The notes under the pieces are model-generated. The model searched no databases. It was not told where the DNA came from and was given only the letters and a program-made list of their open reading frames with translations. 45,344 bases of DNA from Oscillospiraceae bacterium. Its GTDB lineage: Bacteria; Bacillota; Clostridia; Saccharofermentanales; Fastidiosipilaceae. Shown piece by piece: positions 1 to 45,344 of this stretch. The position numbers and the translations under genes are program-made. Every line of letters starts with the position of its first letter. Position 1 is the first letter of the stretch. Where the stretch lies: assembly GCA_028704415.1 (NCBI GenBank), contig JAQWFM010000001.1, positions 1 to 45,344 on the forward strand, in the 5' to 3' direction.

Positions 1-2
1 TG

Positions 3-602
3 GCGCCGGAAGCCGGGGTGCTGCAGCAACTCCTCATCCCGATGGAACAGCAGCGGTTACAGGTTAAGCCCTATTGGCCGGCTCAGACCGACCCTGACTC
101 CGGCAGCGCCCGGCTAAGCGCCGCCGTCAACCTTGCTTTTGAGGAAGCCCGCGGCCAAAAACCCGCCTATCAGTTAATGGTACGGGCGGCGCTTTGTCAG
201 GTCTGGGGCCTGATCCTGCGCGACCGGCAGACCCGGCCGGCGCCGGCCAGCGCGGCCGGCAGCCGGCGGCAGCTGCAGCAAATCAAAGCGGTCCTCAGCC
301 TGATCGAAGAACAGTATCCGCAGGATCTGTCCTTAGCGCAGCTGGCCGCCGCCGCGGGGATGAACAGCCGCTACTTCTGCCGCTTTTTTTACCGGATGAC
401 CGGTCATACACCCATAGATTATCTGAATGATCACCGGATCGAAGCCGCCTGCTGCCTGCTGTTGAGCAGTGATCAGACCATTACGCAAATCAGTTCAGCC
501 TGCGGCTTTAGTGACGCCAGCTATTTTATCCGGGTATTTAAAAAATATAAGGGGGTCTCTCCGCGCGCCTACCGGCTGCAGGCAGGCGCAGCCGGCTCCT
601 GA
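3..602 (+). CDS. AraC-family transcriptional regulator, 5'-truncated by window edge
   Basis: The reading frame is open to the left edge, so the N-terminal part (usually a cupin-like sugar-sensing domain in this family) lies outside the window. The visible C-terminal 100 residues form the two helix-turn-helix units of AraC/XylS proteins. The first is around DLSLAQLAAAAGMNSRYFCR. The second is around TITQISSACGFSDASYFIR, followed by the FKKYKGVSPRAYR signature. It is transcribed towards the alpha-L-rhamnosidase gene, whose stop lies only 47 bp away on the other strand. AraC proteins beside glycosidases usually activate them in response to the sugar, so control of the rhamnosidase is a reasonable inference but is not shown. 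Family assignment is firm; the ligand is unknown. Confidence 0.93.
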   Translation, partial: APEAGVLQQLLIPMEQQRLQVKPYWPAQTDPDSGSARLSAAVNLAFEEARGQKPAYQLMVRAALCQVWGLILRDRQTRPAPASAAGSRRQLQQIKAVLSLIEEQYPQDLSLAQLAAAAGMNSRYFCRFFYRMTGHTPIDYLNDHRIEAACCLLLSSDQTITQISSACGFSDASYFIRVFKKYKGVSPRAYRLQAGAAGS

Positions 603-649
603 TACCAAGCTCATAACGCCGGTTCTGTCTTATCCCACCCGTGCCTGAC

Positions 650-3346
650 TCATTTCACCGGTTCATAATAAAAGCTATAGCAGCCGGCGGCAAGCGACAG
701 CGTCAGCTCCGCCTCACAGGCGGCCGCGGAAAGCAGCGGCTGCTGCGGCCACCAGGCCGCCAGCGGTTGTCCTTCCCGGGCGGTCTGGTCCAGCCAGTCC
801 CAGTTATCCGGAAGCGCAGCCTGACCGGGAAGCCTTAAGCAGCGGACCGCCGCGGGGTGGCGGCAACCTGGCAGCTGCAGTACGGCCGTGGTATCAAAGG
901 GCAGCTGGATGCAAAGGCCCAGCTGCCCGCCGGCTGCAAAGCGCCATTGACTGATATAAAGACCTGCGGCGGTGTCCACTGAGCCCCGGGCCCAGTGGAT
1001 GCGCGGATCCGGTTTGGGTTCCAGCCGGGCCTGCTTAAAACCCGGGGCGGCCGCGACGGGGTTTAAGCCCAGCATATCGCGGTACATCCATTCCACAACG
1101 GACCCATAGGTATAGTGATTCAGTGAGTTCATACCCGTGTCGCTGATACGGCCATCCGGGAGTAAAGAATTCCAGCGTTCCCAAATGGTGGTGGCGCCAA
1201 GCAGCACCTCGTACAGCCAGCCGGGGTATTCGCGGTTGAGCAGCAGAGTATAGGCCAGTTCATTCATCCCCCAGTGGCTGAGGACGCGGCATAAATATGT
1301 CGTCCCCACAAAGCCTGTTTCCAGCCGTTCCCGGCTGCGCTGCAGAGCCAGACGCAGATCCGCGGCCAGCCGCGGGCGCTGCGCCGCAGGCGCCAGTTCC
1401 ATAAATAAAGTGACCACATAGGCCGTCTGCGTGTCACAGGCCAGTCTGCCTGCGGGCGTCAGATACTCCCGCTGAAAGCTGGTCTGTATGTGCTCAGCCA
1501 GGTCAGCATAATAGGCCTGTTCGGCAGCCTGACCCAGTACGCCGGCTGTCTGAGCAACAATCCGGGTCGAATAATAAAAATAAGCGGTGGCGACCAAATA
1601 AGGATCCGTTCCGCCAAAGGATGACTTAGGGTCCCGGAAATTATCCAGTGCCAGCCAATCCGCAAAATGGAAGCCGCTGCTCCACAGATACGGATCCCCC
1701 TTGGTGCGGGCTTCGCGGGCCATGTAGTCCACCCAGGCCTTCATACTGCCATACTGCTGCCGCAGGATAGCCGCGTCACCGCTGTGCAGATAAACCGTCC
1801 AGGGGATGACGGTCGCCGCGTCGCCCCAGGCGGTACTGCCGCCTTCGCGCATGCCTGCCATAGGAACGACAAAGGGTACGGTACCTAAATCGGCCTGCTC
1901 CAGGGCCAGGTCATGGCAATATTTGCGGTAAAAGGCATAGGTATCCGCGTTAAAGCAGGCCGTTCCTGAAAAAGCCTGCGCATCGCCGGTCCAGCCCATG
2001 CGTTCATCCCGCTGCGGGCAGTCCGTAGGTACATCTAAAAAGTTGCCCCGCTGACCCCACCAGGCATTTTGATAGAGCCGGTTTACCAGCGGATCGGCTG
2101 TTTCAATCCGGCCGATCCGGTCCATCTGCGTGTGCAGTACCAGCCCCGTGAAATCCTGCGGCCGGACCGGTTTAGTCAGCCCGCTGATCTTAACATAGCG
2201 AAAGCCGAAGAAGGTGAAATGCTGCCGGACGCACCGGGCTTTGCCGTCAGAAATATAGCGGAAAGTCTGGCGGGCCGAACGCAGGTTATCCTGGTAAAAG
2301 CAGCCGTTTTGCAGCACCTCGCCAAACTGCAGGGTCACCTCCTGACCCCGGGGCTCATCAATATGAGCCTCCAGCCAGCCCACCATGTTCTGGCCCATAT
2401 CCAAAACCGTTTCACCGGCCGGGGTATGAATTATTTCTTTTACGGCCAAGCGCTGGGCACAGACTACCGGCGGGCTGAGTCTGGGCGAAAGCCGTTCATA
2501 GCCCTGCTCCTCCAGACAAATGACCGGCTGCTTTGGGCTCAGCCTGAGATTGGCGTCACAGGTCTCCCCATCATATATATTGGCAAAACTGATGGGGCCG
2601 GGCCTGACCTGCCACTGATCATCCGTGGCAATGATTTCGCGGCTGCCGTCTTCATACTCCAGCAAGAGCTCAGCCAGCAGTTGCTGCCGGGATCCGTAAA
2701 TCTGAGTCAGGCCCTGATAGCCAAACCGGCCGCAGTACCAGCCGTCACCGGTCCAGATCTCCCATTCCGTCCGCTGTCCGATCAGGGTCTGCAGCTGTTC
2801 GGTCAGATCATAGGTCTGGTACTGCAGCCATTTATCATAGGCATGGCAGCCCGGCGCCAGGTACTCCTGTCCGGTTTTTTTACCGTTCAGATAGCTTTCG
2901 TATAAGCCCAAACCGATGATATAAGCGCGCGCCTGCCGGAGCGGCTTTCTCACCTCCAGGCTGCGGGAAAACACCGCGCCCTGACCGGCCGCAAAATCAT
3001 GGCTGATCCAGGTGGCCAGCCAGTCACCGGGGGCCTTGGCGGTCTCAAACCAGGCGGGTTCACTGGTGGCGCGGCTGTTGTCCGCTGCCTGTACGGTCGC
3101 CCGCCACCAGTAGCGGGTACAAGGCTCCGGCTTAAACGCCGGGGCATAGGCTACTGAATTCAGGCGGGCCTGAGGGCCGCTGTCAAAACAGATATCCGTA
3201 AAGGCCGGATCTGCCGCAATCTCCACCCGGGCCCAAGCCTGGCAGGTCGCCTGCGTTTCTGTCACTTTAAACGAAAGTACCGGGGCCGATAATTCAAAAC
3301 CCAGAGGGTTAGTCAGATGCTGTGTCTTTAAATCAGTAATCTTCAT
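650..3346 (-). CDS. alpha-L-rhamnosidase, glycoside hydrolase family 78
   Basis: Predicted to release terminal L-rhamnose from plant or bacterial glycans and glycosides by inverting hydrolysis. The 898-residue length is normal for GH78. The N-terminal half carries beta-sandwich domains typical of the family (GLGLYESYLNGKKTG, FANIYDGETCDA, FTFFGFRYVKI). The (alpha/alpha)6 barrel contains the hallmark DCPQRDERMGWTGDAQ with the acidic residues used for catalysis, and the later conserved Glu lies in TTIWERWNSL. A beta domain closes the C-terminus. There is no signal peptide, so it is probably cytosolic and acts on imported oligosaccharides or glycosides. ATG at 3346 is preceded by AAAGGAAG. No rhamnose catabolic genes are visible next to it; the neighbour is a convergent AraC regulator. 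Confidence 0.95.
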   Translation of the reverse strand: MKITDLKTQHLTNPLGFELSAPVLSFKVTETQATCQAWARVEIAADPAFTDICFDSGPQARLNSVAYAPAFKPEPCTRYWWRATVQAADNSRATSEPAWFETAKAPGDWLATWISHDFAAGQGAVFSRSLEVRKPLRQARAYIIGLGLYESYLNGKKTGQEYLAPGCHAYDKWLQYQTYDLTEQLQTLIGQRTEWEIWTGDGWYCGRFGYQGLTQIYGSRQQLLAELLLEYEDGSREIIATDDQWQVRPGPISFANIYDGETCDANLRLSPKQPVICLEEQGYERLSPRLSPPVVCAQRLAVKEIIHTPAGETVLDMGQNMVGWLEAHIDEPRGQEVTLQFGEVLQNGCFYQDNLRSARQTFRYISDGKARCVRQHFTFFGFRYVKISGLTKPVRPQDFTGLVLHTQMDRIGRIETADPLVNRLYQNAWWGQRGNFLDVPTDCPQRDERMGWTGDAQAFSGTACFNADTYAFYRKYCHDLALEQADLGTVPFVVPMAGMREGGSTAWGDAATVIPWTVYLHSGDAAILRQQYGSMKAWVDYMAREARTKGDPYLWSSGFHFADWLALDNFRDPKSSFGGTDPYLVATAYFYYSTRIVAQTAGVLGQAAEQAYYADLAEHIQTSFQREYLTPAGRLACDTQTAYVVTLFMELAPAAQRPRLAADLRLALQRSRERLETGFVGTTYLCRVLSHWGMNELAYTLLLNREYPGWLYEVLLGATTIWERWNSLLPDGRISDTGMNSLNHYTYGSVVEWMYRDMLGLNPVAAAPGFKQARLEPKPDPRIHWARGSVDTAAGLYISQWRFAAGGQLGLCIQLPFDTTAVLQLPGCRHPAAVRCLRLPGQAALPDNWDWLDQTAREGQPLAAWWPQQPLLSAAACEAELTLSLAAGCYSFYYEPVK

Positions 3347-3484
3347 ACATGCGCTTCCTTTCAGTTACTGCCGCTAGTCTGGACAAGCAATGCAAGCACC
3401 TGCATTTTACTACAGTTAAGCCTCAATTCCGGCAGTCTGATTTGTGAAAAAAAGCGGGTCTTCCGGCAGCAGTGAGCCGTCACC

Positions 3485-4024
3485 TCAGACGTTCTGTTCA
3501 GGATTGGCCTGGCTGGCCGCCGCCATAAGCTGGGGCGAAATATGGCAATAACCGTCCGGATTTTTTTCAAGGTAACGCTGGTGATAAGGCTCAGCCGCAA
3601 AATAATTCAACAGGGGCTGGCAACCGACTGCGGGAGTCCGGCCGCTGGTGCGGGCCAGGGTGTCCAGCAAAGCCTGAGCCTGGGCCTGGGCCGCCTGATC
3701 CTGATAGTAAATACCGGTCCGGTACTGGATGCCGCAGTCAGGCCCCTGCTGATTGATGGCCCACGGGTCTATGGCCTGTAAATACAGCTCCAGCAGCCGG
3801 GCTAAGGTCAGCTGCCGGTCATCGTAGCTCACGTGTACGGTTTCCGCAAAGCCCAGGCGACCCTGGCACACGGTCTGATAATCGGGTTGACTGACCGTCT
3901 GGCTGCCCCGGGCAGGGTGTCCGTTGGCATAACCAACTTCAGTAGCCACGACGCCCCGGATCTGCCTGAGGTACTGCTCCAGCCCCCAAAAGCACCCTCC
4001 GGCCAGGTATATGTCTTTTATCAT
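3485..4024 (-). CDS. msrA: Peptide methionine-S-sulfoxide reductase MsrA
   Basis: Reduces methionine-S-sulfoxide in free or protein-bound form back to methionine, using thioredoxin-type reductant. The active-site signature GGCFWGLEQ is near the N-terminus, with the nucleophilic Cys at about residue 11. It is followed by GVVATEVGYANG and the YHQRYLEKN segment, all typical of MsrA. The 179-residue length matches single-domain MsrA; no MsrB domain is fused. The gene begins 29 bp after the stop of a Fur-family regulator on the same strand, so the two are probably co-transcribed. That would put methionine repair under a metal- or peroxide-responsive repressor. Downstream of its stop the transcript runs into a T-rich stretch, a possible weak terminator. 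Confidence 0.96.
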   Translation of the reverse strand: MIKDIYLAGGCFWGLEQYLRQIRGVVATEVGYANGHPARGSQTVSQPDYQTVCQGRLGFAETVHVSYDDRQLTLARLLELYLQAIDPWAINQQGPDCGIQYRTGIYYQDQAAQAQAQALLDTLARTSGRTPAVGCQPLLNYFAAEPYHQRYLEKNPDGYCHISPQLMAAASQANPEQNV

Positions 4025-4053
4025 AATGGGTTCCTCAGTCTTAACGGGTCCTT

Positions 4054-4521
4054 TTATCCTAACGGGTTGCCCGGATCTGCCACGGTCTTACCCGACGGGC
4101 TGGCCACCGCCGCCGCTTTGCAGCTGCTGCAATAGCCATACAGCTCCAGCTGATGCCCCAGCACCAGAAAGTTGCGGTCTTCCAGCCGGGGGATGAATTC
4201 ATCCATCGGACAATTAGTCATCGGGATAATTTTATGGCATTTGAGACAAACGGCGTAGTGTCGGTGGCCTGCATCCTGCAGGCTATATACAGCCATGTCT
4301 GAATCCAGCCTGGTTATGCGGGTGACGCTGCCGCGGCTGACCAGCAAATCCAGGGTGCGGTAAACCGTAGACAGCCAGGCTTCCGCGCCCTCAGCGCCCA
4401 GTCTGGCCGCTATATCCCGGGCGCTGAGCGGTGAGGACGCCTGTTGCAAAACGTCCCAGATAGCTTCCCGCTGTTTGGTTCTCCTCACGCCGGCCGGCCA
4501 GGCCGCTGTTGTTTGTTTCAT
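4054..4521 (-). CDS. Fur-family metal- or peroxide-responsive repressor
   Basis: This 155-residue protein has the Fur winged-helix domain (RRTKQREAIWDVLQ, then STVYRTLDLLVSRGSVTRI). The C-terminal metal-binding dimerisation domain contains HRHYAVCLKC and YGYCSSC, the two CxxC pairs that hold structural zinc. The wording around HRHYAVCLKCHKIIPMTNCPM and the GHQLELYGYC segment resembles Zur/Fur rather than an unambiguous PerR, so I leave the metal open. It lies immediately upstream of msrA on the same strand, which suggests an oxidative-stress or metal-stress operon. The C-terminal tail after the last CxxC is longer than usual. A second, diverged Fur-family protein occurs near the right end of the window. 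Confidence 0.9.
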   Translation of the reverse strand: MKQTTAAWPAGVRRTKQREAIWDVLQQASSPLSARDIAARLGAEGAEAWLSTVYRTLDLLVSRGSVTRITRLDSDMAVYSLQDAGHRHYAVCLKCHKIIPMTNCPMDEFIPRLEDRNFLVLGHQLELYGYCSSCKAAAVASPSGKTVADPGNPLG

Positions 4522-4906
4522 CTTGAGTCTCCTTAAAGGGCACCCCCCACAATCAGGTGGCGCCCGGGCTAAAATTCCGGCCCCGGATTTGCCGCCGGGT
4601 CCAGCACCAGCGGCGTCTGCTGCAAATCAGTCGCATCCGCAGTAACTATAAATCAGGCTCCCCCTCCTGGCAAGTTCAGGCGGCGGGATCATGCAGCCCC
4701 GGCCAGGGTAGGTCGGTTCGCGCCTGCAGCAGCTTGACACCGGCCGCCGGGGGAAACCCAGGGTGCCAGGATTTTTTGCTCAAAATTTAGCAATTTTCAG
4801 ATTTATATAGTAAAATCATAAAAGCCAAATAAAATACCGCTGATTCAGACTGGGGGTCAACCCGGTTATTGGAGCGCCGGTAAACAGAAAACGGAGGAAC
4901 AAATAT
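4522..4906. other. Divergent intergenic region between fur-msrA and the SDR gene
   Basis: This 385-bp stretch has no convincing gene. The left two thirds are GC-rich. The right third becomes abruptly AT-rich (about 4770-4850) and probably holds the SDR promoter. A TAAAAT at 4811-4816 could serve as -10 element with TTAGCA at 4787-4792 as a weak -35. The imperfect palindrome TTGCTCAAAATTTAGCAA (4776-4793) overlaps it and is a candidate operator. GGAGG at 4893-4897 is the SDR ribosome binding site. Confidence 0.45.
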
Positions 4907-5683
4907 ATGCAAAATCTTTTTGATTTCAGTGGCCGGGTGGTTGTGGTAACCGGCGCTTCCAGCGGTCTGGGTGCAGACGCCGCCAGGGCTTTTGCCGAGC
5001 ACGGCGCCGATGTGGCTTTACTGGCCCGCCGCAAGGAAAAGCTGGAGACTGTGGTCAGTGAAATCACCGCCGGCGGGCATAAAGCCCTGGCCGTGGTCTG
5101 TGATGTCTGCAGTGAGGACAGTGTTAAAGCGGCTATCACGGAAGTTTTGGCGCAGTTTGGCAAAATTGACGTTTTAGTCAACAACGCCGGCATTGCTCAG
5201 GGCGGCAGTGTTGAAACTTTGACCACGGAACAGTGGGACAAGTCCATGGACACCAACGTCCGCAGCATCTTTTTAACCGGCAAATATGTCATTCCGCAAA
5301 TGAAAAAGAATCACTACGGCCGCATTGTCAATGTCGCTTCCGTCAACGCGATCCTGGCCGACAAAGCGCCGCAGCTGGTGCGGCATGTCTACAACGCCTC
5401 CAAAGCTGCCGTGTTGGGTATAACCAAGGGCATGGCCGCCTCCTACGCGCAGGACAACATTACAGTTAACGCGGTCGGGCCCGGTTTGTTTGAGTCTGAA
5501 ATGACCGCCGGTACCCTGTTCACCAATCAGAGCTTTATGCAGATGTATAACGCGCTGTGCCCCGCCTCCCGGCCCGGCGCACGGGGCGAGCTTAACGGCC
5601 CGCTGCTGTTCTTCGGAAGTGAGAGCGCAAGCTACACCACCGGTCAGTTCATTACGGTTGACGGCGGCTTTGCCTTAGTCTGA
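4907..5683 (+). CDS. Short-chain dehydrogenase/reductase (SDR), sugar/polyol or FabG-like
   Basis: A classical 258-residue SDR. The Rossmann nucleotide site TGASSGLG lies at residues 15-22, NNAG at about 91-94, the catalytic Ser in VNVASVN, and the catalytic Tyr/Lys in YNASK. C-terminal FITVDGGF is the usual SDR ending. The LARRKEK segment after beta-2 favours NADP over NAD. The closest functional groups are gluconate 5-dehydrogenase-like and 3-oxoacyl-ACP-reductase-like enzymes, and sequence alone does not decide the substrate. ATG at 4907 has GGAGG ten bases upstream. It is a single gene with its own AT-rich promoter region, and a hairpin follows it. No fatty-acid synthesis genes are nearby, so a sugar or polyol substrate is somewhat more likely. 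Confidence 0.9.
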   Translation: MQNLFDFSGRVVVVTGASSGLGADAARAFAEHGADVALLARRKEKLETVVSEITAGGHKALAVVCDVCSEDSVKAAITEVLAQFGKIDVLVNNAGIAQGGSVETLTTEQWDKSMDTNVRSIFLTGKYVIPQMKKNHYGRIVNVASVNAILADKAPQLVRHVYNASKAAVLGITKGMAASYAQDNITVNAVGPGLFESEMTAGTLFTNQSFMQMYNALCPASRPGARGELNGPLLFFGSESASYTTGQFITVDGGFALV

Positions 5684-5729
5684 TCCCGTTTCAGCCGCAT
5701 AAGCTAACTCAGGCTGGAACTGAAGCGGC

Positions 5730-5762
5730 GCCTGCCTCCGCGCCTGCGGCGCTGAGGCAGGC
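5730..5762. terminator. Terminator-like hairpin between convergent genes
   Basis: Perfect inverted repeat GCCTGCCTC (5730-5738) and GAGGCAGGC (5754-5762) with a 15-nt loop. It lies between the convergent SDR and DUF6933 genes and is followed on the plus strand by CGTTTG. The short T-run makes it a modest terminator. Confidence 0.5.
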
Positions 5763-5814
5763 CGTTTGCTGCCGCGGGGCAGTCAGCTTTCAAAGCTCCG
5801 GCGCCCGCTTCATT

Positions 5815-7134
5815 TTAGTAACTAAAGTAAACATCCTCCAGCCGGCGCTTTAATTCAGCTTCAGTATAAACGCCTTCAATCTGACCGTCCGACCAGTCCT
5901 TTACCGCCTGGTGATCCGCATGGTCAGGATTAGCCATAATCTGCAGATAGACACTGAACGCGGCAAAGCCGCCCACATCCTCCGGAGGCCGTTCGCCTTT
6001 TTCATCCAGCAGGCAAACCTGCATCTGCGGCAGGGTCACTGTCTTTTCATAAGTGATTTCATGCGTCCATCTATCGCTTAAATCATAGGTATAGCCCAGA
6101 CTGCCATACAGCGGCACAATATCTTTTAAGGCCACATAGCGGTCATCCAGGCGCTTAACCCCGCGGCTATCCGCTGAGCCCAGTATTTCTTCCGGATCCT
6201 CCGGCATTAAGATATGCGTTTCCGGCAGGCCGGGCGTATCCAGCACAAAGCGGTGCAGGTGCTGATCATGCCAGTCAAACACCGTCTGGATGACATTATG
6301 CAGATAGCGAAAGGACAGCGCTGCCGGCACCACCACGCGTCGCCAGGCTATTTTTTTCTGCGCCGGGCCCAGGGCTATCAGCAATTGATAAGCGGTGACC
6401 TGCTGTAAAGGCCTGGCTGCTGTCCCGGCCGGACTCTGATTCAGCAGGTGCAGTTGGTTCAGCAAGGCCCGGGCCGGGGTCAGGGCAGCCGGAGCGGCAG
6501 GGTAACGATAGCGGCGGCAGCGGCTCAGCTCCAGGCTGGCAAAGCGCTGGAGGTTTTGCCTGGCGTCTATCACCTGCAAGTGCTCCTGAGTTTCAGCATT
6601 TACGGCATTTAGCCGGCCCAACTGGCGGCGGTCACAGGCTTTTAAGAAGCAAACAGCGCCGGCCGCGGTGAAATAGCGGCCAATCCCCAGATCGGAGACA
6701 CCTTCGGTCTGTAAAGCCAGGGTTAAAGCCTCCCCAAACAGCCGGTCCAGCTGAGCGTAATCCTGTTCCTCCTTCATGACAATCACCAGCGGATAGCGCG
6801 TGGCGTCATTGATCAAAATCACTGCCGTCACCCCGCTGTCCTCCGCCAGCAGGCCTGCATGCCAGGAAAACAGATCCTCCGCCGGTTTTTCACCCCAGGC
6901 AGGCCGCAAAGCCTCCGACTGCACCGGCCGGGCTTCCGCCGGGGCCGGGACGGCGGCCAGCGGCAGCGGGGAAGTATGCTCAGGCTTACTTAAGGCCCCC
7001 GCACCGTACTGGGCACAGCCCGCCGTCTCCAGAGCGGTGAGCAGGTTTAACGGAATATATTGAAAGCCTACTTTGGCTGACTGCGGAGCGTTCTGGATTA
7101 ACCGAAGCAAGTTCCTGGTGCAGTAAATATTCAT
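5815..7134 (-). CDS. DUF6933 - pRiA4b ORF-3-like fusion protein, unknown function
   Basis: I do not know its function. The N-terminal part (about residues 1-190, start MNIYCTRNLLRLI, later VILINDATRYPLVIVMKE and KACDRRQLGRLN) resembles the DUF6933 family. The C-terminal part from about residue 245 (YQLLIALGPAQKKIAWRR, ASLSF-like LHNVIQTVFDWHDQHLHRF, YTYDLSDRWTHEI, ERPPEDVGGFAAF, NPDHADHQ) matches plasmid pRiA4b ORF-3-like domains. These are common as small accessory proteins on plasmids and beside mobile elements. ATG at 7134 is chosen because AGGAGG lies eight bases upstream; an in-frame GTG three codons earlier overlaps that site. It is transcribed alone, and no mobile-element gene is seen around it. 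Confidence 0.75.
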   Translation of the reverse strand: MNIYCTRNLLRLIQNAPQSAKVGFQYIPLNLLTALETAGCAQYGAGALSKPEHTSPLPLAAVPAPAEARPVQSEALRPAWGEKPAEDLFSWHAGLLAEDSGVTAVILINDATRYPLVIVMKEEQDYAQLDRLFGEALTLALQTEGVSDLGIGRYFTAAGAVCFLKACDRRQLGRLNAVNAETQEHLQVIDARQNLQRFASLELSRCRRYRYPAAPAALTPARALLNQLHLLNQSPAGTAARPLQQVTAYQLLIALGPAQKKIAWRRVVVPAALSFRYLHNVIQTVFDWHDQHLHRFVLDTPGLPETHILMPEDPEEILGSADSRGVKRLDDRYVALKDIVPLYGSLGYTYDLSDRWTHEITYEKTVTLPQMQVCLLDEKGERPPEDVGGFAAFSVYLQIMANPDHADHQAVKDWSDGQIEGVYTEAELKRRLEDVYFSY

Positions 7135-7257
7135 GATTGGCACCTCCTGAGATAAAAGTCAGAAGCCGACGTTGCCGCGGCAAGTCTCTCCCCACCTTCA
7201 TTCATGTGTTTATTTTACCTGATTCCGTGTCCGGACGCGCTAGCTCACGACACTAAT

Positions 7258-7282
7258 AGCGCCGTTTTGACAAAACGGCGCT
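7258..7282. repeat. 25-bp perfect palindrome upstream of the DUF6933 fusion gene
   Basis: Arms AGCGCCGTTTTG (7258-7269) and CAAAACGGCGCT (7271-7282) flank a single central base. The T-runs sit inside the stem rather than after it, so it does not read as a standard terminator in either direction. It lies between the end of rpsD and the start of the DUF6933 fusion gene. Just beyond it are GTGGTTTA repeated at 7312-7319 and 7333-7340, and the palindrome TTATTGCAATAA (7338-7349). Confidence 0.7.
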
Positions 7283-7388
7283 GAATATCCTGCATTTACC
7301 CGCCTGAGATTGTGGTTTAAGCCATATTTAAGGTGGTTTATTGCAATAATAATGACTGGTGCCTGCTTTTATAAACTGCCTGGTTCTC

Positions 7389-7997
7389 TTAGCGATTGTA
7401 AAACTCAACCAGTTGCTGCTCATCTACTTCGATGGGCAGTTCTTCCCGCTGAGGCAGCCGCTGCAGCATACCGCTAAACTGCTCCCGGTCCACGGACAGA
7501 TACGGATAAGCAGCCAGCGCTGTCAGGAAACAATCGCGATAATTACTGACCTCACGGCTGCTTGCTTTCAGACTAATCGTGTCCCCAGGCTTGACCGGAT
7601 GAGATGGGATATTAACCAGGCGGCCATTCAATAAAATATGCCGATGCGTCACCATCTGCCGGGCGCCGGCCAGCGAGCGGGCCATCCCCATCCGGTAAAC
7701 CAGATTATCCAGACGACATTCCAGCTGCAGCAGCAGGATTTCGCCAGGCTTGCCCACCCGGGTCCGGCTGGCTTTAGCATAATAACGGCGGAGCTGTTTT
7801 TCCTGGATACCGTAATATGCCTTGATTTTTTGTTTCTCCAGCAGCTGCCGGCCGTACTCACTGATTTTGGCGGGGCGGCGGACCACCTGGCCGGCCTGTC
7901 CCCGGCGGTTAAGCCGGTCCAGCGCTTTAGGATGGCCGCAGATATTGACGCCCAGGCGGCGGCTGAGCTTAAAACGAGGTTGCCTCTTAGTTGACAT
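7389..7997 (-). CDS. rpsD: 30S ribosomal protein S4 (stand-alone gene)
   Basis: Primary 16S rRNA-binding protein that starts assembly of the 30S body. The 202 residues align along the full bacterial S4 length. Landmarks are FKLSRRLGVNICG, ISEYGRQLLEKQKIKAYYGI, the S4 RNA-binding domain CRLDNLVYRMGMARSLAGARQMVTHRHILLNGR, and the C-terminal LIVEFYSR-like LVEFYNR. It is of the zinc-free type (no N-terminal cysteine cluster) and begins MSTKRQP instead of the usual YTGP motif. As in Bacillus, it is outside the rpsM-rpsK-rpoA operon. Many Clostridia carry a second copy, so this may be either the only S4 or a paralogue. GAAGGAAG precedes the ATG. Confidence 0.96.
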   Translation of the reverse strand: MSTKRQPRFKLSRRLGVNICGHPKALDRLNRRGQAGQVVRRPAKISEYGRQLLEKQKIKAYYGIQEKQLRRYYAKASRTRVGKPGEILLLQLECRLDNLVYRMGMARSLAGARQMVTHRHILLNGRLVNIPSHPVKPGDTISLKASSREVSNYRDCFLTALAAYPYLSVDREQFSGMLQRLPQREELPIEVDEQQLVEFYNR

Positions 7998-8404
7998 ACA
8001 GTCTTCCTTCTAACTATATATATTGTTTTGCCCCTGAGCCACATCAGCACCAAAGGCAAGGCTGAGCGATAGCTTAGTTAGCTTACTCTAACTCTGGCAA
8101 AAAATCAGGCGAATTGGGTCAGACAAGCACTGTTTAGCATGAATCGGTTGCTTAAGCTACGGTCCGGCCCTGAACCGGGGCCGATATGCCCTCCGGACGC
8201 GGCGGCAGCAAAGGGGATAAAAGGATCCGCCACAGCTGCCGGCGCCTGCAGCAGAGGCGGTACGCAAAGCTGTCGCGGATTCGATCAGGGCCGTTCAGGC
8301 TCCCCCAACCGGGGCTTACCCTGACCGGAGGGCGCCAGGGTTACAGGGGCAGGGGGCAGGCTTAAGCTCTGGGGCAAAGGCCGGCGTGCGCGGTTTTGCG
8401 GCGC
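7998..8404. other. Intergenic region upstream of rpsD
   Basis: About 400 bp without a credible gene. It is the leader/promoter side of rpsD (minus strand) and the 3' side of sodA. The sequence next to rpsD is AT-rich (8000-8120). The distal part is GC-rich and capable of nested pairing, for example GTCCGG at 8162-8167 with CCGGAC at 8192-8198. Stand-alone rpsD genes in Firmicutes are often autoregulated by an mRNA leader that binds S4. I cannot confirm such a structure here by eye. Confidence 0.35.
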
Positions 8405-9019
8405 TCAGGCCTGGCGGAAGCGGTAATTTTTTTCTGCCTGCGGCCAGGACACAATTTGCCAGAAAGCTTCAATATAGGCGGGGCGCTTGTTTTGATACTG
8501 AAGGTAGTAAGCGTGCTCCCAGACATCCAGCCCAATGACCGGATGCAGCCCTTCCATTAAGGGGCTGTCCTGATTGGCTGTAGAATAAACTGTCAGCCGG
8601 CCGGCTTTATCGGTGGCCAGCCAGGCCCAGCCGCTGCCAAAGCGGGTCGCGGCGGCCTGCTCAAACTGCGTTTTAAAAGCTGCCAGACTGCCAAAATCGC
8701 GGTCAATGGCCTGAGCCAGTTCCCCTGACGGCTGGCCGCCGCCCTGGGGGCTGAGCACCTTCCAGAAGAAGCTGTGATTAGCGTGACCGCCGCCGTTATT
8801 GCGCACCGCTGTGCGGATTGCCTCCGGCACCGCAGCCAGATCTTTGATCAGGTCATAAACCGATTTTTGCTCCAGCTCCGGATAATCCTTAATGGCCGCG
8901 TTGACCTTGTCAATATAGGCCTGATGATGGCGCGTATGATGTATCTCCATGGTCCGGGCGTCAATATACGGCTCCAGGGCATTGTATGCGTAATCCAGGG
9001 GGGGCAGTTGATAAGCCAT
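8405..9019 (-). CDS. sodA: Superoxide dismutase, Mn/Fe family (manganese-type signature)
   Basis: Converts superoxide to hydrogen peroxide and oxygen in the cytosol. The 204-residue protein has the four metal ligands in standard settings: His in [14 protein letters not shown], His in [14 protein letters not shown], and Asp and His in [21 protein letters not shown] together with TANQDSPL (Gln in the second half) is the pattern of Mn-preferring enzymes rather than Fe-SOD. ATG at 9019 is chosen over an upstream in-frame start because AGGAG lies seven bases ahead and the product then begins [17 protein letters not shown], the usual SOD N-terminus. It is a single gene and suggests exposure to oxygen. 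Confidence 0.96.
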
Positions 9020-9182
9020 AATAATATCTCCTCTGTATAGTCTGCCTGCCGCGTCCCCCACCGCAGCTTTGAGCTGCCGGGAGGGCAAAGCGGGCGCTTG
9101 GCTGTTTTGTTTTAGTCTATACGGAAGATATAGCTGCCGGCAGTAACGTCAGTTACCTATCGCTAACCGCCTGTAGCTGTCC

Positions 9183-10130
9183 TTACACGTGATGGTAAAA
9201 TTCGTGTCCGTCATATAAAAAGACCCCCTGCGCGGCGCCGGCCCGATGGCCCAGGCTCAGCCAGTCTGCATAAGCGCGCTGCAAACCGGTCTGCCGCGGC
9301 AGCAAGCTTGGATCCAGCTGATAGTCCGCGCCAAAAATCCGCCAGCCATCCGCAAAAGCCGGATCCTCTTCCTGGCGGATAACTTCATAATCGGACATAA
9401 AGTCTCTGATATTACTGGACGGCGGCAAAAACAGGCGGTGCTCCGGAAACAGCAGCCAGGAGTGGCAGGTAAAGGCTATGACCTCAGTCTGCCAGCGCGG
9501 CCGGTAAAAATCATAGGCCAGCCGGTATGACTGCAGACGGTCTTCTTTAGTCAGCGGGCCGGCTGAGGGGATATGCAGATTCAGGACCGGATCGCCTTGC
9601 CGAACCGTCCAGTTTTTATAGGTATAGTCCGGCTCCGGAAATTCCTTGACCTCATATTGAAAACGGCCTAAAGCAAAGCGTTCCAGGCGGTAAAATTCCG
9701 GGTACCAAAACAGGACAAACGTGCCCCAGTCCCCCTTAACCTGCCAGCACTCCAGCAATTTGTAACGCAGATCCCGGAGGCTTGCCAGATACAGCTGACT
9801 ACCATAGCCTTGCCCCAGATAGCGAAGATACAACGGTTTAGCCGCCGCCAGCAACAGGAGCATATCGGCCCGCCGGGCAGTCACGGCCAGCGGAGCGGTC
9901 AGCTGATGCAATTCAGCCTGAAGATCGGCCTCCAGATCCTGATAGTCCCCGATCAGGAAACGCCGGGCCAGGCGTTCAAAGGCCTGACCTGCAGCCGGGC
10001 TGGCCTGCAGGGACTGCCAGTCCCGCTGCAAGGCAGTCTGAGCCTGCTGCGGAAAGTCCAGCGCCTGCATCAACGTCCTGATATAAAGGCCTGTGTCAGG
10101 TTGCCTTGCCAGTGATTTCCAGTCTGTCAT
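9183..10130 (-). CDS. GNAT-like acyltransferase-domain protein, substrate unknown
   Basis: This 315-residue protein matches the two-domain layout of a family found in Firmicutes: an N-terminal helical domain and a GNAT-like C-terminal fold. Recognisable segments are WGTFVLFWYPEFYRLERFALGRFQYE, VLNLHIPSAGPLTKE, FTCHSWLLFPEH and NIRDFMSDYEV. Its substrate is not known to me. ATG at 10130 is preferred over the ATG two codons upstream because AGGAGG is then six bases away; the earlier ATG would abut the site directly. No signal peptide or membrane segment is present. It is divergent from the NCS2 permease gene with a 220-bp gap and is not obviously in an operon. Confidence 0.75.
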   Translation of the reverse strand: MTDWKSLARQPDTGLYIRTLMQALDFPQQAQTALQRDWQSLQASPAAGQAFERLARRFLIGDYQDLEADLQAELHQLTAPLAVTARRADMLLLLAAAKPLYLRYLGQGYGSQLYLASLRDLRYKLLECWQVKGDWGTFVLFWYPEFYRLERFALGRFQYEVKEFPEPDYTYKNWTVRQGDPVLNLHIPSAGPLTKEDRLQSYRLAYDFYRPRWQTEVIAFTCHSWLLFPEHRLFLPPSSNIRDFMSDYEVIRQEEDPAFADGWRIFGADYQLDPSLLPRQTGLQRAYADWLSLGHRAGAAQGVFLYDGHEFYHHV

Positions 10131-10237
10131 ATCCATCCTCCTGATCCGACCTTCCTCAAGTTCTGCGTAAGCAGGGGAGGATCGGTTGATATTCGTTTAT
10201 ATTTTAAGGGATTAGCTCTGATTTGTGCCGGCAAAAT

Positions 10238-10269
10238 CCGCCGGTTTCATAAATACCCGCCGGTTTCAT
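10238..10269 (+). repeat. 13-bp direct repeat upstream of permease promoter
   Basis: CCGCCGGTTTCAT occurs exactly twice, at 10238-10250 and 10257-10269, with a start-to-start distance of 19 bp. It ends 13 bp before the -35 element of the NCS2 permease promoter, a position typical of an activator or repressor binding site. Confidence 0.6.
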
Positions 10270-10282
10270 GCCGTTCCGGTCA

Positions 10283-10310
10283 TTGACAAGCAGGTCTCCC
10301 TCTGTAGAAT
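10283..10310 (+). promoter_or_regulatory. Sigma-A-type promoter of the NCS2 permease gene
   Basis: TTGACA at 10283-10288, a 16-bp spacer and TAGAAT at 10305-10310 form a near-consensus housekeeping promoter. The predicted start site is about 37 bases ahead of the ATG, with AAGGAG at 10341-10346. The leader is short, leaving little room for a riboswitch. Confidence 0.75.
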
Positions 10311-10353
10311 AATAAAAGATTCGTGAACAATCTTTGAATAAAGGAGTATATTT

Positions 10354-11724
10354 ATGTCTCAAAAACGGACCCAGGGACCTGTCATCGGCTATTTGCCAGA
10401 TGAAACCCCCTCCATTGGCAAGCTGATCATTTTTGCGTTTCAGCAAATCCTGGTCATGTTCCCCGCTACGGTAACCGTAGCGCTGCTGACTGGCTTTCAC
10501 GTCAATACCACCATTTTTGCCAGCGGCCTGTCCACCCTCTGCTTTTTATTGGTAACCCGCGGCCGGATTCCCCTGTATTACGGATCCAGTTTTTCTTACA
10601 TCGCCGCCATCAGCCTGATTACCGGCGCGGCTTATGGCCAGGTAGCGCCGGACGCTCTGATATCTGAGGCTCAGTTTGGCATCATTTGCTCCGGGGTCGT
10701 TTCCATTGTCGCCGGTCTGATTGTGTCTCGCTTTGGTATGGATAAAATTGAAAAGGTCCTGCCACCCACGGTCACCGGTTCCATCGCAATCGTCATCGGC
10801 ATATCGCTGGCCGGTACGGCCATGACCAGCGCCGGCGGCTTTGATGCCGCTACCGGAACCACCAGTGGCAAAGCCTGGCTTGCCGCTCTGGTAACGCTCC
10901 TGGCCACCGTCATTTTTTCAGTCTATCTCAAGGGTTTCTGGGCCCAGCTCCCCATCCTTTTAGGCATCCTGGTCGGGTACCTGGTCAGCATCCCGCTGGG
11001 GCTGATTGACTTTGGCAGCATTTTTGCCGGACCGGCCATTGATGTGCCTCACTTTACGCTGCCCACGCCCAACGCCAGAGCGGTGCTGGCCATCATGCCC
11101 ATAGCCATTGCCACCATCCCGGAATCAACCGCGCACTTGTTCCAGCTGGACATTTATGTTAATGATTTGGCTGCCAAAAAAGGCCGCAAGCCTTTTGCGA
11201 TCGCGGATAAACTGGGCCTGAACCTGATTGGTGACGGTATCGGAGACATGGTTTCCGCGCTGGTGGGCGGACCGGCCGGCACCAACTACGGTGAAAATAT
11301 TTCCACCATGGCCATCACTAAAAACTTTTCAGTCAGAATGCTGGGCGTCGCGGCAATCCTGTCCATGCTGCTTTCGTTTTTTCAGCCCCTGTCCAACGCC
11401 ATCAGTTCGGTGCCCAGCGCGGTGATTAACGGCGCCTGTATTTTCCTGTTTGGCGTGATCGCCGCACAGGGTATCGCGATTATGGTGAACAAAAATGTGG
11501 ACTTGTTCAGCGCCAGAAACCTGAGCGTTATTTCCATCATTCTGGTCGTAGGCCTGGGCGGCCATTATGGCTTTCCGGATAACGCCATCCCCATTTTAGG
11601 CGCCAAAATCCCGGCCATCGCCTTTGCGGCCATTGTGGGTATTCTCCTGAATCTGCTGCTGTCTATCGGCGATTTCATTAAAGACCGCCGGCAGCAAAGC
11701 ACACAGGCCGGGAGCCGGAGCTGA
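10354..11724 (+). CDS. NCS2-family nucleobase (uracil/xanthine) permease
   Basis: A 456-residue polytopic membrane protein of the nucleobase:cation symporter-2 family, which imports uracil, xanthine or uric acid with protons. Family signatures are AFQQILVMFPATVTVALLTGF (TM1), YYGSSFSYIAAI in the substrate region (TM3), and ATIPESTAHLFQLDIYVN, which contains the conserved Glu of TM8. GDGIGDMVSALVGGPAGTNYGENIS covers the TM10 loop. The last of these is closest to uracil permeases (UraA/PyrP). It has its own strong promoter and is not joined to pyrimidine genes, although pyrG and a dCMP-deaminase-like gene occur elsewhere in the window. A 13-bp direct repeat upstream suggests specific regulation. 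Confidence 0.93.
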   Translation: MSQKRTQGPVIGYLPDETPSIGKLIIFAFQQILVMFPATVTVALLTGFHVNTTIFASGLSTLCFLLVTRGRIPLYYGSSFSYIAAISLITGAAYGQVAPDALISEAQFGIICSGVVSIVAGLIVSRFGMDKIEKVLPPTVTGSIAIVIGISLAGTAMTSAGGFDAATGTTSGKAWLAALVTLLATVIFSVYLKGFWAQLPILLGILVGYLVSIPLGLIDFGSIFAGPAIDVPHFTLPTPNARAVLAIMPIAIATIPESTAHLFQLDIYVNDLAAKKGRKPFAIADKLGLNLIGDGIGDMVSALVGGPAGTNYGENISTMAITKNFSVRMLGVAAILSMLLSFFQPLSNAISSVPSAVINGACIFLFGVIAAQGIAIMVNKNVDLFSARNLSVISIILVVGLGGHYGFPDNAIPILGAKIPAIAFAAIVGILLNLLLSIGDFIKDRRQQSTQAGSRS

Positions 11725-11846
11725 AATCGCCGGCTAAGGCTTGGGCCGGCGGGTATTGCTTGGGTCGGCGGTCCCCTCTTCCGGCTGCAGCCACCTGAAG
11801 CCAGGCACCGGCAATATGGTACACTGTCATCAATCAGGTCCGCTGT

Positions 11847-11878
11847 CCTGAGCCCCGGGGCTTAGCGCCAGGCTCAGG
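11847..11878 (+). repeat. Inverted repeat in the nfeD leader
   Basis: CCTGAGCC (11847-11854) and GGCTCAGG (11871-11878) form perfect 8-bp arms around 16 bases that themselves begin with a CCGGGG palindromic core. It lies 16 bases ahead of the nfeD ribosome binding site. It could be a terminator remnant of the permease gene or an mRNA leader hairpin. Confidence 0.4.
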
Positions 11879-11909
11879 CAGGCTATGTTTCGAAAGGAGG
11901 GCCGGGGAT

Positions 11910-12377
11910 TTGAACTATTTTTGGATTGCGCTGGCGGTCATCATGCTGGTGCTGGAGTTGCTGACACCCGGAAATCTGATTTTTGTCTGGTTTGCGGTGG
12001 GGGCGCTGGGAGGTCTGGCCGCCCGAGCGCTGGGAGCCGGGCTGCCGCTGCAGATTATAGTCTTTGCCGCCGTCAGCTTGGTTTCCCTGCTGTTAGCCCG
12101 CCGTTTTTTATGGAAAAAGCTGCAGACCAGGCCTGTGGCTACCAATGCCGACCGGCTGATCGGACGCACGTTCAGCCTTTCCCAGACCTTAACCCAGGAC
12201 AGCAATGTGCGGGAAACCATGGAAGGGGATTCCTGGCTGCTGGCCCCGCTGGATAATCAAACGATCCCGGCCGGTACCCTGGTGCGGGTTGACCATCTGT
12301 CTGGCGTCCGGCTGGTCGTCACCCCCGTCGCCCCAGTCAAACAAGCCACCGGCCCCGCCGCCGCCCCGCGGTCATAG
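11910..12377 (+). CDS. NfeD-family membrane protein
   Basis: A 155-residue NfeD-type protein with three to four transmembrane helices in the first 75 residues (FWIALAVIMLVLELLTPG, then LIFVWFAVGALGGLAARAL and LQIIVFAAVSLVSLLLARRFLW). A C-terminal OB-fold-like domain follows (RLIGRTFSLSQTL, GTLVRVDHLSGVRLVV). The ELLTPG segment at the end of TM1 is characteristic. NfeD proteins partner with SPFH/stomatin proteins in membrane microdomain organisation and membrane-stress responses, and an SPFH gene follows 28 bp downstream. The start is an unusual TTG at 11910, chosen because AAAGGAGG (11893-11900) sits nine bases upstream and the product begins at TM1. Confidence 0.9.
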   Translation: MNYFWIALAVIMLVLELLTPGNLIFVWFAVGALGGLAARALGAGLPLQIIVFAAVSLVSLLLARRFLWKKLQTRPVATNADRLIGRTFSLSQTLTQDSNVRETMEGDSWLLAPLDNQTIPAGTLVRVDHLSGVRLVVTPVAPVKQATGPAAAPRS

Positions 12378-12405
12378 GCGGATTTATCAATAAGGAGCAA
12401 TAAGT

Positions 12406-13395
12406 ATGATTAGGTTTAGCCTTCCCCCCGTGTCATTGGCCGCCATAGGTGGTGGCTTGATGGTAGCCGTTGTTATCGTGGTATTAGTGGTGCTGCTGAT
12501 TCGCTATTGTGTCAGAATTGTGCCGCAGTCACACACTTATGTTATTGAACGCCTGGGTACTTACAGCCGGACCATGCAGCCGGGCCTCAACATCGTCCTG
12601 CCCTTTTTTGACCGCATCGTCCGCAAGGTTACCATGATGGAGATAGTGCAGGACTTTAAGCCTCAGCCTTGTATTACCAAAGACAATGTCACGATTCTGG
12701 TAGACACCGTAGTCTATTCACAAATAATGGATCCTAAATTGTTTTGCTATGGTATCCAGAATCCTGATGCCGCTATTGAAAATCTCTGTTCCACCACCCT
12801 GCGCAACATTGTCGGCGGGCTGGAGCTGGATGAGGCGCTGACCAGCCGTGACTTTATCAACAGCCGAATCCGTGAGGAATTGGATGAGGCGACCGATGCC
12901 TGGGGCATTAAAATCAAACGGGTTGAGATCAAAAACCTGGAACCGCCGCGGGAAATCCAGGCGGCCATGGAAAAACAGATGAAGGCTGAGCGGGAGAAGC
13001 GGGAAATGATCCTGCGCGCGGAAGGCGAGCGGCAAAGTGCCGTGCTGACCGCCCAAGGCCAAAAAGAGGCCGCCATTTTGAACGCGGAAGCGGAAAAAGC
13101 CTCCAAGATCCTGGCGGCGGAAGCCTCAAAAGAAGCTCAGATTCGCGAGGCGGAAGGTCAGGCACAGGCGATCAGAGATATATATGAAGCGCAGGTCTTT
13201 GGTATCAACCAGATCAATCAGGCCAGCCCTGATCCGGCTTACCTTCAGCTGGAAGCGCTGAAGGCGCTGGAAAAGGTAGCAGACGGTCGGGCGACCAAGC
13301 TGATTATTCCGTCTGAGCTGCAAAATCTCAGCGGCCTGCTGGCCTCAGCGCAGGCGGTGCTGAGCCCGGCGCCCGACGGCTCACCGGCAGAGTAA
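12406..13395 (+). CDS. SPFH/band 7 (stomatin/paraslipin-type) membrane protein
   Basis: This 329-residue protein has one N-terminal membrane segment (residues about 10-38) and an SPFH/PHB domain (VPQSHTYVIERLGTYSRTMQPGLNIVLPFFDRI, later TVVYSQIMDPKLFCYGI and LRNIVGGLELDEALTSR). A long Ala/Glu-rich coiled coil follows (residues about 185-255, with AEGERQSAVLTAQGQ and AEKASKILAAEASKEAQI), then a short C-terminal tail. It belongs to the paraslipin/QmcA branch, which forms ring-shaped oligomers on the inner membrane and works with NfeD proteins and membrane proteases. It lies in an operon with nfeD, and AAGGAG lies ahead of the ATG. A strong hairpin follows it. Confidence 0.93.
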   Translation: MIRFSLPPVSLAAIGGGLMVAVVIVVLVVLLIRYCVRIVPQSHTYVIERLGTYSRTMQPGLNIVLPFFDRIVRKVTMMEIVQDFKPQPCITKDNVTILVDTVVYSQIMDPKLFCYGIQNPDAAIENLCSTTLRNIVGGLELDEALTSRDFINSRIREELDEATDAWGIKIKRVEIKNLEPPREIQAAMEKQMKAEREKREMILRAEGERQSAVLTAQGQKEAAILNAEAEKASKILAAEASKEAQIREAEGQAQAIRDIYEAQVFGINQINQASPDPAYLQLEALKALEKVADGRATKLIIPSELQNLSGLLASAQAVLSPAPDGSPAE

Positions 13396-13452
13396 GCGCA
13401 GCGTCCGGCTTTTTCCCCCGGCACAGTCCGGGAGCGGATCAATGACTTTTTC

Positions 13453-13498
13453 ACACAAAGGCGACAGGACTGGGTTCTGTCGCTTTTGTGTATTTTTT
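13453..13498 (+). terminator. Rho-independent terminator after the SPFH gene
   Basis: A 15-bp stem (13453-13467 with 13477-13491, one G-U pair, 9-nt loop, core GGCGACAG/CTGTCGCT) is followed directly by ATTTTTTG. It ends the nfeD-SPFH transcription unit. Confidence 0.85.
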
Positions 13499-13662
13499 GC
13501 TTATTCTCATGCCTGCTTATACGGCTTGCCCATATTATTGCCGCTTGTCACATTCGTTCTCTACAAAGCTGACGGGATCATTGATAATGTTTATAATTCT
13601 TATGTAGAACATCTCTCTGGCAATATCAGCCAGCGGGATCTTGGTTGAAAGGAGAAAAGCAT

Positions 13663-14964
13663 ATGGAATGGCTGCGCAATCTTGGCAACAACGTGCTCAA
13701 TGCCATACCCGGCATACTGGCCGCAATCCTGATTTTGGTGGTAGCTTATCTGGTTGCCTCCCTGGCTCGCTGGTTGCTGATCAAACTACTAAAGGCGCTC
13801 AGGCTGGAAGAAAAAATCAACCGGGCCGGGGTAACTGACAACAGCAGGGGCAATACCCTTACCTATCTGGGTAAGCTGGTCTTTATTATCGTCTTTATCC
13901 TCTTTTTACCATCGGTTTTCTCCCGCTTGGGTTTAAGCGCCGTGGCCGAACCGATAACCTCTATGGTCAGTGCGATTTTAGCCTTCATTCCTAACATTCT
14001 GGCGACCGTGCTGATCTTGCTGGTGGGCTATTTTGTGGCTAAGGTGATCCGGCAGTTGCTCGAACCCCTGCTGCGGCGCCTGGGCGTAGACAAAATCCAG
14101 CAAAAGCACGGCCTGGCAACAGCGCCGCGCAATACGCTGTCTCATATCATCAGCTATATTGTCTTTGTCCTGATCATGATCCCGGTCATTATTGCGGCGC
14201 TGGAAGCGCTGAAAATCCGGGCGATTTCTGAACCGGCCATCCTGATGCTGGATACCATTTTCGGTTTTGTCCCCCAGATTTTAGCCGCCGCGGTTTTGAT
14301 CGGCCTGGGCATTTATGTGGGCAAAATCATCGGCCGGCTGCTGACGGAGCTTTTAACCGGTATCGGTCTGGATAAATATTCCGCCAGGCTTGATCCGGAA
14401 CACCGGGTCATCCGCAGCAGTTTTTCGCTGTCCCGTTTTATCGGGCTGCTGGTCCAGGTTCTGATTGTCCTCTTTTTTACGGTTGAAGGCTTAAACGTCA
14501 TCCAGCTGGATGTTCTGCAGACCATCGGGGCCGCCGTTATAGCCTACCTGCCCAATGTTTTAGGGGCGGTGCTGATTCTGGCTGCCGCTTACTTTTTTGC
14601 CAGCTGGCTGCAGCTTAAGCTCACGGAAAAACTGTCCGGCGGACGGACTATCGGGCTCCTGACCAAAACCGTCATCCTGATTATTGCTGTATTTATGGTT
14701 CTGGATCAGTTGAAACTGGGCAGCGGCGTAATCAATTATGTCCTGTTACTGGTCATAGCCGGCGCTGCGCTGGCCTTTGCGCTGGCCTTTGGTCTGGGCG
14801 GCCGCGACTTTGCCCGACACTACCTGAATAAAGCAGAAACTAAACTGGATGATATTAAGCCACAGGATCCGGCGGCCCAGGCCCCCGTCGCTCCCTATAA
14901 AACGGAAGCTGCCGAGCCGGCTGTTTCCAGTCCGGACCCTTCGGTGCAGCACCCTGAAAACTGA
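13663..14964 (+). CDS. Channel-like membrane protein of four TM-helix repeats (CmpX-like)
   Basis: This 433-residue protein consists of four repeats of about 94 residues. Each begins near a Pro at residues 16, 110, 204 and 297 and reads roughly as PxILAAxLILxxAYxVAxxxRxLL, followed by LGLDK-like ends. This is the conserved 'TM helix' repeat found in some proteins annotated as mechanosensitive channels, such as CmpX. The cytosolic beta-domain of MscS is not evident. The C-terminus (AFALAFGLGGRDFARHYL, then a Pro/Ala-rich tail) is typical of the group. It probably responds to membrane tension or helps organise the envelope. ATG at 13663 is chosen because AAAGGAG lies nine bases upstream. It sits just after the NfeD/SPFH unit, consistent with a membrane-stress theme. 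Confidence 0.85.
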   Translation: MEWLRNLGNNVLNAIPGILAAILILVVAYLVASLARWLLIKLLKALRLEEKINRAGVTDNSRGNTLTYLGKLVFIIVFILFLPSVFSRLGLSAVAEPITSMVSAILAFIPNILATVLILLVGYFVAKVIRQLLEPLLRRLGVDKIQQKHGLATAPRNTLSHIISYIVFVLIMIPVIIAALEALKIRAISEPAILMLDTIFGFVPQILAAAVLIGLGIYVGKIIGRLLTELLTGIGLDKYSARLDPEHRVIRSSFSLSRFIGLLVQVLIVLFFTVEGLNVIQLDVLQTIGAAVIAYLPNVLGAVLILAAAYFFASWLQLKLTEKLSGGRTIGLLTKTVILIIAVFMVLDQLKLGSGVINYVLLLVIAGAALAFALAFGLGGRDFARHYLNKAETKLDDIKPQDPAAQAPVAPYKTEAAEPAVSSPDPSVQHPEN

Positions 14965-15007
14965 CGGCACTGTAACCTGCTCAGCTTACCTCTCTGATAT
15001 TTGCCCC

Positions 15008-15042
15008 AAGGCCGCTGCCATGCCCAAGCATGCAGCGGCCTT
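15008..15042 (+). terminator. Terminator-like hairpin after the TM-repeat gene
   Basis: AAGGCCGCTGC (15008-15018) pairs perfectly with GCAGCGGCCTT (15032-15042). Inner CATGC/GCATG pairing extends the stem. The tail after it is only weakly T-rich, so efficiency is uncertain. Confidence 0.6.
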
Positions 15043-15146
15043 CCTGATCTGGGAACAGACAGGCCGGTTGTGCTAAAATAAGCACAGCTATCCCTTCGTC
15101 TGTTAACTCCGGGCTGCGCTAAATCAGCCGTGAAATGAGGCGCCAT

Positions 15147-15800
15147 ATGAGTCAACTGAAAAGCAAATCCTGGTTTGGCCGCCGTAAGTCATTATCCCAG
15201 CAGCCACCAGCTGACCGGGTACAGGTTGCCGCTCCGCCTGAGGAGACCGCGGCGGCCGCGGCGGCCGCCAATCCCGTAGGCCGGGGAATTAAAGCGTTAT
15301 TCAAGGCCTACCCGGGGGAATTTCGCTATGATAGTCAGAATCTTTACTTTGGCCGGGAAAAACCGGCCCGGTCTTCGGTTACCGGAGCCCTCCTGGCTTT
15401 TGCCGCGGCCGTTTTACTTGTCTTGTTAAGTATTTATCTTTACCGCAGCGTGCAGCTGCTCTGGTTAATTTTCTTTGGTATCTGGGCGTTCCTGGCCGTC
15501 TTTTTTGGCATCTTTTTGCTGCGCTACCGCCATATGGTCCGGTTTGACCGCCGTTCCGCCTGCGTCTATATCATCGGCCGCCGGGATGCGGTGCGCTTTG
15601 CTGAATTTAATGAAATCCGCCATTTCAAGCAGACGGATCAGCTGTTCAACGGCAAGTACCGCGCGACCACCCTCAGCGCCGTCAACCAGGACAATGAAGA
15701 GTTGCCGCTGATTACCTTTGACAAGCATCGCGTTCCCCCGGATTATGCGGAAACCGTGAACCGCTTGCTCTGGTCCTGGCTTAAAGCCGGACCGGCTTAA
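15147..15800 (+). CDS. Two-helix membrane protein of unknown function
   Basis: I do not recognise a family. The product (about 217 residues) has a basic, Ala-rich N-terminal tail with an alanine tract around residues 32-42. Two adjacent membrane helices (about residues 74-95 and 98-122: LLAFAAAVLLVLLSIYLY and LLWLIFFGIWAFLAVFFGIFLL) follow. The cytosolic C-terminal domain starts RHMVRFDRRSACVYIIGRRDAVRFAEFNEI. Its short beta-rich look recalls PH-like membrane proteins that follow two TM helices, but this is only a suggestion. ATG at 15147 is preferred to one four codons upstream because GAGG lies six bases before it. It precedes the Nudix gene on the same strand. Confidence 0.65.
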   Translation: MSQLKSKSWFGRRKSLSQQPPADRVQVAAPPEETAAAAAAANPVGRGIKALFKAYPGEFRYDSQNLYFGREKPARSSVTGALLAFAAAVLLVLLSIYLYRSVQLLWLIFFGIWAFLAVFFGIFLLRYRHMVRFDRRSACVYIIGRRDAVRFAEFNEIRHFKQTDQLFNGKYRATTLSAVNQDNEELPLITFDKHRVPPDYAETVNRLLWSWLKAGPA

Positions 15801-15914
15801 GTCCAGATCCGCAACCGTCCCCCCGTGCCGCCCGGGGCCCGCACCGGCAGGCGGCGGACCTGCTCCAGACGAGATTTGGGCGACCGGGGATTTAAAGCAA
15901 TAAGGAATGGAAAC

Positions 15915-16382
15915 ATGGGTTATATCATGGATTTGCGCCGGCTGCTGGGGCATCGCCCCTTATTGCAGTGCGGCGCCAGTGTGATTGCAGAGGACAGCCA
16001 CGGCCGGATTTTACTGCAGCTGCGGCAGGATAACGGCAGCTGGGCCTATGCCGGCGGATCAGTGGAGCTGGATGAAACAGTGGAGGACGCCGCGCGCCGG
16101 GAGTTTTTTGAGGAAACAGGGCTGCAGGCCGGCCAATTGGAGCTGCTGGGCGTGTTTTCCGGTCCCCGGATGCATTTTGTCTACCCCAATGGCGATGAGG
16201 TCTCCAACATAGATCTGGTCTATGTTTGCCGGGATTGGCAGGGCCAGTTGCATAAGGATCCCGCAGAAGTTTTAAAACTGGATTTTTTCAGACCTGACGC
16301 CTTACCCCGGCCACTGTTTCAGGCTAATTTGCCCGCCTTGCAGGTTTATTTAAATCAGCGGGGCTACAGTCTCCCGCAGTGA
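15915..16382 (+). CDS. Nudix-family hydrolase
   Basis: This 155-residue protein carries a complete Nudix box: GGSVELDETVEDAARREFFEETGL matches Gx5Ex7REUxEExGU, with the REFFEE acidic residues that bind magnesium. Such enzymes hydrolyse nucleoside diphosphates linked to another group. YPNGDEVSNIDLVYVCRD resembles the ADP-ribose-pyrophosphatase/MutT-like group with unknown substrate common in Firmicutes. ATG at 15915 has AAGGA eight bases upstream; an open frame extends 30 codons further but without a binding site, so I exclude it. It probably forms a unit with the unknown membrane protein upstream. Confidence 0.9.
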   Translation: MGYIMDLRRLLGHRPLLQCGASVIAEDSHGRILLQLRQDNGSWAYAGGSVELDETVEDAARREFFEETGLQAGQLELLGVFSGPRMHFVYPNGDEVSNIDLVYVCRDWQGQLHKDPAEVLKLDFFRPDALPRPLFQANLPALQVYLNQRGYSLPQ

Positions 16383-16383
16383 G

Positions 16384-16472
16384 ACCCCGGCCCGAAGCCG
16401 CCTGCCCTGCCCACCCGGCTCAGACTCAGACGCTGCGGTGCCCCTCTTTTAAGCCAGAGGCGGGGCCGGGGT
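16384..16472. repeat. Long-range inverted repeat between the Nudix and PBP genes
   Basis: ACCCCGGCCC (16384-16393) is the exact reverse complement of GGGCCGGGGT (16463-16472). Between them lies a second small hairpin, CCTCT (16443-16447) with AGAGG. It may act as a terminator region for the Nudix gene, but there is no clear T-tract. Confidence 0.35.
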
Positions 16473-16507
16473 TCCCCTTGCGCCGTTAACGGTGGGGGGC
16501 AAGAGTC

Positions 16508-16516
16508 TGTTATAAT
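16508..16516 (+). promoter_or_regulatory. Extended -10 promoter element of the PBP gene
   Basis: TGTTATAAT (16508-16516) is a consensus extended -10 (TGnTATAAT). No convincing -35 hexamer sits at 17 bp, as is usual for extended -10 promoters. The leader would be about 47 bases with AGGAGG at 16551-16556. Confidence 0.65.
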
Positions 16517-16569
16517 GTGAGGCATATTTCTGATCCAGTCACCAGCGTGCAGGAGGCTTTTGTCACTTC

Positions 16570-19077
16570 ATGAATAAGCATCAACCCTCACCTTACCCTC
16601 AGCCGCCCACTTCAGCCGCGGCGAACTTAACTGGCCCGGCTCAGACCCACGGCCCGGCTCAGCCGGGCCGGCAGGCCGCGCGGCCCACAGCGGCTCCTGC
16701 CACCGCCGCCCCCCACGCCGTCCCCGCCAACATGTACCGCCGGCCGCAATCAGGCGGCGGGCAGGCGGCGGTGGCTGCCCGCGTCGCCCGGGGGACTCAG
16801 GGTTCAGACCGTTCCTACCGGCAGGATCTGAGTCGGCTGCGCCGGTCTCTGCACCGGCATGTCAAGGGCAAGCCGACCCATCCGACAACGTCGCAGACGA
16901 TAGGGCAGCAGATATCCCGTTTCATCGGCCGGATTGTCAAGACCCTCCTCCTGCTCATTGTCCTGCTGATTGTTTTGGGCGGCGGAATTGGCGGCGGCAT
17001 GCTGCTGGCTTATATTGCCACGACAGAGCCGCTGACTGCTTCCCAACTTAATATCGGGTCGCAGACCACGACCATGTATGATGCCGATGACAACGTCATT
17101 TCTATTTCGACGGGTTCTGAAAATATCGACCGGGAATATGTTTCCATTGCCGATGTCAAGAACACTTATATTGATGAAGCCTTTATTTCGATTGAAGACG
17201 AACGGTTTTATGAAAACATTGGCATCGACCCGCGCCGGATTGCCAGCGCGGTCGTTTCAGCGCTGGCTAACGGCGGCTCGGCCACGCACGGCGGCTCTAC
17301 CATCACCCAGCAGACGGTCAAGCTGATCACCGGTGAGGATGAGCGCAGCGCCCAGCGTAAGGTACAGGAGTGGTATCGGGCCATTCAGCTTAAAAAGGAA
17401 CTGACGGATGATGAAATTCTGGAACTGTATCTGAATCTGGTCCCCATGGCCAACTCCTACGTCGGTATCCAAACCGCGGCCCAGGCTTATTTTGGCAAGG
17501 ACGCGGCGGATCTCAGTCTGGCTGAATGTGCTTTTTTGGCCGGTATTCCTAAGAGCCCTTCCACCTATAATCCGCGGACTGAAAGCGGTCTGCGCAACGC
17601 CTTGCGGCGGCAGCGGGTGGTTTTAGGCAAAATGGAGGAGTTAGGTTATATCACGGAGAGCCAGTATCAGGAAGCTTTGAATACGGAACTGGATATTAAG
17701 CGGCAGGAGCCGGATATCAGCGGCACCAGTATCAATTCGTATTTTGCGGAGTACGTATACTCCGAGGTAGTGGAGGATCTGGAAGACCAGCTGGGCTACA
17801 GCAACGCCCTGGCTCGCCAGACAGTTTACAGCGGCGGGCTGGAAATATACACCACCCTAGACAGTACGATTCAAAGCTATGTTGATGAGACCTTTGCCAA
17901 GTCAGAGTTGTTTGCGGCTGAACCCAGCCGCTACGACGGCCTGTCAGAGTTGCCTCAGGCCGGTATGGCCGTGATAGATAATCAGACCGGCGCCGTAGTG
18001 GCCATGGGAGGCGGTTCGGGGACCAAAACGGCTAATCTGGTCACTAACCGCGCCACAGATATTGAGCGCCAGCCCGGCTCCTCCATCAAACCGCTCAATG
18101 TCTATGCGCCGGCCATTGAAATGGGCCTGATTACCGGCGGCACGCTTATTAAAGATGAAGAAGTGTATATGGACCCGGATAATCCGGATGAACCTTATCC
18201 TAAAAATGCCTACTACCCTGAATACCGGGGTTACATGACCATCCGCAACGCCATCAAAATCTCCAATAACGTGCCGGCCGCCAAGGTGCTGAACGCGATT
18301 GGGCTGGACACCTCAAAATACTTCCTCAAGCTGGTGGGGATTGACCGCACCAATGACTCGGCTCAGCTTTCTATGGCCATGGGTGGTTTTGAGCAGGGCA
18401 TGTCTCCGCTGGAGATGGCCTCCGCCTATACGGTCTTCCCCAACGGCGGGCTGTATACGCCGGTCTATGCCTATACCCAGGTACTGGACAGTTCCGGCAA
18501 TGTCCTGCTGGAAAACAAGGTGGTCAGCAACACGGTCTATTCGCCGGAGACAGCTTTTATGATGACCAAGATTCTTGAAGAAACGATCCTGGGCCGTACC
18601 AGCAGCTTTCCGTACGAAGGCTCTGCTTCTGCCTTTGGGATGATTAAAAATGCGAATGGGGAAACCATCAGCACCGCCGGCAAAACCGGTACCACGGACG
18701 ATGACTATGACAAATGGTTTGTGGGCTTTACCCCCTACTACACCGCAGCGGTGTGGTACGGCTTTGACACCCCGCGCTCAATTGCCGGGCCGGACAATGA
18801 GGGAGCCAAGCGCATCTGGTTTGACGCCATGCGCAACGTTATGGCCGACTCTGAGGCAGCTACATGGACCCAGCCCGGCGATATTGTGGGCGTAGAAATC
18901 TGTGTGGAATCCGGTGAGCTGGCCACCGCTGCCTGCCGGGCAGATAATCCGGCCAACGTCATCACAGAATATTATGTCAAAGGCTCCGCGTTGATTCCGA
19001 CCAAAAGCTGCAGCTATCATAACGGGGGCACGGTCACCGGGTTCCAGGACGGCGTGGGGACCACTCCCTCAGAATAA
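16570..19077 (+). CDS. Class A penicillin-binding protein (bifunctional glycosyltransferase/transpeptidase, PBP1A type)
   Basis: Polymerises lipid II into glycan strands and cross-links them. Residues 1-120 form a Pro/Ala/Gln-rich cytosolic tail, and residues 124-150 the membrane anchor. The glycosyltransferase domain follows with the catalytic Glu209 in SIEDERFYENIGID and with GGSTITQQTVK. The transpeptidase domain has all three motifs: SSIK (Ser504-Lys507), SNN (565-567) and KTGTT (705-709). The His usual in the EDxxFxxHxG motif is Asn here. The product is 835 residues, and no C-terminal PASTA domain is present. ATG at 16570 lies 13 bases after AGGAGG, a somewhat long spacing, but no better in-frame start exists. 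It is transcribed from its own extended -10 promoter. Confidence 0.95.
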   Translation: MNKHQPSPYPQPPTSAAANLTGPAQTHGPAQPGRQAARPTAAPATAAPHAVPANMYRRPQSGGGQAAVAARVARGTQGSDRSYRQDLSRLRRSLHRHVKGKPTHPTTSQTIGQQISRFIGRIVKTLLLLIVLLIVLGGGIGGGMLLAYIATTEPLTASQLNIGSQTTTMYDADDNVISISTGSENIDREYVSIADVKNTYIDEAFISIEDERFYENIGIDPRRIASAVVSALANGGSATHGGSTITQQTVKLITGEDERSAQRKVQEWYRAIQLKKELTDDEILELYLNLVPMANSYVGIQTAAQAYFGKDAADLSLAECAFLAGIPKSPSTYNPRTESGLRNALRRQRVVLGKMEELGYITESQYQEALNTELDIKRQEPDISGTSINSYFAEYVYSEVVEDLEDQLGYSNALARQTVYSGGLEIYTTLDSTIQSYVDETFAKSELFAAEPSRYDGLSELPQAGMAVIDNQTGAVVAMGGGSGTKTANLVTNRATDIERQPGSSIKPLNVYAPAIEMGLITGGTLIKDEEVYMDPDNPDEPYPKNAYYPEYRGYMTIRNAIKISNNVPAAKVLNAIGLDTSKYFLKLVGIDRTNDSAQLSMAMGGFEQGMSPLEMASAYTVFPNGGLYTPVYAYTQVLDSSGNVLLENKVVSNTVYSPETAFMMTKILEETILGRTSSFPYEGSASAFGMIKNANGETISTAGKTGTTDDDYDKWFVGFTPYYTAAVWYGFDTPRSIAGPDNEGAKRIWFDAMRNVMADSEAATWTQPGDIVGVEICVESGELATAACRADNPANVITEYYVKGSALIPTKSCSYHNGGTVTGFQDGVGTTPSE

Positions 19078-19137
19078 GCAAAATCAGGCACGCCGGACCA
19101 GCACGTCAGCCATACCTCTCGCGCCGCTTTTACGCCG

Positions 19138-19167
19138 CCAGCCGCGGACTAAAGGCGGCGCGGCTGG
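19138..19167. terminator. Hairpin between convergent PBP and proB genes
   Basis: CCAGCCGCG (19138-19146) and CGCGGCTGG (19159-19167) form a perfect 9-bp stem with a 12-nt loop, followed by TCTTC on the plus strand. It lies four bases from the proB stop and may serve both genes. Confidence 0.5.
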
Positions 19168-19170
19168 TCT

Positions 19171-20103
19171 TCAGACTTCAGGCGGCTGCCGGTCTGCCGC
19201 ACTTAAGGGTAACGGCGCCGGCGCAAACAACGTGCCTATGGTCTCCCCGCTTAAAATCAGATCCAGATCTCCCGGCCGGTGGCCCTGGGTGATCACCGTA
19301 GGGATACCCGCCGCCCCGGCTATCCTGGCGGCGGCAAGTTTAGTTTTCATTCCGCCGGTTCCCAGACTGCCGGCATCTCCGCCCAGCTTAGCCACCTCCT
19401 GATCGATTTTGGGCACATAGTCAATCAGACAGGCCTCAGCGCCATACTTATGGGGATCGCAGTTATACAGTCCGTCAATATCTGACATCAGAACCAGCAG
19501 GTCAGCCTCAAGAATACGGGCGACAATAGCGGAAAGCTTGTCATTATCCCCAAAGGTCCCGTTGTGGAACACCTCATGGGTGGAAACGGTATCGTTTTCA
19601 TTGACAATCGGAATCACGCCCTTGTCCAGTAAGGTCATAAAGGTATTATGAATGTTCCGCAGTGCTTCCGGATTATCCGTGTCATCCCGGGTCAGCAAGA
19701 CCTGAGCTGAAATCTGCCCGTACTCCGCCAGGATGCGGTTGTAACCGTTAATTAAAATAGCCTGCCCAATAGCGGCGTAGGCTTGTTTTTCAGGAATCTC
19801 CCGGGGGCGTTTGCGCTCTCTTAAGCGGTTCATCCCCACGGCAATAGCCCCGGAAGATACCAGGATCACCTGCCGGCCCTGACTTTGCAGATCCGCCAGA
19901 GTCCGGCACAGGCGCTCAATATTCAGTAAGTCCATGGCCCCGTTAGGATGCGTCACCGTAGAGGTACCCACCTTGACTACCAGGCGGCGCACGGTCCTCA
20001 GCTGCTGCCGTAAGCTCCGGGCCGCCGCGGCCTGCGTTTTGGCAGACTGAGGTGGAGCCGTATTCAGTTTACCGCATGAGTCAGAGTTGCCCGTTGCTTT
20101 CAT
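19171..20103 (-). CDS. proB: Glutamate 5-kinase
   Basis: Phosphorylates glutamate to gamma-glutamyl phosphate, the first step of proline synthesis. The amino-acid-kinase fold is clear: VVKVGTSTVTHPNG (ATP site), VSSGAIAVGMNRL, PIVNENDTVS and FGDNDKLSAIVA (glutamate and metal binding), SDIDGLYNCDP and GTGGMKTKLAAARIA. The product ends soon after the kinase domain, so the PUA domain of the Escherichia coli enzyme is absent, as in many short ProB proteins. ATG at 20103 has AGGAGG upstream (CAGGAGGAAAACAGATATG). It adds an Ala/Gln-rich N-terminal extension of about 38 residues before the kinase core. The partner gene proA is not in the window. Confidence 0.95.
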   Translation of the reverse strand: MKATGNSDSCGKLNTAPPQSAKTQAAAARSLRQQLRTVRRLVVKVGTSTVTHPNGAMDLLNIERLCRTLADLQSQGRQVILVSSGAIAVGMNRLRERKRPREIPEKQAYAAIGQAILINGYNRILAEYGQISAQVLLTRDDTDNPEALRNIHNTFMTLLDKGVIPIVNENDTVSTHEVFHNGTFGDNDKLSAIVARILEADLLVLMSDIDGLYNCDPHKYGAEACLIDYVPKIDQEVAKLGGDAGSLGTGGMKTKLAAARIAGAAGIPTVITQGHRPGDLDLILSGETIGTLFAPAPLPLSAADRQPPEV

Positions 20104-20341
20104 ATCTGTTTTCCTCCTGTCACCGAAGTTCAGAATACTGAGGCCGGTGCAAAAAAGCAAGCCTCTGCACACAGAATATTCACAGCCTGGTCGCAGGAAG
20201 GTCAGGACATCCGGTAACATTCAGCTATAATATAAGGAGATATCAGGGCTGAGCGGAAAGGCTGCCCGGCAGCTGCGGGCTTCACACCTCGCCGGTCAGG
20301 ACCGTGTTAATGTCAAGCCAGTAAACCGGAAGGAGTATGCT
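20104..20341. other. Divergent promoter region between proB and the deaminase gene
   Basis: This 238-bp gap has no gene. TATAAT at 20226-20231, reading towards the deaminase gene, is a good -10 element without an obvious -35. On the other strand the same AT-rich patch could serve proB. AGGAG at 20331-20335 is the deaminase ribosome binding site. Confidence 0.45.
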
Positions 20342-20842
20342 ATGCCCAAACGCCAGGACTACATCAGCTGGGATGAGTATTTTATGGGGGTCGCCTTGCT
20401 GGCTGCCTGCCGCAGCAAGGATCCCAACACGCAGGTCGGAGCCTGTATTGTTAATCCGGACCGGCGGATTATCTCTACCGGTTATAACGGGTTTCCGACC
20501 GGATTAAATGATGACGTCTATCCCTGGGACCGGGAGGGCGACTTTTTGGAAACCAAGTATCCCTATGTCTGCCATGCTGAGCTCAATGCCATTTTAAATA
20601 ATCCCGGCACCAGTCTTTCCGGCTGCAGTATTTATGTGGCTTTATTTCCGTGTAATGAATGTGCCAAAGCAATTGTGCAGTCTGGCATCCGTGAAGTTGT
20701 CTATCTGTCTGATAAATATCATGACACTGCCGCCTCCCAGGCCAGCCGGCGGATCCTGCAGGGCGCAGGGGTGGTCTTGCGGCAGATGCTGCCGCAACGG
20801 AAGCGGCTGACCCTGTCTTTTCAGGCTGAGGAACAAGGTTAG
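20342..20842 (+). CDS. dCMP deaminase-family zinc deaminase (ComEB-like)
   Basis: This 166-residue cytidine/deoxycytidylate deaminase-fold protein is expected to convert dCMP to dUMP for thymidylate synthesis. The zinc site is complete: CHAELNAI provides His and the catalytic Glu, and PCNECAK the two Cys ligands. KDPNTQVGACIV and GYNGFP are standard substrate-loop motifs of the dCMP deaminase/ComEB group, and the length fits. AAGGAG stands ahead of the ATG. Its stop codon overlaps the GTG start of the following P-type ATPase gene in the string TAGTG. This indicates translational coupling to an apparently unrelated protein. Confidence 0.93.
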   Translation: MPKRQDYISWDEYFMGVALLAACRSKDPNTQVGACIVNPDRRIISTGYNGFPTGLNDDVYPWDREGDFLETKYPYVCHAELNAILNNPGTSLSGCSIYVALFPCNECAKAIVQSGIREVVYLSDKYHDTAASQASRRILQGAGVVLRQMLPQRKRLTLSFQAEEQG

Positions 20843-23451
20843 TGGGCCGGCTGAGCAAATGGTGCCGCCACTTTGCCCTAAAGTCATCCCCGGCAGCCTG
20901 GGCCGCCGGACCGCCCTATACCTCGGCAGATCTGGATCAGGCCATTGCCACCGCCGGCTCGGTTGAGCCGTTTGCCCCCCTGAATCAGAACTACGCAAAA
21001 CAGGGGCTGACCCGGGCAGAAGTGCAGGAGCGGCAGGCCGCCGGACGGTTCAACCAACAGCCCCGGCTCAAAAGCCGCAGTTATGGCCAGATCGTCTTTC
21101 AGGCGGTCTTCAGTTATTTCAACCTGCTGAATTTTATGCTGGCTGCCGTCCTGCTGATTGTCGTCATTCCCAATCCCCGCCTGATCTTTAATATGGCATT
21201 CTTTCTGATTGCGGTTTGGAACACCTTAGTCAAAATCTTCCAGGAGTGCCGCTCCAAGCACGTACTGGATCAGCTCAGTCTGCTCAGCCAGCCGGAGGTC
21301 AGGGTACTGCGGGACGGCGTCTTATGCCGGATTGCACCTGAGGAGCTGCTGCAGGATGACCTGGTTTATCTGAAAGGCGGCAACCAGCCTGCCGCCGACG
21401 GCGTGGTGATCCGAGCCCAGGCCTGTGAAATAGATGAGTCCCTGCTGACCGGCGAAAGTCAGGCTGTCACAAAAGCCCCCGGAGACTGTGTTTTTGCCGG
21501 GACCATAGTCCAGGCAGGTCATCTGTATGCCCGTATGACACAGATTGGCCCGGCAACCGTGGCCAGCCGCATCACGGCCAGGGCCACCAAGGAACGGCGC
21601 AAGCCTTCGGAGTTGGTTGACTCTCTGGACGAATTGGTCAGGGGCATCAGTAAAATTATTCTGCCCCTGGGCGTGCTGTTATTTTTAAAGCATTATTTTC
21701 TGGTTGAGCATCTGACTTTGACCGAAGGTATCAGCAGTACGGTAGCTGATCTGGTCAGTATGATCCCTGAAGGTCTGATCCTGCTCAGCAGCGTAACCTT
21801 TGTCGTCAGCACCCTCAAGCTGGTGCGTAAAAAAACCTTACTGCAGAATATGTCTGCCATTGAATCCCTGGCCCGGGTGGACACCTTGTGTCTGGACAAA
21901 ACCGGGACCATCACCACCGGCAAGCTGATCTTTCAGGAGCTCCGGCCGCTGACGCCGCCGGGCGTTCAGGCTCAGTTGCCTCCGCTAAGCTATGAGTCTG
22001 TTTTGCGGCAATTTGCTTTATTTTTCCCGCCGGCTAATTCAACCCAGCAAGTCTTGAATCAGACCTTTTTAGAAGCGGGTCTGGCGGAAGCAGCAATGTC
22101 TGCCGCGCGCTGGCCGGTACAAAAAGTCATAGCGTTTTCTTCTGCCCGCAAGTGGTCCGCCCTCCAGTTTACCCGGCAGGGCAGCTGGTACCTGGGCGCG
22201 CCGGACATCCTGCTCCAGGCGGCAGTAAAGTCCGCCGGGCCTGCGCTGCAGCGTGAATTGACCCACTACAACCAGCAGGGCTTAAGGGTCCTGCTGCTGG
22301 CCTGCCAGGCTGCCACGCCGGCCGGAGCCGGTCCGGACCCGGCCGCAGCCGAACCTGCAACTCAGCTCCCCCCGGGCCGCCTGATCCCCTGTGCCCTGCT
22401 GTTGCTGGCCGATGAGCTCAGAGCTGACTCAAATGAAACCTTAGCCTATTACCGGGAGCAGGGGGTAAGCATTAAAATCCTTTCCGGAGATAATGCTCAG
22501 GCTGCGGCGGCCGTAGCCAGCCGGGCAGGGATCGCATCAAGTGACCGCTATGTAGACATCAGCCAGCTGCCGGAAGATACCGACTGGCCCCGGCTGGCGG
22601 ATGAGTACACCATCTTTGGCCGGGTTTCGCCCTTTCAAAAGGAAAAATTGCTGCAGGCTCTGCACAGTCTGGGCCATAAAGTAGCGATGGTGGGCGACGG
22701 GAGCAATGATGTGCTGGCCCTGCGCGAAGCGGACTGTGGTGTGGCCATGGCTTCCGGCAGCGACGCGGCCAGGCTTTCGGCAGATATCATTTTGCTGGAC
22801 AATAACATTCAATCTCTGGTCCCGGCAGTTTATGAGGGGCGCAGTGTCATCAATAATGTCAAACGCCTGGCCACCTTGTTTTTAGTGCGCACGACCTATG
22901 CCATCATTATGGCCTTCTTAATGCTGCTGACGCCTTTGGTTTATCCCCTCTACCCCATCCAGGCCTCCTTAATCTCAGGCGCTACAGTAGGCATCCCCTC
23001 CTTTTTTCTGGCCCTGAAGCCCAATTATGACCGCGTCAGCGCCGGGTTTTTGGATACGGTTTTGCCTGACGCTCTGCCAGCCGGACTGACAGTGGTGGTC
23101 AGCTGGGCTGCCATTCAGATCGCCGCTGCCGCCTGGGGCTGGTCCTATGCCTTCTGCTCCACCCTGTCCTTCTTAGCGCTGGGCCTGGTGGGGCTGCTGA
23201 CGCTTTACCGCGTCAGCCGGCCGCTGGATAGATGGCGGGTTATCCTGGATTTGTTATGTACGGTATATCTGGGCCTGGCGGCCTGGCTGCTGCCGGACTT
23301 TTTCATGCTGACGCCGCTGACGCCGGCGCAGTGGCTGGAGCTCGCGCTGCCGCTCCTCGTATTCACGCTGTTGGTTTTTGGGCTTTTTCGCCTCACCGCC
23401 CGTCTGCTCCACCGCTCGGGGCATCACCTGGCTAACCTTCGGCCGCGCTAG
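20842..23451 (+). CDS. P-type cation-transporting ATPase (CtpE-like)
   Basis: An 869-residue P-type ATPase that uses ATP to move a cation across the membrane. Conserved parts are the actuator motif LTGES, the phosphorylation motif DKTGT (Asp352), the hinge MVGDGSNDVLAL, and the membrane motif SMIPEGLILL in the ion path. IPEGL together with the absence of heavy-metal-binding CPx or N-terminal CxxC motifs places it with calcium/magnesium-type pumps. It is most like mycobacterial CtpE and its Firmicutes homologues. The C-terminal part has six further hydrophobic segments. It starts with GTG, overlapping the preceding deaminase stop by one base, with GAGGA about ten bases upstream. The ion is inferred, not shown. 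Confidence 0.9.
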   Translation: MGRLSKWCRHFALKSSPAAWAAGPPYTSADLDQAIATAGSVEPFAPLNQNYAKQGLTRAEVQERQAAGRFNQQPRLKSRSYGQIVFQAVFSYFNLLNFMLAAVLLIVVIPNPRLIFNMAFFLIAVWNTLVKIFQECRSKHVLDQLSLLSQPEVRVLRDGVLCRIAPEELLQDDLVYLKGGNQPAADGVVIRAQACEIDESLLTGESQAVTKAPGDCVFAGTIVQAGHLYARMTQIGPATVASRITARATKERRKPSELVDSLDELVRGISKIILPLGVLLFLKHYFLVEHLTLTEGISSTVADLVSMIPEGLILLSSVTFVVSTLKLVRKKTLLQNMSAIESLARVDTLCLDKTGTITTGKLIFQELRPLTPPGVQAQLPPLSYESVLRQFALFFPPANSTQQVLNQTFLEAGLAEAAMSAARWPVQKVIAFSSARKWSALQFTRQGSWYLGAPDILLQAAVKSAGPALQRELTHYNQQGLRVLLLACQAATPAGAGPDPAAAEPATQLPPGRLIPCALLLLADELRADSNETLAYYREQGVSIKILSGDNAQAAAAVASRAGIASSDRYVDISQLPEDTDWPRLADEYTIFGRVSPFQKEKLLQALHSLGHKVAMVGDGSNDVLALREADCGVAMASGSDAARLSADIILLDNNIQSLVPAVYEGRSVINNVKRLATLFLVRTTYAIIMAFLMLLTPLVYPLYPIQASLISGATVGIPSFFLALKPNYDRVSAGFLDTVLPDALPAGLTVVVSWAAIQIAAAAWGWSYAFCSTLSFLALGLVGLLTLYRVSRPLDRWRVILDLLCTVYLGLAAWLLPDFFMLTPLTPAQWLELALPLLVFTLLVFGLFRLTARLLHRSGHHLANLRPR

Positions 23452-23529
23452 ACTGGCGGCCGCCACCACAGCAAAAAAGACAGCCCGACGCAGTGCAGGC
23501 GGTCCCAGGTTTTGCCGCGCAAAATGAAT

Positions 23530-23567
23530 CCCCCCCGGGTCTCTCTTATCCGGAGACCCGGAGGGGG
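23530..23567 (-). terminator. Terminator hairpin downstream of gpmA
   Basis: GGGTCTC (23537-23543) pairs with GAGACCC (23553-23559), extended by C-runs and G-runs on either side with one bulged A. It lies between the convergent P-type ATPase and gpmA genes, about 60 bases past the gpmA stop. No long T-run follows. Confidence 0.55.
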
Positions 23568-23626
23568 TTGGAGTCAGCCTAGCTTCACCAGCCGGTCAGG
23601 CGCCTGCCGCTTATTCAGGCATCTGC

Positions 23627-24373
23627 TTATTTGGCTTTGCCCTGAGAGGCAACCGACGCCATAGCGGCTTTGATAGCCTCAGCGTCACCCAGATAATAAT
23701 GCTTAATCGGATGCAGGTTTTCATCCAGCTCATAGACCAGCGGTACACCGGTCGGAATATTGAGCTCAACAATTTCATTATCACCCACATTGTCCAAAAA
23801 CTTAACCAGCGCGCGCAGGCTGTTGCCATGAGCTGCAATCAGCACTTTTTTACCTGATTTGATAGCCGGCGCAATATCACTGTCCCAAAACGGAATGACC
23901 CGGGCCACAGTATCCTTAAGGCACTCCGTCAGCGGCAGTTCATCCTCAGTCAGGCCGGCGTAACGGGGATCTTTGCCCGCATAGCGTGCATCATCCTTCG
24001 TCATAGGCGGGGGTGCGACATCATAGGCCCGGCGCCAGATCTTAACCTGAGCTTCACCGTGTTTGGCTGCAGTTTCCGCCTTATTCAGGCCCTGCAGCGC
24101 GCCATAATGGCGCTCATTGAGGCGCCAGGTCTTGACCACCGGAATCCAGGTCAGATGCATCTGATCCAGAATCAGGTTCAGCGTGCGGTTAGCCCGGGTC
24201 AGGACTGAGGTAAAGGCCAGATCAAACGTATAGCCATCTTTCAGCAGCTCCTGCCCGGCGCGGCGGGCTTCCTCCTCGCCTTTAGGCGACAGATCCACAT
24301 CCGTCCAGCCGGTAAAACGATTCTCGCGGTTCCATTCACTTTCACCATGACGAACCAGGACTAATTTATACAT
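23627..24373 (-). CDS. gpmA: 2,3-bisphosphoglycerate-dependent phosphoglycerate mutase
   Basis: Interconverts 3- and 2-phosphoglycerate in glycolysis and gluconeogenesis. The 248-residue length matches dPGM. The catalytic His is at residue 9 in [45 protein letters not shown] and [12 protein letters not shown] (second His) are all intact. ATG at 24373 is chosen over a 41-codon upstream extension because GGGGAGG precedes it and [10 protein letters not shown] is the usual N-terminus. A promoter is visible about 70-95 bases upstream. It is a single transcription unit. Confidence 0.96.
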
Positions 24374-24440
24374 AAAATCAGATCCTCCCCTTATAAGCAG
24401 CTGCCTGCAGCCGCCTGTATACTTATTGGTCCAGTAGATA

Positions 24441-24469
24441 ACATTACCTAATTGCCTGCCAAAGGTCAA
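24441..24469 (-). promoter_or_regulatory. Promoter of gpmA
   Basis: Read on the minus strand, TTGACC (24469-24464), a 17-bp spacer and TAATGT (24446-24441) make a plausible sigma-A promoter 68 bp upstream of the gpmA start. It lies partly before the end of the upstream membrane-protein gene. Confidence 0.55.
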
Positions 24470-24470
24470 G

Positions 24471-25301
24471 TTATTGAAACAGGCCAAGATAAGCAAAAGG
24501 AATCAGCCATTTCAGGAGAGACAAGGCGCAGAAGACCCACACGGAGTGCAGGCGGTCCGGTAGCTCCAGGCAGCCGGCCGCCCGCCAAAGCAAGGCTTCA
24601 TGGGCCGCAAAAGCAGCTAAAAACAGCACTGCGCCGGAGGCAGGCCAAAGTATAAGCAGCAGACCGCCGGGTAAAGCGGCCAGTGCCAGGGGTAACAGCA
24701 CCGCCGTTGTCTGACGCAGGACCGCGCCTGCCCGCAAGGCGGCAGGCGCAAGCAAATGCATCAGCAGCAGCTCACCATAACAGGCTGCCGCCAGCAGCAG
24801 GGCCGCCGCCAGGCCATTGCCGTAGATTGCGCCTGTAAGGCTCTGAAAGGCAGTCTGAGGCCAGTAAAGGCTGTAGAGGCCCGCGTAATAGCCCAGACTA
24901 AACAGGGGCAGCAGCAGCAGCTCCGGAGCCAGCAGCCAGACCGCCGGCCGCGGCGCAGAGCTTTCCGCCGCCAAGTCCAGCAAAGTGGCCGGATGGGGAC
25001 TGAACAAAGCTTTAAGCCAGCGGCTTAGCTGCTGAAAGTCACTGCCCAGGCCCATCCGGACCTCAGCCTGCCGCTCTGGCTCCAGCCGCTCCCCGGATCT
25101 GGCAGCGGGGCGCGCCTGGTGGTCGGTGGCAGTCTGCACCGGAAGGCCCGGCGCCGGCCGTTGTACCTGCGGCTGCAGGAGCGCTGCCGGGACGCCGGCG
25201 GCGTGCTGGCCGGCGGCTCTTTCCCTGGCGGGAAACGCCCCCAGATTATTTTCAGCAGGCATGTGATAGCGTAAGACGCGGTTTTTTTCCGGCGGCTGCA
25301 T
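24471..25301 (-). CDS. Multi-pass membrane protein, Yip1-like
   Basis: This 276-residue protein has no firm family assignment. Residues 1-90 are polar, Pro/Ala/Gln-rich and probably disordered. From about residue 115 there are five hydrophobic helices ([66 protein letters not shown], and two more). This layout, with a [12 protein letters not shown]-type entry segment, resembles Yip1-domain proteins of Firmicutes, whose role is unclear. ATG at 25301 follows GGGAGG. A TATAAT on the minus strand (plus-strand ATTATA at 25331-25336) is its likely -10. It stands alone between gpmA and pyrG. Confidence 0.6.
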
Positions 25302-25669
25302 AGTGTCTTCCTCCCAGGCTTTATATATTGATTATACCCCCTCGCAGCCAGGCAGGCCGTTCAGGCTCAGCTGGCTTGCCGCCAGCCTCGCCCGGTTTGT
25401 GCCCGGCCGACGGGTCTGGCCCCTGCTTTTAAAATGTAACTTATTCGTAATAATGCACATAGTTATCCACATGATGTGGATAACTGCTCTGGCCTCCGCC
25501 CTTATATTTCGGGCCTTTCTTAACCTGGTCATAACATCCGGTCGGTTTATCCTATCTCCATTTGGCCAGAATTTCATGTTACAGGCGGCCGCTTTATTTC
25601 AATCCGGCCTTTTAACCGGCTTGACAAATAATCTTGTTTTACCTTAGACCAACAGGCCGGGCCGGCCAT
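25302..25669. other. Non-coding region with an inverted pair of DnaA boxes
   Basis: Between the Yip1-like gene and the pyrG terminator, about 370 bp appear non-coding. An open frame on the plus strand exists but has no ribosome binding site and low-quality composition. The centre contains a perfect palindrome of two DnaA boxes, listed separately, and the right part (25500-25640) is moderately AT-rich. Confidence 0.5.
25461..25485. promoter_or_regulatory. Inverted pair of consensus DnaA boxes (25-bp palindrome)
   Basis: TTATCCACA at 25463-25471 and its reverse complement TGTGGATAA at 25475-25483 are separated by TGA. Flanking bases extend the symmetry to 12-bp arms around one central base. 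Both half sites match the DnaA box consensus TTATNCACA exactly. The same arrangement could alternatively bind another dimeric protein. Confidence 0.7.
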
Positions 25670-25699
25670 AAAAAAAGCCCATCCCTGGCGGGACAGGCT
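25670..25699 (-). terminator. Rho-independent terminator of pyrG
   Basis: On the minus strand, AGCC-TG-TCCC, loop GCCA, then GGGA-TG-GGCT form a stem with a 2x2 internal mismatch. It is followed at once by a run of seven T (25676-25670). It lies 36 bases beyond the pyrG stop. Confidence 0.85.
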
Positions 25700-25735
25700 C
25701 CGGATAAGCAGGCTTTCTAAATAAGCAGCAGCCGG

Positions 25736-27367
25736 TTAAACCGGCTCTGCCTGCGGCAGCTCCTGACCGCGGCGCCGCGCCTGATATGCCAGGCTTGCAC
25801 CTACAAAATCGCGGAATAACGGGTGCGGACGGTTGGGACGGGACTGAAATTCAGGGTGATACTGAACCCCCACAAACCAGGGATGATCCCTGAGTTCCAG
25901 CGCCTCTACCAGACCCGATTCAGGATTATGGCCGCTAAAGACTACACCAACCTCTTCCAGCGCGGCGATGTAATCATTATTCACCTCATAGCGGTGACGG
26001 TGGCGCTCAGAAATACGCGGCGCCCCGTAAGCTGCATAAATCTTGGTTCCCGGTTCCAGATCGCAGTCATAGGCGCCCAGGCGCATGGTGCCGCCCAGCA
26101 GCACCGACGTCTGATCCGGCATCCGGTCCACCACCGGATACGGCGTATCCGCGTCTACTTCAGTGGAGTTGGCCCCGGTCAGCCCCGCCATGTGGCGGGC
26201 CATTTCAATCATGGCTGTCTGCATGCCCATGCAGATTCCAAAGAACGGGATCTTATGTTCCCTGGCATAGCGAACGGCTGTGATTTTACCTTCAATTCCG
26301 CGGGTGCCAAAGCCCCCCGGTACCAGCACGCCATCCACATCTCCCAGCAACTGCGCCACATTGCTGTCATCCAGATCATCCGATGCGATCCACTTAATTT
26401 CAACGCCGGTATTGTGCGCAATGCCGCCGTGGGTCAGGGATTCTACCACACTCAGGAACGCGTCATGCAGCGCGACATATTTGCCCACCAGCGTAATTTT
26501 TACATGGTGTTCAGGATTCAGATGGCGATGCACCATGGCCTCCCACGCGGTCAGATCACAGTCGCGGTTTTCAATATGCAGGTCCCGGCAGATCAGCTCC
26601 GCCAGATGGGACTGCTCCAGCATCAGCGGAACCTCATAAAGCGAGTCGCAGTTAGTGTTTTCAATCACGTGATCCGGCCGCACATTGCAAAACAGCGCGA
26701 TTTTTTCCCGCATGGCATCCGGTACGGGGTAATCGCAGCGGCAAATCAAATAATCCGGCTGGATACCTGATTTTTGCAATTCCTTGACTGAATGCTGGGT
26801 CGGCTTGGTTTTGAGCTCGTGGCTGGCAGTCAGGTACGGCACCAGCGTGACATGCATGTACAGCACGTCCTCCTCCGGCAGGGCAAAATGCATCTGCCTG
26901 ATGGCCTCTAGAAACGGCTGGCCTTCAATATCGCCCACGGTACCGCCGATCTCTGAGATCACAATATCCGCCCGGTCCCCGGCCTGCACAATACGGCTGC
27001 GGATCTCATTGGTGATATGGGGAATAACCTGCACAGTACCGCCGTTATAGTCCCCGCGGCGTTCCTTATTAATAACACTCTGATAGACCTGGCCTGAGCT
27101 TACAGACGAGCGCCTGGTCAGCGGCGTATCTAAAAAGCGTTCATAATGCCCCAGGTCCAGGTCCGTCTCCGCGCCGTCCTGGGTCACAAAGACCTCACCA
27201 TGCTGGTACGGATTCATGGTGCCGGGGTCCACATTCAAATAGGGATCAAATTTCTGCAGGATTACCTTGTAGCCCCGGGCTTTCAGCAACATGCCCAACG
27301 AGGCAGCGGTAATCCCCTTGCCCAGCGAGGACACGACCCCCCCGGTTACGAAAATATACTTGGCCAT
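25736..27367 (-). CDS. pyrG: CTP synthase
   Basis: Aminates UTP to CTP using glutamine and ATP. The 543 residues cover the whole protein. The N-terminal synthase domain begins [23 protein letters not shown], with [20 protein letters not shown] and the [12 protein letters not shown] segment. The C-terminal class I glutaminase has the nucleophile Cys in FGICMGMQ and the catalytic His/Glu in [15 protein letters not shown] at 27367 follows AAAGGAG by seven bases; 15 upstream in-frame codons are excluded. A leader hairpin is visible upstream (CAGGAACGG 27422-27430 with CCGCTCCTG 27439-27447), but there is no T-tract after it. Bacillus-type attenuation of pyrG is therefore not supported by eye. Confidence 0.98.
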
Positions 27368-27479
27368 TTCCTCTCTCCTTTCAACCATCCCCCAAATACG
27401 CTCCGGAGACATGGCACGGCCCAGGAACGGGCAACGAACCGCTCCTGCCCAAATAATCTAAGTAAGAAGTATAGCACAA

Positions 27480-27496
27480 GCCCATAGCATATGGGC
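27480..27496 (-). terminator. Short palindrome after mnmA, possible weak terminator
   Basis: GCCCATA and TATGGGC flank GCA, giving a 7-bp stem 17 bases past the mnmA stop. On the minus strand it is followed by TTGTGCT, a poor T-tract. It may instead belong to the pyrG promoter region. Confidence 0.4.
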
Positions 27497-27512
27497 AGCC
27501 TGATCCGACAGA

Positions 27513-28688
27513 TTATTCCGCGGTTTTATCCGGTGGCTCCGGCAAAATGGTACCGCCGCCCAGCATATAGTCATCCTGATAAAAGACGATAGCCTGTCCC
27601 GGGGTCAGCGCCCGCTGCGGCTCATCAAAGATCACAGCTACCTGATCCGGGCCCAGCGGTTCGACCTGACAGGGCGCTTCTGCAGCGTGGTAACGCGGCC
27701 GGGCCAGCAGCCGCTGGGGTCTGGTCCGCCAATTCCCGCTGATCTGATTCAGGCCGCCAGCCAGGCAGCGCCGGGTAAACAAGGCCTCAGACGGACCCAG
27801 CACGACCTGGTTTTTCTGACTGTCTTTTTTGAGCACATAGAGCGGTGAGCCCACGGCAATCCCCAGACCCTTGCGCTGGCCAATTGTATACGCCTGCTGG
27901 CCCTGGCTTGGCCCCAGACTCCGGCCCTGCTGATCCACAAACTGTCCGGCCTCCAGTTTATGGCCCTTGCAGCGCTCCAAAAAAGCCACATAATCCCCGT
28001 CAGGAACAAAACAAATATCCTGGCTGTCGTGTTTAGTGGCATTCAACAGCCCGGCCTCCCGGGCCAGTCCGCGGACCTGCGCTTTGTTCAGGCTGCCTAA
28101 CGGAAACAAAATGTGACCCAGCTGGGCCTGGGTCAGCATGTAAAGCACATAACTTTGGTCCTTGCCCGGGTCCAGCCCCTTCCTCAGGTATACCTGCCCG
28201 TCGGCCCCCTGCTCCCGCCGCACATAATGTCCGGTCGCCACATACTGGCAATCCAGTTCCCGGGCTTTTTGCATAAACGGTTCAAATTTGATCCGCCGAT
28301 TGCATTCAATGCAGGGATTAGGGGTCAGGCCCTGATCATAAGCCTGGATAAAGGGGCGGATAACTGCTGCTTCAAAATCCGCCTTAAAATTGAATACATA
28401 GTAGGGTATGCCTATCTGACCGGAGACACTGCGGGCAATTTCAATATCCGCCAGGCTGCAGCAGCTGTTGTTCCGGCACAGCCGCGGCTTAGCGCCAGGC
28501 TGAGGTGCTGGCTCTGGCTCACTGTCATACAATTTCATGGTTACGCCAACGCAGTCATACCCTTGGTTAGTCAATAACCACGCGGCCACAGAGCTGTCAA
28601 CCCCGCCGCTCATGGCTACTAAAACTGTATCCGCGCCAATAGGCGGGCGATTTGCCGCGCTTGCAGAAGGGATCAAATTATCATTCAT
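27513..28688 (-). CDS. mnmA: tRNA-specific 2-thiouridylase MnmA
   Basis: Adenylates and thiolates U34 of tRNAs for Lys, Glu and Gln. The PP-loop VAMSGGVDSSVAAWLL near the N-terminus binds ATP. The catalytic cysteines are in NPCIECNRRIKF and in DSQDICFV. ATGHYVRRE and GKDQSYVLYML are standard motifs. At 391 residues it is slightly longer than the Escherichia coli enzyme because of an insertion with LCRNNSCCS, common in Firmicutes. Its ATG overlaps the stop of the upstream desulfurase gene (ATGA), so translation is coupled to its sulfur donor. It is the last gene of the cymR-cysK-nifS-mnmA locus. Confidence 0.97.
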   Translation of the reverse strand: MNDNLIPSASAANRPPIGADTVLVAMSGGVDSSVAAWLLTNQGYDCVGVTMKLYDSEPEPAPQPGAKPRLCRNNSCCSLADIEIARSVSGQIGIPYYVFNFKADFEAAVIRPFIQAYDQGLTPNPCIECNRRIKFEPFMQKARELDCQYVATGHYVRREQGADGQVYLRKGLDPGKDQSYVLYMLTQAQLGHILFPLGSLNKAQVRGLAREAGLLNATKHDSQDICFVPDGDYVAFLERCKGHKLEAGQFVDQQGRSLGPSQGQQAYTIGQRKGLGIAVGSPLYVLKKDSQKNQVVLGPSEALFTRRCLAGGLNQISGNWRTRPQRLLARPRYHAAEAPCQVEPLGPDQVAVIFDEPQRALTPGQAIVFYQDDYMLGGGTILPEPPDKTAE

Positions 28689-29950
28689 CGTTCATCTTTC
28701 TCAGGGTCTGCTTTGGCCAGCTCCCGGCCAATAACTTGTAAACAGTAGTCAATGTCTTCCGGCGTGGTGGTCCAGCCAAACGAAAACCGCAGGATGTGCC
28801 GGGCCTGTGCCGCCGGCAGGCCCATAGCCAAATAGACCGGGCTTGCCTCCAGCGCGCCGGCGGCGCAGGCTGAGCCGGCAGAGGCTTCTATACCGGCCCG
28901 GTCCAGCAGGATCAGCCAGGTTTCCGCGTCAAAGCGCGGCATTAATACACTGATATATCCCGGCAGGCGAAGCTGCCGCGGCACCAGCACCTGGCAGCCG
29001 GCAAGCTGCCGCAGGCCCTGACAAAAGCGCTGATCCAGCAGGCTTAAGCGAGCTTCCGTGGCCGCCAGCTCATCTGTCCGGGTCCGCAGGGCCGCAGCCA
29101 GGGCGGCGGCGAAAGCCACATTTTCAGTCCCGGCCCGGCGCGAAGCCTCCTGCGGGCCGCCGTAAAGCAAGGGGGGCAGTGGTGCGCCCTGGCGCGCGTA
29201 AAGCACGCCGGTACCGACCGGGCCGCCAAATTTATGCGCGCCCAGTACCAGGTAATCTGCCTCCAGCTGCCGCAGGTCCAGGGGCAGCTTGCCGGCTGCC
29301 TGCATGGCATCGCCTAAAAACAGGATGCCCCGTTCATGACAGAGCGCGGCCAGCCGGCCGGCCGGCTGAATCACGCCGGTTTCATTGTTAACCAGCATCA
29401 GACAGACCGCGCCGGTGGCCGGATCATCCAGCCAGGGCCGGGCTGCTGCCAGGTCCAGACAGCCGTTACGGTCCGCCGCCAAAATCTGCAGGCGGCAGGC
29501 GCCGGCATCGGCCAGGGCCTCCAGCGGCCGCCGCAAAGCCTGATGCTCAACCGCTGAGCATAAAATCAGAGGCCGGTGGCGCTGCCGGCCGTTTGCAGCC
29601 AAAGCCCGGGCCGCCCAGTTCAGCGCTTCGGTCCCGCCGGAGGTAAAATATATTTCAGCGGCCCCAGCGCCCAGGCAGGAGGCCACTTCCCGTCTGGCCT
29701 CATTTAAACCGCGGCGGGCCAGGCGCCCGCGCCGGTGAACACTGCTGGGGTTGCCGGGCAGCGCATCCAGCCAAGTCAGCAGAGCCTGCCGGGCGCCAGG
29801 CAGCAGCGGGGTGCCGGCGGCAAAATCCGCATAGACCTCCCGGGGAGGAACCGCCTCCGCCTCCGCCGCCGCGGTCTGACTGCCGGGCGTCCCGCCGCCC
29901 CGGCCTGCTTCAGGGATCATAAAAGTCTGACTGAATAATCTCATAGGCAT
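28685..29950 (-). CDS. Cysteine desulfurase (NifS/IscS family)
   Basis: A PLP enzyme that takes sulfur from cysteine as a persulfide and passes it on, here probably to MnmA. Family motifs are NPSSVHRRGR, TSGGTEALNWA, the PLP-binding Lys in GAHKFGGPVG, and the catalytic Cys in SAGSACAAGALEA. The core starts at VYADFAAGTPLL (usually YLDNAATTPL). It is preceded by 30-50 extra residues rich in Gly, Ala and Glu. The start is uncertain. I give ATG 29950, but ATG 29944 and 29920 are possible and none has a clear ribosome binding site. A TATAAT lies directly upstream. The stop overlaps mnmA. There is no iscU or nifU gene alongside, which resembles the YrvO-MnmA pair of Bacillus. Confidence 0.9.
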   Translation of the reverse strand: MPMRLFSQTFMIPEAGRGGGTPGSQTAAAEAEAVPPREVYADFAAGTPLLPGARQALLTWLDALPGNPSSVHRRGRLARRGLNEARREVASCLGAGAAEIYFTSGGTEALNWAARALAANGRQRHRPLILCSAVEHQALRRPLEALADAGACRLQILAADRNGCLDLAAARPWLDDPATGAVCLMLVNNETGVIQPAGRLAALCHERGILFLGDAMQAAGKLPLDLRQLEADYLVLGAHKFGGPVGTGVLYARQGAPLPPLLYGGPQEASRRAGTENVAFAAALAAALRTRTDELAATEARLSLLDQRFCQGLRQLAGCQVLVPRQLRLPGYISVLMPRFDAETWLILLDRAGIEASAGSACAAGALEASPVYLAMGLPAAQARHILRFSFGWTTTPEDIDYCLQVIGRELAKADPEKDER

Positions 29951-29978
29951 ATTATAAATAAAAGCTGGTAAAAGCAAA
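29951..29978 (-). promoter_or_regulatory. Possible internal promoter for nifS-mnmA
   Basis: On the minus strand, TTTGCT (29978-29973), a 16-bp spacer and TATAAT (29956-29951) resemble a sigma-A promoter. It overlaps the 3' arm of the hairpin after cysK. Transcription from it would begin at about 29944, very close to the candidate nifS start codons, so the message would have almost no leader. Confidence 0.45.
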
Positions 29979-30012
29979 GCCTCCACCGCGACCAATCGGG
30001 CGGCAGAGGCTT
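29977..30012 (-). terminator. Terminator between cysK and nifS
   Basis: On the minus strand, AAGCCTC-tg-CCGC, a 10-nt loop and GCGG-tg-GAGGCTT form a two-part stem, followed by TGCTTTT. It starts 34 bases after the cysK stop and would separate cysK from nifS-mnmA at least in part. Confidence 0.65.
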
Positions 30013-30045
30013 AAAGCAAGCAAAGACAGGGGTGATTGCCACTGT

Positions 30046-30972
30046 TTACTCAGCGTAAATCGTGGATAAATAGCGGTCACCTGTATCCGGCAGCAGGACC
30101 ACAATGGTCTTGCCGGCATACTCCGGCCGACGGGCCAGTTCAGCCGCGGCATACAGCGCCGCGCCACTGGAAATCCCCGTCAGGATGCCTTCATGTTTAG
30201 CTAAAGTACGGGCGGCCTCTGCCGCATCCTCATCCTTAACCGGAATCACCTCATCATAAATCTTGGTATCCAGCGTCTCCGGGACAAAACCGGCTCCGAT
30301 ACCCTGAATTTTATGCGGGCCGGCGTGACCTTCTGACAATACCGGCGAGCCTACCGGCTCCACGGCCACTACCTTGATATCCGGGTTCTGCTTTTTGAGG
30401 TAACGGCCTACGCCGGTAATGGTCCCGCCGGTGCCGATGCCGGCCACAAAAGCCGCAACGTCTCCCTCGGTATCCTGCCATATTTCCGGGCCGGTGGTAG
30501 CTTCATGAGCCGCCGGGTTAGCCGGGTTAACAAACTGACCCGGAATATAGGCGTGCGGAATAGTTGAAGCCAGTTCATCCGCTTTGGCAATCGCGCCTTT
30601 CATCCCTTTGCTGCCTTCAGTCAATACCAGCTCAGCGCCATACGCTTTCAGCAAATTGCGGCGCTCCACTGACATGGTCTCAGGCATGGTCAGGATCACA
30701 CGGTAACCGCGGGCAGCCGCAATAGCGGCCAGGCCAATACCGGTATTGCCGCTGGTCGGCTCAATAATGACCGAATCCTTTTTAAGCAGGCCCTTGGCTT
30801 CAGCGTCATCGATCATGGCTTTAGCAATCCGGTCCTTGACACTACCAGCTGGATTAAAGTACTCCAGCTTTGCCACCACCCGGGCTTTAAGGTCATGCGC
30901 CTTTTCATAATTTGTGAGTTCCAGCAGCGGGGTTTTGCCCACCAGTTCCGTCAATGATTTGTAAACAGCCAT
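30046..30972 (-). CDS. cysK: Cysteine synthase (O-acetylserine sulfhydrylase A type)
   Basis: Makes cysteine from O-acetylserine and sulfide with PLP. The 308-residue protein is typical of CysK. The PLP Lys lies in [14 protein letters not shown], followed by [12 protein letters not shown], the [14 protein letters not shown] phosphate-binding loop, and [13 protein letters not shown] near the end. GGGGAGG lies upstream of the ATG. In Bacillus, CysK also binds the repressor CymR and tunes it to the cysteine supply. A CymR-type gene lies directly upstream here. A 220-bp gap between the two holds AT-rich promoter-like sequence and an operator-like palindrome, so cysK probably has its own regulated promoter. 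Confidence 0.96.
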
Positions 30973-31100
30973 CTTTTCCTCCCCAGCTGAATGCTCAGCT
31001 GTCCTTTCCTGCCTGCGCCAGTGGGAACCATTGCCGCAGCTCGCAGTAAAACTATATTCATATATGTTTAGTATGATTATAAGTCTAAAAACAGATTTTC

Positions 31101-31118
31101 CCGTATCTTAAGTTACGG
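31101..31118. promoter_or_regulatory. Operator-like palindrome upstream of cysK
   Basis: CCGTATCTTAAGTTACGG is an 18-bp palindrome with a single mismatched pair. It lies between cymR and cysK, about 130 bp before the cysK start and just upstream of AT-rich promoter-like sequence (31050-31090). It is a candidate binding site for the neighbouring Rrf2-type repressor. Confidence 0.45.
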
Positions 31119-31192
31119 TTTGGGCACAATTTTGCTTTCTGAGGTTTGTGCACCCTGTTTGGCAGCAGGCGACAGGCCCTCAATCCTGCTGC

Positions 31193-31627
31193 TTAAATAG
31201 AATAATCATTGCCAAACAGATTTTTTTGCGCGTTGACCAGATCCTCCAGGGTAAAGCGGTCCACATACTCATTGACAGCTTTGCTGAAGCCGCGCCAAAA
31301 ATCCAGGGTAGCATAGTAATAGGGGGCGTCACGGCCGGCCACCAGCTCCTTCATGTCCACAGGGTCCAGATTGCCTTCCATGGTTCGTAAAATATCCCCG
31401 ACTTTGTAGTCCGCCGCGGGTCTGGCCAGCCGGTAACCGCCGCTGGCACCGCGGGTACTGATCAGGTAGCCGGCCCGGTTGAGCGGGGTCATGATCTGCT
31501 CCAGGTACTTAATCGACAGGTTTTGGCGCCGGGCGACTTCGTGCAGGGGTATAGCCAGACCGTTGTCATTAGTGGCTAGATCCACCATGACCCGAAGTGC
31601 GTAACGCCCTTTGGTAGAAATTGTCAT
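31193..31627 (-). CDS. cymR: Rrf2-family repressor, CymR type
   Basis: A 144-residue winged-helix regulator of the Rrf2 family. MTISTKGRYALRVMVDLA, LSIKYLEQIMTPLNRAGYLISTRGASGGYRLARP and the C-terminal FTLEDLVNAQ are characteristic. There is no cysteine in the protein, so it cannot hold the [2Fe-2S] cluster of IscR. It therefore fits CymR, the cysteine-metabolism repressor that senses O-acetylserine through CysK. The gene order cymR-cysK-nifS-mnmA supports this, since in Bacillus subtilis cymR stands directly upstream of yrvO-mnmA. ATG at 31627 follows GAGGTG; an in-frame GTG three codons earlier overlaps that site. TATAAT on the minus strand (plus 31716-31721) is its probable -10. Confidence 0.88.
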   Translation of the reverse strand: MTISTKGRYALRVMVDLATNDNGLAIPLHEVARRQNLSIKYLEQIMTPLNRAGYLISTRGASGGYRLARPAADYKVGDILRTMEGNLDPVDMKELVAGRDAPYYYATLDFWRGFSKAVNEYVDRFTLEDLVNAQKNLFGNDYSI

Positions 31628-31636
31628 TGATATCAC

Positions 31637-31946
31637 CTCATCTTTAATTAATCAGCTTGTCAGGTTAACGCAGCAAGCTTGCCGAATATGGGGGGTATTG
31701 GCATAATGCCCTTCTATTATAGCAGGTATATCGGTTTGATCGGGAATTAAGCCGCGCGATTTGTCCGGGCCTGCCGTCCGGGGTCAGCTGTCGCAAGCTG
31801 ATCCGGCTGGCCGATGCTGTTACCAATGCGCTGCTGCCGCGGCTGCCCATCCGTTACAATATTGATAATTGAGGAACATATCACAAGCTGCAGTCCCGGC
31901 TGGTCAGGCGTACTGACAGACGGCCGCAGCTGGCAAGGAGACAACT
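31637..31946. other. Divergent promoter region, cymR and oxidoreductase
   Basis: About 310 bp without a gene. The cymR side is AT-rich near 31640-31660 and carries the TATAAT (31716-31721, minus strand). On the oxidoreductase side, TTACAATATTGATAATTG around 31853-31870 contains candidate -10 elements. AAGGAG precedes the oxidoreductase ATG. I see no clear structured RNA. Confidence 0.4.
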
Positions 31947-33107
31947 ATGGCTGAAAAAATACTGATCATCGGTGCCAGTGCGGCCGGTATCGCCGCGGCT
32001 TCGGGGGCCAGACAACAAAGCGCCGCGGCAGAGATTGTGGTTTTATCCAAAGAGCCCGACCTGCCCTACTTTCGCACCCGTCTTTGTGCTGTCCTGGAAA
32101 GCCCCCGGGCAGCAGATCAAATTCTCCTGCATAAGCCTTCCTGGTATACCGACCGCCAAATTGAGCTGCGTTTAAATACTGAGGTCCGGGAGATATTGCC
32201 GCAGCAGCACCAGGTCCGGCTGGCTGACCAGTCGTTGTTAGGCTATGACCGGCTGATCCTGGCAACGGGCAGCCGCAGCTTTATGCCACCCCTGGAGGGG
32301 AGCGGGCTGGACGGCGTCTGCACCCTGTGGACCCTGGCTGACGCGCGCCGGATTGAGGCTCGCCTGCCCGGGGTGAAAAAGGCAGTCGTCATAGGCGGCG
32401 GCTTGCTGGGCCTGGAAGCCGCCTACGCCCTGAGCCGCCGCGGCATTGATACGACCATCATTGAGTTTGCGCCGCGCCTGCTGGTTAAGCAGCTTGATGA
32501 AGCGGCCTCGGCTTTATTCACCCGGCATGTGGAACATTTGGGCATTCACGTGGTGACCTCCGGTAATTGTCAAAAACTGGAAAGCCTGGCGGATCAACCG
32601 GCTGTAGCGGCCGTATGCTTAGCTGACGGCCGCCGCTTTGAGGCAGATCTGGTCATGGTTTCAACTGGCGTCCGGGCCCAGACCGAGGTGGCGGTGCACA
32701 CGCCGCTGGCAGTTGACCGCTGTTTTGTGGCCGATACCCGCATGCAGACTAATCTGCCGGACATTTATGCCGCCGGAGACGACGCCATCTGCGAGCACCG
32801 CTGGTACGGCCTGTGGTCCATCGCGCAGGCTCAGGGCCGGGTGGCCGGGATCAACGCGGCAGGCGGGACAGCGGTGCTGGACATGCCGGTGCCGCCTTAC
32901 CTGGTCAATACCATGGGTACCAAAATCGCGTCCGCGGGCAGGCTTAACGCTGAAAATCAGGATCCCCAGTACCGTGAAGAAGTCAGTCAGGATCAGGCCC
33001 GGGGCTATTATCGCAAGCTGACCTTTTCCGGGGAGCAGCTGACCGGCTATTGCCTGCTGGGTGATACCGCTGAATTCAGTCAGCTGCAAAAACGGCTGCA
33101 AGCCTGA
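31947..33107 (+). CDS. FAD/NAD(P)-dependent oxidoreductase, rubredoxin-reductase-like
   Basis: This 386-residue class I pyridine-nucleotide flavoprotein has two dinucleotide folds: FAD in ILIIGASAAGIAAASGA at the N-terminus and NAD(P)H in AVVIGGGLLGLEAAYALSRRG around residue 150. The second FAD motif is in IYAAGDDAIC. It lacks the Cys-x4-Cys pair of disulfide reductases. Its closest relatives by layout are NADH:rubredoxin oxidoreductases and the N-terminal part of nitrite reductase NirB. In anaerobes the former feed electrons to oxygen- and peroxide-reducing systems. No rubredoxin is encoded nearby. AAGGAG lies upstream of ATG 31947. It is transcribed ahead of the sigma-factor pair with a 140-bp gap. 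Confidence 0.88.
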   Translation: MAEKILIIGASAAGIAAASGARQQSAAAEIVVLSKEPDLPYFRTRLCAVLESPRAADQILLHKPSWYTDRQIELRLNTEVREILPQQHQVRLADQSLLGYDRLILATGSRSFMPPLEGSGLDGVCTLWTLADARRIEARLPGVKKAVVIGGGLLGLEAAYALSRRGIDTTIIEFAPRLLVKQLDEAASALFTRHVEHLGIHVVTSGNCQKLESLADQPAVAAVCLADGRRFEADLVMVSTGVRAQTEVAVHTPLAVDRCFVADTRMQTNLPDIYAAGDDAICEHRWYGLWSIAQAQGRVAGINAAGGTAVLDMPVPPYLVNTMGTKIASAGRLNAENQDPQYREEVSQDQARGYYRKLTFSGEQLTGYCLLGDTAEFSQLQKRLQA

Positions 33108-33249
33108 TATTGGAGCCCGGCGGCCTGCCGGATTTGTCGGGGACCTCAGGGCCGCCTTTTTACTGCGGTCCTGCGTAGCTGCTGCCACTGCAACCGGCAG
33201 GCAAGTTACCTGGTATTACAGACAGGAGTACAGATCAGAAAGGCTGGTT

Positions 33250-33783
33250 ATGGACCGCGCCGAGCAAGGGTTTGACCCCAGGGATTATGATTACCTGGTA
33301 GCCGCATACGGACCCATGATATACCGCCTGGCTCAAAGCCGCCTCCGCCACCTTCAGGATGCCGAGGATGTCTGCCAGCAGGTGTGGCTTGCTTATGTCC
33401 GGCATGCGGCCAAACTTAAGAGCGAAGAGCATGTCAAGGCCTGGCTGATCCGAGCCACCCTGCACCGCTGCTACTCCGCGGGCAGTTCCGCCTACACCCG
33501 GCATCACGCTGAGCTGAGCGAAGCGCTGCAGCACCGCCTGGCCTCAGACCACCCGGAAGCTTTTTACAGCGGGGAAAGCGAGCTGCGGCAGCAATTAAAT
33601 CAGCTGCCGGCCAAGTACCGCGACTGCCTGTATCTGTACTACTATGAGGAACTCAGCGTAGCAGAAATCGCCCGGGCACTCCGGCGTAAGGAAGGGACAA
33701 TTAAGTCCTGTCTGCACCGCGGGCGCAGGCTGCTGCAACAAGCCCTGAAGCAGTCCGCAGCAAACGGGGAGGCAAAAAAATGA
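33250..33783 (+). CDS. ECF-type RNA polymerase sigma factor
   Basis: A 177-residue group 4 (extracytoplasmic function) sigma factor. Region 2 is DYLVAAYGPMIYRLAQSRLRHLQDAEDVCQQVWLAYVRH, including the DAEDVCQQVW core-binding helix. Region 4 is QLPAKYRDCLYLYYYEELSVAEIARALRRKEGTIKSCLHRGRRLL, with its helix-turn-helix. Region 3 is missing, as expected. ATG at 33250 has AAAGG eight bases upstream; the longer open frame to 33061 overlaps the previous gene and has no binding site. The stop codon overlaps the ATG of the next gene (ATGA), which encodes a probable membrane-bound anti-sigma factor. The stress signal and regulon are unknown. Confidence 0.93.
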   Translation: MDRAEQGFDPRDYDYLVAAYGPMIYRLAQSRLRHLQDAEDVCQQVWLAYVRHAAKLKSEEHVKAWLIRATLHRCYSAGSSAYTRHHAELSEALQHRLASDHPEAFYSGESELRQQLNQLPAKYRDCLYLYYYEELSVAEIARALRRKEGTIKSCLHRGRRLLQQALKQSAANGEAKK

Positions 33784-34787
33784 TAAAGCGCCGGTTTACC
33801 CGATGGCTGAAGCCAGCCGCAGCCACACCGCCGCAGCTGCCGGTGCCGGTTATAGAGCAGTTATTGCGCGAAGACGGCCGGCACTGGCGTGAGGAGAGCC
33901 GCAGCCAGCTGTCTCCGGAGCAGCTGCAGCGCTGGCTGCGGCAAATGCGCCAGGTCAAAGCGCCGGACCCCTTAAGACGTCACCTGGCAGCAGCTAAACG
34001 GGCCTCAGGCACAGGATCGGGCCGTGCCTGGCGCCCGGCTGTCGCCCTGGTTTGTGCAGGGTTGCTGCTGCTGACCGCAGTTTTGTGGCAGGTTGGGCGC
34101 GGCATAGATCAGGCCGCCGGCAGTCAGGCAGTTTTATCTGTCAGTGACAGCAGCGCCGCGGCAGAAAACCACATTGCCCGGTCTGCTGAGGAAGACGCGG
34201 CCGGGCTCCGGGAGTCTGGTCTGCTGCCATCCAGCACAACAGACACGGCCGCAGATGAAGCGGTCGCTCCCGAGACCGCCGCGTCCGCTGGTGGCAGTCA
34301 GGCCGAACAGCCCTGGACCCTGTCCTGGTCCCAGGCTGCCGCGGACCAGCATCTGCCGGACTTAAGCTTTCAGCGCCAGACTGACCCAGGCAGCACTTCT
34401 GAGCCGTCTGCACTCAGTCTTGACCTGACGGGGGCGCCTGACTTAAGTGCCGCGCAACTGACGGTCTGGCTGACCCGTCAGGCGGTGGAGCCGGCCGTCC
34501 AGAGCAGTCTGCCGGCCTGGACCGCGCTGGCGAATACCAAAACAGTTCCGGCGCCCCCGGCGCTGACAGACAGCGCGGACGGTTGGGATATCACCCTGCT
34601 ATTTGCCAGCGCCAGCCGCCCCGCCGGTGACAGCATCGGAGAGACCGTAATCTGGTCGGGCCTGGCGGATCCCGGCCTGCAGCTAAGCCGCGCGGTCGCG
34701 GCGGCAGACCCTGCCGGCGCATACCAGACCGTCTTGCTGATCCGGCTGCAGCAGCAGTTTATCGTCCTGCCGCTGCAACTCAACTGA
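33780..34787 (+). CDS. Probable membrane-anchored anti-sigma factor, novel ectodomain
   Basis: Position and architecture suggest an anti-sigma factor for the preceding ECF sigma. The 335-residue protein has a cytosolic N-terminal segment of 85 residues (EQLLREDGRHWREESRSQLSPEQLQRWL) and one membrane helix (residues 86-106, AVALVCAGLLLLTAVLW). A long extracytoplasmic domain of 230 residues is rich in Ala, Ser, Thr and Gln. No zinc-binding HxxxCxxC (ZAS) motif is present, and I recognise no domain outside. The end (LLIRLQQQFIVLPLQL) looks folded rather than disordered. Translation is coupled to the sigma gene by ATGA, with GGGGAGG ahead. It converges on mfd, 15 bp away. Confidence 0.7.
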   Translation: MIKRRFTRWLKPAAATPPQLPVPVIEQLLREDGRHWREESRSQLSPEQLQRWLRQMRQVKAPDPLRRHLAAAKRASGTGSGRAWRPAVALVCAGLLLLTAVLWQVGRGIDQAAGSQAVLSVSDSSAAAENHIARSAEEDAAGLRESGLLPSSTTDTAADEAVAPETAASAGGSQAEQPWTLSWSQAAADQHLPDLSFQRQTDPGSTSEPSALSLDLTGAPDLSAAQLTVWLTRQAVEPAVQSSLPAWTALANTKTVPAPPALTDSADGWDITLLFASASRPAGDSIGETVIWSGLADPGLQLSRAVAAADPAGAYQTVLLIRLQQQFIVLPLQLN

Positions 34788-34802
34788 ACGGTCGGGCAGG
34801 AC

Positions 34803-37800
34803 TCAGGAGGCCTGGCTGACCTTGAGCTGGACTTGCTCCAGCGCGGCAAAAAGCTTCGCCAGGCGGCGGGCAGCCGCCTTAAGCGGCGCCGCGGCTTTGC
34901 GGTAAAGTAAATAAGGCTTGGTGCCGGCGTTAAACAGAATTTGACCTTTATACTGCGGCAGATTCAGCAGTAAGGATAAAGCCTGCATATTAAGCTTGCT
35001 GTCACTGTCCAGATCCAGGATCAAGCCGTCCCTGAGCACAGATATCCGGGCAATCCGCAGTCTGGCTGCCCGCGCCCGGCTGTAGGACACGCTGCACAAG
35101 GTCTGGACGGCCTCCGGGATATCGCCGTAACGGTCCATCAACTCATCCAGAACATCCTGGTAATCTGACAGGTCCCGGATGGTGGCTATACGGCGGTACA
35201 TATCCATGCGCCGGCCGTCATCCGGAATGTACTCATGCGGAATATACGCGTCCAGCGGCAGCTCAATCTGCGGCTGTGGCAAGGCCGCGGCATTTTCCTC
35301 CGCAGCGGCGGCAGCGGTCTGGCCAGAAGCCGGTTCAGCCGCCTGACCTACCCGGCGGACCGGACCGGTGGCACCGGCTGCCGCGGCAGGCTGGCTGGCT
35401 TCGCCCAGTTCCGCGCGCAATTTGGCAATCTCTTCTTCAAGCATGCGGGTATAAAGGTCATAGCCGATCGCTTCCATCTGCCCGTGCTGCTCGGCCCCCA
35501 GCAGATTGCCTGAGCCTCGCACCTCCAGATCCCGCAGGGCAATTTTAAAGCCCGCGCCCAGCTCAGTAAAATCCCGGATAGCCGTCAGGCGCTTTTCAGC
35601 CACCTCTGACAGGACCTTATCCCGCCGGTAGGTAATGTAAGCATAAGCCTGGCGGGCCGAACGGCCCACGCGGCCCCGCAGCTGATACAGCTGGGCCAGG
35701 CCCAGGCGATCGGCTTGTTCCACAATAATGGTATTGACATTGGGCATGTCTATACCCGACTCAATGATCGTTGTGCAGACCAGGATATCCGCTTCATGAT
35801 GCACAAAGTCATTAATGACATCCTCCAGCATCCGTTCGCCCATCTTGCCGTGACCGGTCAGGATGCGCGCGCCGGGCAGGAGTTCCTTTAGCCGCAGGGC
35901 TTTTTCCTCAATATGATAAGTATCATTAAACAGATAAAACACCTGGCCGTTACGGCCGATCTCCCGCAGGATGGCGTCGGTTATCACCTGTTCGTCATAA
36001 GCCATGACGTAGGTCTGCACCGGGCGGCGGTCCTCCGGCGGTTCTTCAATAACACTGATGTCTCTGATCCCGGACAAGGACATATGCAGCGTCCGTGGGA
36101 TAGGCGTGGCCGATAGCGTCAGCGTATCCACGGTTGGGGTCAGACTGCGCAGCCGCTCTTTATGCTCTACGCCAAAGCGCTGTTCTTCATCCACGACCAG
36201 CAGGCCCAGATTTTTGAATTTGACGTCCTTAGACAAAATGCGGTGGGTGCCGATCACGACGTCGATGCTGCCATTCGCCAGACCCTTCAGGGTTTTTTTA
36301 CGCTGTGCCTCCGTCGCAAAGCGGGAAAGCAAGCCTACGCGAATCGGAAAATCGTTGATCCGGCGCAACAGGTTTTCATAATGCTGCTGCACCAGGACGG
36401 TAGTGGGGGCCAGGAAGGCCGCCTGCATGCCATCTGCCACGCACTTGACAATCGCCCTGAAGGCGACCTCGGTCTTGCCAAACCCTACATCCCCGCACAG
36501 CAGGCGATCCATGACTTTACCTGATTCCATGTCAGCGCGGATTTCCCTGATGCAGCGCAGCTGATCTTCAGTTTCTTCGTACGGGAAGCTTTCGGCAAAT
36601 TCATGATCCAAAATGCTGTCCGGCGGAAAAATGTGCCCCTTCATTTGAGCCCGCTGGGCATACAGATGCACCAGATCCACCGCCAGCTTACGGATAGAGC
36701 TGCGAGCCCGGTCTTTAAGGTGATTCCACTCCTGGCTGCCCAGATTGGACAATTTGGGGGTGCGGCCTTCGCTGCCCACATATTTTTGCAGCTGGTCCAG
36801 TGCATCCATGGGCAGAAAAAGCTGGTCCCCGCCACCATAGGTTACGGTCAGGAAGTCGCGCTTGACCCCGTTGACGTCCTCATGCGTGCTCAGCCCCTGA
36901 TAAATCCCAATCCCGTAAGCTTCATGGACCACGGCCTCTCCGGGCTCCAGATCGCTGAAAAAGTCAATCCGCACCCCTTGCGACGCCCGGCGGCGGCGCC
37001 GCGACCGGTCATGGCCAAACAGGTCCTCACTGCCCAGCAGCAGCAGGGAAGCGGCAGCGGGGTACTCAAAGCCGCGTTTCAGGGAGGCGTCCAGTATAGG
37101 CGGCAACTGGTTTATGCCCTGCTCGCTTAAATACGCCGCCAGCCGGCGGGTCCGTTCCGTGTCGCCGGTATATAGCAAGGTCAGGCCACCCTGCGCCTGG
37201 CGCAGCCGCAACAGCTCCGGCAGCCGCTCTTCATGACCGCGATAGCTTTCCGCGGCCTGGCCGTTAATCAGGACAGTTCGGCTCCCCCCTAAAGTTGCCG
37301 CCGCGCCCTGCAGGGTGGTCAGGCTCAGCACTGACCGGCTTTGTTCCAGCCGGCGAAAACAGCCCGCACCGTCTGGCTGCAGGGCTTCTGCCTGCGGAAA
37401 GCTGCGGCCTTTGGGCAGCAGGCTGCCCAGCTGGGCCACAAATTCAGCCTGGTGGCTGTCCATCCGGCTGCGGACTCTGAGCGGCTCATCCACGGCGGTC
37501 AGGCAAGCGCAACTGGCAGCGTAATCCAGGATGGTAGCCGGCGGGTTATACAGCAGCGGCAGCCATTTATCTAAGCGCGCGGCATTTTGCCCGTCATGGA
37601 TGGCGTGCAGATCACCCTCCAGCAGCTGCTGCAGGCGCTTTGTCACCTCCGGCTCCACCTGGCGGCGGCGCATATGCAGTAAGGCTGCTTCTCCGGCCTG
37701 GCGCACCCGGGCGGCCAGATCATCGCGCTGCCCGCGGCCTAACGCCGTAACCAAAAGTTCTGCCGCCGGCGTCACCAGCACGCCGGCCAAAACTTCCAGC

Positions 37801-38561
37801 GAGCGCTGGGTTTCCAAACGGTAGCTGCGAATCTGATCTATCTCATCATCAAAAAAGGAAAAGCGGTAGCCGGTGCTGTCCCGGTAAGGCTGCAGGTTTT
37901 GCTCCAGTCCGACCGGCGCCACATCCACAATATCACCGCGGCGGGCAAATTCCCCCGGCAGCTCTGCCTGCGGGCGCCGTTCATAGCCTAAGTTGAGCAG
38001 CCAGGCCGACAGCACCTCCGGACCGCCGCCGGGGAGCGGATCCGATCCGTTGGTGCCGGCGTCAGTCACTTGCTGCCCCGGCTGCAGCTTCAGGCTGCAG
38101 CGGTTGAAAAGCTCCGGCGGCGGCAGCTGCTGCAGGGCTGCGGGAGCCGGCACCAGCAAAATATCCGTCTGGCCTTCAGTCAGCCGGCGCAGGCAGCCAA
38201 GCCGCCGGTGTTCATTTTCCCGACTGACCGCTTCCGCGTCCCCCAGCTCATACTCCCGCCCCGGGAAGCTCATGATGCGCTCTGGGTTAGCTGACAGCGC
38301 TTCCAGGTCCTGCTGAAAACTGCGGGCAGCCAGTTCATCCGGGACCAGCAGCAAGACAGGCCGGCCCAGCGCCTGCTGCCAGGTCAGCAGCAGGCCGGCT
38401 TTTTGGCTTTGGGCCGGGCCGCTGACGTTCAGCGAGGCCTGAGGCCAGAGCTTTTTGACGGTCTGCCAGCCCGGATCAAGCTCACAGGCCTGCCGCAGGA
38501 GGGTCTGCGCGGCCAGGGTTTCCTGGGTCAGATCAGCTTGGGGTTTTAACTGTTCAGGCAT
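34803..38561 (-). CDS. mfd: Transcription-repair coupling factor Mfd
   Basis: A DNA translocase that removes stalled RNA polymerase and recruits UvrA to lesions. The 1252 residues include the UvrB-like N-terminal modules (MSFPGREYELGDAE). The RNA-polymerase-interacting domain is near DLEPGEAVVHEAYGIGIYQGL. The RecG-type motor has Walker A in CGDVGFGKTEVAFRA, Walker B DEEQRFGVEHKE, SATPIPRTLHMSLSG and RGRVGRSARQAYAY. The C-terminal TRCF domain is around YIPDDGRRMDMYRRIA. An Ala-rich linker (about residues 1065-1105) before the last domain is unusual in composition. The start overlaps the end of pth by 8 bp. The order pth-mfd is conserved in Firmicutes. Confidence 0.97.
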   Translation of the reverse strand: MPEQLKPQADLTQETLAAQTLLRQACELDPGWQTVKKLWPQASLNVSGPAQSQKAGLLLTWQQALGRPVLLLVPDELAARSFQQDLEALSANPERIMSFPGREYELGDAEAVSRENEHRRLGCLRRLTEGQTDILLVPAPAALQQLPPPELFNRCSLKLQPGQQVTDAGTNGSDPLPGGGPEVLSAWLLNLGYERRPQAELPGEFARRGDIVDVAPVGLEQNLQPYRDSTGYRFSFFDDEIDQIRSYRLETQRSLEVLAGVLVTPAAELLVTALGRGQRDDLAARVRQAGEAALLHMRRRQVEPEVTKRLQQLLEGDLHAIHDGQNAARLDKWLPLLYNPPATILDYAASCACLTAVDEPLRVRSRMDSHQAEFVAQLGSLLPKGRSFPQAEALQPDGAGCFRRLEQSRSVLSLTTLQGAAATLGGSRTVLINGQAAESYRGHEERLPELLRLRQAQGGLTLLYTGDTERTRRLAAYLSEQGINQLPPILDASLKRGFEYPAAASLLLLGSEDLFGHDRSRRRRRASQGVRIDFFSDLEPGEAVVHEAYGIGIYQGLSTHEDVNGVKRDFLTVTYGGGDQLFLPMDALDQLQKYVGSEGRTPKLSNLGSQEWNHLKDRARSSIRKLAVDLVHLYAQRAQMKGHIFPPDSILDHEFAESFPYEETEDQLRCIREIRADMESGKVMDRLLCGDVGFGKTEVAFRAIVKCVADGMQAAFLAPTTVLVQQHYENLLRRINDFPIRVGLLSRFATEAQRKKTLKGLANGSIDVVIGTHRILSKDVKFKNLGLLVVDEEQRFGVEHKERLRSLTPTVDTLTLSATPIPRTLHMSLSGIRDISVIEEPPEDRRPVQTYVMAYDEQVITDAILREIGRNGQVFYLFNDTYHIEEKALRLKELLPGARILTGHGKMGERMLEDVINDFVHHEADILVCTTIIESGIDMPNVNTIIVEQADRLGLAQLYQLRGRVGRSARQAYAYITYRRDKVLSEVAEKRLTAIRDFTELGAGFKIALRDLEVRGSGNLLGAEQHGQMEAIGYDLYTRMLEEEIAKLRAELGEASQPAAAAGATGPVRRVGQAAEPASGQTAAAAAEENAAALPQPQIELPLDAYIPHEYIPDDGRRMDMYRRIATIRDLSDYQDVLDELMDRYGDIPEAVQTLCSVSYSRARAARLRIARISVLRDGLILDLDSDSKLNMQALSLLLNLPQYKGQILFNAGTKPYLLYRKAAAPLKAAARRLAKLFAALEQVQLKVSQAS

Positions 38562-39201
38562 CCGGCTGCTGTGCCTCCTTATGGTGCGGGCGTGAGGGAT
38601 TAACCCGGTTCATCGCCAGCTGAATATCATGCTCCAGCCACAAAGGCACCGCCTCCGCCACTTGCTGCAGGGCCTGATCCAGCAAGAGCTGCTGAGCCGG
38701 GCTGACCCGGGACAAAACGTAGTCGGCAATATCCATGGCAGCCGGCTGCGGTCCAATTCCAATCCGAATACGGGGAAATTGCTGGCTGGCCAGGGCGCTC
38801 ACCACCGAACGCATGCCATTATGGGTGCCGGGTCCGCCTTTTTCGCGAATCCGGATCTGGCCCAAAGGAATATCCACATCGTCATAAAGCAGCAGGACCT
38901 GGTCCAGCGGGACTTTAAAATAAGCCACGGCAGCAGAAAGGCTTTGTCCGCTGTTATTCATAAATGTCTCTGGCTTAAGCAGAATTACCTGCCGGCCGCA
39001 GGCCGTACCGCGGCCATAAACGCCCTTGAAACGGGCTTTATTAACTTTGACAGCAAAGAGTTGAGCCAGGCGGTCCAGCGCCATGAAGCCGCAGTTATGA
39101 AAGGTGGCGGCATAGCGGGAGCCGGGATTACCCAGACCTGCAATCAGGTATAGCTGGCCTGAGTTACCAGTGGCACGCTCAGGCTGAGTTTGACATAACA
39201 T
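38554..39201 (-). CDS. pth: Peptidyl-tRNA hydrolase
   Basis: Releases tRNA from peptidyl-tRNA that has dropped off the ribosome. The 215-residue product shows LIAGLGNPGSRYAATFHNCGF, with the catalytic His in FHNCGF at about residue 35 (usually RHNVGF). FMNNSGQSL, LLYDDVDIPLGQIRIREKGGPGTHNGMRS and the helical lid region RIRIGIGPQ also fit. ATG at 39201 has GGAGG 11 bases upstream; a TTG six codons earlier overlaps the binding site and is excluded. The 3' end overlaps mfd by 8 bp. It follows the GlmU-like gene by 46 bp, matching the glmU...pth-mfd order of other Firmicutes. Confidence 0.96.
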   Translation of the reverse strand: MLCQTQPERATGNSGQLYLIAGLGNPGSRYAATFHNCGFMALDRLAQLFAVKVNKARFKGVYGRGTACGRQVILLKPETFMNNSGQSLSAAVAYFKVPLDQVLLLYDDVDIPLGQIRIREKGGPGTHNGMRSVVSALASQQFPRIRIGIGPQPAAMDIADYVLSRVSPAQQLLLDQALQQVAEAVPLWLEHDIQLAMNRVNPSRPHHKEAQQPDA

Positions 39202-39247
39202 AATCTGATGGTCCTCCAATTATTGGTGCAGCAAAGCCCGTCCGGGT

Positions 39248-40606
39248 TTACAGCGGCTGCAGGTGATCGCCCTCAGGTCTGGCGCGCCGGCGTCTGACCC
39301 AATCCGGCACCAGCGCCTGGCGCCCGCGGCCCAGCGCCAGGGCAAACTCCGGCACCGGGTCAGTAATAACGGAACCAGCGGCAATATAAGCGTTAGCGCC
39401 AATGTCCACAGGCGCCACCAGACTGCTATTAGCCCCAATCATGGCTAAATTACCAATGGCCGAGCGATAAGACAGGCCGCTGCCGTCATCATTAACGGTG
39501 GTGGCGCCGCTGCCCAGCCGGACCCCCTCGCCCACATCACAGTCAGCCAAAAACACCCGGCTATCTATCACACAACCCGGGCCTACCACGGCGTTGCTGA
39601 TCTCAGCGGCCCCCACCCGGCATTCGCGGTCCAGCCAGCAGGCGTCATGCAGCCAGGCATAGGGACCAATCCGGCAGCCGGTCCCGGCTACCGAGTGCTC
39701 CAGTACGGAGCGGTTGATGTGACAGTCAGCTCCGACCTCACAGTCCTCCAGCGTGCTGTCAGGCCCCAGGACACAGTTTTCTCCGATCCGGGTATGCCCG
39801 TAAAGCCGGCAGCCCGCCCGGATAACGGTCCTGGCGCCCACGCTGACCGTCTCCTCAATATAAGTCAGACCCGGCGCTTCAATGGTCACGCCCTGCTGCT
39901 GTAACCGCTGCTGAATCCGCTGGCTGAGCCAGTCTGACGCCTGATTTAGCGAAGCTGTGTTTTTAACCTGCAGGAGCTCTTGCCCCGGCCAGGTCAGGCA
40001 GCGGACCTTGAGGCCGTCTTGCTCAAAAACCGACAGCGCCAGACTCAGGTCCGGGCAGCTGTCGCCGGCTTGCGGCGGCTGGTGGCAGCCGGTACCCAGC
40101 CGGCCCAGGACAGAGAGCAGGCGCGCAGTCCGGTAGATAAACAGCCCGCCGCCGCGATCCTGGGTAAAATCGGGCTGAAAGGTTTCCTGACAGCGGGGGG
40201 GCTCCTGATCACTGCCGGCACAGACCCAGAGCGCATCACAGTTTTGCTGCTCAAAAATCCGCAGGGCCTGGCGCAAGGTGGCCGCTTCCAGTAACGGCAT
40301 ATTGCCCGGGACCACCAGTGTCAGACCGTCACGGCTTTCCAAAAAGCTGGAAGCCTGCAATATGGCTGCGCCCAGATGTTCAGGATCCTCCTGCAGCACA
40401 TAGGCTATATCCTCACCTAAAATATGTCTGAAAGAGCCGGGGGCCTGGCCAATAATGTAGAGCTGATCCCTGATCCCGGCCTCAGCCAGCGTATCCCGGA
40501 CCCGGGCAATCACCGGCCGGCCCCCTAACGGCCACATGTATCCATCCGTCTGAGCAAAACCTGAAGCAGCTAAATCCGACGCCAGTACCAGCGCGCATAT
40601 ATTCAT
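39248..40606 (-). CDS. GlmU-like protein with degenerate catalytic sites in both domains
   Basis: The 452 residues have the layout of GlmU: an N-terminal nucleotidyltransferase fold (1-225) and a C-terminal left-handed beta-helix of hexapeptide repeats (240-440). The latter includes IGANSSLVAPVDIGANAYIAAGSVITDPVP. However, the nucleotide signature LxxGxGTRMxSxxPK is replaced by LVLASDLAASGFAQTDGYM. The magnesium-binding Asp of GDVPL is Asn102 in PGNMPL, and the GTGHA loop reads GAAIL. In the acetyltransferase half, RPGT, VKKS and the catalytic His of HLxYIGD are gone (DSRVFLAD), and NYDG is NDDG. It is probably a non-catalytic or repurposed paralogue. ATG at 40606 follows AAAGGA. It occupies the usual glmU position before pth-mfd. 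Confidence 0.8.
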   Translation of the reverse strand: MNICALVLASDLAASGFAQTDGYMWPLGGRPVIARVRDTLAEAGIRDQLYIIGQAPGSFRHILGEDIAYVLQEDPEHLGAAILQASSFLESRDGLTLVVPGNMPLLEAATLRQALRIFEQQNCDALWVCAGSDQEPPRCQETFQPDFTQDRGGGLFIYRTARLLSVLGRLGTGCHQPPQAGDSCPDLSLALSVFEQDGLKVRCLTWPGQELLQVKNTASLNQASDWLSQRIQQRLQQQGVTIEAPGLTYIEETVSVGARTVIRAGCRLYGHTRIGENCVLGPDSTLEDCEVGADCHINRSVLEHSVAGTGCRIGPYAWLHDACWLDRECRVGAAEISNAVVGPGCVIDSRVFLADCDVGEGVRLGSGATTVNDDGSGLSYRSAIGNLAMIGANSSLVAPVDIGANAYIAAGSVITDPVPEFALALGRGRQALVPDWVRRRRARPEGDHLQPL

Positions 40607-40624
40607 GAGAGAAAATCCTTTCAC

Positions 40625-41362
40625 AATCGGTCCTAACCTAAGTTTAGATTTGCCGGTGCAAAGCTAGACCCCAATTGCGCCCCTGAGGGGCCCTGCAATG
40701 AGGTCTTCATGCTGAATTTATTATACCGCAAGCTCGGACGTTCATCAGCCTGCCGCCGGCAGACGGGCTGGCCTGTTTTTCCTGTGCGGACAAACATTTA
40801 TTCGTCACAGCAGGTTATCGACATAAAGCTATGGCCGACCGCCAGAGCCGCGATGTGGATAATGTGGATAAGTCTGAGGATAGATAGCATCGCTGTTTCA
40901 CGGATTACAGCAATGTAAACTTTAGTTTTCCTGCATGTTTCACGTTTACACGCTTGTGATCATTCAGGTTACGCCAGCCTGGCGGTTCAAAAGCCCGGAA
41001 GCCTTTATTCATGGGCTTTTCAGCCGTTTTTATGCTCTGGTTCAATTATTACAGCCAGGTTAAGCCAGGCTATGGATAAGTCTGTGGATGAGCATGGATA
41101 AACTGCGCCAGGCTTGTCTCCGGAGCCGTCCCAGCCGGACTCGCTTTGCTTCTGCGCCTCTCCGCCTGAGGTTTCCGGTTCTGGCGGCGGCCGCGCGTCC
41201 AGCTAAGACCCCCGAGCCTGAGAGCCCTGGCCCCGGAGCCTGGGACATAGCGATTTGACAATCCTTACGGCTTAGTTATTCTGAGAGGTAGCCGGACTAA
41301 TAAACGAGGGCGTTCAGGCCCGCCGTTTCAGCGGCTGAATCAGATTGCGGGAGGCAACTTGC
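40625..41362. other. Large divergent intergenic region with DnaA-box cluster
   Basis: This is the longest non-coding stretch of the window (about 740 bp), between a minus-strand and a plus-strand gene. It holds at least five DnaA-box-like 9-mers (40815-41101) and two parS-like half sites (40894 and 40936), with several AT-rich patches (40720-40735, 40905-40950, 41025-41055). The right third (41110-41230) is GC-rich. GGGAGG at 41349-41354 serves the aminopeptidase gene. No gene or known RNA family is apparent. Confidence 0.6.
40815..41101. promoter_or_regulatory. Cluster of DnaA boxes, possible replication origin or DnaA-titration site
   Basis: Two exact boxes, TGTGGATAA, stand head to tail at 40854-40862 and 40863-40871. 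One-mismatch boxes are TTATCGACA (40815-40823), TATGGATAA (41071-41079) and TGTGGATGA (41083-41091), with a two-mismatch CATGGATAA at 41093-41101. Most point the same way. TGTTTCACG, the left half of the ParB site parS, begins at 40894 and 40936. The cluster lies at a divergence of coding strands. Confidence 0.55.
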
Positions 41363-42724
41363 ATGACAACCGTCAAACTATCTGAACCAGAATGGGCTCA
41401 TTTACCTGAATACCAGGATGCGCGGGATCTGCTGGCTTTTATTCCTCAGGCCCCCACCGCCTATCAGGCTGTGCGGGTCTTATCTGAACGCTTGCGGGAG
41501 GCGGGGTTTACACCCTATAATCCCGGCAGTCTGGCCCCGCTGGAACCGGGGGACCAGGGTTTTATACAGTTTAATGGTTCAGCCCTCTTGGCTTTCAGTA
41601 TTGGTCAGTCCCCGCTGGAGACTTTCCGTCTGGTCGGAGCCCATACGGATTCCCCGGGGCTGAAAATTAAGCCTAATCCAATTGTGTATGGCGCTTCCAG
41701 TGCCCGCCTGGCAACTGAGGTCTATGGCGGCCCGCTGCTGAACACCTGGTTTGACCGGCCGCTGTCCCTGGCAGGCCGCGCGGCTTTGCGGAGCCAGGAT
41801 CCCTTGCGGCCCAGGCTGGCGGAAGTGGATTTTAAACGGCCCATCCTGATTCTGCCTTCGCTGGCCATTCACCTGAACCGGCAGGCTAATGACGGCGTCA
41901 AAATTGAACGGCAAAAAGTGCTGAATCCCATCCTGACGCTGTCGGACAATTCAGGCGCGGACGGCGGCAGCTCCCTGCAGCCGGATTTGCTGACGGAGGC
42001 CCTGGCTGAACTGCTGGGAACAGATACGGCTGAGATCCTGGATTATGACCTGTTTGCCTATGACTGCACCCCGCCGGAGATTATAGGGCTGCATCAGGAG
42101 TTCATTAACGCGCCGCGGCTGGACAATCTGGGCCTGTGTTTGTCTGCGGTGCAGGCGCTGATTAAAATCAGCTGTTTTGACGGCCCCCTGCACCGCGGTA
42201 TTGCGGTTGTGATGCTGACAGATAATGAAGAAGTCGGCAGCCGCAGTAAACAAGGCGCGGCCTCTGCCATTTTGCGGGACAGCCTGGAGTTGCTGCAGCT
42301 TGCCTGCGGCGGCGATCGGCAGAGCTTTCTCCGCAGCCTGCCGCAGTCCTTTATGATCTCAGCTGATCAGGCTCACGGCGTGCACCCTAACTATCCGGAA
42401 GTTGCGGATGCCAATTGCCGGCCGCTCTTAAATCAAGGGCCGGTAATTAAAAGTGCCGCCAATCAAAGCTACACCAGTGATGCGGACAGCAGTGCGGTCA
42501 TCCTTGATCTGTGTCAGCGCAATCATATTCCCTGCCAGCGCTTTGTTAACCGCAGCGATCTGCCCGGCGGCAGCACGATTGGCCCGGTCAGCAGCACTTT
42601 TTTGCCCTTAAGATCCGTGGATGTCGGCAATCCGCTCTGGGCCATGCACTCAATTCGAGAGACCGCCGGTTGTTTGGATCAGCACTACAGCGGCAAACTG
42701 TTTGAAGCGTTCTGGCAGGCCTGA
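41363..42724 (+). CDS. M18-family aminopeptidase
   Basis: A zinc aminopeptidase of family M18 (aspartyl aminopeptidase/ApeB type), acting on N-terminal acidic or other residues of cytosolic peptides. The 453-residue length is normal. Metal and catalytic motifs are GAHTDSPGLKIKP (His, Asp), LSDNSGADGG with RLDNLG (Asp), MLTDNEEVGSRSKQGA (Glu-Glu), ISADQAHGVHPNYPE (Asp) and AMHSIRET (final His). No signal peptide is seen. ATG at 41363 has GGGAGG eight bases upstream; the in-frame TTG at 41345 precedes that site and is rejected. It is the first plus-strand gene to the right of the DnaA-box region. Confidence 0.94.
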   Translation: MTTVKLSEPEWAHLPEYQDARDLLAFIPQAPTAYQAVRVLSERLREAGFTPYNPGSLAPLEPGDQGFIQFNGSALLAFSIGQSPLETFRLVGAHTDSPGLKIKPNPIVYGASSARLATEVYGGPLLNTWFDRPLSLAGRAALRSQDPLRPRLAEVDFKRPILILPSLAIHLNRQANDGVKIERQKVLNPILTLSDNSGADGGSSLQPDLLTEALAELLGTDTAEILDYDLFAYDCTPPEIIGLHQEFINAPRLDNLGLCLSAVQALIKISCFDGPLHRGIAVVMLTDNEEVGSRSKQGAASAILRDSLELLQLACGGDRQSFLRSLPQSFMISADQAHGVHPNYPEVADANCRPLLNQGPVIKSAANQSYTSDADSSAVILDLCQRNHIPCQRFVNRSDLPGGSTIGPVSSTFLPLRSVDVGNPLWAMHSIRETAGCLDQHYSGKLFEAFWQA

Positions 42725-42929
42725 GCTCAGGCTTAATAACAGCCGCTATCTAAGTTTTTAGTCATTCCCGGTAATCCAATGCCAAATTATGCCTTTAGTG
42801 GTGTATAATATGACCCATAATTAGGAAAATTTTCGTATGTGGGTAAATTCCCCGGCTGTAGCTTCGCCTATAATTATGGTCAGTTTATCGTCGCCCTGTA
42901 GATATGTGGAAGGAGAACACAGACCCACC
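42725..42929 (+). promoter_or_regulatory. Promoter region of the second Fur-family gene
   Basis: TATAAT at 42804-42809, preceded by TTTAGTGG, is a consensus -10. Downstream, CCATAATTAGG (42815-42825) and CCTATAATTATGG (42867-42879) are near-perfect inverted copies of one AT-rich motif. They are placed where an autoregulating Fur/PerR-type repressor could bind. AAGGAG at 42910-42915 is 14 bases from the assigned ATG, a long spacing. Confidence 0.5.
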
Positions 42930-43430
42930 ATGAGACAAACAAAGCAAAAAGATATCATTCTCAGGATTCTGCATGAAATGGGTGACCACCCGACTGCGGA
43001 AGAGGTTTATGCCGCGCTGAAACCTGATTACCCCCGGCTGAGCCTGGCTACCGTGTACCGGAACCTGAACCTGTTTGTAGAACAGGGAAAACTGCTCAAA
43101 GTTGAGTTGCCGTCTGAACCGGTCCGCTATGACATTTGCCTGCCCAAACATATTCATGCAATTTGTACTGACTGCCATGCCATTGTTGATATACCAGCGG
43201 AAATGACCGGCCCTTTGCTGGGGCAGCTGGAAGATCTGATCGGGCAAAGCAGCGGCTTTGCCGTAGAGGACATGTCTATTTTGGTAAAGGGGCGCTGCCA
43301 GACCTGTCAGGCCCGGCAGCAAGCGGCGGCGGCTCCGGCAGGTATGTCGCCGTATACCGCCATGGCAGACTCTGACGCTGCCGCTGCGCCACAGGCGGCA
43401 TCAAGCCCTCAAGATCCGGCCAAATCCTGA
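42930..43430 (+). CDS. Fur-family regulator, PerR-like
   Basis: This 166-residue Fur-family repressor has the winged-helix domain (QTKQKDIILRILHEMGDHPTAEEVY, then LATVYRNLNLFVEQGKLLKVE). The metal domain carries HIHAICTDCHAIVDIP and CQTC, giving the two structural-zinc CxxC pairs. The short inter-domain spacing and RYDICLPKHIHAICTDC resemble PerR-type peroxide sensors more than iron Fur. An Ala/Pro/Ser-rich tail of about 35 residues after the last CxxC is unusual. ATG at 42930 is assigned because family homology starts there, although the AAGGAG site is 14 bases away. rpmB follows with its own promoter. Paired AT-rich inverted motifs upstream suggest autoregulation. Confidence 0.88.
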   Translation: MRQTKQKDIILRILHEMGDHPTAEEVYAALKPDYPRLSLATVYRNLNLFVEQGKLLKVELPSEPVRYDICLPKHIHAICTDCHAIVDIPAEMTGPLLGQLEDLIGQSSGFAVEDMSILVKGRCQTCQARQQAAAAPAGMSPYTAMADSDAAAAPQAASSPQDPAKS

Positions 43431-43482
43431 TTTCAGCCGCCGGCGGGCAAAGACCAGGGCTATTTTCTCAGGTCCTGGCCCC

Positions 43483-43512
43483 TTGTCAAAAAGCTGTTTC
43501 ATATGGTATATT
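43483..43512 (+). promoter_or_regulatory. Promoter of rpmB
   Basis: TTGTCA (43483-43488), an 18-bp spacer and TATATT (43507-43512) fit a sigma-A promoter. The -10 lies inside the 13-bp palindrome GGTATATTATACC (43505-43517). GGGAGGTG at 43540-43547 is the ribosome binding site. Confidence 0.65.
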
Positions 43513-43552
43513 ATACCTTGCGTTTTTAATGGACAGCAAGGGAGGTGTTTAT

Positions 43553-43750
43553 ATGGCTAAATGTGACATTTGCAGCAAGGATATTTCCTTCGGCCGCAAG
43601 ATCAGCATTACGCGTTCTCAGGTATCTCGTCGTGCTCTCGCGCAGCAGAAGCCCAATGTCCGCAAAGTTAGGGTGATTGACAATGGTACGCCCAAAACAA
43701 TGCATGTTTGCAGCCGTTGCCTCCGTTCAGGCAAGGTCGAACGCGCTTGA
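43553..43750 (+). CDS. rpmB: 50S ribosomal protein L28
   Basis: Small large-subunit ribosomal protein of 65 residues. MAKCDICSKDISFGRKISITRSQVSRRA, KPNVRKVRV and the C-terminal HVCSRCLRSGKVERA match bacterial L28. CDIC and CSRC give the C+ (zinc-binding) form. ATG at 43553 follows GGGAGGTG by five bases; an in-frame start eight codons earlier includes that site and is excluded. It has its own promoter and terminator, as is common for rpmB in Firmicutes. Confidence 0.97.
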   Translation: MAKCDICSKDISFGRKISITRSQVSRRALAQQKPNVRKVRVIDNGTPKTMHVCSRCLRSGKVERA

Positions 43751-43872
43751 TAACGAGTCGGCTTGATCTCAAGGCCGCGCCACCGGGTTACATGCGGTAT
43801 GGATACCGCCTTTCCTGCTGACAGACGGGTTCCTTATTGCCTAACGGATGATTGCGGTTAACTGCAAAAATT

Positions 43873-43914
43873 ACTGCCCCGGTTTGCTTACCCAAGCAAG
43901 CCGGGGCAGTTTTA
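43873..43914 (+). terminator. Rho-independent terminator downstream of rpmB
   Basis: A 17-bp stem (43873-43889 with 43894-43910, core CTGCCCCGG/CCGGGGCAG, one G-T pair, loop ACCC) is followed by TTTTATG. On the minus strand AATTTTTG follows, so it may also stop transcription of the convergent SH3/NlpC-like gene. A smaller hairpin, GCGGTA/TACCGC, lies at 43794-43809. Confidence 0.88.
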
Positions 43915-43999
43915 TGTCAGACTTCCGGCCAGCTGAAGTCAAATGGCCGGAAGCCAGGCGGTCGGACAGCTGACCGCCCGGCGCGGGGCAGACGCTGGC

Positions 44000-45343
44000 C
44001 TAGTTTTCAAACGGGCGTCTGACGCCCAGCAAGGTCCAGCTCTCCAAAAGCGTATCCGCATCCGTTTCCTCAAGGGTAAAGCCGCGTTCAGACTCATACA
44101 GCACAATACCATAGTCTACCCACACCGCTACGGCGTCTGGACTGGACGCCTGGGACTGAGCGTCTGTGGTGCCGTTCTGGCTGGCAGTGGTCGGCTCATC
44201 CTCAATAGCCGCCAGTTCGGTTGCGGTGGTCTCCGCGGTGCTGTCGCTGCTGCCAGCTTTCAGATAAAGGAGATCGCCATTTTGCAGCTGGTAGTAATTT
44301 AAGGAGCCGTTGGCATTTAAAACATTATCTACGACCGGCAGGCTGTCATATTGCTCCTGGATGGTGGAAGGGACAGACAAGCCGTTGACAAACGCTGCGA
44401 TGGGTAAAATGCCTTCTAAAGAGGCACCCTGATTACTCACCCCGCCGGGCAGATAGGTGGCATTGGTAAAGGCCAGCAGACTGTCCGTAAACTGTTCCGC
44501 GGAGCTGGCCGTAATACTTTCATCCCGGCCCAGACTCAGCAAACCATTAGAGGTAATCCAGCCTTCACCGCCTCCGGGTAAACTGACCCGGTAGGCCGTA
44601 GCCGTGTGGTATGAAGCGTAAAGCACCGTGCCCATTTTAACCTCTGCCAGCTCATTGCCGCTCCCGGCCTGACTTAAGATCTTTTTATACAGATCTGTTA
44701 CCACCAGGCGGGTCTTAAGGCTGGGATCGGCTACAGAAACCAGCGAGGTGGTCAGGTTTGCGGTTTTAATATAGCCCTCCCGCCCGTCAGTCAGCCTGAC
44801 CCGTGTGAAGCCGGTAGCAACCCCACTCTGATCCAAAGCCTGGACGGTGGCGTTATACAGCACCTGCGTCAGCCGCGCTGCCTTGATATCAGCCTGCTCA
44901 TAGACATCCGCCACAGGTTCCAGGACGACCATGGTACCCTCAGGATAGGCCGTCTGTTCATCTGGCGCCACCGTCTCCTCCGCCTCCTGAGGCAGTAAAG
45001 CCGGAACAACACGCTCCAGCACCGGCGGCAGAATGACGAACAGCAGCAGCAAAATGACCACCAGAGACAGCAGGGGAAAAAACCACCCGGGTATCTGACG
45101 CGGCTCAATTCTTTCCTCAGTTGGTTTTGCCTGGCGAAGCCAGGAGGGCAAGACGCGGTGCGAGGTATCCGCCTCTCCCTGGCGGCGCCAAAAGCGCAGC
45201 CGTTCCAGCCGGCGCCGGCGGCGATTTTTACGGTAACGCTGGTTAGCCTCCCGCACGTAACGCCGCCGCTGCCGCGGGCTGACAGCCTCAGGGTCTGTCG
45301 GGCGGCCGGTGGCAGACCCCGGATCCGGTTGCGTCGGCCGCCG
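44000..45343 (-). CDS. SH3-domain membrane protein with degenerate NlpC/P60-like domain, 5'-truncated by window edge
   Basis: The frame stays open to the right edge, so the N-terminus is outside the window. A GTG at 45256 is possible but no ribosome binding site supports it. The visible protein begins with a Pro-rich then Arg-rich cytosolic part. One membrane helix (WFFPLLSLVVILLLLFVILPP) follows, then two SH3-like segments (TMVVLEPVADVYEQ...VRLTDGREGYIK and YHTATAYRVSLPGGGEGWI). A C-terminal region follows the NlpC/P60 plan: ATYLPGGVSNQGASLEG where cell-wall peptidases have PYLWGGxxxxGxDCSG, LQNGDLLYLKAG, and a final LLGVRRPF. The catalytic Cys position is Leu (codon 44417-44419), and no catalytic His is apparent in AVAVWVDYGIVLYES. 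It is probably a non-hydrolytic wall-binding protein. Confidence 0.7.
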   Translation of the reverse strand, partial: RRPTQPDPGSATGRPTDPEAVSPRQRRRYVREANQRYRKNRRRRRLERLRFWRRQGEADTSHRVLPSWLRQAKPTEERIEPRQIPGWFFPLLSLVVILLLLFVILPPVLERVVPALLPQEAEETVAPDEQTAYPEGTMVVLEPVADVYEQADIKAARLTQVLYNATVQALDQSGVATGFTRVRLTDGREGYIKTANLTTSLVSVADPSLKTRLVVTDLYKKILSQAGSGNELAEVKMGTVLYASYHTATAYRVSLPGGGEGWITSNGLLSLGRDESITASSAEQFTDSLLAFTNATYLPGGVSNQGASLEGILPIAAFVNGLSVPSTIQEQYDSLPVVDNVLNANGSLNYYQLQNGDLLYLKAGSSDSTAETTATELAAIEDEPTTASQNGTTDAQSQASSPDAVAVWVDYGIVLYESERGFTLEETDADTLLESWTLLGVRRPFEN

Positions 45344-45344
45344 G

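Follow-up and report, generated by a model that had tools for sequence, protein, structure and literature searches.

The 45,344-bp window analysed here (positions 1-45344 of contig C96) contains a divergent gap, 40625-41362, crowded with DnaA boxes, and the question raised by this locus is whether the gap holds a replication origin separated from dnaA or a cluster of boxes that binds DnaA elsewhere on the chromosome and restrains initiation. Both possibilities were put forward in the original prediction. It is the second that fits, with the restraint itself putative: the boxes are conserved, their spacing is fixed, and the site is of the kind known from the Bacillus subtilis clusters. The element is best explained as an extra-oriC DnaA-box cluster that binds or titrates DnaA and may regulate glmU-pth-mfd, a reading to which a probability of roughly 0.7 is assigned.

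Five DnaA boxes with at most one mismatch lie inside 290 bp of the window; in 400 dinucleotide shuffles of the window, there were never more than two boxes per 290 bp and the tandem pair never appeared. The core is formed by two exact copies of TTATCCACA, recognised from the start, which are located head to tail on the minus strand at 40863-40871 (box 2, its position kept across relatives) and 40854-40862 (box 3), with 0 bp between them. The third member of this array, missed in the original prediction, is the weak box CTATCCTCA (box 1, 40875-40883, minus strand), 3 bp before box 2. Its position was set by alignment with 12 relatives carrying a TTATNCACA-like box there, and it is identical in Oscillospiraceae bacterium HV4-5-C5C (G001), the second species of the genus. 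The core geometry is box, 3 bp, box, 0 bp, box, all head to tail on the coding strand of glmU-like-pth-mfd and upstream of this operon. By pattern search, boxes 2 and 3 are the sole head-to-tail TTATNCACA-N0-20-TTATNCACA pair of their own genome, a 141-contig draft in which box statistics for the whole genome were drawn from pattern searches and two contigs. Array 2 (41071-41101, minus strand), about 210 bp away from the core, comprises the weaker box TTATCCATG (41093-41101) and the one-mismatch boxes TCATCCACA (41083) and TTATCCATA (41071); the same three positions in G001 carry TTATCCACA, CCATCCACA and TTATCCACA, two exact and one near. Another one-mismatch box, TTATCGACA (40815-40823, plus strand), falls in the contig gap of G001. 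These four outlying boxes were all present as originally described.

The gene nearest to the array on its left is GlmU-like (39248-40606, minus strand, ATG at 40606) and possesses the Pfam domains Hexapep and NTP_transf_3. Its protein scores far under the curated NCBIfam cut-offs for GlmU (248 versus 450 bits and 222 versus 367), and this may reflect a degenerate uridyltransferase half or a different substrate. It is followed on the same strand by pth, for peptidyl-tRNA hydrolase (38554-39219; TIGR00447, 186 bits, cut-off 100), and mfd, for the transcription-repair coupling factor (34803-38561; TIGR00580, 995 bits, cut-off 800). From the sequence, a probable -10 element of the glmU-like-pth-mfd promoter, TATAAT, is located at 40720-40725 (minus strand), the point at which contig C5 of G001 starts with TATAATA, and a probable divergent promoter of the M18 gene, TTGACA-N16-TATTCT, at 41255-41282 (plus strand) and conserved in G001. 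About 6 kb to the right of the gap, at C96:47296-49468, genes for a helicase loader (DnaC/DnaI-like) and a primosome protein (DnaD/DnaB-like) are found.

Within the genus, positions belonging to boxes and half-sites are 81% identical between the window and G001, versus 62% in the rest of the gap (P=0.002, with the box lost at the G001 contig end scored as mismatched). The comparison covers everything to the right of the tandem boxes; the G001 assembly breaks exactly in these boxes (C11 end, C5 start), and about 130 bp of the gap are missing. Across the order, the exact tandem TTATCCACATTATCCACA was found in 20 of 188 genomes (25 hits), and the reversed control gave none. All 25 hits fall into two contexts, with the array pointing at the downstream gene. 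Locus (a) lies before glmU-pth-mfd, pth-mfd, or a PTS EIIC gene (PF13303), which appears to precede pth-mfd in one relative (L144). Locus (b) lies before proA, followed by rpiB-upp-atpB where the sequence allows. The B. subtilis gene ywlC is near rpiB-upp-atp, and the idea that the proA-rpiB-upp-atpB array and the ywlC cluster correspond in position is suggestive only. In the aligned elements, the tandem pair is preceded at 3 bp by a third box, a plan that the window fits with its weak box 1. Without exception the array occupies the coding strand, some 65-285 bp ahead of the start codon, and it remains linked to the downstream operon as the upstream neighbour varies. A survey of 80 Pth loci from named genomes gave no more than five box clusters, four of them directly before glmU/pth (one of the four, L143, has the same sequence as G178). 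A family-level scan permitting two mismatches added G005 and G008, with degenerate copies at these loci; G008 has both (a) and (b). Most family f2 and f3 genomes, and several of family f1, lack the array at the glmU/pth place, and it is therefore not essential across the order.

Related arrays are found across the class. A free search of 148 class genomes for head-to-tail triples with gaps of 0-4 bp matched 16, of which 11 are spaced 3,0 (P of about 1.5e-12 if all 25 spacings were used evenly, a value that ignores shared ancestry). These triples sit in lineage-specific places, the neighbouring genes being named from sequence. Some precede a gene resembling that for ribosome hibernation promoting factor (L210 and L218, two families), and others, from several families (L092-L100, L217), lie 3' of a gene for a zinc-ribbon protein, together with a sigma-factor-like gene and often before an amino-acid ABC transporter. 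A mirrored array with 9,12 spacing immediately follows the 3' end of tsaD/gcp in 13 of the 27 Clostridia scanned, from many families (L224-L239, L247). Its geometry is identical and its strand relative to tsaD constant, and the next gene differs or is convergent. It was not found in families f1-f3 of the order in this 27-genome scan, and the tsaD locus of the window's own genome carries no array.

DnaA-box clusters outside oriC are known from B. subtilis, where PMC4447404 places them at ywcI/vpr, gcp/ydiF, trmE, ywlC, sda and yydA. They are mostly intergenic, some of them upstream of DnaA-repressed genes, with ywlC and vpr among those that DnaA appears to repress (PMC4447404). Deletion of six such clusters led to early initiation (PMC5295017), and sequestration of DnaA by the clusters has been described (PMC13220808). 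The present element resembles them in having several close DnaA boxes away from the unwinding region. The clostridial tsaD/gcp array also shares its place with the B. subtilis gcp cluster, and PMC4447404 records strong DnaA binding downstream of gcp; this suggests that B. subtilis shares the gcp cluster with Clostridia. The element differs in its strict 3-0 triple and fixed GTGAAACA site and in its position before glmU-pth-mfd, which is not a top B. subtilis DnaA site. The parts of PMC4447404 consulted report no B. subtilis cluster at the glmU/pth place, and no link of the glmU/pth array to Bacillus could be made. A literature search found no paper on DnaA boxes at mfd/pth, which is weak evidence of novelty.

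The gap gathers several boxes beyond chance within a few hundred base pairs outside oriC, and these are conserved in relatives, both being characteristics of extra-oriC clusters. Its conservation, synteny, geometry and position are established by sequence. Boxes, spacing and conservation together point to DnaA binding. The two exact boxes would most likely provide an anchor for DnaA, from which it would assemble cooperatively along the array, and DnaA bound to the array would be withheld from oriC, amounting to titration. Because of the array's position upstream of this operon's promoter, DnaA may also raise or lower transcription of the operon with its own level and, by extension, with the replication cycle. 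One point against the cluster reading is the 0-bp gap between boxes 2 and 3, which may hinder their simultaneous occupancy. Outside Bacillus, control of DnaA re-firing at the origin is poorly known in Gram-positive bacteria, and the element offers exact, conserved and testable candidate DnaA docking sites of set geometry in gut and environmental Clostridia, together with a putative link of DnaA to a specific operon (pth, mfd).

The strongest competitor, possible but clearly behind the cluster reading, is that the array is only a DnaA-regulated promoter element, for glmU-pth-mfd and at locus (b) for proA-rpiB-upp-atp, with no meaningful role in initiation timing. The array is faithful to its downstream operon and precedes the start codon on the coding strand in every case, and in several genomes of family f4 it is followed at about 60 bp by a TATAAT; fixed strand and distance to the operon therefore favour some promoter role at (a) and (b). 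In the window, the array is about 130 bp upstream of the likely -10 element, further than in family f4, and box 1 is weak, so that direct promoter control is less likely in this species. Promoter control is also unable to explain the module in general, because the tsaD array keeps its geometry and strand independently of a differing or convergent next gene; the lack of a common downstream gene there favours a DnaA-centred role of the module. The two trends together rank titration, possibly accompanied by promoter control, ahead of promoter control alone.

The array is accompanied by a second motif. The half-parS site GTGAAACA (40894-40901, minus strand) lies 10 bp before box 1 and is kept in relatives: it is found 10-11 bp from box 1 in 13 aligned locus-(a) genomes, exact in 11 and with one mismatch in 2. 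A second GTGAAACA half-site (40936-40943, minus strand) is identical in G001 and was not seen in other genera. A TTTACA hexamer (40914-40919, minus strand), 12 bp before GTGAAACA and aligned in most locus-(a) elements, is a possible low-affinity DnaA site. The left halves of parS, TGTTTCACG, reported at 40894 and 40936 are both present, one of them conserved, and ParB binding to them is putative. Of the 12-of-16 match to parS claimed for the first, the part that stands is one fully conserved half-site; a full parS at the locus is ruled out, the 16-bp palindrome TGTTTCACGTGAAACA having no match with up to three mismatches anywhere in the window. Candidate ligands of GTGAAACA may be ParB, another regulator, or DnaA itself through low-affinity contacts. 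A more elaborate proposal, speculative and rather unlikely as a whole, makes the element a composite DnaA-plus-ParB module of fixed phase, in which ParB or a ParB-like protein at the half-parS would help or sense DnaA assembly off the origin and tie initiation control to segregation and to a repair and translation operon. More broadly, it would have Clostridia share a kit of fixed-geometry DnaA arrays that change locus in the course of evolution, the gcp one being in common with Bacillus. A functional half-parS would bring initiation and segregation factors together at one non-origin site.

Less probable again is an element that, by analogy with E. coli datA or DARS, would alter the DnaA-ATP/ADP state beyond binding. 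Like datA, DARS1 and DARS2 (PMC4585315), the element is non-coding, far from oriC and conserved in box spacing; it has a fixed accessory site, its copy in the closed genome G002 (same family, 1.79 Mb) is near mid-replichore at 218.8 kb, and DARS cores also contain three DnaA boxes (PMC4585315). Nucleotide-switch loci have been described in E. coli, however, where datA and DARS are defined by the change of DnaA nucleotide and by IHF/Fis sites; no IHF or Fis site is evident in the element, and the likeness here consists of box number and fixed spacing only.

That GTGAAACA is a degenerate parS serving as a ParB loading or spreading point, the DnaA boxes being incidental, is slightly more doubtful still. 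The genome does contain parA, parB and parS, the exact half is shared by the 11 sites mentioned above, and the half opposite GTGAAACA matches parS at 3.9 of 8 positions on average over the 13 aligned sites, versus 2.0 expected. Yet only one half, GTGAAACA, is exact and conserved and the other is degenerate, the left half being poor; the full, genuine parS sites of these genomes cluster near dnaA; and locus (b) is mostly devoid of GTGAAACA with its boxes retained.

A chromosomal origin apart from dnaA, as was first considered on account of the box density and the divergent gap, is almost certainly not what the gap contains. In this genome, dnaA is on a separate contig (C115), where dnaN follows it and parA, parB and near-perfect parS sites are some 6 kb off; GC skew and coding strand both flip at dnaA. 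The 84-kb contig C96 shows weak negative skew throughout with no flip, and mainly minus-strand genes on either side of the gap. The rightward run of several kb that had been described is real for M18, fur and rpmB, but beyond these three the genes are again mainly on the minus strand, and hence there is no origin-like strand switch. G002 agrees: its two skew flips are located at dnaA (1.61 Mb) and around 0.6 Mb, and both dnaA and the skew minimum are about 394 kb away from its element. The bases after box 3 are GC-rich, an AT-rich unwinding region next to the boxes is absent in the window, and inspection by eye of the sequence that follows box 3, in the window and in the aligned locus-(a) and (b) elements, showed no repeated DnaA-trios. 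The basal unwinding system of oriC (PMC8287927) needs such trios within about 16 bp of the boxes. The same box-3-box-0-box geometry does occur in one true clostridial origin, in the dnaA-dnaN gap of G389 (L103), where it is followed by ACTACTACTACTAA trios and forms a candidate basal unwinding system.

Chance or relic boxes without function are equally improbable, for although the sequences of box 1 and array 2 have drifted away from consensus in this species, the shuffle test, conservation and synteny all speak against it.

A second DnaA-box site is present in the window at 25451-25483, in the interval that separates the 3' end of pyrG, a CTP synthase-like gene, from its neighbour. It is arranged head to head as TAATGCACA-tag-TTATCCACA-tga-TGTGGATAA, and is near-identical in G001 across about 36 bp.
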